Shown here: piece by piece, positions 1 through 64,000 of the stretch
Layout of the letters: each line of letters opens with the position of its first letter
Position numbering within the stretch: the first letter of the stretch is position 1
DNA from: Actinernus sp. WN-2022
Lineage: Eukaryota; Cnidaria; Anthozoa; Actiniaria; Actinernidae
DNA length: 64,000 nucleotides
Assembly: GCA_030867875.1 (NCBI GenBank)
Contig: JAOWCC010000286.1
Span: 1,798,001 to 1,862,000, forward strand
Direction: 5' to 3'
Notes under the pieces: model-generated
Database searches by the model: none
Seen by the model: only the letters and a program-made list of their open reading frames with translations
Told to the model about the DNA's origin: nothing
Made by a program: the position numbers and the translations under genes

Positions 1-60
1 CCTTGATGGTCCTTGGTGCTCGTCTGAACGTTAGTATATGTTCAGCCATGGTATGATATA

Positions 61-480
61 ATAAACTTGTAGCCACACTCCTCTAATAGGGCTGTGAAAT
101 GTAATACCTTGATCTAATATGGTATAGAAGTATGAGTAGTAAATAACGATTACGATAATATATGTTATAATACCTAGTAATCACACTCCTCTAATAGGGT
201 TTTGAAATGTAATACCTTGATCTAATATGGTGTAGAAATATGATGGATGGACTATAATAGTAAATAATGATTATGACAATATATGTTATAATACCTAATA
301 GCAACACTCCTCTAATAGGGTGTTAGAATACAATAAATTCACTATAAACCAAGTGTTCGAACAAATGTTAATATATGCTTAGCCATGATATAATACCTAT
401 AACTACAATCCTTTAATGTAATGCATAAATACGATAGTAGTAAATAATACCTTATAAACACGTTTCTCTAATAGGACGTT
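61..480. repeat. Degenerate tandem repeat, unit about 110-155 bp
   Basis: The phrase CACTCCTCTAATAGGG recurs near positions 75, 183 and 304, with a weaker match near 459. It is followed by a shared stretch ending in TGATCTAATATGGT. Spacing varies from 108 to 155 bp because the units carry indels. No coding function is visible. Confidence 0.7.
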
Positions 481-565
481 GAAATGTAAAAAATACAACG
501 AAAAAATGAGGGTCTTATTATACGTTGTTTTTTCTTGTGTCATATGTTGTTGTTTTTCTTTTTTT

Positions 566-670
566 TGTTGCATCGGTTCGTTGTATTTGTTGACGCTGTC
601 CCAGCCGTTTGTTGCTCTTTGTTGCTTTTTTTGTTGCATCGGTTCGTTGTATTTGTTGACGCTGTCCCAG
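566..670. repeat. Two copies of a 40-bp motif
   Basis: A 40-bp stretch starting TTGTTGCATCGG and ending GACGCTGTCCCAG occurs near 566-604 and again near 631-670, separated by T-rich sequence. Short open frames on both strands here simply translate the repeat. Confidence 0.7.
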
Positions 671-689
671 AACCGCTACTTTATATACT

Positions 690-1175
690 ACTACTTGGAG
701 ATTGTTTGAGATCATTTTGAAGCATATTGAGTGGTTTTTAGTTTTTGTCAGAAATTCAAGATTTTTCGCCTACCCGGTCTGGCCAAAATAATCCAGATTT
801 GACCATTTTTGAATATGTTCATTTTTTCTTTCCAATTCTTTCTCTAACTTAGTCCATTGATGTTAGGAAGCTACTTGGAGATTGTTTGAGTTCATTTTGA
901 AGCATATTGAGTGCTTTTTACTTTTTGTCAGAAATTCAAGATTTTTCGCCTAGCCGGTCTGGCAAAAATAATCCAGATTTGACCATTTTTGAAGATGTTC
1001 ATTTTTTCTTTCCAATTCTTTCTCTAACTTAGTCCATTGATGTTAGGAAGCTACTTGGAGATTGTTTGAGATCATTTTGAGTGCTTTTTACTTTTTGTCA
1101 GAAATCCAAGATTTTTCACCTACCCGGTCTGGCCAAAATAATCCAGATTTGATCATTTTTGAAGATGTTCATTTT
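690..1175. repeat. 180-bp tandem repeat, about 2.7 copies
   Basis: Units start with CTACTTGGAGATTGTTTGAG near 691, 871 and 1051, a period of 180 bp. The third copy lacks about 19 bp of the GAAGCATATTGAG segment. The last copy runs directly into the 3' end of the minus-strand gene next door, so that gene's final codons are repeat-derived. Confidence 0.9.
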
Positions 1176-4100
1176 TTCTCTCACCCTGAAGACGCTTCAT
1201 GGCATTTATAGGCATACTTGTAGAATTACCAGGATTTTTTGTTATACCATGTTTGACAGATAAATCCAAGTATAATTGATCTAGAAAATTACCCATTGTG
1301 TCCATTTGAGATTGTTGATCAACTAGTGTTTCCTTAAACATAGTAGTTATCAATTCCATTAGGAGGACTTTCATTTTTTGAGCTAACAGAACATCTTCAC
1401 AACATTTCAGTCTGTCTTTTAGGTCTAGTAATGAAACACAAGAGTGAATAAGTTCCAGCTTCTGAGCTCTTGTTATAACAAGGTTCTTGAAACTCCCAGC
1501 AACCACTTTAAGTTGACCATTGTTACACTGTTTTACAACTTCATCTTCTTTCTCGTTGTCACCTAAGTAATGGTCGACAGTAAGACCAATTTCGTTCTCT
1601 GCATTCTCAACTGAACCATACTTTATCTTCAGATGCAGTACTCGCCTTCGTATGGAATTAGCTGTAAAATTGAAGGAAAACATATAAATAATTAATTCAT
1701 GAAAATGTACCTTACATGTTTGAAAGGAGAAAGGTGACAGCTCTCCAGAGGATTCAGTGCATTCTTTTCAAGCTAGTACTCGAAACTTATGCATTCCCCT
1801 CGGAATACAGAAAAATAAAGGCAATACTCAAGGGTACGGTATAGGCATTAGGCATGACCTAGTTGTTCAAACCAAGGACAGGATGACGCTAAATCTGTAA
1901 TTGTAATCTATACAGTTAAACCTTGGGTTCAGCAATTCAACCCAGGGGTAGCAATTCAACCCAGGGATAGGACTTACCCTTGTTTTGAACAACCGGCCTC
2001 AGATGATCGGGATAATGAATCTGACTATATATGAAATGTTCTGGTACGTTTATTTGTACTAAACTCGTCTAGATACAAATGGTCAGACGGAAACAAAGAA
2101 GTTGATTGGTTGATTTTGACAACTGACAAATGTCAGATAGCAGTGAAATTGGATTTATAATTTGGGGATGTAAGGAATAATACATAATACCTTCCCTTCC
2201 CTCTCCCCATTTCCCCTCCGTTCCCCCTCTCCCTGCACTTGCCACTGAAGCTGACATCATTTTAGAAGGTTAACATAATAAGTTTGATACGATATTCATG
2301 AACTTACATCGTCTATGCAGGTCATCTGATGGTGTAGTTCCATACATAAATTCACCAGACTTGTGCCAGTAATCATGATTTGCCCTCATACTTGTTCATT
2401 CATTATTTGTTGGTTGTAAGTATTAGCGTTTGCCCACCAGCGGTATGACATTTCTATATTTCCGTTGACATCTTTTTTTAAACGGAAAGCGCGAGGGCTT
2501 GTATGGTTTTTGAAAGTGGCCGTAAAGGGTCTAATCCAGTTTTTTATATCATAAATATTTTCAACATATACAGCTGACGGCCGTGGTGTGTAGCTCTCTA
2601 TAATTACACGACTTATAGCATCTACTGTTGCGGCGTTAGTTTTTCTTAAAGCTACTGATATTTTGCTGAACATCTGTTGATAATAAATTTTAAAGAAAAA
2701 AACAGATTAACGCAATGAATTTATTTATTTATTTATGATAAAATAACTTTGATAAAAGTTATCCAGTAGTAAAAATTATACATATGTTTACGGTTAATTT
2801 AAACCATGAGCCCATTACTAGTGTTTAAACTGAAAAGGCTTAGCCGGGTAAACAGGGAGGCCTAATGGACCAGTAATTCTTTAGCAGGAGAATGGCTGCT
2901 GAGTTTGCGTTTGCGCTTAACCCCAGCCCTTAAAACATCCAAATATAACACAGGGTTCTGTTGCTACAATTTCTCGCCAAATAAAGGGCTGCAATCAGTC
3001 TAGTGTTTGTGGGGAGAGTCACAAAAACATTTTTCAGGCGCTAGTTTAGAAAGGGTCATCGATTTTTAAGTACCAATTTGGGAGGGTCTACATGAACTCC
3101 TCCCCCTTACCCCGCTAAATAATGACCGGGCCCTAACATGTGCAGATTTCTATCTGCAAAGTGGGACATAATTAATGATTGGCATAATACAGCATATTTT
3201 AAAATCATTCTGCAACTGTATCTTGGAAGAACCCCGTATGTTTGCTGACGATACATCAGTTACTGTTGCTAGACCTGATTTTGGCTGTGTGCCAGCGAAT
3301 TTACCTTAAACATTGAAAAAACTAACTATTTAATCATTCAACCTAGATATAAGCAATCACATAATCTATATCCTCCGTTAAAAATATCCAATAAACCTAT
3401 AAAGAACTTGCACAGTATCATTTTTTTACATTGATGCCCATTTTATTTGGTCAGAACATATCGAATATTTAAATAATAAACTAAGTAAAAATATTAATGT
3501 TCTCATTAAGTGTAAAAAAATCATATCCCTTTAACTTACCCATTAACTTATTTAATTTACCCATATATAAGTTATGGCTTTATTATCTGGGGAAACAACT
3601 ACGACAGTCCGTTATCTATCTTAGTTAAACTTAATTATCTTAATTAAGGTTATACGTTGTTATATGTGATGTTCCTATTGTTTTAGCATATCACTCCATA
3701 TGTATTATATCAAACTTAATGTACTTAACGTCCTGACATAGTTAAAATGAATACTGACCTGTCTTTTCATTTCTGAATGTACGACCGAAAGTAAACGTTG
3801 TTCAATTAATATGAAATACGTCTCAGAACGACACCCTTATCGAACAAGAAGCTCTACAAATAAATTATTTTACATTGAACCATATCGATTAAATTTGAGA
3901 AAAATGTCCCCTAGGGTAATAGGTCTATATTATTGGAATAACTTACCTCCTCAAATTAAAAGCGGCCCTTTATTCCAGCTCTTTATTCCGGCCCTTTTTT
4001 TTTCTCACTACCTTTCCTAATATTGATATTAACTATGCACTGGCAGAAACTTTCATTTTAATTCATTTCTCTAGTAATAATTATCAGTCAGCAGATTTAG

Positions 4101-5604
4101 TGCATCGTTTTTAGGAAACTATTCGATGCCCTTGTGTGTATAAGTGTCTATTTTATAGTTGAATTGTCGTTCAATTGTATAAATTGTAAATCATGGTGTG
4201 TAAAATAAAACTGAAACTGAAGAGCTCCATGCTCTGGATTAATGTCATTAGGTCTATAATTTATGGCAGCAGAGGTGACTCACCTGGTCAACGTCTTCAT
4301 GGGTATGTGCAACCATAAGATAAGACATTCTGACCTGAAATGTGGATGTTTTAATACAGGAACAAATAGTTGTTGCCTCACGAAACATTTTCACTGTTCC
4401 GTATATGTAAAAAAGAGTAGATCAAGCGGGTATAATATTGGATCAAGCTCAAAAGGAAATAAATTCATATTGCGATAATAATATATTTTTTAAGGCTCGC
4501 CACACGAAATATATGATACATTTTTAGTTTCCTAATCATGAAGAAGTTATATAGTTAGTTTGGATACCGAAAGCTCTACTTCATCACGGAGACATGCTCA
4601 TCGGGCAATGTATGCCCTTTCCACCATTCCCTCCTATATTTTCTCACTGTAAGTTGATTAGAAAAAGGCCTCGGAACCTGAAACGAGCTTGTCCTTTCAT
4701 GATTATAGCGCTGATTAATACAAGGCAGTTACCTTTCTAAACATACCAGCCATTACCAGAAATGCACAAAATCCAAAGATATAGATATTTTTACAATCAC
4801 GACAACAATTATCCATTTGCCAGTAGAGAACCGGAGGAAGACTTCCATTCTGTTAGCGAAATGCACAATTGAAGTTATTAGTGACTGAGATACGAACTAG
4901 TTGTCAATAGTTATTTTGAAATATTATTGTTTGTTCAGGCCAGTCCCACAATTAAGGATATGTTTTCAAAATGCTCCGTTTTCATTTCTTAAAAAAAATA
5001 TCTTGCTAGATTCAACCAGAACCAGTTAGGTATTATCTATTCAAAGACACTAAAGTAGTTTGATTAGATATTATATTAATTTCACAGTCTGGAACAATTC
5101 CACTTTATGTATTGGAAATTTTCACTCTTCAAACATATTTACCTATTTATCACTGTAATCAGTTGCTGCAAAACCATTAAAGTGAAGTAACAGTAAAGTA
5201 AATCCTTTCGAAACTTTCGTTTGTACGTGGACTGGGACTGAGGTCATATGACCAATCGTTTCCAAAAGTTTGAAATTTAAGTAATTATGACCTCACCAAC
5301 ACACCGCAGAAAACGACAGCATTGCTTTTTCAAAACAAATGGTTAAACAATTTATGTGGACAGTGCGTTGTCTGATGTAGCTTTTGAAATGAAAACGTAA
5401 TCCTATTGAAAGGGCCTTCATCAATAGATGCACTTACTTGTTGCACGATGCATTAATTGTTGGATTAGCATCGGATGGCCATCTAAGTAGATCCAAGATG
5501 CACCAAGCCCGATTGTGGCCATGAGAGAGAACTCCTGTTACGTGGCTTTTGAGGAATTCTCCATATTCTCCTTCAGATGACGGTTCTCTGGTATATTTGT
5601 CAGT
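1153..5604 (-). CDS. DUF7869-like multi-exon gene (3' part)
   Basis: Five exons can be read on the minus strand: 5604-5438, 4841-4733, 4334-4284, 2673-2308 and 1661-1153. They have GT-AG borders and phases that agree from one exon to the next. The second exon encodes QMDNCCRDCKN and the third AHTHEDVDQ, directly followed in the fourth by MFSKISVALRKTNAAT. This order is what I know from a family of cnidarian repeat-associated proteins resembling Pfam DUF7869; its biochemical role is not established, though the spaced acidic and His residues suggest a nuclease or transposase fold. A one-base frameshift near 2388 separates NEQ from the expected RANHDYW, so this copy may be dead. The C-terminus is unfamiliar and runs into a 180-bp repeat. 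Upstream exons are not found; a LINE fragment begins just beyond the first exon seen. Confidence 0.75.
2700..3217. other. Intronic stretch without a recognised gene
   Basis: This lies in the intron between the third and fourth exons of the DUF7869-like gene. It begins with a TTTA microsatellite near 2720. I recognise no further feature. Confidence 0.5.
3218..4222 (+). pseudogene. LINE reverse-transcriptase 3' fragment
   Basis: The plus strand encodes a decayed non-LTR reverse transcriptase. A FADDTSVTV block (the YADD catalytic box) lies near 3243, followed by IEKTNYLI, the end of the RT domain with several stops, and the C-terminal YYWNNLPPQIK motif near 3930. The tail AAAATAAAACTGAAACTGAA near 4201-4220 resembles the 3' microsatellite ends of CR1/L2-type elements. 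It sits in an intron of the minus-strand gene. It is truncated at its 5' end and inactive. Confidence 0.8.
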
Positions 5605-5689
5605 CTGAAATTTGATTCATCGATTGGTAATTGTTTATCAATATCAATCGATTATTATGAATTGGTATCGATTGATATCGATTTTAATC

Positions 5690-6542
5690 AAAACATCCAT
5701 TTATCTGTGCCGATACTTGGGAACTCGCTCTTATTTGCCGTCCACTATTCGCTAGCGTGCCTAAGCATATTGATGAGCTACGAATGTTATTATTGAAACA
5801 ACCATTAGATGCCCTTGCCTTGAATGAAACGCGACTTGATAGCTCTGTATCCAGCTCAGAAATGCGTATAACAGGATATGAATTAATTCCCTGTGATCGC
5901 AACAGATCTGGCGGAGGCGTTTGTCTCTATTTAAAAAATACCATTAATTATATTAAGAGAGATGATTTAGTACCCACATATTTGGAGGCTGTGTGTATTG
6001 AAATTTTAAATTTTAAGAGCAAATCATTTATCCTATCAAGTATATACAGGCCACCGGGTTCGTCATCTGATTATTTTTCAAGGCTTGAACAATTTTTGGC
6101 TAACGTTGACAACGAACAAAAACAACAATACGTATTGGGAGACTTGAATTGCAACTGGCAAAATTCTACCAACTTAGTCAGGTTATTAAAGAACCTACGC
6201 GTATAACTGAACATTGCTCCTCATTGTTAGATGTTTTGATCACCAGCGAACCTGAGAAAATAATTGCCTCCGGCGTTATTCATCTCGGTATAAGCGATCA
6301 TAGCCTAATATTTGGAGTACGAAGAATAAACAACATGACTAAAAAAACAGCAAAGAAAATACATACCAGGAGCTTTAGGAATTTCAATTTACATACCTTT
6401 CAAACTGATTTACAAAATCAACAATGGTCCAATCTTTTGTTCTTGGAAAATTCTGATCAAATGTGGGCGGCATGGAAAACAATGTTTATGAATGTGGTGC
6501 ACAGCACGAAAATACTTATTTACTGTAGCATAAATGCAGCTT
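5690..6542 (+). pseudogene. LINE endonuclease (APE-type) fragment
   Basis: The reading frame encodes an exonuclease-endonuclease-phosphatase domain: ALNETRLD (catalytic Glu), SSIYRPPGSS, LGDLNCNW (catalytic Asp and Asn) and SDHSLIF (SDH box) in order. A frameshift near 6165-6180 separates the LGDLN block from the SDH block. The end, with MWAAWK, matches the region just before the RT domain and is also recognisable as MWSAWK at the 5' end of the LINE at 54.3 kb, so both are probably one family. The RT part is missing; the GCGTAAA array begins directly after. Confidence 0.85.
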
Positions 6543-7120
6543 AAAGGCGACGTAAAGTTTACATTTCCGCTCCTTTACGCCTACTTTACGAAGCGTAAAG
6601 TTGCAGTTTACGTCAGCTTTACGCTATTTCGTAAAGGTTACTTAATGAGAGTTCTTTAAGTCAGCTTTATTCGATACGTAAAGGTGGCGTAAATTTTACA
6701 TTTCCGCTCCTTTACGCCTACTTTACGTAGCGTAAAGATGCAGTTTATGCCGCCTTTACGCATCGAGTAAAGTTAACTTAAATAAGTCTCATTAAGTAAC
6801 CTTTACGAAATAGCGTAAAGCTGGCGTAAAGCTGGCATTTCCGCTCCTTCACGTAGCGTTAAGTTGCAGTTTACACCGCCTTTACGCTTCGAGTAAAGTT
6901 GGGTTAAAGAAATCTCATTATGCAACCTTTACGCAAAAGCGTAAAGCTAGCGTAAAGTTATCATTCCCGCTCCTTTACGCCTACCTTGCGGATAATAAAG
7001 TTGCAGAGCACGCCTGCTTTACGCTATAATTGCGTAAAGACAACTTAAAGAAACTTACTTAAGCCAGCTTTATTGAAAGCGTGATGATGTTTAGTTTGTA
7101 TATCCGCTTCTTTACAATTG
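6540..7120. repeat. Array of about 5 units rich in GCGTAAA / TTTACGC
   Basis: The landmark CATTTCCGCTCC (or a variant) recurs near 6562, 6699, 6837, 6962 and 7100, spacings of 125-138 bp. Each unit holds several copies of GCGTAAA and its complement TTTACGC, often facing each other so that short hairpins can form. The copies diverge progressively to the right. No open frame is associated. Confidence 0.8.
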
Positions 7121-8385
7121 AAAAGTTTAATTCGAAGATTACGCAATACAATAAACTGATCCTTATCAAGCTTTAAAAACTGCCCGCATGCAGTGGTATT
7201 TGTGAAAGTGGCTTCCTCAGTAGAACTTGAAACATAACTTCAGAATAAACACATTACCAGTTATGTACTGTTTAAAACACGAATAGCAGTGTTTTATCAG
7301 GTTTAAAAATTCGAGGATACCTTCATTTTAAAAATATTATCTGTGTATCTCGGTAGTCTGCTGATATTAGTAAATCTAGTGCAAAATTTATTATCTAGGT
7401 ACCTTATGTTCCGTGTACTTTTTGCTATCTTTGGGTCTTTATCAGTGAATTCTTAATTAGGATGAAACTTTATATAAAATTTCATGTTCATTAGTATTCT
7501 TTATATAAAACGTTCATCCTAATTTGCAATTCAATGAGAAAGCTGAAACATCAATAGAAATTCCATTGTCTCAATCATTAACCCCGTTTCCCCCTGGGAC
7601 GGAATTCAAATCCCTCCGCGGGCCTTCTAGAATGATGAGATTTTATCAGGTATAAAGGGGCATGCACGTGACTGATTTGCTTCATCTGAATGCTCATTAA
7701 TTATTCATGAGTTTTTGAACGATATTTAAAATATACCTTAATCATTTATTAACAGTAACAACCTCTAATGGATAAAAAACTTTGACTTTAGGACTTTACA
7801 ATAATTATTAAATTGCTGCATAGACATATATATAGTCAAGAAATATAACTTTAACGTTGTAATGTTTTGTATTGATCCTGATTTCGTCAATAGAACGATT
7901 GAGTTTGCCTCTTTACTGCATTTCCGATAACCTGACTGTACCCTTGAGTAACTATTATTTTTTTCTTTCTATAATTATATCCCAATGCAAGAGGAAATGT
8001 ATAAATTTCTAGACTGATTCGAAAACAAATCACATAATCCTCTGGAGAGCTGTCACATGGTCTGAATCGGTCTATTCAGCGAGTGAAGACAGTTATCAGT
8101 GCAACCCTTTAAAAGAAAGTACACTGTATCTTAGACTGATTTACTAATATGTTCTTTCCACTATTTAATCGTTCTGCCAATCAACACTGGCAAGTATCTT
8201 GATCTGCATGAGAGACATTGTTACATATAGCCACATCACTAGTTTCCGATGGATTTATGTTTGTTTCCGTCTCTTGTATCTTGAAAAAAACTTTTCTTGA
8301 TATATAATTAAAATATGAAAAATTATGAAATAACTACATGCAAGTCACTGTCTATAAGTATCCTCAATAACTTCCAGCAATGTCA
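7120..8385. other. AT-rich stretch, no gene seen
   Basis: No convincing exon on either strand. A short inverted repeat (AATTAGGATGAA facing TTCATCCTAATT) lies near 7455-7530. GTGACAGCTCTCCAGAGGAT is present in inverted form near 8040-8060 and occurs directly near 1734. Confidence 0.5.
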
Positions 8386-8416
8386 TTATTCTCCCCCTTC
8401 AATACAATTGAACATG

Positions 8417-9462
8417 TCAAAAGTGTGGTGATAAACGATTCGATCTCGGAGTAGAATGCTTTGTAGATGATGAACTTCCTGACTTCCGAGTACACTTTTT
8501 GATGGATGTTGCTGTTCGCTTAATAGATGATGCAGCACTCGAATTTGGAGTAGAAGGATTTGTAGATGCTGGTGACCGAGAATCATTTACAGAAGATGCT
8601 GGTGATCGAGAATCATTTACACGTGATGCTGGTGATCGATTCTGGTTATTCAAAGGAGATAACACCCTTGAGTTTGTGGTCGCTGTTAACAATCGAGGAG
8701 AATTATTTGTGTCAGCAGTTCCCACTGTGTTTTGTGGTCGCACAGCCCATCCAACATTGTCGACTGCTCGTATGGTACGTGGTATCCAATTCTATTTTAA
8801 CATTTGTCAGCGTTAATCTCTCCCATGGCAGTTTCTTTGTGAAATATCCCGTTACAACTGAATTCCCATTTTCATCGTCCGAACTAGTGTACTCAACAGT
8901 GAGAACCTCTTTCACTTGATTTTTTTTCCCATCCGACCAGTCAATTTTTGCAAGTGCACAAGTGCACTCGTCTTTGTGCTTTCTGGAAATTTAAAAGATA
9001 TCTAAATTATATTCTGATCATTAAATAAAATATATTACTGGTACTCATGTCACAAGCCTAATAAAATAGTTTGCTTTAGGGTATTACAGTTAGGGCTTAT
9101 ATTTGAGATGAGAGCATCCGTTAACAGAATCTAAACATACGTTTTGTTACTACATGTAAAATTAATATTAAAAAACAACTTACGAAGGCTAAATACTTTG
9201 AATATTAATGATTTCGACCACTGCATTTTCAATTCAAGGGGAGTTGTTAATAACCGCATGGGACTATAACCGAGAGAACCTGGACTATAAAAAATCAGTG
9301 AAATCTATTTATAAAAACACATTATTCAAAGCCATTAGAACTACTTACATCTCTTACTCTTCCTTGTCGACGGCAAAGTACACGATGTCTATTTGCAGTG
9401 CCATTTTTCCTTCTTACTTTTGCATTATTTAGAGACTTGAAGTACGTAGCAGCAGCACCTGA
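8417..9462 (-). CDS. Two-exon gene fragment with Ser-Pro repeat C-terminus
   Basis: An exon reads 9462 to about 9348 on the minus strand, from an acceptor TTATCAG to a donor ATGTAAGT. It encodes a basic segment containing KVRRKNGTANRHRV. A second exon starts near 8985 and encodes DECTCALAKIDWSDGKKNQ, then GYFTKKLPWERLTL. After a one-base frameshift near 8750 it continues as NVGWAVRPQN and a low-complexity tail with three copies of a VNDSRSPAS-like unit, stopping at 8417. The phase between exons fits only if the acceptor is the AG just before CACAAAGACGAG. The KLPWER segment resembles unnamed proteins I associate with cnidarian repeats. Function unknown; probably a damaged copy. Confidence 0.6.
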
Positions 9463-9469
9463 TAAGTAA

Positions 9470-11880
9470 ATTATTATTAAGGAACTTATACTTTATCACT
9501 TGCATGTATCTTGGCTTATATTGTAGCTATATTAACAACTGAAGATAAAATAGTTTTCATTTCTCTGCTTTAATAGTGCTGCACAATAATTATGTCTAAA
9601 GGTAAGCCTTAGGTTTAAAGTAAAAAAAAAAACCTCAAGTAAGTCTTTTATAAGACCCCACTCTTGTTGACAGTGAAAAGATGCATTAAAGGATGTTGAT
9701 CTCTCTGTGTGTCAGTTCACAAAGACAGCAGTCAGGGATCTTACATATGTACAATGTAATCAAGCCACAACATGCCACACATTTCCTGTGGTCTCAAGCT
9801 GAGGTTTCCCTTGGGAGCTAGGATTTATTTCCCTTGGGAGCTACATTAGAAGGATTTATTTCCCTAGGGAGCCAGAAGTATTTGAGGCCTGTCACATGAT
9901 CTACATCCCTGTCTAATCGAAAAGGTGTTTGCCTTTGGGGTATAAAGTAAGAAAGTCCTTTTATTTAATGTCGATAGCCCCTTCTGTCTAACATACTGGT
10001 ATCAATGGAGGCTGACGGTGCAGTATACGTGTAGCTATAACAACAAAAAAATCACTTGTACATGTGTATGGTGACCAACCTTTCAATTGTGCCCTTGACC
10101 AAGGACATCTTTCCTGGCCACCATTATCTGCTTCAATTTCAGTTATTATATTGATACAATTCTCTTCATTTACCTTGGAAAAGAAACTGAAAAAGAAAAA
10201 AAATATATGGAAAAATGAACATTTGGTAAACCTTGCAATGTTTATTTTAAAATACATACAATGCATATATATGGACCATATCACACACAAAGGCCATGGT
10301 GACATAAAATATGAAATTCTGCTAAATATGTATGTTTTGTACACCCGAGTGTGATACTACATATGTCCATGTAATTACTAGAATCTGTATCACATTGTGC
10401 AACAAATTGAAAAGTGAACTTGGGAGACAATTTACAATATTTTTAAACAGGGTGCCGATCGCAATTTTTGCAGGTGTAAAATTAATGCTTGCCTATCATC
10501 AAACAATTATTGCTTCACAGCAAGCTAGCCTTGTTTGCTAAACTTGTAGAACATAAACACTTTGTGTCACAAGTTGTTTAACTCGGTTTTGGCAGGTAAA
10601 ATTCAGAAATGAAAAAAATAACTACAAAAAAATGTTAAAGACGTAATTTACTTTGCAATTAAGCTTCCTACATTGTACCTCGGGCTAGCTCCCTAGAGCT
10701 TTGAGCTACTAAACCCAGACAACTTTAAGGTATAAAAATATTCAGCATTACGGAGGGGAACAGAAAATTGCCTCTTTTTTTATCTTTAAGTTTGGCTTAC
10801 GAACTCTGTGAAGTTATGATATCTCAAGCACCTTCTTTAGTGTAATAATGTTTCACATTTACCTGACTTTCTAAAATCATGAGACAAGAGTTTATCTGTC
10901 TTTGTTATTGTTTGAGGTAATTATATAAGAGCACTGGTGGTGTTACGGAGGAGAAAGTTTTGTCCATGACCTAAATACCAAACATAGCAATAACAAACTC
11001 TTGAAAATTAGACTTTTCAATAATATTAATTGACAAATTAGCTGTCTCAAATCTAAATGTACGCACATGAGATCTGATTTATCTCATTGCAGCATTAATA
11101 AGTATGGTATCAATTGAAAGCACAACAGTAGTTTTGTTTAACAGCCATTATGTCAACTGAGAACAAAAATACAGGCTTTTTAAGATCCAAATGTACATAA
11201 TATTTTCAAAATGCACAACGACACTTCATTTACTCTCATTGGCTAACATTGTAGCTACTTAACAGAAGGTTCAGCATGTTTACAGATAAAAATGTTCACT
11301 CTTCTGGTGAAAAAGACTCTTAAAGCCTACAGAGTAGCTCAAAAACTAAAAACACTTCTTAGACATTATTTTTAAGCCACTGGTAAACCTTTTCTACATG
11401 TATGTCAGTGTGTTCAGCTACAGTGAAAGGACCTATTCCAGAGAGTGTTACAGGCCCATAGAATACACCTTGCCAATGTACACAGGGTACCCAAAAGCAT
11501 AATAATTGCTTACCTAAGTCATTCAGCAGGTGCGATTTGAACCAGTGGCAAAGTTGTTGTTCAAAGTTTGGGTTTCAGCTGACATATTTAGTTCAAATGA
11601 CACTTTCACGTATAGATTGTAATACATTTCACCAGCTGCCTGGAATGATGTACAAATATTTATTTCATTGGCTATCAGCTTTTCATTATTTTTTTTATCA
11701 AATTGTCAGGCCTTCATGTGGCAAAGGCATGTCAGACAGGTAAGACCTTGTAGATATATATTATGTTACAGATGGTTTTGCTTCGAATACTTTTTAAATT
11801 GTGAAAATTGTAAAGCAATTATTCTAGTTACCCTTTGAACAAATAAAATCTGACAGACTTTTGGAACACAGCTGTCAGAA
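9470..11880. other. Long stretch without a firm gene
   Basis: The stretch holds short direct repeats of CCCTTGGGAGCTA near 9808-9870. One weak minus-strand candidate exon lies near 10165-10055, containing INIITEIEADNGGQERCPW, preceded by a possible acceptor TTTCTTTTCCAAG and without a strong donor. I do not call it a gene. The rest is AT-rich and unassigned. Confidence 0.4.
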
Positions 11881-11884
11881 ACTT

Positions 11885-12195
11885 TTTACTATATACCACA
11901 CCAGTGAATATCACATTTCGCACACTCTGATTGGATACTCAAACAGTGAATATAATTTCCTATTCACCTCCAAGCAAAGCAGCAATCATCTTGTGTGAGG
12001 TTTTGTCCATTTGACAGAAAATAAAATAACTATTTGGTGCTGGCTATTCACCTCGAGTGTGGTATATACTAAAACAATTATTCACGTCCTCAGTGTTGGT
12101 GAATAGTGGTGGATATTTACCTCGCCGAAGCGGCTTGGTAAATATCCACCACTATTCACCTCCACTTCGGTGAATAATTGTTAAATATACCTATG
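11885..12195. mobile_element. Foldback repeat family, copy A
   Basis: The element carries the phrases CTATATACCACACC and CTATTTGGTGCTGGCTATTCACC. A long hairpin around 12103-12168 has arms reading GAATAGTGGTGGATATTTACC and its complement. Related copies lie in inverted orientation at 35580-35860 and as a fragment at 60359-60470. It has no coding capacity. Confidence 0.8.
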
Positions 12196-12199
12196 TTGT

Positions 12200-12715
12200 A
12201 ATAGGTTATACTTCCATTTTTCTTACAAATTTAAATAACTTATTTAGAAATCCTGATCAATCTTGTCCATTCAAGGAAACCAGTATTTATATGCCAGTAC
12301 AGTGTATATCACAGCATAAAAACAACATTGGACATTTTATCAATTACAGACTGAGCCAAAATGTAGACTTTCATTAAAGTAGCAATAACTAAAATAGGTT
12401 TTTAATTACTTGATACCAGTATGCACAAGTTTAATAGTGGTACGAAATCTATGGCATTTACATGGAAGTCATTGAGAGGAGGTACATTTAAGGCCTTCCT
12501 GTTACTAGTCAGCCAGTAATTAAGTTACATATACATGTACATGTATGTTTACATGATACTGGTACGCAATGTGGTCATTAACAATGTATTTCATACAGAT
12601 ATGCAACGTTTGTACCAGTATGAGAACAGGAGTGAACTCATATCAGTATGTCTCATCCCAGTCAGGGATGTACATTGTACATTGTAGTCAGTAGATAATT
12701 TTAGAGATACATGTA
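12200..12715. other. AT-rich spacer
   Basis: I see no exon, inverted repeat or array here beyond short palindromic TACATGTACATGTA runs near 12531-12545. Confidence 0.5.
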
Positions 12716-12717
12716 GG

Positions 12718-12840
12718 AGGACCAAACATCGTTATAGAGGGACCATTAGAGATAACAGGACCAAACATAGTTATAGAGGGGCCATTAGAGATAACAGGAC
12801 CAAACATAGTTATAGAGGGGCCATTAGAGATACAAATGTA
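12718..12840. repeat. 39-bp tandem repeat, 3 copies
   Basis: ACCAAACAT begins at 12721, 12760 and 12799, an exact 39-bp period. Units share TTATAGAGG and CATTAGAGATA and are nearly identical. Confidence 0.9.
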
Positions 12841-12853
12841 GCATGACCATACA

Positions 12854-13133
12854 TACCGTAAAACTCTATTAAGCCCTCCGGGGCCTTATTTATTTTTTGA
12901 CTTAATAGAGAGGGGATCAGGCTTGTTTAAAAAAAGAAAACTGAAACAAAGTTCTCTGTTCTTTGATCGGTACACACATACCTGGTACATGTACATGTTC
13001 AAGTTCAAGTAAAACGATAAAATCATATATGTTCGAGTTCGAGGAGGAGGTTTGAAAGAGAGGGGGGTGGCTTATTTAAAAATTAAAGTGTTAAATCAGA
13101 GAGGGGGGTTAATTATAATAGAGCTTTTACGGT
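12854..13133. mobile_element. MITE with TACCGTAAAA termini
   Basis: The left end reads TACCGTAAAACTCTATTA and the right end, read inward, TACCGTAAAAGCTCTATTA. The ~280-bp interior has no coding capacity. It is G-rich near 13050-13110, with AGAGAGGGGGGT repeated. No clear target duplication was found. Confidence 0.75.
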
Positions 13134-13740
13134 AGTTATTGAGGGGCCATTTTATAATATTGTGTGCTAATTACATTGTATTTTCTGTTTAAAATCTGGG
13201 CCATGAGGCCAAATAAAAACATTCTTGTTTAGCGTCCCCGCTCAACCTGAGAAATGTCCCGACCTCTAATTTGTTTTTATTTTTCATAAAAAACTTTAGT
13301 TTTCATGCGCCGAACGCAATTGAAGCAAAACATAATTAGGCGCCTTCTTTTGATCTAATTAGATTCGGCGCAGGAAAAGCTCGACGTTTGAATCGGGCAT
13401 AAGAGAGATATTTCATGCAGAGTAAACGCACCATGGTTGTTGTGTTTTGCTGAGACTTGCTCCAAGTCGAACTCGCTGAGTCGCTGGGTAAGCGATTACT
13501 GGGTCAAACATCGAGCGCGAGAATCGAAGCGAGAGGCGAGTTCGACTTGTTTCACTTGCAGGAAATTGAATCGGGGGATTATGTTGTGGCGCGAAAACAC
13601 GTTTCAGGGGCGGAGCTTCAAGGGCACCCATGTAGGTATATATCTTCCGGGCTATCGATGATTTCGATTCCAAGAACGATGTTCTTTGACGCAGTTGACC
13701 AAATAGAACCTCGCCTGTTTTCTTTCGCTGATCGCTGAAG
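13134..13740. other. Unassigned, with an open plus-strand frame
   Basis: An open plus-strand frame spans 13457-13738 (about 93 codons, containing GHPCRYISSG and a stop after SFADR). It has no recognised domain and overlaps an open minus frame, so I cannot tell whether it is an exon. Confidence 0.35.
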
Positions 13741-14317
13741 TTACAGCATGCGGTTGTCTTGGCAAAATTTAGTGAATACGTAACAGAATCCAGCGAGAAC
13801 CATCAGAGCATTGACACTTAATGCGTACGGTTGACAACAAGTCGAAAGCCTTCGTTTCACCTCTAGATTATCAGGCACGGCCGCTTTTATTCTCTTGAGA
13901 ATTTCTAATTCCTCCCCTTTAGGCTCGTTTTCCCAGAGAAACCACAACTCTACAATACTACGGCCATACGCATCAGTAGGGATTCTAGGTTCGTTTTCGG
14001 GTTCCTCATACATCAATGAAGCAGTTCCTTGTAATACAAACTTCCTGATATAGAAATGCAGAGCGAGTAACTGATATATGACCAGGGAACCGTGTAACCA
14101 CTACTCCATCTTGTCCCCTGAGATACGTACTAGTGTAGGTCTCGGGCGCGTCAACGCATGCCAAGCGAAGATAGCTGGCGTCTTTGGAATCAACCGGAAT
14201 AATTGAGTTTACATCGATGTAGTTCAGTGTTGGTAGTATACAGCATTTAGAGGAACTAGCTGAAATGCCTTTGTAAGGTACTCCTTCGAGAAACGCCCTG
14301 TGAATATTAGCTAACAC
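13741..14317 (-). CDS. Unrecognised two-exon minus-strand gene
   Basis: Two minus-strand reading frames can be joined by splicing. The upstream one (14317 to about 14130) encodes a segment with ASYLRLACVDAPETYTS and reaches a possible donor GTACGTATCT. The downstream one begins after a good acceptor TTTCTATATCAG near 14045, reads KFVLQGTASLMYEEPENEP, continues through IVELWFLWENEPKGEELEIL, and stops at 13741 after a Cys-containing hydrophobic end. The join keeps the frame open and gives an intron of under 100 bases. I do not recognise the family. It may belong to the same source as the SET-like frame 1.5 kb away, but nothing shows this. Confidence 0.45.
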
Positions 14318-14329
14318 GGAAATATTTTT

Positions 14330-14785
14330 CAGTTATAATGTCAAAAATACCGTCACACGCAGAACTCAGCTTTGCGTCGAGGAGATGATATATAGGTTCG
14401 TTTACGAACTTCAGTAACGGGAACTTGTTGACAACAAAAAATTCCGCTATTTGTTCTTTCAGAGTTGATCTTGATGCACCGATGCTAAAGTCACTCCAAA
14501 ATTAATTTTGTAACGAATTTTGATGTCTTCTTATCATGCTCCGTTCTTTCAACTTGAACACTATTGTATAACTGAACAGCTTGAGCGAGGACACCGCAAA
14601 CTTCATACTAGTTCAGTTTTGTGGAATGGATAACTAACGGTACTTGTGTATCTAAATTAGTCGTGCTTGTTAGGAGGGTGTTGGTGTCGTGTAAGAATGA
14701 TGGTTTCAATGGCGCTTCATTATATTGAAGTGAGGCGTTCGGGTCAATACCGCTGAAACTGCTATTCGTAGACTCAACTACAATA
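14330..14785. other. No gene seen
   Basis: Unique-looking sequence between the unrecognised minus gene and the first small MITE. No exon supported. Confidence 0.4.
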
Positions 14786-14788
14786 TCT

Positions 14789-14940
14789 CCTATTGGCTAT
14801 TTTGACGATGTTGCGCGCACAGCTAGAACAATGGCTATCTGTTTTAAATAACAAAAGGCTGTTGAACCAGAACGAGTCTTAGCAGCTCGCATCTATTGTT
14901 CTACTGATGCGTGCGCAACATCGTCAAAATGGCCTATAGC
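14789..14940. mobile_element. Small MITE, copy 1 (about 150 bp)
   Basis: Inverted ends read GGCTATTTTGACGATGTTGC and, read from the other side, GGCCATTTTGACGATGTTGC. Inner inverted blocks GCTAGAACAATG and CTATTGTTCTA also pair. A second copy of the family is split between about 15392-15449 and 16489-16566. Confidence 0.8.
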
Positions 14941-15458
14941 AGTTCTCAGCTTGGCCACAAACTATAATGTGAAATTTTAAAATGTTAATATCCAAAAAGA
15001 GCCCGTAAATTAGACATCCGTTGTTGCGTTGTTCTGATAAATTGATATCGTATTTTTAAAAGACAGATAGTAAACACATGAATAGCTAACCTAAGTTAGA
15101 AATATTTAAAATATTTTTGAAGAAGCTTCGTGTAGTTACTGATCTACACCTATTTCTACGTGCGCATAGTAATAAACTGAAAAAAGCACACTTCAGCTGT
15201 TGACCTTGAGTTCTGGGTTAAAAGTATTTCCTCGATTGATAAATCTCTTCAACAAATGAAATGTGCTTACATCTTTAATCAGTTATGCAATCCTTTCTTG
15301 GTATACCGTGGATTTGTCTGTTCTGTAGAACTCCAGATATACCTCTAAAAAGTATGGCATTACTGTTTTCTACCAGCTATCCCGGAATAAATCACTTTGA
15401 CGATTTTGCGCACGCAACTAGAACAATGCACATAAAATCTGAATAACAAAGAGACTGG

Positions 15459-16488
15459 CAAGCCTGCTATGCAGACGTATTTTTTCACTCTCATAAATTC
15501 GAAGAAAAAAGTAACGTCTGCTTACCCGAGCGCTTAATTAGTTTCCAATATGCAAGAATGAGGTCAGCAAGTTTTATTTTTCTGCCCAATCGAAGCCATT
15601 GTTACAATTTTAGTGAATTGGTGCGCCAGTGAACACTCTCCTATGATTGGTCAATGGCAAATGTATTGTATGAATTACGTTTAAATGTAACATTACGTCA
15701 CTTTCCAGGATATGGAAGGTGAAATCTGATTGGTCCATAACACAATGAGGTGTGCATATTGGAAACTAATTAAATTAAGGAAAGTTGAAATTTCGTATCA
15801 CATCATTTAAATGTTCAATGTTCTTTTGGTCACAGTCGTCTAATGACTCTGGACACACTCGATGTACTCAGCTGTGTATTGTCGTTTCCAGTAGGAGTTG
15901 TCGAATAATACCTAACCAAAATCTCACTTTTCGCTGGAATAACTTTGGTGGATTTTAACCATAGTTCCGTTCTGTCGCGCACTGCGAATTCCGCGTTAAC
16001 CCTTTTCTTGATAATCTGGTTGAATTTGGTAGGTCTCAGGCAAAAAGGAAATGTCCCATCGTTAGCAAAGGTTCCTAACGCTAACGGACACTCTGACCCA
16101 TCTACATCTACTTCCTTTCCAAAACATTTGAACGTGAATAGGTAGTCACCCCAGTTATCTGCTGTGCTTTTTCTCATCGGTGCGAGTGGCGCATAGGCGC
16201 ATATCCAGGTTGAGGGCGGTATCTCCTTTATTGTGAAAAGGCCACATCCCGTGTCGACATTTCCCAACCCAACTACCGTACTTTTACGAACTTGTAGGAA
16301 TGCTTCTCCAGTTTTGAGTGTTTTGTAGTTTCTCGCTGTAGAGTTCGTTACGATACTTATAGAAATCTGATTGGTTCATAACACAATGAGGTGTGCATAT
16401 TGGAAACTAATTAAGCGCTCGGGTAAGCAGACGTTACTTTTTTCTTCGAATTTATGAGAGTGAAAAAAATACGTCTGCATAGCAGGCT
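15459..16488. mobile_element. Mutator-like non-autonomous element holding a SET-like frame
   Basis: Inverted terminal repeats of about 90 bp run inward from AGCCTGCTATGCAG on the left and match the complement of the right end. Both include the blocks CTCATAAATTCGAAG and CCCGAGCGCTTAATTAG. The element is flanked by exact 9-bp repeats AGAGACTGG at 15450-15458 and 16489-16497. Nine-base duplications with long inverted repeats are the hallmark of Mutator-like elements. Inside, a 53-bp block (15721-15773) is repeated in the same orientation at 16362-16414 with one mismatch, bracketing the SET-like frame. Confidence 0.75.
15830..16355 (-). CDS. SET-domain-like protein fragment
   Basis: The minus-strand frame is open from about 16355, just inside the right-hand 53-bp duplication, to a stop at 15830. 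Upstream of any ATG it already reads LKTGEAFLQVRKS, so the true start lies elsewhere or was lost. The core runs TGCGLFTIKEIPPSTWICAY, a SET N-terminal pattern, then DGSECPLALGTFANDG (in the place of the usual NHxC motif) and ends with KSEILVRYY, resembling the final catalytic-Tyr motif of SET methyltransferases. No pre-SET or post-SET cysteines are visible. I infer a SET-like fold. Activity is doubtful because the NHS motif is altered and the N-terminus is missing. Confidence 0.6.
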
Positions 16489-16574
16489 AGAGACTGGCCG
16501 GCCACAACCTATTTGGCGGGCCACATCTATTGTTTTCTGATGCGTGCGAAACATCGTCAAAGTGGGCTATTGCT

Positions 16575-17690
16575 CGTTTTCATGTGACGTCTTCGCCGCC
16601 ATCTTGGTTGACGTTAACAAAAGATTCCTCGTTCGATCAACCATGAAACTAAAATGTTTCTTTGTTTGATTCAACCAACATGGCTGCCACATCTTTGTTA
16701 TTTGAATCTCTGGGATTGATTGCAAACCAGCAATAATAATAGCATCAACGAGTGTTATAAAAACTTATAATTTGTTTCAAATTTTTTTTCCCAAACGGTA
16801 TTAGGCCAGGTTTCCAAATTTTTCTTCTGAACAAATTTATCTCGAGAGAAAATGAACAAATTTCCTAGAATAAAACCATCGAATCATCCGGAGAGATGTC
16901 AATGTATCTTAATAAGAGCGACGAAATTAGCCGATCTTTGCTTTATGGTCGAGGGTTAATCCTAATATTTGTTGTGAATTCCGACATTTGCACGAGTGTT
17001 TCCTTAAAATATACTGGGGAGGGGAGGGGTCGAGCATTTGGATATACAGACAGACAGCTATTCTTTACTGGCACTTTGTTAAAAGACTTTTACATGTGTG
17101 TCCAATAATAAGAGTAGGCTGAATAAAAACGAAAAGCAAGGCATCTGAGGCAGCGCCTTTTTTCTCTTTTGGAAGCAATCATAAATATATTTCGAAATAG
17201 TTTTCATTAATTTTCTTGGTGGATTTATTAGTAGCCTAAATTGCTTGTCAGCAGTTAGGTGTTGAAATTGGAGGTTGTTCTGTTCTCTTAGATCTTTAGT
17301 CGATTGCCCTTTTAGGTCTGTGTAAAATCTACAATTAGTGAGAACATTTTATTCATCTTTGCTATGGTACAAAAAGGCCGTACATGTCTCCTCTTTTCAA
17401 TCATTAAATTAAATTTAGATTATGAAACAAAGGTATAATATCTAACCCCCCCCCCCCCCCCCCCCCCTCCCCCTAACAAACGTAATACAGGGCGCGGCAC
17501 TGTGGTGAAACCTTGACGTTCACATTATCGGGGGGCTCAGCAATGGTATTTCTAGCATTTAAGGGCATAACAGTTCCACCATGGTTTTGCGCGAATTTGG
17601 AATTTGTTTGGGGTTTTTGACCCACCACCTTCATGGTCCGCCCATATATAAGAATCTGTCCCTGATTACAAAAGAAACCTTACCTTATTC
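16575..17690. other. Dispersed repeat and a C-run, no gene
   Basis: The segment 16575-16770 is related to 32725-32870 (shared CCAACATGG, then TTGAATCTCTGGG and GCAAACCA), so it belongs to a dispersed repeat. A run of about 24 C lies at 17444-17467. No exon is supported. Confidence 0.55.
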
Positions 17691-17691
17691 T

Positions 17692-18251
17692 GTTCGTCGT
17701 TTCTGGAGTGACTTCCAGTACTAACAGCTTTCACTATACCCTCGACGTCTTGGGCGGAAAAATCTATAACACTAGAACGGCTTGGTCCAGTATTAAAGTG
17801 GCATTGAGCCAAATAGCTTAAAAAGGTTTCATCCAACTGTGATTGGCTTTCTTTATCCGACAAGAGTTCATTCAGATATTTTGCCGTCTTCACTTGTTCC
17901 TTACTCGGTTGAATGTTTTGAGTCTTCAATTTTTTGGCTACACGCCTTCCCCTTGATTTTTTAGAGTCTTCGTTATCAGCTCGTTTCTCTGAAGGGTTGA
18001 CCGGTGTTTCTACTAGATTTTGAGAGATTCTTTCCGCTGGTCCAGAGATGGCTGGGTCCCTTGTAGTTTCTGGATTATTGGTATCAGTTGCTGAAATTCA
18101 ACCCGGCAGCCTTTCCAATGTTCTCGATTCTCTTGGTGCAAATAAATATTACTTTCTTGTGACTTTCAGCTTGGATATCCAGTGATCTCAATTCTCGAAT
18201 AGAAAAGTAAAGCTCTACAATTAGTTCCTTCGGAATGCTAACCGATTCCAT
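17692..18251 (-). CDS. Small unrecognised gene, N-terminal part
   Basis: An ATG at 18251 on the minus strand opens a frame reading MESVSIPKELIVELYFSIRE. It stays open to about 18090, where a frame change is needed. The next segment (18090-17692) begins at AACTGATACC just after AATTTCAG and is open to a strong donor AAG|GTAAGG at 17691. It encodes a Pro- and Asn-rich linker, a basic SKKSRGRRVAKKLK segment, then QVKTAKYLNELLSDKESQSQLDETFLSYLAQCHF, probably helical. The two pieces join either through a very short intron or across a one-base frameshift. The family is unknown to me. The basic stretch looks like a nuclear localisation signal. Further exons would lie below 17690 and are not found. 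Confidence 0.5.
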
Positions 18252-18707
18252 TTTTGAGCTCGAGCTGAATGAAATTCACATACCGTTAGGTTGTAAAGAT
18301 TGTAAAACAAAGTCGAGATTCGCTACGGAGTTTGAGGTCTAGAGAGAATTTAAAAACGGTTTAGAAGAACAACATGAAACAGAATTAACTCCCAATCATA
18401 AAGCAAAGTCGAAATGGCTACATAATTTGAGATCTAGAGAGAACTTAAAACGGTTTAGAAAAAACCTTGAAAGAGAATTAAACCCCGATCATATATACAA
18501 CGGAACGACTCGACAACAACGGCGAATTCGCAAGTTGCACGCCAACATCTTTACACTGCCGCGACTGCCATCCCAATCAGAGACTTCGTACAGATTTTCC
18601 GTAGAAATACGGTTCTTAGAAGAACGGCAGAAATTATGCATTGTTAAATTCACTGAAACTCTACGCACTTTTTGCGGTATTCTGCCGATCTATACATTCA
18701 GTAGTCT

Positions 18708-18793
18708 CCTTCGCAGCCGTTATGGACTCTGTCACGTAAAGCTCAGAGCGTTACGTGACAGAGTCCAAAACGGCTGCGAAGGAGACTATACAT
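18708..18793. mobile_element. Foldback mini-element with 9-bp target duplication
   Basis: An almost perfect hairpin of about 85 bp starts TAGTCTCCTTCGCAGCCGTT and ends with its complement, around an 11-base loop. It is flanked on both sides by TACATTCAG. The ends and the 9-bp duplication suggest mobilisation by a Mutator-like transposase. A cousin with TAGCCTCC and GCAGCCGTT lies at 62153-62222. The 150-codon plus frame across this site is an accident of the palindrome. Confidence 0.85.
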
Positions 18794-19327
18794 TCAGGCG
18801 ACCAAGACAATCTCACGTGGAACAGTCAAATATTTACATTGTACTTCGCTCTGATTGGTTACTTTTTGACAGCTGTTAATTCACTGATGCGTGAAGACGT
18901 CATGCAATCTTCCCAATTCAGCGAGACGACGGTCTTTTTACTGGATCCAGGTTATTTTCTAGAGTGAACCCATGGGTGAAATTAGTTAGCAGTTGATACA
19001 CACCATGTTTATCGAAAAAAAAATGTGTTCTACTTCTGGGGACATTTTTTACACAACTCGTGGGAACTTCCGGTTTACTTGCGAGGACCTTAAATTCGGG
19101 GTTGTGGTACGACTTGTGAGGACATTACCCAAAGGTAATTATTATCCCTACTAACATCTCTTTCATTGCAGTTTTAGCCTCTTAAACATTCATTCTAAAT
19201 ACTTTTAAGGACAAACTCCTCAAATATTGGAAGGACATATAAAATTGTTTGAGTCTCTCTCTCTCTAGCTCTCTAGGCGTCGTTCGAGAAACGTCACGGC
19301 AACTCGAGAGCCTGGTCATAACGAGCC

Positions 19328-19800
19328 TCAGCGAACCGGATGTTCAAAAATACTCGAGGTACAGTTGCTATGGAGTGACGTAATAGGCCTGCTGAATTGC
19401 TTTCGTCGTATTTTATATGCGGTTTTATTATAACAGCGCTTGGTAATTCCTTTATCGGTTTGCGTACACACTCGCCTGTGGTGCGAGGATGCCTGTTTAG
19501 TTTTAGAGGCTGGACTTAATGAACCACATTTTGACATCATCCCGTTGCATCCGGTTGGAATTTTCTTACAAAGATCCGCTAATCCATCTGTAGTTTGTAG
19601 TTCTAAGAACTGATATGTTCTCAATTCGAATATCTGCGGTATTCCTGTTGAAAAATTAATGTCAAGGAGCTCTTTAGTAGCTAATTTTCCTGAGGAGTTC
19701 GCCAAAGTCCAGTTATCTGATCTTGAAAATGGCGGGCTTTCTGATCGACGAGTCTTAGCATTGCCTCTACGTTTGGTGTTGTTGCCGCCATATTGCTACA
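19328..19800 (-). CDS. Possible frameshifted small gene
   Basis: An ATG near 19795 on the minus strand reads MAATTPNVEAMLRLVDQKAR through QDQITGL and soon stops. A different frame from about 19705 stays open for 125 codons to 19328. If joined by a frameshift, the two would give about 155 residues with a basic, Cys-containing C-terminus. I see no domain. The long second frame could also be chance. Confidence 0.3.
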
Positions 19801-20039
19801 GAAATTGAACTCAAACCCAAGATAATACAGCTGGTTGGTAGATGACATGCGTAAATGCACTAAAACCTGGTGGCGATCGACTCGAAACACCAACTGCATC
19901 GGCTACGTCAACAACCGTCCCTGAGGTACGTCATTTAATAATCTATAGTAATTATATAGATCAACAAGAAGAGGAGAACAGAGAACTCAAAGTTGCTCTC
20001 GAAGTTGCCATGCACCAAGTATCATGCCTTTGAGATGAA

Positions 20040-20678
20040 ATTGAGAATGTTCACAAGCGATCTCGTGAGGACAGCGATGATAAGGGGTAGGCGAATACTT
20101 CAATATTTTTATTGAGATGAATTAAATTGGTTCTCTTGAATTCAGATTTATTTTTACCATCCCGACCCCAGGATTTTTTTCATGCCGACAAAAGATATTT
20201 TTAAAACACCATTTGGACTTTACAGAAATACACTCAACCTGTGGAATCCTCCCTTATTCCTTCCTTCCCCCGTTCTTGCCTATCAGTCCCTGGGGTAGGG
20301 CTCCGAATCTAATCTCCAGTGTTCTTTCTGGTTTGCTCCACTGACCTAGGTTGTGGACACTTACACCTTACATGATTGAAGGTGATTTTTGTGTCATTGA
20401 TGCGACTGATTATGCTTGTTTTTATTTATTTATTTAGAGGAATACTAACACCCCAATCCTTCTCAACAAAAATCAAGTATAAGGCTGTTTGAAAAGTAAT
20501 GAGAAATGCAATATACATCAAGCCTTTTCCAGACAGTGGTCCTGAAGGTTATCAAGTCAACCGTTCTGCTGCAGTTGCTTGGGCAGCGAGGGAGACCAAG
20601 CTGCATCAGCCTGATAGACATATGCCAACTCTAGAAGTCCATCTAAAACTTGATTTGTTGACGAATTTGATTGAAACT
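20040..20678. other. No firm gene
   Basis: An open plus frame at 20499-20804 (containing SGPEGYQVNRSAAVAWAARE) runs into the tandem array that follows. It has no recognised domain or clear splice sites. Confidence 0.35.
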
Positions 20679-21520
20679 AGGTCTGTGTTCTATATCCTTT
20701 CTGGTTCACCCAGGTTGAAGTCCTGGCATCAACATATGCCTGAGCGCTTCTGGGATATGGAACATAACTTTCTATTATTTTTGAAATGTGCGATGAAAAA
20801 CTAGGCCTGTGTTCTATATCCTTTCTGGTTCACCCAGGTTGGAGTCCTGGCATCACCGTATGCCTGAGCGCTTCTGGGATATGGAACATAACTTTCTATT
20901 ATTTTTGAAATGTGCAATGTAAAACTAGGTCTGTGTTCTATATCCTTTCTGGTTCACCCAGGTTGAAGTCCTGGCATCACCGTATGCCTGAGCGCTTCTG
21001 GGATATGAAACACAACTTTCTATTATTTTTGAAATGTGCGATGAAAAACTAGGTCTGTGTTCTATATCCTTTCTGGTTCACCCAGGTTGGAGTCCTGGCA
21101 TCACCGTATGCCTGAGCGCTTCTGGGATATGGAACACAACTTTCTATTATTTTTGAAATGTGCGATGAAAAACTAGGCCTGTGTTATATATCCTTTTTCT
21201 GGTTCACCCAGGTTGAAGTCCTGGCATCACCGTATGCCTGAGCGCTTCTCGGATATGGAACATAACTTTCTATTATTTTTGAAATGTGCGATGAAAAACT
21301 AGGCCTGTGTTCTATATCCTTTTTCTGGTTCACCCAGGTTGTAGTCCTGGCATCACCGTATGCCTGAGCGCTTCTGGGATATGGAACGCAACTTTCTATT
21401 ATTTTTGAAATGTGCGATGAAAAACTAGGCCTGTGTTCTATATCCTTTCTGGTTCACCCATGTTGGAGTCCTGGCATCACCGTATGCCTGAGCGCTTCTG
21501 GGATACGGAACACAACTTTA
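20679..21520. repeat. 124-126-bp tandem array, 7 copies
   Basis: Units begin with AGG(T/C)CTGTGTT at 20679, 20803, 20927, 21051, 21175, 21301 and 21427. The first four steps are exactly 124 bp and the last two 126 bp, because TT was inserted in TATATCCTTTTTCTGG. Units differ by only a few substitutions. The final unit breaks off after CACAACTTTA. Confidence 0.95.
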
Positions 21521-22162
21521 TACCTAGTGAGGCAGGCTACCTAAAATAAGACTTGAAATCCCGAGTTAGATTTTACAACAGAATTGAGATTTTTTTTCAG
21601 CGTTGCAAGGAGCTAAATGTCTAACTTTTTTGCACCAAATATTCTAAAAATATTACGAATTAGAATATTTCCGCACTGCAATGATCACGAGTTGTTTAAA
21701 ACCGTGGCCGAAGGGAGAGAATCATCGTTGCTCACCCAGTCAATCTCAAGCCAGTTTGGCTGCTCAACTGAAGTTCAATGAACAAAGCTATCTTCGTATT
21801 CCTTTAAGAATAGGATGTCTGGAGTGACGATTGAAATCTTAGTTAAAACGCACCCAACACTTAAGGATTATGACACATAGGCGTGAAGCCCGACACATTC
21901 GGTAGATCACCAGCAAGACTGGAATGCTAGGTTGTTACGGCTGGGGATCAAGGTTATTCAAGGTGACTCGGTATAACATCCCCGGGTAGGCCGTTTCAAC
22001 AGGGTTGGACTGACATCCCATAAACCAGTCGATAATATTGTAGTAGATTTATTGGAATGACGTAAAGACTGAAAATACAATTACAATAGCCTAAGCTAAG
22101 TACTACAGCGAGTTCGGATCAGACTAACATAATTATGTGGCTCGACAAGATCACACATGGGA

Positions 22163-22860
22163 TTACACAATAGAGTCTCTATGAAATACATACTGCAAAA
22201 TCACACTAATATACGGCGGTATTAATAACTCGTACGGTACAATAAGCGAATGAGCAATTCCGTTCATGTCACAAACCTCAACGCAATTAGAAACGGATGA
22301 TCCGTCCTCCTTAATGTCTTGATCCGGTGGCTTAGTCTTTCGTCTAAACGAGTCATCGTGTAGACGAGAAGGGTGAGCCCTTTTACAAATACTGCAGGTC
22401 TTCTTTCTACGGCAGTCTCGATTCCGGTGTCCATACTTTAAACAGCCCCAGCACAGGGCCTTCGCTCGAGCAAGATCTTTCCGCTCACCCGGGGGCAACT
22501 TCAGGAAGTCCTTGCACTCGTCCAGGTCGTGAGAACGTTTGCACATGGTACAGGATTGCGACCTTTCTTTACCTTCGCTGCTACTGCCTTCACCGCTGGT
22601 TTTCTCTTCACTGGAGCCAGTAGCGTAGCTTCCAGCACTGTGGTTTTTTCTCGCGAAGAATCTACCACTCTGCGTCTTGCGGCTTTCAGCATCTTCTTTT
22701 TTACTTTTTCGTTTTTTAGAGCTCTGGAAGAGATCACAGGATTGCACGCTATTCTCGCCTCATTTTTCAAAAAATTACAAAAAATTCGAAAAGGGCGGGT
22801 ATCCGATGTCTTCGTAGTTGTTGGCGCAGTTGTTGCTGTGGTCTTCACGCTGGTCTCCAA
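22163..22860 (-). pseudogene. Gag zinc knuckles and protease start
   Basis: Two overlapping frames carry the end of gag. The lower one shows a Ser/Lys-rich linker, then CTMCKRSHDLDEC, CWGCLKYGHRNRDC and CSICKRAHPSRLH, a Cys/His knuckle series typical of BEL/Pao. It continues into SNCVEVCDMNGIAHSLIVP, the segment just before the aspartic protease, and then leaves homology near 22195. The protease active site is missing. Confidence 0.85.
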
Positions 22861-23713
22861 CTATCCATTTGTCGACTTCTCGACCCCAGCGGTTGATCAA
22901 GTAATTGGGCAATTTCCTAGCCATCTTCTGATTTTCATCAGGATCATTCAAGACTTTCAGATACCTGATCTCTTTCATGGCGGAGAGCGATTGGTTTAAG
23001 AAGTCGGAAAACTTTCGCAGGCTGATCCCATCGTTCGGTGGAATTTTCGGCCATTCACTGATTCGTCGCCGGTAAGCGTCTGCTACGAGAAACGGATTTC
23101 CGTAGCGGTTTGACAGAACGCTCTTTGCTTCGAGATAGGCTTCCATGCTGTCTAGAGTAACGAATCCGCTTATCGCTTCCTTAGCCTCTCCCGCGGTGTA
23201 CTTGCCAAGGTAGTACAGTCGCTGCGCGGGTTTGTCGGTCTGGCCTTCGACAATCGTTTCAAAGGATTTCAGCCATGTCGGGTATCGAAGTAAATCTCCT
23301 CGAAACGTATCCGGTTCAGGTAGCGGAAGGGAGTCTCGAGAGCGTCTCTCAGATAACAAATCTGCCAACTTAGATAGAGTTCTGTCATTTGCTGATGCGG
23401 ACGAGTCGGTATTGGGAACCTGCTGGTGTGGGGGGACTGGTGCTAGCACTGGATGAGCCAGTGCCGGGTGGCTCGATGTTTCCAAGAAAGGGTTTGGCTG
23501 CGAAACTGCAGGCGTTGATTGCGTGATAAATGACGATATCACCGGATTTTCTGGCAAATGATTGGACAGGAAATAATTTTCGTTTTCCTCTTCGTTACGT
23601 TTTAACTCGCGTACTCTTTCGTTAATCCTTTTCAACACCTCTCTGTGTGTTCTCGTTCTAGAGACTCGAATTTCTCGGTACTTAGCGTCTGTCTTCAAAA
23701 CACCCCAGCGCAT
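22775..23713 (-). pseudogene. BEL/Pao gag (DUF1759-like)
   Basis: The frame encodes a coiled-coil start (REVLKRINERVRELKRNEEE), a Pro-rich linker and the conserved gag core: LPLPEPDTFRGDLLRYPTWL, QRLYYLGKYTAGEAKEAISG and a YGNPFLVADAYRRRI-like block. It ends SNFL and a stop, where the next segment continues in another frame. This is the capsid-related part that would package element RNA. Confidence 0.88.
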
Positions 23714-24470
23714 TTTCTAGTTTTTCGTGGGCTGTCGCCATAATCTCTAAACGAGTTTCTAGGAAAGACCTCTCGTATCGAAGGGTGGAGATTTCCTCCG
23801 AGTCTGCTAATAAGTCTTCGATTTTATTAATCTGTTGTCGCCATGACCTTTGTGTAGAACGGCATTCTTTCTCTAGTAAATAAATTTCATATTCCTTTCC
23901 TTTTTCGGTCATTACTTTGACTCTTCCTTCAGTGCGCTGCTCGCCATCGATTTCTTCCCCGAACGCTTCATTCTGGACGTTTCTAACTATCTCGCATTCA
24001 GCATGACGGAGATCCTCGACGTCGACTAAGCTGTAGTTAATCTTCCCCTTACGGTTCTGTGTATGAGCATTCTTGTGGCTGAAGAACTCGTGCTTTGCAG
24101 CAGGAATCTGTTTCATTTCTTGATCGTTGTCTCTCTTCTTGAACCTTTCCAGTAGGCGGAGACATATTGCTACAGCTCTTTTGGCGCGATACCAGTCAGA
24201 GAAGTAATTTAACCTCTCGAGAAGAGTCGGATACTCCCTTGCTTGAGTGGCAAGGCAGGAAACTTTCTTTACCTCGGGATCTTCTGGGGATATTGGCATT
24301 GTATCCCCGGCTATTGTCTTGGTTAAGAGTGATTTCCAGAGGAATTCTGGACCATTCCACCATCTTGCACAATTAACTAAGTCTTGAGGTGAGAGACCTC
24401 GCGATGCATCATCTGCTGGGTTGGCGCTCGTCTCAATGTATCGCCATTGACGTGGCTCGGTGCGCAACAA
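23682..24470 (-). pseudogene. RNaseH end, integrase N-terminus fused in frame to gag N-terminus
   Basis: The frame reads WRYIETSANPADDASRGLSP (the usual RNaseH end), then WWNGPEFLW, and the integrase N-terminal region ending VEDLRHAECEIVRNVQNEAF. It then passes without a stop into a gag-like N-terminus containing VMTEKGKEYEIYLLEKECRS and a predicted coiled coil. The integrase core, any 3' region and both LTRs are absent at the junction near 23985. The frame ends in a frameshift near 23700, where the next gag frame takes over. Confidence 0.8.
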
Positions 24471-24951
24471 CTGGGAGTACTCTAGCTGATACCAAGGCTG
24501 CGGATAGCTCTAGTCTTGGGATGGTGATCGGTTTCAGTGGAGTCACTCGCGATTTGGCCATCACTAGTGAGCAGTGGACTTGGTTGTTCTCGTTTGTTAG
24601 TCTTAGATAGGAGCACTGGCCGTAGCCATCTTGGCTGGCATCTGAGAAATGATGGAGTTCTGCCGACTTGATCTTGCCAAATTTCTCTGGCTTGTAACAT
24701 TTGGCAATCTTCAGATCAGCAAGTGCATGAAGCTCATTTCTCCATTTCTCCCATCTTGGTCTCAATGTGTCTGGAATCCTGTCGTCCCAGTCGATACCAT
24801 CTCGGCATAACTCCTGGAGGATCTTCTTGCCAACGAGAATGACTGGCGCTACTAATCCAAGTGGGTCAAAAACTGTGGCTAAGATTGCTCTTCTCGTGAA
24901 AGGTCTTTGAGCACTATCCTGAACTGCAGTGTGTCGGACTCGATACACCAC
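24433..24951 (-). pseudogene. Pao peptidase (A17-like) / connection region
   Basis: This frame continues pol after the frameshift. RPFTRRAILATVFDPLGLVAP is a signature of BEL/Pao polyproteins, followed by LCRDGIDWDD, ELHHFSDASQDGYGQCSYLR (start of the RNaseH-like fold) and TIPRLELSAALVSAR. It ends in a second frame change near 24450, after which the RNaseH end continues. Confidence 0.88.
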
Positions 24952-25796
24952 TGGGCGCCAAGAGCTCGCTCAATTGGTAGTCCATCCTGGGTCATGTCTA
25001 GGTCTTTGATGCCTTCCTCGCGTTCAGATTGAGGGATGGTCTGAATCACTTCTTTCGAGTTAGATGTGAACTTGTGTAATCGGAAGCCTCCCATTTTGCA
25101 CAAGTCCTTCGTTTCTTTGATTAGTTGAACCGCATCTACTACTGTGGGTACAGATTTGAGTCCATCGTCTATGTAGAAGTTATTCTTCACAAACCTTGTT
25201 GCCTCACTTTCATGCTCCACTTGGAAGTCGTTTGCGGCTAATCTGAGTCCAAAGTTTGCGCAACTGGGAGATGAGATGGCGCCAAACAGGTGCACTGTCA
25301 TTCTATATTCTACAGGGTCGTTCTGAAGATCGTTATCTTCCCACCACAGGAATCGAAGGAAGTTACGGTGCTCTGCGTTTACTTTAACTTGATGGAACTT
25401 TTTCTCGATGTCGCACATAAAGGCGACTGACTCTTGACGAAATCTGCAGAGTACGCCAATCAAGTTGTTGGTCAGGTCTGGGCCTTGAAGAAGACGGCTG
25501 TTGAGAGACTCGCCTTTGAACTTTGCACTACAGTCGAACACGACTCTGATTTTTCCAGGCTTCTGAGGATGGTAGACACCATGGTGTGGAATGTACCAAA
25601 CCTTGCCATTATCGAAGCCAATTTCATCTTGAGGAACTCTTTCAGCATATCCGCTTTCGATCATGTTCTTCATAAATGCTGTATAGTCATGTTGATACTG
25701 CGTGTTGTTACTGAGTCTTCTTTTGAGATGCTCGAGCCTACTCTTGGCCATATCTCGATTGTTTGGCATACGCACGTTGTTGTCCTTGAACAACAC
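24879..25796 (-). pseudogene. BEL/Pao reverse transcriptase
   Basis: The frame of about 305 codons begins abruptly at the 78-bp repeat with LFKDNNVRMPNNR, a segment that normally lies inside pol just ahead of RT. It then shows RVVFDCSAKFKGESLN, FMCDIEKKFHQVKV (catalytic Asp), HLFGAISSPSCANF, and NNFYIDDGLKS with a YIDD version of the YxDD active site. It is interrupted by a frameshift near 24900, after which the next domain continues in another frame. The catalytic motifs are preserved. Confidence 0.9.
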
Positions 25797-25880
25797 TTAA
25801 GGATTATGACACATAGGCGTGAAGCCCGACACATTCGGTAGATCACCAGCAAGACTGGAATGCTAGGTCTTACTGGAGTC

Positions 25881-25921
25881 CCCGCAGAGATCGCGGACTT
25901 TTAGTCCGCGATCTCTGCGGG
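25881..25921. repeat. Perfect 18-bp palindrome
   Basis: CCCGCAGAGATCGCGGAC is followed by a 5-base spacer and its exact complement. It lies just outside the right-hand 78-bp repeat. GC-rich in an AT-rich setting; possibly the remains of a foldback element. Confidence 0.85.
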
Positions 25922-25924
25922 ATA

Positions 25925-27355
25925 TTGTAGCTACTTTTTGGTTACTAAGAGAGCGCAGCTCGTTATGGTTTGAAACGACATTAGTCCCAAACCAAGTTAT
26001 GCCCTCAAACTGCCAGAAATAGCGTTTCTGACTGGGCTTCTAGAATTTTCCCACCTCCTCCTCTGTATATATATTTGGGGGAGGGGTGTCTGATGTTATA
26101 TCCAAATACTCTGACCCCTCTCCGGAGTGATAAATAAAAACCGGTTCCTTGCAGGACTGATTGCATATAACACTCATATTCATGTATAAGCCACGCATTT
26201 TGGATTCAAAATATACCCACGTATTATCCCATCTACAATGCATCAATGGGTGCCAGAAAATGCGCATACGAGAACCTCAAATTCAAAAATAAATTTCGCT
26301 ATAAACTCAGTCCTCAGCTGGGCCTGCGATGTAGCTGCTCGTTTCCAGTTCTTTTTTAAATAAAGATTACGAACCCTTGTGAACTATTTAATGCTATCTT
26401 GTGGGAAATCAGCAAAGAAAGTGAAACCGGGTAATGTAAACTGGGCATTAATTCGCATGGTAACATACTGATACCGGCCTGTGGACCATTGTAATTTCTT
26501 TGTGCTGGAGGTGTGATCGGTTTTCCTTGGTGTGACGTACGTATCTGGAAATTTGCACTGAACTGAGCCGCCACTCTATAGATTTTTCAGCGGAAAATCG
26601 AACTTGGAGACTATAATTTTCCCCCATCATAGACGTGCAACACAGAACAATTAAATTGCAGAACTTATTTATTTCGAATACGGATATCTTTGTATAGACG
26701 TTGGGTTGATTTTAGGGTTCAGTTCCCTTTAACCAAGGTTTAATTACCAAAACTATACGAAGGCTTAACCCGAGTTAAGCGCTAATCAGGCTTTCAGGAA
26801 CCGCAACTAGAAGCCGTTAGTCCCGCTATCTTGAATGTCGGGACTAATCTATTCCCTGTATCTGACGTCACGAATTACAAGACTTGAGCCGTTTGAACAT
26901 AGCGGAGGTTGTGAGGAAGGTTTTCGGATTTTGTCTTCCAAGACGCGCAACACACTGACAACAATAAAATAGCAGAGCCAATTTATTTCGAATATATGTT
27001 TTGTATACACAGGGCTTTAAGCAACTGGCTCCAGGTATTGACTTATCAGTAATGTTGCAAACAGAAATCTGCTATTAAGACGATGTACTTATAGAAAGAC
27101 GTAAAACCTGTGTTATATGCATAACCAAATTATTTTTTTATTTGTGTCGTTCACAGATAGGATATAAATGTGATTCTACTTCAAGGCCAATAGCGATATT
27201 TACTACACGTCATCCATTGTCATTAATGTGCCAACAAGAGATCCATTGGTTCCTGACATAAAGCGGCCTTTTGAAATCATGGTTGGACATTAGCATAACA
27301 AAAGTAATGTTTATCAACACAAAGTATCGCTATGGAGCCTTTGCACGTGACGTCA
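25925..27355. other. Repeat-derived stretch, no gene
   Basis: Two related segments near 26625-26700 and 26935-27010 share GCAACACA and TTATTTCGAATA, about 310 bp apart. Open minus frames at 26040-26630 have no recognised domain. Confidence 0.45.
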
Positions 27356-27360
27356 TAGCT

Positions 27361-27691
27361 GTATGGTGGCCCATTGACGCCATAGTAGTTTTTATTAAAT
27401 TATCATGCTTTTTTATTTTAAACAATTTTTAATTTTTTTTTTTTTTTAAATAATTCTTTATTATTATATTTTAAACAATTATTATTTATTTATTTTTGTT
27501 TTAAAATTTTTTATTTTTTTTATTTTATATTATATTTTAGTTTTCTGTTTTTATTTTTTAAATTTTTAATAAAAAAATTAAAAAAACATACGCCATGGCC
27601 CATTGACGCCATAGCATATTTTTTTTAAATAGAAAAACATGCTCCATGGCCCATTGACGCCATAGCAATTTTCGTGGCCCAGAGACGCCAT
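27361..27691. repeat. Left inverted terminal repeat of the kinase transposon
   Basis: The repeat begins GTATGGTGGCCCATTGACGC. It holds an A/T-only middle of about 190 bp and then two more copies of GGCCCATTGACGCCATAG and one variant GGCCCAGAGACGCCAT. The kinase ATG lies 166 bp inside it, so the repeat may also act as its promoter region. Confidence 0.85.
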
Positions 27692-27856
27692 GTTAAGAAG
27701 TTCATTTAGATCATGTGGAAACACCGCATTGCGCATGCTCAGACTCTTCAAAGCATCACAACTCATCACACGTGCGAAGCGCCGAATATTACAATCGAAA
27801 GATTTTGAGCCGCAAATTTACATAAAATTTAACCGTTTTAAAGTTGTTTTTTTGTG

Positions 27857-29128
27857 ATGTCGAAGCGAAGACCTGTTTGGGATAACTATAAAGAGAAGGT
27901 GGCGAAGAAGAGAATGCGGAAAGGCGAAGAGAAAGGAGCAGCTGGTCCAAAAGATGGGCTGACTGTTCAGCGTTTGTCGGCGAACGTGGAGGGCAAATGC
28001 CAAAAGTATTCGCGCATCGGGCCTTTGACGTTAGTTCCTTGTGAGAAAGAACTGACGCTAGAAAATATTAAAGCTGCGTGTAAGGCCCACTTCAACACAG
28101 AATTGGAATGCGATGTGCTTGCGGGTGAACGTGGTCCTTCCTTTACTGAGTCAGGACAAATCCAGAACTGGAAAGTTTTACACGTGCGCTTCGTGGAAAG
28201 TCTCGAACACCCCACGAACGCAAGCAAACAGCCTAGAAACCCAAGTACGTATACAAGACATCAAAGTGAACCAGTAGCCGGAAGTCCACCAAAAAGCTCT
28301 TCCCAAAATCCACCCTCAAGGCAAACAGCATCTGTCAGACCATCACCATCTGTAATGCGTTCAGTGTCACTGAGTCAGATGCTGAAATTGGGCAAAGTCA
28401 TTCTCCCAGATATTGATGTGGTAACTCTTCGGCTTGAAGAGTTTTGCATCTCAAGAATGGAGTGGTTGGAACCGTTCGAGGTGACAATCTCAATGGAAAG
28501 AAAACCATTTGCCAATGGGGCATTCCGTGAAGCGTTTTTGGCAAAATCAATCGCAGGTCTGCCAAAAGGAAAATTTGTGATAAAAAAATATTTGGAGGGA
28601 GAAAAACAAGGCATTGAGGCATTGTTTGAATCAATTGAACTTCACACCCGAAAGTCAGTTCAACTGAATGCCCTAGCTCGTAATTTTGCACAAAGCATGG
28701 CTTCTGAAGTCCAAGCTACAGAATTTGGAGATACATTCAATTATGGTAAGATCTACTATTCATCTCTAAATGGGGAACCTGTTACCTTAGAGAATCACCT
28801 CGATGGCATTTTTGAGAAGTTTGTGAACAACACCGGAGAATTGTGTGTGCCACCTGCAGATGCCAATGCGCTAAGCCTGAAAGCGGAGGCATTTGTACAT
28901 TATACGCATCAGAAATCAAACCAACAACTTATGGTCACTGACATTCAAGGGGTAAATTATTCCCTGTGTGACCCAGAAATTGCAACGGCTGAGCTGAAAG
29001 ACCCCGAAGACCGAGCAATTCGTTTCTGCACTGGTAATTTGTCAGATAAAGCAATTAAAACCTTTTTGGCATGTCATAAATGCAACAGATACTGTGAGAT
29101 GCTGAAACTACTGCCAAACCAAGAGTAA
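27857..29128 (+). CDS. Alpha-kinase family protein, intact
   Basis: An uninterrupted 423-codon frame starts at an ATG and ends TAA at 29128. Residues 1-120 are unfamiliar, with a basic start (AKKRMRKGEEK). Residues 122-170 form a Ser/Pro/Gln-rich linker. From about 205 to the end it matches the alpha-kinase (MHCK/EF2K/TRPM7-type) fold: a nucleotide-loop region KPFANGAFREAF near 217, the lysine strand KFVIKKY near 240, EAFVHYTHQKSNQQLMVTDIQG near 344-365 with the catalytic Asp, FCTGNLS, and the zinc-binding CHKCNRYC near 406-413. These Ser/Thr kinases are unrelated in sequence to ordinary protein kinases. All expected motifs are present and no damage is seen. It lies inside the transposon's inverted repeats, convergent with the transposase, and looks like cargo. 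The substrate is unknown. Confidence 0.9.
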   Translation: MSKRRPVWDNYKEKVAKKRMRKGEEKGAAGPKDGLTVQRLSANVEGKCQKYSRIGPLTLVPCEKELTLENIKAACKAHFNTELECDVLAGERGPSFTESGQIQNWKVLHVRFVESLEHPTNASKQPRNPSTYTRHQSEPVAGSPPKSSSQNPPSRQTASVRPSPSVMRSVSLSQMLKLGKVILPDIDVVTLRLEEFCISRMEWLEPFEVTISMERKPFANGAFREAFLAKSIAGLPKGKFVIKKYLEGEKQGIEALFESIELHTRKSVQLNALARNFAQSMASEVQATEFGDTFNYGKIYYSSLNGEPVTLENHLDGIFEKFVNNTGELCVPPADANALSLKAEAFVHYTHQKSNQQLMVTDIQGVNYSLCDPEIATAELKDPEDRAIRFCTGNLSDKAIKTFLACHKCNRYCEMLKLLPNQE

Positions 29129-29426
29129 ACTTTGCAATTGCCAATGTACCAACTTTAATATATATTTATATATACAGTGTACATATAAAAACTGACTCCA
29201 TGATTAGATATGTTTTGTTATTTGTTTTGTTGAGAAGAACATGAAAGAACATTGGTTTTCAAAAACCATTGACATTAAATTAATATGTACAGTATATCAA
29301 TATAATTACTCCAGGTAATTACTCCAGGTATTATTAAATAGTGTTAAGTATTCAGATGAGCTTTTTACCACCAATCAATAGTGTAGTTTAAGACCATTAT
29401 AGGTGTTGTAAATATCACTATGTATT

Positions 29427-29532
29427 GTAGGTTTCTCTAAACCTGAAAGAGAAGACAGAAACTTCTCAAAAGGCCATTGCTCAAAACATTTAGAAGTTTC
29501 TTTCAACTCTTTCAGGATAAGAAAAACCTACA
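29427..29532. repeat. Foldback repeat inside the transposon
   Basis: GTAGGTTTCTCTAAACCTGA on the left pairs with the complement of TCAGGATAAGAAAAACCTAC on the right, with further pairing of CAGAAACTTCT. It lies 300 bp after the kinase stop and could be a small inserted MITE or a 3' structure. Confidence 0.65.
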
Positions 29533-29752
29533 CTATCTACTGATATCTTTTTGGTTGAAAGCTTGTCTGATTGCTTGTCTAATCACTTTATTACGATTTT
29601 GTGCGAGTGAGATTAATCGGTACTTTTAGTTATTGTTTACCATACTATAGCATATACACATATTTTATAAGTTCAGATTGTTTCCATTCTGAGGAAAAAT
29701 ATATAAAAAAAGTTTCATATTTTATTCTCACATGAATATAGATCAAACTGGA

Positions 29753-32344
29753 TTATGTCCAAATGTGATCTTTTAAATATAAATATGCATTGGAAGCCTG
29801 GGCTGGCTCAATGTCCTCTGTATCGGGTACATGTCTTTGGCATTCCTGTCGAAAGTCTTCATCTAAAAAGTCATCATTAGCATCCAGTACATGAGAAAAC
29901 TCAGCCACTTCTCGTAGTTGCTCCTCAGATACTGGAATACCACACTTTTCACCACCGTGTTGCTCTGGGCATGTGTATATGTGTTCTGGCACACCAGTAG
30001 GAAGCTCATTATCCTTTTGCTTTCTCACTCTGTGATTATTCCACACAGATACCCTGAACACACAGATACCCTGTATTGTGTTTCCCACAATACAGGGTTC
30101 GATTAAGTTGCGAAAATAACAATGTGGTAAAACATGGCTCTGGATTCCTATTGCGTGAATTGATGTTCATTAATTAGTTGCAAGTCTGAAATTTTTCACA
30201 TTGACTGAAAAGTGATGTGCAATTTTCACTATCTGCTCCAAAATTATGTGAAAATTTAACATTGCACACTGTTACTTTGAACTCTGGATCAATAGACATG
30301 GTGTTGATCCATGATCTCACCCTCCCCCTTTTTAGAGAAGGGGATCAATAATTCAATATATAATCTAACACTTGTATATCAGGCCTAGAAAAAATGATTT
30401 CTCTTCCTGGCAGCAAAACCAAAAAAAAAAAAAATTCCTGCATAACCAAATGTGAAACTTCCTGTTTCAGAGAGATGCGATGCTGCACATATAGTTTAAT
30501 TTATTAGATAATACAAATTTCCTGTGAAGAGATTTTGTAAAAATATCCTGGCAGCGATGCTGCCAGACATTTTCCAGCCCTGCTTGTGGTGTACTTCATG
30601 TACACAAATTATAGTGACTCGGGCCCAGGCCCAAAATGGACAAACTAGGCTCGCTTTTCAAGACAAGAGGCCATTTTGGATTTGGAGTAAAAACGTTTGG
30701 AGAATACATAGTTAAAACATTGATAATGTAGGAGTTTAAAGGCCAAAGATGTAAATAATACTGCGTACTATCTATGTTTGTTTGTTAATAATCTAGATTG
30801 AGTGTTTAAATACGTGTAAATTGTAATTTGTTTCGTTAAAATTCGTATGTATTTTGTTTTGTATAGTTTTCAACGTAGTACTTGAATAAACCGTTTCATT
30901 TACTTTGGTTGACACTTCTGTCCGTACACGGGGACACGACACTGCTGTATATATTTTTCTCACAGTAATTTAAAAAATGCTAAAATGCCATTTCTGGGTC
31001 CTCCCCCTGACAATGGAATCATTTCCATTGCTTTATCGTTAAATTTGTAAGCACATGAAGGTGTTACAGTGCTGTAGTGCACACACATATATGTGTGGGT
31101 TAAAATTGCAACATTTCATGGATAGCTGCATTAACTAGTAAACCAAAAGCATTCCTATCTGGAAAGCATACCTGTCAGTTTCGTTGCTTGGGTCATAATA
31201 CCCATCTTCAAGCAAATATTTTAATTGATCCTTGAAGTAGCCTTCCATTCTATGTGAAAGCTCTCTCCACCATCTCTCAATTTTGTTTTCAGTTGAGGGT
31301 CCGAATAGCACACAGTCATCTCCATCCTCCACATCACCATGTTGTGCTCGTAAATAACTGTGGATAGTACACATGACACCAGTTTCTGTTCCTCTATCCA
31401 CACGTATTCTTGAGGGTAACACTATAAAATACAGAAAAGTTACACATATAGTACTATTTTTGTTTATATATACAATATGACTATAATATATGATTGTGCT
31501 CATGAAGGGTGCTAAAACAATGCCTATCAAGAAAGAGTGGTTATTTTTTATCATTCTCATATTCCAGGTATTAATAATCTCAAAAATTTAAGAATCATTA
31601 GATATAGACAAATTTAATTATAATACTGTACCTCTTCTTTCAAACAAATAGTCGAAATAGAATCTACCAACAATGCTTGGATTATTGTTGGAAGTCCATA
31701 CTCTCAGGAAATTGACTCTGCTGCTGAAAGTATCCTGGGCACCATAGATGCAGAGTGGGAACATTGACTTTTGAAAGCCACACAGTTTATCATGCCCATC
31801 AAGTGACATTGTAAAATCAGCTCCCTAGATAAGAAAATCGTCACATATATTAATATAACTTTCAAAACACATATTTAGTGTAACAACATATAAAACACTT
31901 GTATGCTTACAGACTTACAGTTGATGTAAATGCTCCTTTTCTTCGTTGGCGCTTTGGTTGACCCACACCACCTCTTTCTTGTAAACCTTGAGGGTTAACA
32001 TCGGCCATCACGTCGTAAACAACGTTTCTTGGAACATTCAATGTATGTACTTCACGAATTTTCTTATGTAAAGCACGATAGCCTAGGAATCTTCCTGGCC
32101 CATTCATCTCTTTTTCCACAGCACGTGTAACATCGTCAATATTTGTGTCGTACTCGATGTATTTGATATCAAAGAGATGCAGGCGACGTGAGAGAGTTCT
32201 TACACTCCACGCATACATCGGATACTTCACTTTCAAGAAATCCACAATTTCTGTTTGACGTAAATTCTGGGCTACATACGCTTTAAGGTCGTCTTTCAAC
32301 GCCATATCGTCTTCCCATTCATCATTCCTTATACGAGTCGCCAT
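29753..32344 (-). CDS. Integrase-like DDE transposase, at least 4 exons
   Basis: Exons on the minus strand: 32344-31919, 31824-31632, 31421 to about 31144, and 30053-29753. The first three join in phase at GT-AG borders; the last acceptor is good, but its donor and perhaps a small exon are unclear. Exon 1 holds a helix-turn-helix-like start (WSVRTLSRRLHLFDI). Exon 2 has SLDGHDKLCGF with the first Asp, exon 3 RVDRGTETG with the second Asp and NKIERWW with the Glu, completing a DDE set as in integrase-core transposases. The last exon has VWNNHRVRKQ and an acidic tail. No stop or frameshift is seen within the exons, so the protein may be functional. A related fragment lies at 58802-59045. Confidence 0.8.
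30680..30945 (+). other. Possible LTR-like insertion in a transposase intron
   Basis: Sequence ending GAATAAACCGTTTCATTTAC and then GGGGACACGACAC looks like the polyadenylation and U5 part of a retrotransposon LTR, with AATAAA near 30885. No partner LTR or target duplication was found. Upstream, 30090-30680 holds nothing recognisable. Confidence 0.3.
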
Positions 32345-32378
32345 GTTGGAATATCCTGCCCGAAAGGCCTTATGGTCT

Positions 32379-32721
32379 ATGGCGTCTCTGGGCCACGAAA
32401 ATTGCTATGGCGTCAATGGGCCATGGAGCATGTTTTTTTTTATTTAAAAAAAAAAATGCTATGGCGTCAATGGGCCATGGCGTATGTTTTTTTTTATTTT
32501 TTTAATTAAAAATTTAAAAAATTAAAACAGAAAATAAAAAAAGATAATAACACTAAAATATAATATAAAATAAAATAAAATAATAATATTTAAAACAAAA
32601 AATAAATAAATAATAATTGTTTAAAATATAATAATAAAGAATTATTAAAAGAAAAATAGTTTAAAATAAAAAAGCATGATAATTTAATAAAAACTACTAT
32701 GGCGTCAATGGGCCACCATAT
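32379..32721. repeat. Right inverted terminal repeat of the kinase transposon
   Basis: This is the inverted counterpart of the left end, with the same series of CTATGGCGTCAATGGGCC motifs and A/T-only middle. The transposase ATG (32344) is only 35 bp inside. Arms have diverged mainly by indels in homopolymer runs. Confidence 0.85.
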
Positions 32722-32919
32722 AGCTGCCATGTTGGTGTACAGTTAACAATATATTCTTCGTTGCTTCTTTTGTTCTGTACACCAACATGGCCGCCATGCC
32801 CTTTGTCATTTGAATCTCTGGGGATTGAGTGCAAACCATCTATAGCATTAAATTAAACCTTATAAAATATAAAAGGTCCATAAGTTGAAGTGACTAGAAA
32901 TTATATATAATTAAAGGCT

Positions 32920-33850
32920 TAATACAGTACAATACAATACAATAGTTTATTATTAGCATTCCCATATACATACATGGTATTGCCTAATTAATATACAATC
33001 ACACTGAGATTAGAGAAGAGAAAAAAAATTATCCAGTTCTTTGTAACAAGATATTTCTCCTCTCAAAAGCTTCATATATAGTGACTCACTTGTTTGCAAA
33101 CAAATGGATCGACATTACTAAAGAAAAAAGATATTCGATCTTTATCTCGTAATCTCGAAAAACTCTTACAATATTTACTAATTTCTTCAAACATAGACTT
33201 CCTTAGGTCGGAATGAGAAACACAGTCGAAAAAGAAATGAGACTCATCCTCTACATCTTTTGATAAACAGCACTCGCAACAACGCTGTTCACGAGGTATT
33301 TTCGGTTTTGCGTGTCTACCAGTTTCTATTCTTAATGAATGATTTCCTGTGCGGAACTTAGCGAGCATTCGTCTGTGTTTCGCATTCTTTACCAGGTCAT
33401 AACATGAATTTAATATTTTTTGTGTCATTAGAAAATTTATAGTAAAAAAATAAGTTTTGTGTTTAATTGTATAAGTTTTATCTGATGTATCCTGGATTTT
33501 TGTATTATTTTTATATTAAGTCTATCCAAAAAAAACATTTCATTGATTGCGTATTATTAAACGATTTTAAATCTGATAAATCTTTAAAAGACTCCACTAT
33601 TTTATTTATGGAGGTCATAAAGCTCATCTTATTAGATGATGCAAGGGCATTGGACATATAAAGACATTGTTTCGCAATACTTCCCTCGGGGAGGGCTTGG
33701 AGATGCATCCAGAAACGAAGACTCTTCCAACTTCGTTCCTCGCAGCCACATTAGGCGCCCTTTTGTTAAGACCAAGAAAGTATTTGAAAAACTGAGTGAA
33801 GTCAATAATAAATCTAGTACAATTTGTAAATGATAACTACATTCCAGAAT
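32920..33850 (-). pseudogene. LINE C-terminal fragment
   Basis: Minus-strand frames encode the region after the RT domain: KYFLGLNKRAPNVAARNEVG near 33790, then HLQALPEGSIAKQCL, and a distal segment with LAKFRTGNHSLRIETGRHAK and CCECCLSKDVEDESHFFFDC, a Cys-Cys-His-Cys zinc-finger-like block usual at the end of LINE proteins. Frames are broken between segments. The 3' end has a (TATTG)n tail at 32923-32945, as expected for target-primed insertion. The RT core is missing (5' truncation). Confidence 0.8.
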
Positions 33851-33879
33851 ACTATTTGAAGCACTTTCTTAACCTCAAA

Positions 33880-34120
33880 CATGACGAACGGGCAACGTTG
33901 CCCGTTGGTCATACAAACGTCTGTAAAAAATCGCGACTTTGCCGACCTGTAACTTTGCTCCCAAACATCGTATAACCCTTACGTTTGGAGATAAGACTAG
34001 TTTTGAGGTGTTCTTACAGCAGTATAAGCGGCTTTGGTAGAGCCAAGAAAACCGTGATAAGAGTCTATTCAGCGTTAAACTGGCACTACTGCTACAGCAC
34101 CTAAACACAGCTCAACAGTT
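33880..34120. repeat. Repeat with palindromic ACGGGCAACGTTGCCCGT
   Basis: An 18-base perfect palindrome lies at about 33889-33906. It is followed by sequence I associate with a dispersed coral repeat (CGTCTGTAAAAAATCGCGAC). The minus frame at 33875-34108 has no known domain. Confidence 0.5.
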
Positions 34121-34195
34121 ACCGTCGCTGCCACTACTGCTACCACCACAAGTCCAGCACAGTAACGTTTCTCAAACTCTACCATCACTGGCATA

Positions 34196-34402
34196 TTTAA
34201 AAATAACTAACCTTGCTAAAGGATTTACCAAGACCGACATTGCCACGGCTGGATATTCCAGTCTAAGTAACAAAGTTAGTCTTGGTAATATTAGTATTTT
34301 TATACGACTTTAAAAATAACTAATCTTGCTAAAGGCCAGTACCAAGACCGACATTGCCACGGCTGGATATTCCAGTCAAATAACAAAGGCAGTCTTGGCA
34401 GT
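34196..34402. repeat. Tandem duplication, about 113 bp, two copies
   Basis: AAAATAACTAA(C/T)CTTGCTAAAGG begins near 34199 and 34312. Both copies contain ACCGACATTGCCACGGCTGG. The second copy is shorter at its end. Confidence 0.85.
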
Positions 34403-34465
34403 AGTTTCTTACAGTAGTTGCCAATAATTCGGAAAAAAATGTCTCGTGGATGTGACCAAATTCTA

Positions 34466-35375
34466 GAGGGTCCACAATAGGTTTTACGGGATGCGGGATT
34501 GGGCGTTTTTTGGACACGGGATTTCAACTTTTGACGGGACGCGGGATATAGATGATTTTTGCTGCGGGATACGGGAAATAGAGGCACCGAGAGGAGGGAA
34601 TCGGGATTTTCGCGATCTGCTTATCTGTCTTACTTTAGTTCGCTTTATCTGTCAATCAGAGAAAAGAATAAAACCCGACGTGGTCAAAACCGGTTTAGTC
34701 AAAAGAACATTTCACTGGTTTCTCAGGTGTCAATCAAAAGGAATTAGTCTTCTGGCATGGAAGTGAGATTCGTACTTGGAGCGCCAAAAAGCCGCCAATA
34801 GTGCCAGAGATTATTCCGCCTTAATTAGTTCTCATCGCTTCGCTGCTCGGTCTTCTCGCTGACGTTTGCTTAGAGAGGGCATTATAATCTTAGAACCTCT
34901 GGCATCCAGAGTAGGGGCTTCGTGGATTTTCAAAACTAATATTGAATAAAAAGCAAGAATACTTACAGGATTGTTTTTATTTGTCCATGGGCTGTGTGGG
35001 GTAAAAACTCGCCCCAAAACGCAGACATTGCAACCACACCCAGCCCATGGACAAAAAACACAATCCTGTAAGTATTCTCACTTTTTTTTCAATATTAGTT
35101 TTGAAAATCCAAGACTAAAAAATCCCATACAAATGCTAGTAAATATTGCCACTTACAGTGCTTGGGTTACCTGTGGACAGACGAGACACGATTACAAACC
35201 GTCGCGTAATTAAAACAACTACGAAAGGAACAATTACAACTACTGGCAATCGCAACTTATTTTTAGAGCATTATGTTTCGGGATCGGGATTCGAGATAAA
35301 ATATTGCGGGATTGCGGGATTGAGAGAGAAAAATGGTGGGATTGCGGGATTTAAGAACCCCTATTGTGGACCCTC
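34466..35375. mobile_element. Non-autonomous DNA element with 6-bp target duplication
   Basis: The ends read GAGGGTCCACAATAGG and its complement, and ATTCTA flanks both sides exactly (34460-34465 and 35376-35381). Near both ends the interior repeats GCGGGAT/ACGGGAT words many times. It contains a nested foldback at 34922-35112. No transposase is encoded. Confidence 0.85.
34922..35112. mobile_element. Nested foldback element
   Basis: Arms of about 85 bp pair across the centre near 35015. The left arm runs TGGATTTTCAAAACTAATAT, then CTTACAGGATTG and GTCCATGGGCTGTG; the right arm is its complement. It lies inside the element with GAGGGTCC ends. Confidence 0.8.
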
Positions 35376-35385
35376 ATTCTAAGAC

Positions 35386-35484
35386 GGTTAGATAATGAAC
35401 ACTCGAGTTCTATGTGATTTAGAGTGCCTTCGTGGTTTTCTATCTAAATTCTCGGCACTCTAACTCGAGTGCCATTATCTAACC
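35386..35484. mobile_element. Small foldback MITE
   Basis: GGTTAGATAATG and ACTCGAGTT on the left pair with AACTCGAGT and CATTATCTAACC on the right, with a further inner pair AGAGTGCC/GGCACTCT. About 100 bp, no coding capacity. Confidence 0.75.
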
Positions 35485-35579
35485 CTTACATAGCGCAATT
35501 TTCAACCGCAATGCGTCTTGGGTGATTGTGGGCCTTTAAGCCAGAGCTCTGAGCAGCTGTACAGAATGCTTAATTAGTG

Positions 35580-35860
35580 AAAGGGATTTCACCTGGGATA
35601 TTTAACAATTATTCACCAAAGTGGAGCTGAATATTTACAGAGCCGCTTTGGCGAGTTAATATCGACCACTATTCACCGACACTGACGTGAATAATTGTTT
35701 TAGTATATACCACACCGCAGGTGAATAGCCAGCACCAAATAGTTATTTTGTTTTCTGTCAAATGGACAAAGAACGAGGTGATCGCTGCTTCGCTCGGAGG
35801 TGAATGTGAAATCATATTCACCATTTGAGTAGCCAATGTTTGGTGGCTCCTAGAGGAGCC
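35580..35860. mobile_element. Foldback repeat family, copy B (inverted)
   Basis: The reverse complement of copy A at 11.9 kb: AACAATTATTCACC, TAGTATATACCACACC, GGTGAATAGCCAGCACCAAATAG and GTCAAATGGACAAAG occur in mirrored order. The central hairpin is less perfect than in copy A. Confidence 0.8.
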
Positions 35861-35884
35861 GTTTGGTTGATTTAGCAGGATAAT

Positions 35885-36680
35885 TTATGATATCGAAATC
35901 TGTGCGTATGAATAAATCCGCAATGTTATAACTTTTCTCGCAACATTGTATTTCAAATCGTGGGTGTTGATTAAAAAAAAACGCACATAGTTCCTCCATG
36001 ATAAATGCGTTATTTCTTTCTTGGTAAACTTTCCTCCTGTCGTTCTTGATTTCTTGGAAAACTTCGCCCTCGATTTCTTGGAAAACTTCGACCTCTTGTT
36101 TATCTCCTGAAGTAACTGGTTTTGGAGAGGAGCTAAAATAGCTTTCAAACAATAAATAGTAAACAATAAACACACAATTTTTAAAACATGTCAACTATTA
36201 ATATGTTTGATCAAACCTGTTTTTTTTTATTGATAGGAAAGAATTTTGCTTTTGTTAATTCACAACAAAAATGCTAAAAAGGGCAACATATAAATGTATC
36301 ACTCAGCATACATCCTATTTATAGGAAATATAGGAGGATTTCTTGAAATATAGGCTCTTTATAGGATCCTATACAAATTATAGGAAAAATAGGAAATATA
36401 GGAGGTATGGGATGTCTGAAATATAATTAAAACTATAATTCTACGCTGCATATAATAAGAATTCTTTGAAAAAAGGTCAAACTACATTTTAAACATAGAA
36501 TAGAAAATTTGTGCATAATGAAAAGTAAGAACGGAATCAAAACAATTTTTTGACTTTTTAGGATTTTGTAGCTCCTAGTTGGGCGTCCTTGGAGGACTCC
36601 GTTATCTGCTGTTCAATGATTTTAATCATACCATCTATTATTTCCTCTCCCTCTCCCTCGTCCTCCTGGCCTTTGCGTCC
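35885..36680 (-). other. Possible short exons of an unknown minus gene
   Basis: One candidate exon starts after an acceptor GCTATTTTAG near 36135 and encodes a duplicated EVFQEI unit, then ERNNAFIMEELCAFFF; it remains open to about 35850. A second, from about 36680, reads GRKGQEDEGEGEEIIDGMIK and IEQQITESSKDAQLG. They could be parts of one acidic protein, but neither a start nor a domain is seen. Between them, 36290-36410 holds ATAGGA-rich low-complexity sequence. Confidence 0.3.
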
Positions 36681-36705
36681 TGTAGAATAATTATATCATA
36701 ATAAG

Positions 36706-37502
36706 TTGGCTGATACGAGTCTTCCACCAATAGAAGCCTTCTACTCGAAGATATACGATGCATCGATCTCAGAAGAGGATTATGAACATGCAAATAATGT
36801 TTGGAAGAATTTCGATATGAAATCTATGAAAGACTACCATGACATATATCTCAAATCTGATGTCATCTTATTGGCAGATGTGTTCGAGAATTTTAGAGAT
36901 GTATGTTTGAAGAACTATAATCTAGATCCAGCATGGTACTACACATCACCAGGATTGTCATGGGATGCCTGTTTGAAAATTGTTACATGATATCGATATG
37001 ATAAATATGGTTGAGAAAGGTATTAGAGGTGGGATATCAATTATCTCAACCCGTTATAGTAAGGCTAATAATAAGTACACGAAGAATCATGATTCGTCGA
37101 AGCCATCAAAATATATTCAATACCTAGATGCGAATAATTTATATGGATGGGCAATGAGTAGAAAATTGCCAACACATAATTTCAAATGGATGAATAAGAT
37201 GGAGTTGAAGAAGTGGGATAAGTATCCTTCTATCTTGGAAGTGGATCTAGAGTATCCGATATGACTTCACAACCTCCATAACGATTATCCTCTAGCTCCA
37301 GAAAGACTAACAGTAAATGAGGTAGAGAAATTGATTCCAAATCTGGGTAATAAATCTAAGTACATTATCCACCATAATACGCTAAAAGTATATGAGAGCA
37401 TGGGATTGAAGATTACTAAGATCCACAGTGGTATAACGTTTAGTGAGAGTGCTTGGATGGCTCCATACATAAACTTGAATACAGAGCTGCGAAAGGTACC
37501 AT
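36706..37502 (+). pseudogene. Polinton/Maverick-type DNA polymerase B fragment
   Basis: Plus-strand frames encode a central piece of a protein-primed family-B DNA polymerase: DYHDIYLKSDVILLADVFE with the exonuclease-side Asp, YYTSPGLSWDACLK, then after a frame break near 36980 GIRGGISIISTRYSKANNKY and YLDANNLYGWAMS, which carries the first polymerase Asp motif. A stop near 37262 interrupts the following part, and homology ends near 37500. Neither the N-terminus nor the second catalytic motif is present. Polintons are large self-synthesising elements related to adintoviruses. None of their other genes was recognised nearby, so this is an inactive scrap. Confidence 0.85.
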
Positions 37503-37599
37503 AGTGAAGTTAGCAGGCTACTCAGCAGGCAACTCGCAAAATAACATTTCAGACCATAACTCCGAAACTAAGCATCCAATCAACACGAAACACAAGTGG

Positions 37600-37930
37600 C
37601 ACACAACAAACAATATCACGTGACCAAAACATATGACGTCATAGGTCACGTGACACATGAGAAAATAAGCTATATTACAAGGAATATCACCAATACAGAC
37701 TCAATTAATGGTAGACGCATTACTGACTCGACACCAAAGTCATATGCTAATCAGATGTGATGACGTCATAGATCACGTGACAGTAAAGAATATTCGTAAT
37801 AATAGTACGAAGTATCATTAATACAGACCTGAAATTATCAAATATTGATCAATCATCAAACACCTATATCATACGCTAATCAAATCTGATGACGTCATAT
37901 ACCACGTGACTACGAGAACTAACCACACCC
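37600..37930. repeat. Three spaced repeats carrying TGACGTCA and CACGTGAC
   Basis: TGACGTCATAGGTCACGTGA near 37634, a variant TGACGTCATAGATCACGTGA near 37759 and TGACGTCATATACCACGTGA near 37889 are about 125-130 bp apart within loosely similar units. Each joins a CRE-like palindrome to an E-box-like palindrome with a fixed spacing. Confidence 0.7.
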
Positions 37931-38102
37931 ATAATATCAGAAATCGCGGCTTTGTAGATGGACTAGCCACAGCCATAATACGAGAAATCGCGCTTTGTAG
38001 ATGGACTAGGCATACTGATAATATGAGAAATCGCGCTTTGTAGATGGATTAGCCACAGCCATAATATGGGAAATCGCGCTTTGTAGATGGACTAGGCATA
38101 CG
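37931..38102. repeat. 43-bp satellite, first block
   Basis: About four units of the satellite (ATAATATGGGAAATCGCGCT, then TTGTAGATGGACTAG) precede a LINE 3' end that interrupts the array. Confidence 0.9.
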
Positions 38103-38391
38103 TAGGAATTGGGGACAACAGAAGTTTACCTACCATGCACTATTAGACTGGAACTCTTTAGACTCTGAAGTTATACAATCAACTACATTATCAATTTTTA
38201 AATCTTACTGGCACATAACTTAATTTCATAATATTCCTTGTTCTATTTCTATTTTATTTCAACCATTTATCTTTTCTGTTTTCCGTATATTAGTGAAATA
38301 TATATTTTTAATACAGGACCTCCCTGAAAATCACAAATTGTGAGTGGAGCTTTCCTGTCAAAATATTATTATTATTATTATTATTATTATT
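38103..38391 (+). mobile_element. LINE 3' end inserted in the satellite
   Basis: The segment encodes the last residues of a LINE protein (FTYHALLDWNSLDSEV...STTLSIFKSYW) and then a 3' untranslated region ending in (ATT)n. The satellite resumes directly after, so insertion occurred within an existing array. Strongly 5'-truncated. Confidence 0.8.
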
Positions 38392-40580
38392 ACTCATAAT
38401 ATGGGAAATCGCGCTTTGTAGATGGACTAGCCACAGCCATAATATGGGAAATCGCGCTTTGTAGATGGACTAGCTACAGCCATGATATGGGAAATCACGC
38501 TTTGTAGATGGACTAGCCACAGCCATAATACGAGAAATCGCGCTTTGTAGATGGACTAGGCATACTCATAATATGAGAAATCGCGCTTTGTAGATGGACT
38601 AGCCACACTCATAATATGGAAAATCGCGCTTTGTAGATGGACTAGCCGTACTCATAATATGAGAAATCGCGCTTTGTAGATAGACTAGCCGTACTCATAT
38701 TATGGGAAATCGCGCTTTGTAGATGGATTAGGCATACTCATAATATGGGAAATCGCGCTTTGTAGATGGACTAGCCACAGCCATAATTCGGGAAATCGCG
38801 CTTTGCAGATGGACTAGCTACAGCAATAATATGGGAAATCACGCTTTGTAGATGGACTAGCCACAGCCATAATACGTGAAATCGCGCTTTGTAGATGGAC
38901 TAGGCATACTCATAATATGAGAAATCGCGCTTTGTAGATGGACTAGCCACACTCATAATATGGGAAATCGCGCTTTGTAGATCGACTAGCCGTACTCATA
39001 ATATGAGAAATCGCGCTTTGTAGATAGACTAGCCGTACTCATATTATGGGAAATCGCGCTTTGTAGATGGACTACCCACATCCATAATATGAGAAATCGC
39101 GCTTTGTAGATGGACTAGGCATACTCATAATATGGGAAATCGCGCTTTGTAGATGGACTAGCGACAGCCATAATACGAGAAATCGCGCTTTGTAGATGGA
39201 CTAGGCGTACTCATAATATGGGAAATCCGGCTTTGTAGATAGACTAGCCATACTCATATTATGGGAAATCGCGCTTTGTAGATGGACTAGCCACATCCAT
39301 AATATGAGAAATCGCGCTTTGAAGATGGACTAGGCGTACTCATAATATGGGAAATCGCGCTTTGTAGATGGACTAGGCATACGCATAATATGGGAAATCG
39401 CGCTTTGTAGATGGACTAGCCACATCCATAATACGAGAAATCGCGCTTTGTAGATGGACTACCCACATCCATAATATGAGAAATCGCGCTTTGTAGATGG
39501 ACTACCCACATCCATAATATGAGAAATCGCGCTTTGTAGATGGACTACCCACATCCATAATATGAGAAATCGCGCTTTGTAGATGGACTAGGCCAACTCA
39601 TAATATGAGAAATCTCGCTTTGTAGATGGATTAGCCACAGCCATAATATGGGAAATCGCGCTTTGTAGATGGACTAGGCATACTAATAATATGGGAAATC
39701 GCGCTTTGTAGATGGACTACCCAAAGCCATAATATGGGAAATCGCGCTTTGTAGATGGACTACCCACATCCATAATATGAGAAATCGCGCTTTGTAGATG
39801 GACTAGGCATACTCATAATATGGGAAATCGCGCTTTGTAGATGGACTAGCCACAGCCATAATATGGGAAATCGCGCTTTGTAGATGGACTAGGCATACTG
39901 ATAATATGGGAAATCCGGCTTTGTAGATAGACTAGCCATACTCATATTATGGGAAATCGCGCTTTGTAGATGGACTAGCCACATCCATAATATGAGAAAT
40001 CGCGCTTTGAAGATGGACTAGGCGTACTCATAATATGGGAAATCGCGCTTTGTAGATGGACTAGGCATACGCATAATATGGGAAATCGCGCTTTGTAGAT
40101 GGACTAGCCACATCCATAATACGAGAAATCGCGCTTTGTAGATGGACTACCCACATCCATAATATGAGAAATCGCGCTTTGTAGATGGACTACCCACATC
40201 CATAATATGAGAAATCGCGCTTTGTAGATGGACTACCCACATCCATAATATGAGAAATCGCGCTTTGTAGATGGACTAGGCCAACTCATAATATGAGAAA
40301 TCTCGCTTTGTAGATGGATTAGCCACAGCCATAATATGGGAAATCGCGCTTTGTAGATGGACTAGGCATACTAATAATATGGGAAATCGCGCTTTGTAGA
40401 TGGACTACCCAAAGCCATAATATGGGAAATCGCGCTTTGTAGATGGACTACCCACATCCATAATATGAGAAATCGCGCTTTGTAGATGGACTAGGCATAC
40501 TCATAATATGGGAAATCGCGCTTTGTAGATGGACTAGCCACAGCCATAATATGGGAAATCGCGCTTTGTAGATGGACTAT
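38392..40580. repeat. 43-bp satellite, main block of about 51 units
   Basis: Period is 43 bp. The core AAATCGCGCTTTGTAGATGG is nearly invariant, while the segment between cores (CCACAGCC, GGCATACTC, CCACATCC and others) differs between units in a patterned way. The block 39221-39908 is repeated at 39909-40580, an offset of 688 bp = 16 units; an earlier 344-bp (8-unit) periodicity is visible between about 38400 and 39060. Confidence 0.95.
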
Positions 40581-40778
40581 GTAAGGGTTAGAGACTGCTT
40601 GTGAGTTCTTTATCGACAAATACAGGCACGCGCTGACTGTACGGATGAACGAAAAATAATGAATACTGCATGAGGCCGAAGGCCGAATGCAGTATGAAGA
40701 AATTTTGAGTTCATCGTACAGTCAGCAAGTGACTGTATTTTGCCGATAAAGCACAAACATAAAGTCTCTAACCCTTTT
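40579..40778. mobile_element. Foldback element at the satellite edge
   Basis: GGGTTAGAGACT on the left and AGTCTCTAACCC on the right form the ends. Inner arms TACAG...GCTGACTGTACG and CGTACAGTCAGC also pair, as does a small central hairpin GGCCGAAGGCC. It ends the satellite block. Confidence 0.75.
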
Positions 40779-41009
40779 AATATTCAAACTGAGTGCACTG
40801 TCAGCCGTGAATTTCAATTGAAATCAGTTGTCAATAACAATTTCATAAAGAAGTCAAATATTTCGCATGAATTAAATCATTTTACGGTAAATATCTCCAC
40901 AAAGAAAAGTCATTTCAATAGACAATGAATAAAAACAGAAGTAGATAACTTTGCAAAGAATAATTTACTTTGGCGTTCGGTCAGTTTACTTGACGCCTTG
41001 CGAGTACAT

Positions 41010-41900
41010 GTTTGTACATTTAACTCGAAAACGTTTCTCTTGGAGCCATGTATTAAAATATCGAGTATTTAGCCGGCTTAACTCCTAGATAGTCTACTTT
41101 CTTTAATAGTTTCTTTCATTCGAAAATAACTAACCTGCAGATTCCAGTGAATTGAAATCTTGAAACCGGCCTCCATGTGCTCGGCTCTAATGCAAACATT
41201 TTCCAAATAAAAATATCCTAGGTTTTCGAACCTTCCACTGAATTGTCGCTTCATTGTCTCCTCTTATTGACAGAGTAAGGTCTCGCCGGAAATAAAATCC
41301 ATTTCTTCAGTTTGGACTGCTAGAGTGTTGTAGAAACTTTTGTTTACTCAGACACATGTTGACTTGTTAGTTGTTGTACTTCCAGCGCTTGCAAATCAGC
41401 CATTTCTAACGAACGATTATGCAAATGTTTGCCTGAAAACATAATGCGAGGCGAATAGTATGATTGTACATTTAACTCGAAAACATTTCTCTTGGAGCCA
41501 TATATTCAAATATCAATTATTTAGCCGGCTTAACTCCTAGATAGTCTGCTTTCTTTAACAGTTTCTTTCATTCGAAAATAACTAACCTGCAGATTCCAGT
41601 GGGGCAGTGAATTGAAATCTTGACTCGAAACCGGCCTCCGGCCATGTGCTCGGCTCCGATGCAAACATTTTCCAAATCAAATATCCTGGGTTTTCGAACC
41701 ATCCACTGAATTCTCGCTTAATTTTCTCCTCTTATTGACAGAGTAAGGTCTCGGAAATACAATCCATTTCTTAAGTAAAACTACTAGAGTGTTGTAGAAA
41801 CCTTTGTTCACTCGGACACATGTTGACTTGTAAAGTTGTACTTCCAGCACTCGCAAATCAGCCATTTCCAACGAGCGATTATGCAAATTTTCGCCTCAAA
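41010..41900. repeat. Tandem duplication of about 453-462 bp
   Basis: TTTAACTCGAAAAC(G/A)TTTCTC occurs near 41017 and 41470, and GATTATGCAAAT near 41415 and 41877. Both copies contain TTAGCCGGCTTAACTCCTAG. The copies differ by indels such as GGGGCA near 41602. No gene is visible. Confidence 0.85.
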
Positions 41901-42149
41901 ATATATATCTTCTGTCACACAGGCAACAGAGTTCAATCCTGCCGTTACCTTTCTAGTAATTGTCTGCATTTTCACTGTTTAATATGCGATGAGGTTTTCC
42001 AAGCCGTCCAAACACGTAACTAAGCGAAGGACTAAGGTCTCCCTTTCCCTATAGGTAAGAGAGGGTCTGGGTCGAGTGCTGTGGTCACCAATAATGCACG
42101 CTCATTAGCCAATCACATGCTTGGATTTTGTACAATGCACGAAATTTGA

Positions 42150-42575
42150 ACATTAAATAGGCATACTCATAATATGGGAAATCGCGCTTTGTAGATGGAC
42201 TACCCAAACCATAATATGGGAAATCGCGCTTTGTAGATGGACTACCGACATCCATAATATGAGAAATCGCGCTTTGTAGATGGACTACCCACATCCATAA
42301 TATGAGAAATCGCGCTTTGTAGATGGACTAGGCCAACTCATAATATGAGAAATCTCGCTTTGTAGATGGATTAGCCACAGCCATAATATGGGAAATCGCG
42401 CTTTGTAGATGGACTAGGCATACTAATAATATGGGAAATCGCGCTTTGTAGATGGACTAGGCATACTAATAATATGGGAAATCGCGCTTTGTAGATGGAC
42501 TACCCACATCCATAATATGGGAAATCGCGCTTTGTAGATGGACTACCCACATCCATAATATGAGAAATCGCACTA
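42150..42575. repeat. 43-bp satellite, third block
   Basis: About ten units resume here, with the same unit types as the end of the main block (GGCATACT, CCCACATCC, GGCCAACTC). It was probably separated from the main block by insertion of the foldback and duplicated segments at 40.58-42.15 kb. Confidence 0.9.
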
Positions 42576-42913
42576 GCGGTAGTCGTAAGAAATGCAATCG
42601 TTACCGCGGCGATTGTTTCAATAAATATGGCCGTCGGTGACAAAAACCCATCCAACTTGTACAATTGAAACTTTTAATTCCATTTGATTTATTCACTCGT
42701 ATTCACTTAAGCTAAACTATAATATATTTTTGTGACAGTTTAGCGAATGTGTTATTCACATTCGAGCCCCATCGCTAAGTCAAAGCACTGTAACTGTGAT
42801 GGGGAAAAGTATATTGCTGCATGTACCGCTTGTATGAGATACAGATATCTTAATTAATAAGTATATCTTCATTGTTCCACTGACATTCCAGAAGTTATTT
42901 GAACAACTGATTA

Positions 42914-43075
42914 AGTAAGACACTGTCCGGTGATACGTGGAATGCAAAGACGGTTTAATAATAAGACACTGTCCGTTGATACTTGGAGTGCGAAGATCGT
43001 TTAATAATAAGACACTCTCCGGTGATACTTGGAGTGCCAAGATCGTTTAATAATAAGACACTGTCAGTTGATAAT
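42914..43075. repeat. 46-47-bp tandem repeat, 4 copies
   Basis: TAAGACACT starts at about 42915, 42962, 43008 and 43054. Units read GTCCGGTGATAC, TTGGAGTGC and GATCGTTTAATAA with minor changes. Confidence 0.9.
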
Positions 43076-43106
43076 TATGAGGCCAAAGTTCGTTATAAAA
43101 TATTTT

Positions 43107-44520
43107 TCACGGACGTTCGTGGTTCTTTCTCAGCTTTTTCGGAACAGCCTTTCTTTTTCTTTTGTGGCATGTGAATGTGTCTTGCTTTAGGTGATGCGCC
43201 CATTTTTCCCAGTAAAGAGTTTTTCGTTCTCCTTGTTGTTCATAAAGAATCGATGTAGCTCTGTCGTAGGAACATTGTTCATGATCAACAATGAACTTTG
43301 TTAACAGTTCTGGAACAAGGACGTCGATTATATACTCGGACGTTATGCTTTTTCCTTTGTTATCGACCAACTCAGGAGAAGACTGCTAAAGACATCGAAA
43401 TCATGATGCTGGCTTCGTCTACAATAACTTTCAAACAGCTGATGTTGAAGGGAAGATTGTATATTATATAGCGTTTCCTCTCCGAAGTACTTTAGGCCCA
43501 ACACTTTGCGGGTTCTGCACTTAGCGAAGTTGGACTTTCCGAAGTTGTGGTATGGTTGATGACGTTGATATTTCCCATCTGGCAAAGTACTTGATATATC
43601 ACATGCCCATTATTTCATTCAAATAACCCATGTTCTCCCTGACAAACCTTTCTGTGTCCTATTTGGTTTCCATTTCTTTTCCAATCACTTAGTAGATTTA
43701 TAATTCTCCATTGAAATGACGTTTCACATTTATCGATCGGATTGAAGATGCAATAGTTCGATTTGAGAATCGGTCCTTCTGTAATTATTTCGCAAAAATA
43801 GGAAGCTTTGGATGCATTGCAGACTTTGAATGTTAACATATTTGCGTTTTCTCCCACAGAGATGATGTTGCCATCTTGAGATTCCTTTTTCCATTCATAG
43901 CGGTTTACTTTTAAAGGACAATAGTGCACTGGATTCCAATTACTTCCTCCTTCCTGCTTGGCGGCTGTATGACAATAGAACAATTCTCTTTCTTTAATGT
44001 TGCAACCGTTGACAATCTCTTGTGGATGAGTTCCTCAATCATTTCATTTCTTATGTGTTCCTGATTTTCCTCTAATTTCAAACAATTTCTTAGAATGTAT
44101 TGTCGTACAAAAAGCAATGAGAATACTCCACAACTCACGTGGTCTTGTTGCTGTGGAAACGATGCATCAGTGGTCTCACAAAATCCCTCAAAAAAGTGGC
44201 CATATCCTCTCAAGAGGGAAATCGCTCTTAAGTAGCACTTTATCTTCTTTGTGTCTTCCAGACAGGTATTTCCTAATGAGTCATAGCCCACTATTCTTAG
44301 TTGTGGCAGGTCGACCAAACATATTTTCCAATGACCTGGGTTGTGAATAGGAATGACTAAGAAATCGCTATTGGTCAGGTCACACTTGCGGTGAAATTGT
44401 CCACAAATCCGCACCAAGGAAGACGCGTCTGTCTTGTCCTTGGAGAGGATGTCAGATAGCTTGCTGAAAAAATTGGTGTCGTAAACCTTCACATCGTACC
44501 CTTTATTTGCAGCGTCTAGA
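43107..44520 (-). CDS. Ulp1-like cysteine protease gene, 3' part
   Basis: A minus-strand exon begins after an acceptor TTCTAATATTCTAG near 44520 and reads KGYDVKVYDTNFFSKLSDIL. The protease core follows: FLVIPIHNPGHWKICLVDLP with the catalytic His, VGYDSLGN with the Asp, and QQQDHVSCGVFSLLFVRQYI with Gln and Cys. This is the His-Asp-Gln-Cys order of C48 (Ulp1/SENP) proteases, which remove SUMO-like tags; similar domains are often carried by DNA transposons. Downstream, frames at 43983-43615, 43585-43343 and 43370-43107 continue as coding-like segments that would need frame changes or introns. The last ends in a Lys/Arg-rich tail. The protease exon is intact; the 5' exons are not found. Confidence 0.75.
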
Positions 44521-44529
44521 ATATTAGAA

Positions 44530-45180
44530 AATGAAATATATTGATGTAAAGTTCAAGTTCTGGTAATTTTGATGAATATTAGCAATCGATATCTTGATTT
44601 TTGTTCTTTCAAGCAAATTGTCTCCATTTCTGATAGCTTTGAGATGATTTTAAGAAGTTAAAATGGTTCTAAAGTACAGTACAAATGTTTTCTTTGGTCT
44701 TGGTGGAGCAACACAACTTCAAAGACTGGCAGAACAAATGTCAATGGAACATTATGTGAGACTGACACTGGTGGGGACACTTTTCTGCTTCTTAGTTTTA
44801 GTTTTGAGCTCAGGTTTAGAGCTCAGACCAAAAGCTCCTGAGCCAAAAGAGGCAACGTCTGTCTTTTTAGGCCTTAGTGCTTGTCTCCACTCTTTGTATT
44901 TTTGGGTAACCTTGTATGCAGTATTGCTCAAGCACTTGGAGTCATCCTTGCGGAGAACTCACATTGCATTGCTTCCAGGGTCAACACCACAAGACTTAAT
45001 GAGCACTGCTTTGCTGCCTGCATCTGTATTCCTTCTGTACGAACGAACTTCGGAAAATTCAATATTCGATTCAAAGGTGCTACAATCTGAAACGATATTG
45101 ATGATCTATTAAAATACTCTAGCTTTTTGTCATTTAAACGTTCAATTAAACATTGCAAAATCGAATCATACTAATAGCGT
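44530..45180. other. Open frames without recognised domain
   Basis: Both strands are open over 44663-45112 (plus) and parts of the minus strand. The plus frame encodes hydrophobic stretches, and the minus reading has FGSGAFGLSSKPELKTKTKK. Neither has convincing splice sites or a family, so I do not call a gene. Confidence 0.3.
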
Positions 45181-45455
45181 TTCTTCCCTCAGTCTCGTAG
45201 TTTTGTTATTTTTGTTATTTTTTTTGGTTCTTGTTCTATACTTGTGTCTCAATGTGTGTATATGTGTGAGACTATAATATGCTACTTGTTCGACTCTACA
45301 ATGTTAGAAAAATATTGTGTAACGCTACCTAGCTAGATTAGCTTTATATAGTTATTCTGGGTAGCAAATACCCTACTTCTGAACAATCTCCCTTTCACTG
45401 TATATATAATAATTTGTGGTATTTAAATAAAGTTGTTCTTGTTGTTGTTGTTGCA
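45180..45455 (+). mobile_element. LINE 3' untranslated end
   Basis: AT-rich sequence with AATAAAGTTGTTC is followed by (TTG)n at 45432-45452, the pattern of a LINE 3' terminus. No protein-coding part remains. Confidence 0.5.
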
Positions 45456-45879
45456 CCTGTATTAAAAACTCCAACTGTTTCACAGACAGCAATAAGTAGA
45501 TTTTGGGACATTTCTGCCACATGTAGGAGAAACCTCTGTATAAAGACTTCTACTTTGCGCCGGTTCCCCAATAACTACGACAGGATTGTGTTTTCTCCAT
45601 TTTATTCTGTTACATCTGTGTCCTTTTGAGAGTCTCTTACAATCAATTCCTGGCCTCTATTTGAACTAAATCTGACAGGAACCACATTCCATTCCTATAA
45701 CGTAAATTATCTAATGCAGGCATTTCCTGGCTATTTCAGTCAAGTTATTCAGAATGTTTACCCACCTCCCTGGTTTACTGTATTTGGCCACGTGATGACC
45801 TTCCCATGAAATCCAATTAACGGGTCACGTTCGCATGTACACAACTTCTTGCGCAATTAATTCCGGTGTTCCGGTTAGT

Positions 45880-47700
45880 ACCCCGAATATTCCATAACAC
45901 CTACAAGTCAAGCATAGCTCTGGTTTTCCACCTTGCGTCTAGCACTGTGCTGCGTCTTGATACGTTTGTAGTTGCACTTTCTTCATTGCCCCTGCAATTA
46001 ACCCCTGCCCCAACTGAGCGCAAAGCCTCCTCGCACCTCACTTTTATAAGATATAACTTCTGCACTGGCCTCGTTAAATGCATGGGTCTGCCTCTGACAA
46101 TCACACACACTTTAGCTCCGCGAATCCCAGTATCTCTGCTTTTTACCAGGCTTTCTATTACTGCCATTCTCCACTCATTTCTCTTTTTATCTTCCTCGAA
46201 TATTGTGACTACATCACCTAGCTATATTGTCTCTTTATTCTGCCTTATTCTGTTCACACGATGAAACTCTCTTAGATTAGTTAGATACTCCTTTCGCCAC
46301 CTCTTCCAAAAATGTACTAGTCTGGCACTCGGGTACTTAAATTCCTCACTGCTATTATCCTAATTCCTCGCATCATCTGGTTCCACTATCTCGACTGGCA
46401 AACTGTTAATACGCCTACCGTGAATTAGGTATGATGGTGTTTGTACTTTTCATTATACTCGTAAGTTAACAGCCTACAGTTAATGGTTGCTTCTGCTAGC
46501 ACTGTGGCTAGCGACAGTCTATCATTGCCTAGCACCTTTCTCAGACACTGTTTTACATTGCCTACCATACGCTCGAAAAAGCTTCCCCACCACGCAGTTC
46601 TCTCCAAATTAAATTTCCATTCTATTCGCATATTAGCAAGATCACTCTTTACCTCAGGGTGGTTGAACAGTGCCTTTAGCACCTTCTCGGTCACCTGAAA
46701 TGTTTTTGCGTTGTCAGAAATCATTAGCGCTGGCATACCTCGTCTCGCAATGAACTTTCCGAGACATCTTCTAAACGTGTCTGCTGTCAAATCTCCTACA
46801 AGCTGTAAGTGTATTGCTCTGGTCACGCAACACGAAAACAATGCAATGGAAACTTTATCCATACCTGTGCCTGTCGCATTCTTCACAAACAAAAGTCCTG
46901 CAAAATCCACACCTGATCTTGAAAATGGTGGTACCTCTTTTACTCAGAATTCTGGTAAAGCGTCTGTTTCTGGTGCCGCAAATAACGCATTTACCTAGTA
47001 TCTTCCTCACTACTTGTCTGCCTTCAGGCACCCAATACTTTGCCCTTACCTCTGCAAGAGTTGATCATACTCCACTGTGTAGCTTACATGTAGGTACAGT
47101 GATTGGATTGAAGTCCGAATTTCCAAGTCTGCCTCCACATCTTCTAGCCCTAGCTGACTTACCAGTTCCTTTAAGTTTTTCTGCTCCTTCAACTCTCTCT
47201 GGGCCACTTTGATCCATTCGCATTCAGCTCTGTCAAGCTCGCATGCCTGTAACTCGTCTATTGATTTGTCATCCCTGCTAAGCTGTGCCTTAACGTTACC
47301 AGCAAAGCGCATGACCCACACAGTAACTCGTACTAATTTCTTGTAAGTCCCACATCTCTGAATATCTATCGCTTTGCTGAGAACTAACCTCGTTGTTTAC
47401 ATTCACTGCCAGGAGATTTGCCGTCGACTTTTTCTCTTCCGTTTGGCTTTCCAGTGTTAGGACAATGTTGTCTACAAGCGGCCACTCTTTCTCTGGCCTT
47501 GACAACCATTCTGGTCCTTGCCACCATAATTTGTTGTGGACTCATGAGCCGCGCAGTCCACACCACGGAAAACCAGAGGAAATTTGAAGTTTCGTTACAA
47601 AGCGTGACAAAGCATGACAGCTTTGAAAGAGCCAGCATTGTCAAAACTTCCTCGCATGAAAAAGTACATTACCTAAAAAGTACTCTCCAATGTAAATAGC
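45880..47700 (-). pseudogene. BEL/Pao integrase and C-terminal region
   Basis: Minus strand, in order: the RNaseH end LWWQGPEWLSRPEKEWP (near 47500), a linker with ELDRAECEWIKVAQRELKEQ, the integrase core with DFAGLLFVK, then ALFSCCVTRAIHLQLVGDL, MISDNAKTF and WWGSFFERMVGNVKQCLRKV carrying the Asp and Glu residues. It ends with a DUF5641-like part (SARLVHFWKRWRKEYLTNLR, IRGAKVCV). Several frame changes and a stop near 46360 disrupt it. It could be the 3' half of the element whose 5' half lies at 57.3-58.7 kb. Confidence 0.82.
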
Positions 47701-47705
47701 AGTAA

Positions 47706-47966
47706 ATAGAGCACATTTCAATTGAGTGTTTGCTTAGCTTTTCTCTTGGCTGTGAAAAATGTTTTGTAGTTGTCAGCCAATCAAGTTCTCAACTAAAACC
47801 AAACATTGCATTGGTCCGTCAGCAATCAGTCTTCGTTTTAGCAAGAGTTATCCACAATTGCGTTTACTTTTCCTCCTTTTTCATTGTGTTTTCACTTGCT
47901 CCTGTTATTGGCTCTGTAATTACTTTGGTTTTGGTCTTGCAACACTCAATTGAAAACTGCTCTATG
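47706..47966. mobile_element. MITE with TAGAGCA...TTTCAATTGAGTGTT ends
   Basis: The left end TAGAGCACATTTCAATTGAG and the right end, read inward, TAGAGCAGTTTTCAATTGAG are nearly identical. About 260 bp, with TA-type borders. I recognise this family as widely dispersed in stony-coral genomes, which supports the host assignment. Confidence 0.75.
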
Positions 47967-47977
47967 CTTGTAATCAT

Positions 47978-50900
47978 TCATGTGTCATTGCATAGGGACT
48001 TGCAGAGCACAATATGATCACTTAGAACAACTTTTCGTGTCCGCTTGTTGACTAGCTCTCCTGTTAGTTCATTTAAAATTCCTCTAAGCTGTGTCGTTGT
48101 CATTCTTTTTAGGCTGTCGTGTGTGTAATTAATCATGGTTTCATCTGGGAGGTGATTGTCGTCTGGGGGAAGATTTTCTGTGTCAGTGCAGTGTAACACA
48201 TTTTCAATGGCTGGATCTGCTAGTGCTTGATTTGATGATACTGGCAGTGAAATTCTGGGATAGTTTTTAACTACAATGTACAGCAGCTTTCCCTCCTTCC
48301 TCCCAATAGGAGGTTTTCTTTTTGTGTACTTTCTTTTTTCCCTTCTGTTTTCTTGCAGCACCTCTTGCCTTTTGTCAATAAGCATCAGTGACTTGCATGA
48401 CCTATGGAAAGCTTTTCGCATGTCATAATTTTTCTTTTCGATGCCTGAAAAATTGAACACACACAATTAATTAAATAAAAACAATTAATAATATAATTGT
48501 AATTTAATCTACAATTTTATGTATACCATATATATTTTTAATATACAAAATGTTGTGTTGCATGTACATGTATCTTGTCCTGTAAATATCTTGAGAGTAC
48601 CAAATGTCTTCATAATGTGTGGCAGGTGATATATTAATATGTGTATGTATGGTGTTATGGGATTGGTCCAATTGTACCCTTCGCCTTTCATATCCAGTAG
48701 TTGTTGGGCCCATTGTTGTGCCTAGGTATTCAAAGATAGATTGGAAAATAAATTCTACATAATATATAATTAATATTATCATATTTATGTAACTGAAACG
48801 GTGCTTTAATCCCTTTGCTACTATGCATGAGTTTTGCAAACATTACATTGATCAAGTTCTTCATTATACAAAACAGCAAACAACAGTACTTATACAGTGA
48901 TCCCTTCAATGATATTAGAAAGTTCTAGCTAGTATAAGTGCTTATGCTAACCATACCTGATTGTGAAAACCCTCAATGTCTGTGGTCTTTGGTGAAAGGT
49001 CTGTAATGACATCATAAATCGCACCAAATTCCTGGAAATAAAAGATATGGTGGTTCCAGAAAAAAATAGAGTATAAGTTATATGCTCCACTCATCCTTTT
49101 CTACCCTTTACCCATCACAATTTCTAGTCCCCTTCTGTATTGGGGGGGGGGGGGGGGGGGGGGGGTCTGCAGTGATGAACCATTGTTTATAGCAATATAT
49201 ATACATGTACATTAGATTTGAATGGAAATTTAGAGCTTGAGCATTGACTTAACATTCAAGGCTGCCACATAATATGCATATTAATCTATTCAAGCCTAAA
49301 ATACCTAATTTTAATAACCTTCCATAGTTTTGCAACTTCCTTTATTCGCAATGGAGAGACACACTTTTGGAACTTAGATGGCAGGTTACAAATATTTTTT
49401 TCTTGTCTCCACCCATCAGGGAAGTCCATTCTAACTTGTTGTCCTTGTTTTTCCAAACCTGGAATCCAACCCCACAAGAATGTATGGAAGAGATCACATC
49501 ATTGAGTTGCTGGTTCCTTTGCTGTTTTGGAACACCAAAATTGTCTTCCTGTATAATATATTGTATATTAACAATATTAAACACATTGATACTGCATGTA
49601 CTTGACACAATGAAGAGGTATGTACATGGCAGCTTACAACTAATCATGTACCTGCCCATGGGCAAAATCCACTGAACCGTATTTCCTTGATTAAGTGCCT
49701 CCCCTCTATAAAGCACCCCCATCGATTAAGCATCCCCTTGGACACAAAATTTGAAATACATGTAAGTGCAGGGGGGTACTTAATCAAAGAAATGTTGTAA
49801 TTACTTTTTATATATGTGTACCTCATCCCAGTCAACTGCATCATAGATCAGTGCATGGTTCAGTCTATTTGTAACTCTGAGCATTAAATGGAGCTCATCT
49901 ACAATACAGTGATCCAGAGGGACGTCAAACAGTGGGCATCCTGGGTCTTTGTGCCAGTTCTCATTCAGTTTTCTCTTCAAATGTTCTGAACAGAAATAGT
50001 CCTTGGGTTTAGTCACATCTTGTCTGTTGAATGATATAAAACAAATTAGATATCCCCCAAAATAGACAACTTAATGCCTCCCTGAAAAATAATAATGTTC
50101 TGTTAATATCATAAATATAAGTAACAAAATTGCTACTACAATATGTGTACCTTTCATCCTTGTGAACTTTGCAATAAATACAAGCATGTAATGAAGTGGC
50201 CTGTTTCATTCCAAGGCACAGCAAGAGAAACTAGAACACAAATAACAGTATATATTGAGTTGGTCTGTGCAACAATTGGCATCAAGTGATTTAATCAAAT
50301 TCTAAATTCTGATTTAATTTGTTAGGCTAGTAAATTAATGTGAATTGATAAGTTGATTAAAAACACTTCAATGCATTTGTTACAGCTACAATGCAATACC
50401 CACAGTATAAATATGCTTCCACTGTACTAATATTTGTAATTAGAAATGCATTTGTAATGCACTTGTAATGCACTTATATACCCCCATAAGTTGCATTAAA
50501 TATATTTTGTTGTGGTACTTTACCTTGTAGTCACCCCCAAGGAAGAGTTCAAGCTTTAATTTGTGGCCATTGACATCAACATATCCCTGTTGTTGAAGGT
50601 CATTTACATCTTTGATGACATTGCTGAGTGAAGTCTTGAGATTTTCATACTTCTCTGTAGTCTACACTATGGCAATGGTCTGATTCCCTGTGCAAAAGAT
50701 ACTATCAATATGTTACATATTATTCAACCATATATGTTACCCTTGGGAACCAGAAATGTTTATCTCTCTCTGTCTGTTCTTGAGTTTTCAAGGAAGGAGG
50801 AGTAATTGTAATTAAAACTCCATAATGTCTTTCATTTTTTTTTATAATTGCCATTCTTTGAAATTACATACATTGTACAATAAATAATTACCTGCACTAG

Positions 50901-53294
50901 ACATCATGCTGTTTCCTTGACCAAGAATTGAAAAGGAGCACACAAGGATATTAGTCTTCCTTGATATGGAAGCACCATCTCCACTTATCTTTACCTTTTT
51001 GGATAGAAAGTGTTACAAGGTTATAACTTTATAATAATGTTATTGTATAATAATTTCAAACAATATCAATAAAACTACAGTCATGTCAAAATTATTTCTG
51101 TCTGAAGAAACAGTACAATCATGTATATGTTAATTATTATATATTAGAAATAATAAAGTCTAAAGCATTGTACCTTAAATTTTTCTTTCTCAGGATCTTG
51201 GATGTCATTTTTTTGAATCTGAAATTATAAAAAGGCAGGAAAAACCCATTGTACTTATGGCATAATTCTAAGGCAGATCTTTCATTATTTTTCAAAGTAG
51301 CAAAGCATATATAAATAATACTTAATATTGTTTTCTGCGTACTAAATGAAGACAGTCAGGCCAGCCTCTGCAGTCAGTAAATTAAAGCCATTGAAAGATC
51401 AGTCATGTGTAATCAGTACCCAGCTATGATGTACAGATCACATACTCTTCTGAATAGATAACTTGATTTTTTTTATACCATACATGTATAGAGAGAACAA
51501 TTATGTCAAAATTAGTAATATGTGGTGAACTGTTTTTCATATACTGTGTACACTTACATGGCCTATAAGTTGTTCACCCAACAATTGTTGAAAGCTCAAT
51601 TCAGCTCCTGGAAAACTGCCTGGAGTCTTACGAATATCCCACTTTGCATCGAGATGGCCTTGGCAACCCTCCACTATGTACGATCTTGTTATTTCTTCAT
51701 TTCCAGGGATCTGTGTTAACTCGTGGTAATCCTCAAAGGACACTCCAAATTTATTTAGAATACCTGTTAGTTGATTGACATTTTCTCTTTCATCTTCTGA
51801 AAGTTCAAGGTATTTGCCAATTCTGTAGCTCCTACCAGGTGACACATTTGTAGTATTGGAGTCGATGTCCTTGTTGTTGGGTGTCATTGGGGTTTCTGCA
51901 AAGGTTATTTAGGTAACAATAGGTGCTGATTAGTAAATATAATGTGTACTTTAATGCACTATTGGCCATCTTGTTGACCAACAGTGTTGACCAACTGTTG
52001 GCTGACCCTTGACCGACAGTTGACAGACATGTTGACACAGGCTCATGGTTGTATTAAAGAACACCATATATTAATTAATAACCATAGGGTTTAAAGGCTA
52101 CATGTGTGAACAATGGGTCTTTTGGCTTGAATTAAATTACCAGAAGTTATTTCCTCATTGCCACAGCTGCTTTCTGGGATTCCCTCTTTAGATGATGGTG
52201 AGTAATTTTTCGGTTGATAGATTAAACGAAAGGAAAATATAAGAATTATAATAATTATTAGTAATTATTATAATTATTAGAAATACCCAATTTATTTTTA
52301 TATTTGTCAAAAGAGCATTAAATGATAACAATGTTTTGAATAAATTTATAATATCTGGTAGCTGAACAGAGCTGACTACATGTATAATATAGATTTAAAC
52401 AAATGTGTATTGTTTATTACCAAGCCTGATTCTATGTTCTGTCCCAGAACATTCATCCTCCAGAGTCATACTTTTTGGAATAAGCCCAAATGTCTTCGCA
52501 AACCAAAGAACGGTACTTGCTTGATCTCTGGAATTTAAAAGGAAAATTATTGGAAAAAGCAGCGTAAAGCAGTAACACCCCCCCCCCCAATATATATATG
52601 TATGTGCACGCGTGTTTTTATGTGTATATATATGTATGTGTGTATGTATGTATGTATATATATAATTTGCCTGTATCTGTATTTACCTGATTGGCTTTAT
52701 TTTTCTACATTTTTGTCTGTATTCCACTTCTGTTATCTTCTTTCCTTTATTTGAAAGATCTTCAGTTCCTTTTCTCAACTTTGCCATTTCCTCCTTGCTT
52801 TCCAAACTTACTTTCAACAACTCATACACCTTTGCATTCTGTGCCACTAGCTTTTCGTTTGCCACCTTCAATTCTCTTTCGAACTTTTCAGCTTCTATTT
52901 TCATTTGAATGACTGCTTCTGGGTTGTGTTCCATTTCATTCTCCATAACCTTAAGTGTGTACCAGGTTGTGTTAATGGCTTTCTTTCTACTTTTAGTGTT
53001 GAGCCCTTTAACCTTTTCATAGAATTGGTACGTTCTGGTTCTTAAGCAGGCCCCAATGCGGCAGCTGGCTGATAAGGAAATACCATATCCTAGAGGTTTT
53101 AGGCTCTCGTTGAAGGCATTCAAATAAAGCGAAGGATCCCTTTTGAAGCTTCTCCATTGCCATAGGGCTTCTCCATTGTATTCTACAACATAATGGGTAC
53201 TGATTGCTTTTACAGACGAAGAGATGACGTTGATCTTTGCCGGATTTAATATTGCCCTGTCTGGAACACTTTCCTCGCCAATTTCTAAATCCAT
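47978..53294 (-). pseudogene. 13-exon transposase-like gene, degenerate
   Basis: Minus-strand exons with agreeing phases: 53294-52687, 52527-52421, about 52191-52140, 51895-51558, 51218-51174, 50994-50892, 50687-50524, 50230-50151, 50018-49823, 49548-49319, 49031-48957, 48721 to about 48574, and 48444-47978. Exon 1 starts at a Met and contains a coiled coil. Later landmarks are GVSFEDYHELTQ, VKISGDGASISRK (acidic), LELFLGGDYK, SLHACIYCKVHKDER, LDHCIVDELHLMLRV, TPYIHILIYHLPHIMKTFG and GIEKKNYDM. The spaced acidic residues suggest a DDE nuclease, but I cannot name the family; I know it only as recurrent in cnidarian repeats. Three lesions are visible: TAG in the seventh exon (about 50664), a frameshift in an A-run of the tenth (about 49400), and ATACAT in place of a GT donor after the twelfth. 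Confidence 0.8.
49141..49165. repeat. Run of 25 G
   Basis: A homopolymer of G lies inside an intron of the degenerate 13-exon gene. It could form G-quadruplex structure. The length may be imprecise because such runs are hard to sequence. Confidence 0.9.
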
Positions 53295-54326
53295 ATTGCT
53301 TCAATCGACCATTTTCTTTTTCTTTTGTGCTTATTTTGGTTATAATCATTTTATTTCCCGTTATTAATATTTTTTCTTAGGGCTTATTTAATTGGTGTTA
53401 ATTTTCGACATTTAGGACTTTTTCTGATTTACTGTAACTTTTGTGCCCGTGAGCAGTCAATTCGATAGGAGAGACTGGTAACTTAATGCTAATTAGAAAA
53501 ACTTCCGGATGTGACACCCAATTTTATGCGATGAGTTCTTCAGTTGTTGAGCTGATGGTCTCGAGTTATAGCTTGCAATGCTCTGTTCGTTGGAGTGACC
53601 AGAGATCGACATTATGTGGTGGGAAGGCACCTCAGCGTTGGACCAAATTGTGATGGCAGGTACTCTAACACAGTGATTTGTGTACATTTTCCTCATCATT
53701 TTCGCTAGTGTGTTGACTCCCAAAGGCTTGTTTTCATACCACACTGGGTCAGATTCCTTGACTTTTGGCGTGGGTTGCTGGAAAAAGGCTGGCTGCTTTG
53801 GGTTGATCTTCTGCACATACATGTACGTCTGTAGACACCAGTAGGAGTCACCATTCAGACCTGTCGAGCACAGCTGTATCTGCTTTTCTCAGATATTACT
53901 CCCTGGTGATTCTTGGTCTGGACATCATGGGCAATTTCAGCGTATTTCTGGTCGTCTGCGTCGGTCAGAAACCTGAAGCTATCCAGGCGAAGTTGCCTTT
54001 GACCTTCACAGCCACGCCCCGCACCAGAACAGTGTGACTATGAACCACACATGGCGAAGGAGACCTGCTGGTTCGCTACAGCTCAGGAAAGGGCTTGTTT
54101 TAGCTTCTCAATGTCCTCTGGTTCTATGACCGGCTTGATTTTCTTTTCCTTCTCTGCAGTTTAGCATTTCGTTGGACCGGGCAAACAATGGATTTTTGGT
54201 GATATTCACTTCCCGGTTGTTGGCGGCGAGATGCCTTTCTATCGCATTTCGGACACCGAGCAGGGACGATCTACCATATTCTTCTCCCTTCTTGGTCCTG
54301 GCCTCGGCATAAAACCTCGATATCGT

Positions 54327-56920
54327 AAATAATTTTATTGATCCCAATTCAATGTGGTCTGCTTGGAAAAACCTATTTTTCAAATGTGTCGACAAGCATG
54401 CCCCTTTACGATCAAAACTCGTACGTGCATCTAAATCACCCTGGGTTACTGATGAACTAAAAAAGCGAATGCACGAAAGAAATATTTTGAAGTTGAAGGC
54501 AATTCGTTCTAAATACAAAAGTGATTGGTTGAAATTTAAGGCATGTAGAAATTCTGTAAATAACTAAGTTAAATTAGCAAAGGAAAAGTATTGTAAGACT
54601 GCCCTTAAAGGGACTGTGTCACGGTAAGACTTTAAATTCGTTTTTCCGGGCCGGAAAGAGCTATTTCCACCGATTTTGATATGAACTAACGAACCACTCG
54701 GCCATGTGGGATGCTTAAAATGAAAGCAAATATGCAAAAATGACTAACAAACAGTGTATATAAACAGTCTCCAGGGAAATATTGAAAATACTTTAAATCA
54801 AGCATTGAGGGAGGGAAGTTTAACTGTTTGTATCCAATTAACAGCAACTAGACGAGTGATTACTCGATACATGCGCAGTACCATGACATAGCCCCTTTAA
54901 TGAAAGTGAAGGCAACTTGCGTAAGACCTGACGCGTTGTAAATGAATTAACCTCCAGAAAATCAAACAACTCTGCTATAAAAGAAATTAAGCATAATGGA
55001 ATTTCCATTTCCAATGCGCACGAGCTGTCAGATACCTTCAACAATAATTTCTCGAATATAGGGCCTCAACTCGCTAACAACGAAAATAGCCCATTGCACA
55101 TGGAATATCTTATCGGGACCAATAATAATAGATTCGAACTAAAATCAACAAACACCACCAAAGTATTTTCTTTATTATCGAAATTATGTAAATCAAAAGC
55201 AACAGGTCTCGACAAGATTTCTGCAAGGCTCCTACGCGAATGCGCAGACTTAATTGAAAACTCTTTCTGTTTGATTGTTAATCGATCCGTTGTTTCAGGC
55301 ATTTTTCCCGACGAGTGGAAATGCTTGAAAGTTATTCCGCTATTCAAACAGGGAGAACGCTCCGACTTGAACAATTATCGACCGATTTCTATTATCCCGA
55401 TAGTTACAAAAGTCTTCGAGAGAATCGTTTATGATAAGCTCTATGATTACTAAACTACTAATAATTTGATCACACGCTATCAGTCTGGATTTCGATCCCC
55501 GCATTCCGTCATCACGGCATTACTTGAAGCCACTGATGACTGGGCTTATAACATCGACCAAGGTAATGTTAATGCGTTGGTATTTCTAGATCTGAAAAAG
55601 GTGTTCGACACAATTGACCACTCTATTCTTCTATCTAAATTAAAAGAATACGGGTTAGAGGCGCCTCGTTGGAATGGTTTGAGTCATACTTAAAAAATCG
55701 TAATCAAAGATGCTTTGTAAACGGTTCTTTCACAGTCAATCGACTATTATGTGGCATTCCCCAGGGAACAATCCTTGGACCCCTCCTTTTCATTTTATAC
55801 ATAAATGACTTGCCTAACTGTCTCTCAAACTGTCAGCCTCGCATGTATGCTGACGACACGCATTTAACTTTTGCAAGTAACAATACTGATGACATTAATT
55901 GTGTTGTGATTGAAGACCTCGTCAAAATAAATGATTGGCTCATTGCAAACAAACTCACATTAAATAAATTTAAAACTGAATTCATGCTAATTGGATCGAG
56001 ACAAAAGTTAAGTACGTTTAATAGATCCCCATCTCTAGTCATTGATGATGCTCCTATAAAGCAAGTCACTTTTTCTAAATCTCTTGGAGTTACTATTGAT
56101 GAAAATCTATCTTGGAATGTACACATTGATAATATATCTAAGAAGATTGCTTCTGGTATCGGAGTGCTGAAACGTTGCAGACAATTTCATTTGTTTCCTC
56201 TGCAACGCTGCAGTTTATTTACAATGCCCTGGTTCAACCGTATTTTGATTACTGCAGTGTCGTCTGGGGTAACTGTAATATTACCTTGTCTAACAAACTA
56301 CAAAATCTGCAAAACCGAGCAGCTCGGATTTTAACTCACTCCAGCTATGATACCAATGCTGATCTTCTATTTGAACGACTCGACTGGAGAAAACTCACTC
56401 ACAGCGTCAATTCCAAAAGGCTATTATGGTTTATAAGTCTGTGAACGACCTTGCTCCTGATTACCTTAGTGCAAAATTTACTGATCGTAGTAGTGTTACG
56501 AACTGTTCCCTGAGAGACACCGAGGGCAAACTTGCCATTCCTCTACCCCGCACAAATTTCATGAAAAATAGTTTTAGCTACAGCAGAGCAGTACTCTGGA
56601 ATAGTCTACCAGTGGAGCTGCGGCAGGCAAGCACTCTTAGCAGTTTCCTATCTGGTTGCAGCAGCTTCTTCTCTTGAATGAAACCCTTCAGTTATAGATT
56701 GTAATTCACACGGCATTCATGTAAAGCAGGTAGTTTGTAGTTATATTAGATTAGTTCGTAGTTTTCATAATTTATCATATTTTATTGAGCGATTGTATTA
56801 TTATAATTATTTATTTTTAGTAATTTTATCCAACTGATGAACTCATGTATGTCTAAATATTATTATTTATATTATAATAACATATTCATTTTAAATAACT
56901 TATATTTACCCTCGATTGTG
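54327..56920 (+). mobile_element. CR1/L2-like LINE, 5'-truncated, inactive
   Basis: Plus-strand frames, in order: MWSAWKNLFFKCVDKHAPLR, the RT start SKATGLDKISARLLREC, IPLFKQGERSDLNNYRPIS, YQSGFRSPHSV, LVFLDLKKVFDTIDH (first catalytic Asp), GIPQGTILGPLLFILYIND, RMYADDTHLTF (YADD), LGVTIDENLSWNVHI and the C-terminal AVLWNSLPVELRQ. Defects: in-frame stops near 54565, 54929 and 55453, frame changes near 55680, 56170 and 56430, and an inserted MITE. CCTCGAT occurs at both outer borders and may be the target duplication in the Crypton gene. Confidence 0.88.
54609..54896. mobile_element. MITE with TTAA target duplication, inside the LINE
   Basis: TTAA flanks both sides (54605-54608 and 54897-54900). 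The ends read AGGGACTGTGTCACGGTA and, inward from the right, AGGGGCTATGTCATGGTA. Removing it restores an uninterrupted LINE frame across the site, so it arrived after the LINE. TTAA duplication points to piggyBac- or Kolobok-type mobilisation. Confidence 0.88.
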
Positions 56921-57299
56921 CTGACCATCCACTTCGTGTTTTTCTTTGTTTTTTTCGCGTCAGCGATGCTAATTATGCTCATGGGGTCCTCATCTGTTAT
57001 CATTGCAAAGCGAGGTTTTTCAGCATCCTTTGCTTTCTTGTTGTTGTCGACTCGGCTTTCCTGTGTTTTTTTCTGCCGTCTCCGCGTGTGCAATCAATTC
57101 GTTGTCCGTTATGTCTGTCCACCCAGGTAAAAAGCTGTCGAAATCTATACAGAGTTCAAAATTTGGTAAAATCTCAAAAGTATCCATGTTTAAAAAACGA
57201 CATTGCGTGACATGCTCGCATCAGAACCGTTGTCTGGACTCTCATTTACCACCGCACATCAACCAATCAGATCGCGAGATTACCGGCAATTGTGGTAAA

Positions 57300-58690
57300 A
57301 TATGCCTTTTGCTAACTGATCCTTAATGATTGCGACGTATTCCTCTAATATTTCTGGTTCCTTTCTAAGGCGTCTTACCTGGCTCTTCATGCGTAACAGG
57401 CTGTTTTCGTAGTTACTAGATAATTTACCGTGGCCCATTTTCCAAGGCAATTGTACTGAGTAACGCTCTGCGTTAAATGTTATGTTGTCCGTGAATGCCT
57501 CATGTACCTCGTGTTCCTACCTTATTCCTAGACTATCTAGGGTCCATAACTTGGTCTCTAGCTTACTCTTCTCTGTCAGCGCACTCTGTGTTACAACATT
57601 GTTAACATTGATTAGATTAGCTCCTGCCTCTACGTTCTGCACATTCACCCCGCCTTCTACGTCCTTTACTTTGAGCAGTCCCGATAAAACCCAACCTAGC
57701 TATGTCTGAATGGCAACAGGCTCGTCTGTCTCCCCCGTTTGGTTTCCCTTTTCTGGAAATTCCAAAAGTAGTCCTATAAGCACATCTATATTCAGATTCT
57801 ATTGCGTCTTATTTACATCTGAAAACTATAGATCCCTTCAGGTGAGGGAAATCGTTGTTTACTACCTCAACGTGTACGTTATGCGGGTGATCTCCGGTAC
57901 CACATACGCCTCGAACAACAACGTTTTTCCGCCTTGTAGAGGACGTCAACCCGAATATTTGGTCTTCCCCCCAAATGTACTAAGGTTTAACCATTCTCGA
58001 CTAATTACCGGAATATTACCTTGTGTGGATTGAATGTTTTTGGTTTGGCACAGTTCTGGTACTATGGTCGGAGCTTTGTAAAACATCAAAACCCTCGTCA
58101 AACTGCTTTATAAGACGTTGAAATTCTGATTTTGGTGGTACATTTCCACTGCAATTTTTTTCTAGTTTTCTGATATCTGAGTTCACTGCCATCCAGTTAG
58201 GAATAGACTGATCCGGCACTGTTTTTCTTAGGTATTTCTGTGGGTTACTTACTGTTTATCAAATCCATCTGAACTTTCGATGCGAACGTGTTCTTAACTC
58301 CTTTGTACATGTACATTTTTTTCTTACATTTTAATTCATCTAGCATCTTATTTAATTTTGCAGTCATGGCTTTTAGCTGGTCCTTATTTTCTTTTACGTA
58401 TTTGCTTTCATGTCGTTACATATGGACGCCGACACACATTGTGGAAACATGCAATGCCACTTGTTATGGCCACTTACGTGGCAGTAAGTACATTTTGGAC
58501 CGGTATCTGTAGCACTTTGATAATTTAAGTACTCTAATTCCACGTTCTTTCTCCTTAAAATGAAATTATTGAAGTGTTATGTCTTGCTGTAATTTATCGA
58601 AGTACTTCTGAGTAGGTCTAACATACTGAACATTGTCAGGCTCATTATTCGTATCAGTCGTACCAGTCGAGCCAACCATGTTCTCGAGCA
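57300..58690 (-). pseudogene. BEL/Pao-like 5' half: zinc knuckle, protease region, RT start
   Basis: Minus strand: an ATG near 58678 (MVGSTGTTDTNNEPDNVQYV), a Cys-His block CTYCHVSGHNKWHC near 58500, a segment with IPNWMAVNSDIRKLEKN, a VLFEAYVVPEITRI-like protease part, the pol motif LGWVLSGLLKVKD, and NITFNAERYSVQLPWKMGHG through EILEEYVAIIKDQL, which directly precedes the RT core. Many stops. Homology ends near 57300, where the Crypton begins. Confidence 0.7.
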
Positions 58691-58801
58691 GAACAAATTT
58701 ATTTCCTGTTTATAATGAACTTTGAAGAATTAACTTATTTTCATCGCAGTTATCCTTAATATGCTATTATAAATATTTTAAACGAGAAACATAGCGTAAA
58801 T

Positions 58802-59045
58802 ATGAATGTAAGAACCCTGAAGAGAAAGTTGAAGGAGCTTAATTTGAAACATAGAGGAGTACAGTACGATGAACAAATAGTCAGAGAAGCCATAAAGCAT
58901 GAAATGGATGGGGCTGGTGCTTTGGCACCATATGCATGTTCGTCAAAGTCATGTAGCTGCCTTAATCGATCCAAGGAGATGAAGAATACCCAAAAGGAGA
59001 ACATATTCTTCCATGGGACCCACTTTTTGCTGGCATATCGATGGT
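58802..59045 (+). pseudogene. Second integrase-like transposase fragment
   Basis: The plus strand reads MNVRTLKRKLKELNLKHRGV and IVREAIKHEMDGAGAL, matching exon 1 of the kinase transposon's transposase (SVRTLSRRLHLFDI, KEMNGPGRFLGY). After frame breaks it continues HVRQSHVAAL and KRRTYSSMGPTFCWHIDG, matching the KGAFTST...LDGHDK region. It ends there. No inverted ends or kinase cargo were seen around it. Confidence 0.7.
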
Positions 59046-59049
59046 CGGT

Positions 59050-60355
59050 GACACCCACTAGTACTCTAATAAATGTAGGTTATTAGTCACCTTACCAGCT
59101 AATGTGACTGTGTATGACGAGTCTTTGCATATTTTGGCAAGCCTTTAGGCAAGCCAAATACAGCGAATGGCGAGAAAAATGGCTCCCAGGGAGTTATATA
59201 CACGTAGGTATGTGCCGCTTGAGAGGGTTCGGTTTTTGAGCCTCCGAATCCTTAAATAGGGTATATTTTATTGCTTTTTATAGAAAGAAATAGAGGACTT
59301 CAAATCTTTATTTTTAATTTGCTACAACTATATTCGTTTCAGGATATGACAAATTGAAACCTTATGTGTATATGCCGAAAGATTCTTTGGCTGGAGCTTG
59401 TCTATTCCAATAATGATCCAAACATAACAGTGCGTCTAATTTGGTCATAGGTCAGATTGTGGCACAGAAAATGTTTTTTCATTCTAACTCACTTCATTCG
59501 AAATAATGAAAATAATTTTCGAAATCCCTTAAAGAACTAAAACACTACACCAACAGGTTTGGTTGGTAACTCACATAGAGCCAACATAGAGCTTTATTCT
59601 GCTATATAATACTACTAATGGTTTATTAACAGTACTTCCACTGTGTGGCTCTTCGCCTGTTAATCTAAATAATGTAAAATACGACTAAGATATTACTGAG
59701 ATGTATAATGATAACAGTCCTAAGGATTAAATTCTGGCTATACGTATCTATGGTAAAATTTATCAATGGAGTCTGTTGGCAGTGCAGTTCTTTAGTATTT
59801 TAGAATCAAGGTATATTACTTTATCATCCGCCATCCTGAATACAACTGAATACTACTCAAGCTTAGCGTGACAATTTCTTTATTTACTACGTTTAGTAAT
59901 GGCTTTCAACATACCTGCAGAACTAATACTCTCGCTCTCTCCGATTCTATATGCAATGACTCACGAAACATGAAAATCGGTACCTCATGAAAGTGGGCTT
60001 GAGGGATTTCGTATTCTCTTTTCCGCTCTGTTCCAACCTCTCACTCCACTCAGGGTAGAAACCTTGATACGCTTGTCCTACGTAATGCCAGTTAATTTAA
60101 GGTCGAACCCCAATCCGACGTGGTGGTCCACACATCCCATTCTTCTATTTCCTTTATTCTTCTGATTATCCAATGTATTTCCCGTCTGAGACCCCAAATG
60201 TTAGCACAGGTTCTTACCCATAAGTTCCAGTAGTGAATAAGTGAGACAAAAGAAAACAGCTTGTTTCCAGGATAGCCATTGATATTCCGTTTCGAATTAC
60301 CACACATGTTCTATGTGAAAGTCATTTTTTTTTCAGTAAAAATTCAGATTTTATC
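59050..60355. other. No gene seen
   Basis: AT-rich sequence without recognised exons. A minus frame at 60092-60307 has no domain. Confidence 0.45.
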
Positions 60356-60358
60356 CAA

Positions 60359-60470
60359 CAAGTTTGGTATATGTTAAAACAACTATCGCCCTCAAAGTCG
60401 GTGAATAGTATTGGATATTTCTTTCACACCCCTGTAAATATCCACCACTATTAAAACTGTTTAAAATATT
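60359..60470. mobile_element. Foldback repeat family, fragment C
   Basis: GGTGAATAGTATTGGATATT and AAATATCCACCACTATT match the hairpin arms of copies A and B. It abuts the end of the G2E3-like exon and may have truncated it. Confidence 0.7.
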
Positions 60471-60675
60471 ATCCTCTTCTTCTGACCGCCTGTTTGCACC
60501 TTCGTCTGACCACACCACACCATAAATACCACGGTACTGGTTGAGGGTGAGAGGCTCTTTACTGTCGACAAACAGTGGAAGGAATGCATGTGGCCACTTC
60601 TTGACATGGTTGGTGAATAGCTTCCCAATCGAATCCATGCCAGCAATAAACTGGTCTATGGAAGGCTTGACTCTG
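60468..60675 (-). CDS. G2E3/HECT-associated exon
   Basis: A minus-strand exon begins after an acceptor CTCTCCAG near 60675 and reads VKPSIDQFIAGMDSIGKLFT, AFLPLFVDSKEPLTLNQYRG, VVWSDEGANRRSEEEDNI. This resembles the segment ahead of the HECT-like domain in G2/M-phase-specific ubiquitin-ligase-like proteins that are repeated in cnidarian genomes. The exon's 3' end is lost into the foldback fragment and no HECT domain follows. A link to the THAP gene upstream is possible but unproven. Confidence 0.6.
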
Positions 60676-60679
60676 GAGA

Positions 60680-61429
60680 GAGGATATTGATTGAGAAAAG
60701 TATTTATTATTTTTTGCTACCTTATTACGTTATTTTTGCAATTTCATCTGAAATTTTGCTATTGTGTGCTAGCATTGGCTGAGCAAAAATGGCCTTCTGA
60801 TAGACAACAACAGAGATGCCTATGAGATGAGTGACTTATAACACTCTTCTGTCCTTTATGACATACAATACAATGAGCAAATCTGTGTATTTAGAGTTTA
60901 CTGAGACAGTTGCATTAGCTTACCATGTTAACACAATTGAAACAATGTGCTGACTCTCTTTACCCCTTGTTCACTTTTACATGGGATTGTTTGCATGCCA
61001 GCACTGTAGCAAGACATGGGAAGTTCTTTAGATTAAAAGGCAGAAAGTCGGCTGCTCTATAGAGCTTTGCATTGGATTGACACAAATCTGGAGCAAGGGC
61101 AAGCTTCTCGGACCCTTTCCCTGCTAGAACCTTGTCAATATATTAGCTCCTTGCATGTTTTCTCTGTTCATGTTTTCTCCTGGTAGTATGAAAGCATTAG
61201 CAACAACAAATAATGTTTAAAAGTATTATAAAGCTAATTGAATGGTGAATCAAATACAGGATTTCTAGAACTCCCATTGAATTGTAGAACTAACTTTTTT
61301 TATTGTTTTGGTCTTTGTTTTGTTGTTTGTTTGTCTTTATTTTTCTCTTTCCCTTTTTTTTTCTTTTTTCTCTTTCCAAGTTCATTTAATTGACGACGTA
61401 TGCATTATATATACAATACTAACACAACA
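60680..61429. other. No gene seen
   Basis: AT-rich; a T-rich low-complexity run occupies 61292-61375. No supported exon. Confidence 0.45.
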
Positions 61430-61615
61430 TGCTCAGTTATTTAGTTTATTTATTCAAATGTAAACGGTGGCCAACTCGGAAGCTTAATGCTACTTTGGCA
61501 ACCGTACACACACTCTATTTATTCTGTATATATATCATTAATTTGTTTTAAATCTATTTTGTCAAAAATGTAAAACCTTTAAATAAGTGTGTAATAAAAT
61601 TGAACTTGAACTTCC
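61430..61615 (+). mobile_element. LINE 3' tail
   Basis: GGTGGCCAACTCGGAAGCTT is followed by AT-rich sequence and the end AATAAAATTGAACTTGAACTT, a CR1/L2-type terminus. No coding part. Confidence 0.55.
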
Positions 61616-61848
61616 CCTGATGATTAAAACATTTATGATTTTAACCTAATTGCCTAATGTATACTAGAAGTAGAGTATATTAGGTAGCAGATCTACATGA
61701 ATAAACCTCACATACCTGTAATAGGTGTTATTGGAGGACAAACACAGAAGGTGTGATCAGCACACTCGATTTTGTTTGAATATTTTCAGAATTTGAGTAG
61801 TTTCTTTTGTTCAAAAAAATATTTTATACAAAACAATTTGAATTACCT

Positions 61849-62590
61849 GGAGCTGTAGGGGGAACATCTATAACAGTCATCTTTTGTTGTCTCGTCTGGG
61901 TTGCTTCTGCCCTTGGCTGCTTGGTAAGCATGGTGTCCATAGGTGCAGGTGTCATCTAAAGAAAGTTGTCTGATTTATTCACGGTTATTTCCCTTATACT
62001 AAATAACAATATAACATGCACTCTCTTAGTTTAATACACTTGTGGTGAAAACAATGTTCAGTACGTGGAACCCGGTCATAATGAAGTTTTCTTCCTTTCC
62101 CTCGGAACTTCTTTATACATGCAGGTTCCACTGTATTGCTAGCCTCCTATAGCAGCCGTTTTGTAGCGCTTCCGTTTCACTGAAGCGCTACACAACGGCT
62201 GCTATAGGACTAGGAGGCTACTGTAATCTGTATTGCCATGCAAACTAAATACAAAAGCACTTACCAAAATCGGAGAATGGCTTATCGGTTTCGATGGCAT
62301 GGACTGATGGAATAGGAACAACTCCATATTCAACCGACTTCAGTCTTGGCGTAGAGTGAAGGACCAAAGAAAATCTTATAAAGTCTTCCGGCTTGGAGTG
62401 AACCAAACAAATGCTGGAATTCTTCGTCGGTTCCCACTTCGCTCGCTTTGTTCGCACGAACCTCAACCACTGGCGTCTTCTCTTCTTTGCTTCTGGCCGA
62501 TCATCGCTTAAAAACGGGACCTTGTGTTAGAGCTACCTTTTTGAGTCTGGCTCATTCCTACAGCCCCCAAATACACATCTGTTTGGCATT
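61849..62590 (-). CDS. THAP-domain gene, first two exons, with stops
   Basis: An ATG near 62590 on the minus strand reads MPNRCVFGGC, the first Cys pair of a THAP zinc finger. Two in-frame stops follow (TAG and TAA, near 62535). The frame then continues HKVPF, KRRRQWLRFVRTKRAKWEP with the invariant Trp, and ICLVHSKPEDF with the Cys-His pair, ending at donor GTAAGT (62255). A second exon, 61957-61849, has clean borders and continues in phase (DDTCTYGHHAYQ). THAP domains bind DNA and are shared by P-element transposases and host regulators. The stops, if real, kill the protein. They could also lie in an unrecognised small intron. Confidence 0.65.
62153..62222. mobile_element. Foldback mini-element, cousin of the one at 18.7 kb
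   Basis: TAGCCTCCTATAGCAGCCGTT-like arms flank a short loop, with TAGCGCTTC and GAAGCGCTA as the inner stem. CTGTATTGC occurs immediately before it and again 7 bases after its end, perhaps a displaced 9-bp target duplication. It lies in the THAP gene's first intron. Confidence 0.75.
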
Positions 62591-62950
62591 TCAAATCGAG
62601 TTATTCGCTCGGTTCGCTCTGTTTTTATCTGTCTTTATTGTTGGTTGTTCGCTTCAGTCTCTCACTACTATGACGTTGCTTTGCGGTTTTGTTCCCAGTC
62701 TACTTCCAAACTCCAGCTGACGGCCATTTGGGACAGGGTGCCCAAATCGGCTTGTTTTACAATGTTTGACGCCAGAAATAAGGTCGAACTCTTACTTTTT
62801 TCCTTTTTTTCTCTTCGAATTATTGATAAGAAGGATGTAAAGAATTTATAAAAAATACTTCAAATTTGGGGTTATAGGCACTCTAACTGGGTTAAAGCTA
62901 TGTAGTTCCTATCTTTTCATCGATAATCGACTGCTTCGTCTCGAGCTACG

Positions 62951-63377
62951 TTAAGACCCAACAGAACGCGATGTTGTACTATCATGTTCCTCCCTGCAAT
63001 TTCTGCCGAACTTTCTCGCCCGTTTCTTCCATGCTTTCACTGCCGAATCCAAATGCGTTTTTCGCTGAACGTGCTCCGTGTAACTATCGTAGGAACGAGC
63101 TTTATCCAATTCGTTATCCAACATATCTGTCATGAACGTCCACAAAACTTGTCCACGTTTCTTGTAAACTTGCCAATCTTTGCTGTAATTCAACACAAGT
63201 GTAGCTTGATTCGCCCAACAAACTTTGAATCTGGTTATAATGCTTCGTTAACACTCTAATACAGGCTGACCTCAATTTACGTACTGCTTCTAAATTGTCT
63301 GCTACTTCCTCATCTTCAAGACTTTGTTTTTCCATTAAGTGACATATTAGTAGAAGCCGACTTCCAAATCCAAACAC
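62951..63377 (-). pseudogene. Retrotransposon gag N-terminus
   Basis: An ATG near 63335 on the minus strand reads MEKQSLEDEEVADNLEAVRK, then YTCVELQQRLASLQETWTSF and VDVHDRYV, a helical segment typical of BEL/Pao-type gag starts. After a one-base frameshift near 63120 it continues LDNELDKARSYDSYTEHVQR to a stop at 62951. No pol follows. Confidence 0.6.
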
Positions 63378-63399
63378 TGAAGCCGAAAACTATGGCGAC

Positions 63400-63805
63400 C
63401 ACGTTCGCTTAAAACCAAATTTGCTCAGGTTATCCATTTATTGGATGCCGACCACACACTCAGCTCTCGGAGCGGTTTTCTAGAGAATTACACATGACAG
63501 AAATAAAATACATGGTCAATAGATATATAAAGTAAACTAAACTGAGCAGAACTAAATCCGAAAGAAACGCAAGAAACTACTGAAATGAAACTAAAAACCT
63601 GAATTTAAATTACTTATACACATAACTGAACAAAGGACAATAACTGACTAATACAGTACGATAACAAACTCAAACACACACACAAACGCACGCACGCACA
63701 CATATGCCATTTGGTGGCTACACTTAATATGTTGCCTAAAATGACTTTTTTCTTTACTAACAACTAAAAAACTGTGTATATATTTCTATGCATTGATGTT
63801 GTGAT
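63400..63805. other. Possible retrotransposon leader, no gene
   Basis: Sequence just upstream of the gag fragment could be leader or LTR, but no paired LTR is visible in the window. A CA-rich microsatellite lies at 63674-63702. Confidence 0.35.
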
Positions 63806-63812
63806 CTTTAAG

Positions 63813-64000
63813 AAACCAAAACATAACAGACTCAATAAAGAAACAACTTAATAAAGAGTATAATTATAAGTCAATTGCATAGCAACTGTAGTACGACCAA
63901 TTTAGGGCGACCAACCAGTAGCACCACAACTGACATGTAGCCCTTAAGACACCAAAACATAACAGACTCAATAAAGAAACAACTTGATAAAGAGTATAAT
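63813..64000. repeat. Direct repeat of about 50 bp, 136 bp apart
   Basis: ACCAAAACATAACAGACTCA, followed by AATAAAGAAACAACTT and ATAAAGAGTATAAT, occurs from about 63815 and again from 63951 to the window end. It may be the first units of a longer tandem array outside the window. Confidence 0.85.

Follow-up and report, generated by a model that had tools for sequence, protein, structure and literature searches.

Transposons of the IS3EU/GingerRoot superfamily are described as having TA..TA termini, usually 6-bp target site duplications, and an integrase-like DDE transposase without an HHCC motif (PMC10045372). According to passages on fungal IS3EU in Kojima 2025 (PMC12730594), TET+ families encode a transposase and an alpha-kinase in opposite orientations with a TET/JBP gene sitting between them, and Pucciniales families have 6-bp duplications and TAYGG..CCRTA ends. 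The element studied here lies in a window of 64,000 nucleotides (the whole stretch of DNA that was analysed) and has in common with the superfamily description the TA..TA termini, the 6-bp duplication and the integrase-like DDE transposase; it also contains a kinase, a word that does not occur in the main text of that description (PMC10045372). Compared by description with the TET+ fungal families in the passages concerned (PMC12730594), it shares the opposite gene orientations and, with the Pucciniales families, the 6-bp duplications and the ends, but a TET/JBP gene was not recognised in it. Measured against these published descriptions, its ends, duplication and gene orientation indicate that the element is of the IS3EU type. 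We read it as an IS3EU-type transposon of a cnidarian, probably an octocoral by its best named protein match, in which an alpha-kinase is the standing second gene of its clade, convergent to the transposase and inherited together with it (probability roughly 0.85). This reading draws on the anatomy of the element, its recurrence in many families, the co-divergence of the two genes and the retained catalytic residues, all of which are observed. The sequence-only reading took an alpha-kinase to be a novel cargo for such a transposon; it is not, as fungal IS3EU with an alpha-kinase is already in print (PMC12730594). The age, selection and role of the kinase lie outside the fungal IS3EU passages of that paper. 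Added to the fungal report are recurrence in animals, co-divergence, a purifying pattern between families and a HECT ligase in a related group. What was a single passage on fungal transposons becomes a question testable in animals, namely why a transposon that moves by cut-and-paste should keep a protein kinase.

The element spans 27362-32720 (5359 bp, ends set by terminal symmetry), one base further in on each side than the limits of 27361..32721 first proposed, and is flanked by a perfect 6-bp duplication, TAGCTG, at 27356..27361 on the left and 32721..32726 on the right. The left terminal inverted repeat (27362..27691, plus strand) starts TATGGTGGCCC and the right one (32379..32720, minus strand) ends GGGCCACCATA. 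Repeats of about 335 bp had been noted, and the alignment of 27357-27691 with 32379-32725, which takes in a few flanking bases, agrees: 311 of the 322 aligned bases are identical and 38 more are gapped. Like those of the fungal IS3EU families, these repeats exceed 30 bp. The 19-mer TGGCCCATTGACGCCATAG occurs three times in the left repeat (27367, 27596 and 27647) and, on the minus strand, at 32405, 32459 and 32697 in the right. The termini, TATGG..CCATA (TATGGTGG..CCACCATA), fit the TAYGG..CCRTA (TA..TA) pattern of IS3EU. Open reading frames and a Pfam search gave two recognised frames within the element, a kinase on the plus strand and a DDE transposase on the minus strand, which are convergent.

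The alpha-kinase gene occupies 27857..29128 (plus strand) as a single ATG frame of 423 codons without intron or lesion, just as had been read from the sequence; the longest ATG frame among 300 dinucleotide shuffles of the element is 172 codons. Its catalytic domain (28511..29095, plus strand; residues 219-413) matches the Pfam Alpha_kinase profile with an E-value of 2.5e-31 (109.7 bits against a cut-off of 21.3), and the best fold match is the TRPM7 kinase (E 5.8e-18). Across 48 aligned kinases, the window's included, K243, E312, H348, D362, D372, N394, H407 and C409 are conserved in all, and Q364 and C413 in 47. We take K243, E312, D362, Q364, D372, H348, H407, C409 and C413 to be the catalytic and zinc-binding residues; these are kept in the window protein, which is a predicted alpha-kinase. 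The catalytic fold and residues are those of the host alpha-kinases TRPM6/7, eEF2K, MHCK and ALPK1, whose N-terminal parts are different. In the element protein the kinase is preceded by a short basic stretch and a conserved domain at residues 35-113 (27959..28195, plus strand), for which we tentatively predict a ubiquitin-like beta-grasp arrangement. None of the 37 pattern matches in viral contigs encodes a relative of the kinase.

The transposase is encoded on the minus strand by exon 1 (31919..32344), exon 2 (31632..31824, containing SLDGHDK), exon 3 (31172..31421, containing RVDRGTE and STENKIE) and the remaining part of exon 4 down to the stop codon (29753..30052). It matches the integrase core in Pfam (rva_4, E 8.2e-9), and the three motifs, in that order, presumably supply the first, second and third acidic residues of the DDE triad. 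Its exons had been thought free of visible damage, which proved wrong. At about 30062..30075, some 12 bp stand in place of the ~125 bp present in three sibling copies (L031, L032 and L033), and the missing stretch comprises the exon-4 splice acceptor and the first ~50 nt of exon 4, a part that two sea anemone proteins, P0125 and P0155, also have. The window copy can apparently no longer make a normal transposase and would need one in trans.

In the host genome the kinase is repeatedly found next to such a transposase. In fetched DNA, convergent transposase exons adjoin 28 of the 30 best kinase loci (window included), and likewise two more distant kinase loci (38% and 35% identity); the exceptions are L010/L042 and L017/L044, the latter having a convergent transposase about 14 kb off (C769) in the genome search. 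Among the matches listed, a transposase match lies within 20 kb of 48 of the 89 merged kinase loci, convergent in every case, where about 0.08 would be expected by chance (a count resting on 150 of 152 transposase matches). Against a fixed pairing, 77 of 125 transposase loci have no kinase among the matches listed. Both ends were read for ten elements, six of them with the kinase, and nine have a perfect 6-bp duplication, the tenth (L035) matching at 5 of 6 bases. Both ends were not found at L032, L033, L034, L038, L039, L040, L042, L043, L044, L048, L049, L051 and L053; L049, whose left end was not located, carries an almost complete transposase in two frames, with no kinase found in 9 kb. 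These data bear on the idea of a composite or nested insertion, in which the transposase would have nothing to do with the inverted repeats and the kinase. Nested elements do exist in this genome (at L045 one element lies inside a kinase), but L031, L036, L037 and L041, with 6-bp duplications, and L035 share ends, gene order and orientation with the window element. Because the same architecture repeats, this explanation is refuted, and we give it practically no weight. The kinase is a component of the transposon, as had been supposed, with further copies holding it inside the same repeats. The opposite outcome, other copies lacking the kinase and the kinase matching a single host locus, was looked for, and the reverse was found.

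The pairing apparently recurs in sea anemones. Among entries on contigs longer than 5 kb (59 kinase and 74 transposase, from 120 listed for each), two Exaiptasia kinase and transposase pairs lie on contigs of equal size (214097 and 143151). In a eukprot pair, the two genes are numbered consecutively. Genes of such transposons apparently encode the sea anemone proteins named TRPM6 and eEF2K, a warning that some cnidarian alpha-kinase genes and names in databases belong to transposons.

Kinase and transposase have diverged in parallel. Their distance matrices correlate (r 0.895, permutation p 0.0001, n=10), and the two trees have two forks in common without supported conflict. Between families, pS is 0.74-0.90 and pN 0.24-0.36 in 28 of 28 pairs of eight family representatives, so that the changes in the kinase look purifying. 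Within families, substitution counts are near neutral and copies drift (a count that omits stops and L018, whose own differences are 67 nonsynonymous, 8 synonymous and 3 stop), which is why dN/dS between close copies was rejected as an argument. The intact window kinase had been taken to suggest recent activity or selection. Recent movement of the family stands, because five sibling kinase stretches are only 0-7 substitutions from the window's; selection does not follow from this copy, since changes within families look neutral. The same neutral-looking decay would suit a host alpha-kinase acquired a single time by chance, a passenger with no role, as would the fact that, among the six family-A copies read (window, L005, L030/L045, L031, L032 and L033), the window's kinase alone is free of indels and insertions. 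Against such a capture stand the purifying pattern between families, the retained catalytic and zinc residues and the apparent recurrence in sea anemones; it was already disfavoured and we consider it very improbable. Because 28 of the 30 best loci pair with a transposase, the distances correlate and between-family changes look purifying, the alpha-kinase is no chance capture in this IS3EU clade, and it seems to have been inherited together with the transposase for a long time.

A different enzyme occupies the corresponding position in more distant relatives. We took all 16 transposase loci below 45% identity and, of the 109 others, 45. A HECT ubiquitin ligase lies in the same convergent slot at 7 of 13 distant loci (32-35% identity), none of which has a kinase beside it among the matches listed. 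Of the 45 loci at or above 45%, a single one has a HECT match closer than 20 kb, differently oriented. Against the HECT pairing, 59 of 66 merged HECT loci adjoin none of the 16 low-identity transposase loci among the matches listed. In these IS3EU-like elements (L050/L052 and six other loci) the second gene is convergent to the transposase, as in the window element, but is a HECT ligase instead of an alpha-kinase; the one read whole has the same type of ends and a 6-bp duplication. Their transposase is ~34% identical to the window's, that of L050 adding an N-terminal zinc ribbon. Homology between the N-terminal domain of the kinase protein and the HECT protein's N-terminal part, plausible by eye, found no support in a profile comparison (probability 0.4%) and was rejected. 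At L053 (transposase about 35% identical), convergent frames, one with a possible zinc knuckle, lie in or near the element.

That a more distant clade has a HECT ligase at this place hints at a common need, the modification of host proteins or of the transposase. We put at even odds the broader proposal that the position convergent to the transposase is a cargo slot for protein-modifying enzymes, alpha-kinase or HECT according to clade, with TET/JBP demethylation enzymes added in fungi. If so, IS3EU-like elements would form a selfish DNA family that manipulates the nuclear signalling of the host, and many of the cnidarian genes now labelled TRPM6, eEF2K, MHCK or ALPK1 would be transposon genes. 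For the window element, we suggest that a kinase protein would be made from the element and may enter the nucleus via its basic N-terminus, that the putative ubiquitin-like domain may bind a partner, and that the kinase would phosphorylate a nuclear protein and thereby favour transposition or element expression. Its target may be a host silencing, repair or cell-cycle factor, a tentative choice held at somewhat under even odds and a little likelier than the transposase itself. Phosphorylation of the element's own transposase, switching its activity, localisation or timing, has perhaps one chance in three. The kinase gene adjoins the transposase and co-diverges with it, as partners should, but mere linkage predicts co-divergence too, and both the HECT ligase in the same slot and the TET/JBP gene described in fungal relatives (PMC12730594) speak more for host-directed enzymes. 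Six family-B copies without a transposase core fit a transposase target in that their kinases are damaged as well, although age also predicts joint decay. As candidates for a kinase kept without its transposase, these copies were rejected: stops are present in L009, L014, L018, L020 and L021, with L014, L020 and L021 additionally cut or frameshifted, and L011 has lost the end bearing the zinc ligands. The damage in all six moved our estimate for a host target slightly down, from just short of even, and that for the transposase slightly up.

The element occupies positions 27362-32720 of the window (C995:1798001-1862000 of the 1.39-Gb genome), spanning 5359 bp with ends TATGGTGGCCC..GGGCCACCATA, and is flanked on the left and right by the target site duplication TAGCTG; the limits drawn in the sequence-only reading were correct to one base. 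Its inverted repeats of ~335 bp (311/322 aligned bases identical, 38 gapped) each contain three copies of a 19-mer that has no exact match elsewhere in the window. The left gene encodes the alpha-kinase in a single open frame of 423 codons, compared with a longest frame of at most 172 codons in 300 shuffles of the element. The right gene, on the opposite strand, encodes the transposase; three of its exons are bordered by GT..AG, and part of a fourth remains. That reading had seen no damage in the transposase exons, but at 30062-30075 ~12 bp replace ~125 bp of the sibling copies L031, L032 and L033, so that exon 4 has lost its splice acceptor and its initial ~50 nt. Judged from the sequence, a cryptic acceptor might preserve the frame minus some 17 residues, but the window copy is probably non-autonomous. 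L031 contains blocks of all four transposase exons, yet has a 28-bp deletion in the kinase. The L032 kinase carries a 183-bp in-frame insertion at codon ~358 with the frame still open (489 codons), and another copy of the window element's family (A) has a 2.4-kb element (L045:2002-4368; TACGG..CCGTA ends, duplication GTAATG) within its kinase gene. A 23-nt inverted repeat in the right flank (32720-32742 and 32775-32797, within 32720-32797) indicates that the window insertion may lie in or beside a small older repeat.

The host genome contains at least 104 kinase matches; kinase counts are lower bounds, and at L051 a kinase is present that was missing from the first match list. Among the best 30 kinase loci (window included), 24 have an opposite-strand transposase C-terminal exon within the 1.5-kb flank, and longer stretches add a transposase at L004 (as L033), L016 (L043), L019 (L039) and L030 (L045), giving 28/30; at the other two, L010 and L017, none was found within the DNA examined. 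The distant kinase loci L038 and L040 (38% and 35% identical) also have a convergent transposase exon. Among the matches listed, 48 of 89 merged kinase loci lie no more than 20 kb from a transposase match, where ~0.08 would be expected by chance, and all 48 are convergent. A single chance capture of the kinase is disfavoured by these figures (28/30 paired, 48/48 convergent), and the proposal that the kinase belongs with the transposon is upheld.

Viewed from the transposase, 48/125 loci among the matches listed have a kinase, and by identity to the window transposase the fractions are 7/7 (≥80%), 9/13 (60-80%), 9/18 (54-60%), 15/24 (50-54%), 7/47 (45-50%) and 1/16 (<45%). Many loci listed at 45-50% identity are arranged as inverted pairs. 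Both pairs that were read, L046:1307-4172 and L047:1002-4893, are palindromic elements in which a truncated transposase (residues 2-254) is present twice, in opposite orientations, with perfect 6-bp duplications (CACATC and GAGATG) and no kinase found in either interval; several further inverted transposase pairs occur among the genome matches listed. Both ends were read in ten elements (window, L031, L035, L036, L037, L041, the one nested in L045, L046, L047 and L050/L052), with a perfect 6-bp duplication in nine and 5/6 bases in L035.

Seven near-identical kinase copies (L022-L026, L028, L029) indicate that their family moved recently; in L022 (read whole as L035) the repeats are 99.5% identical, the kinase frame has 401 codons and the transposase blocks are without stops. 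In a second family, B, three loci have a long transposase match (L006, L007, L008), while in 6/9 the transposase core is deleted and the kinase damaged as well. L036:1134-3881 is an internally deleted family B element lacking the transposase core and the end of the kinase frame, and a related element, L041, has its full length and the duplication CTCTAG.

Kinase matches elsewhere come from Dendronephthya, Acropora, Exaiptasia, Oculina, Actinostola and Saccoglossus, under database names including ALPK1-like, MHCK-like, TRPM6 and eEF2K. In Exaiptasia, the kinase and transposase proteins of two pairs are on contigs of equal size (214097 and 143151); the same holds for one further pair from another entry (42827), and in a eukprot pair the gene numbers are consecutive. 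Among the contigs compared, no kinase and transposase contigs of unequal size differed by 50 bases or less. Some 'host kinase' entries thus appear to be transposon genes, and such misnaming may be general. Kojima (2025; PMC12730594) describes oppositely oriented transposase and alpha-kinase genes in fungal TET+ IS3EU, with a TET/JBP gene between them in all such families, and 6-bp duplications with TAYGG..CCRTA ends in Pucciniales families. Alpha-kinase cargo in IS3EU is therefore already published for fungi, although the sequence-only reading had noted no description of it; among the best-ranked literature search results, no publication on an alpha-kinase in animal IS3EU was noticed.

Distances between kinases rise with those between transposases (r 0.895, p 0.0001) in a set of ten element pairs: seven host families (L034 and L039 based on ~125 transposase residues), two Exaiptasia pairs and one eukprot pair, these three matched by equal contig size or gene number. 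Deletion of its transposase excluded the family B derivative. In maximum-likelihood trees, the forks {L038, L040} and {L035, one Exaiptasia pair} appear for both genes and no conflict is supported, with 5/7 inner transposase-tree forks open. Between eight family representatives (28/28 pairs) pS is 0.74-0.90 and pN 0.24-0.36; a ratio is not quoted, owing to saturation of pS. Kinase changes inside families, 49 nonsynonymous and 19 synonymous (expectation ~2.4:1), look neutral. The suggested selection on the kinase is thus apparent between families and not within them. Transposon genes are typically constrained in active lineages and decay freely after insertion, and the kinase fits this usual picture.

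Thirteen transposase loci at 32-35% identity have no kinase within 20 kb among the matches listed. One of them, the IS3EU-like L050/L052 element (C1380:13321704-13329550, 7847 bp, ends TACGGTGGCCC..GGGCCACCGTA, duplication CATTTA), carries a second gene convergent to its transposase. The product has a HECT ubiquitin-ligase domain (E 1.4e-15) preceded by a zinc-ribbon part, the two separated in this copy by a single stop codon; a kinase profile search of L050 gave no match. A convergent HECT match lies within 20 kb of 7/16 transposase loci below 45% identity, all seven among the thirteen; the other six are on C789, C540, C1084, C1271, C635 (52.8 Mb) and C685 (115.2 Mb). The seven form three sequence groups, five being near-identical copies. 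Of 45 tested loci at ≥45% identity, none has a convergent HECT match and one has a match in another orientation. Most HECT relatives in this genome may belong to the host or to other elements, as 59/66 merged HECT loci adjoin none of the 16 transposases. No publication combining IS3EU with HECT was found, and a broader literature search gave one unrelated paper.

Probably the element itself expresses the kinase, which would modify a nuclear protein to the element's benefit. L050/L052 has a HECT ligase where the window element has the alpha-kinase, and the TET/JBP dioxygenase of fungal relatives is additional; this variety slightly favours a host target (e.g. silencing, repair) over the transposase alone. 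In L053 (C1744:146800-152800), where element ends were not found, a ~35% transposase is followed downstream by convergent frames, of which one has a possible zinc knuckle; these may represent a third type of second gene.
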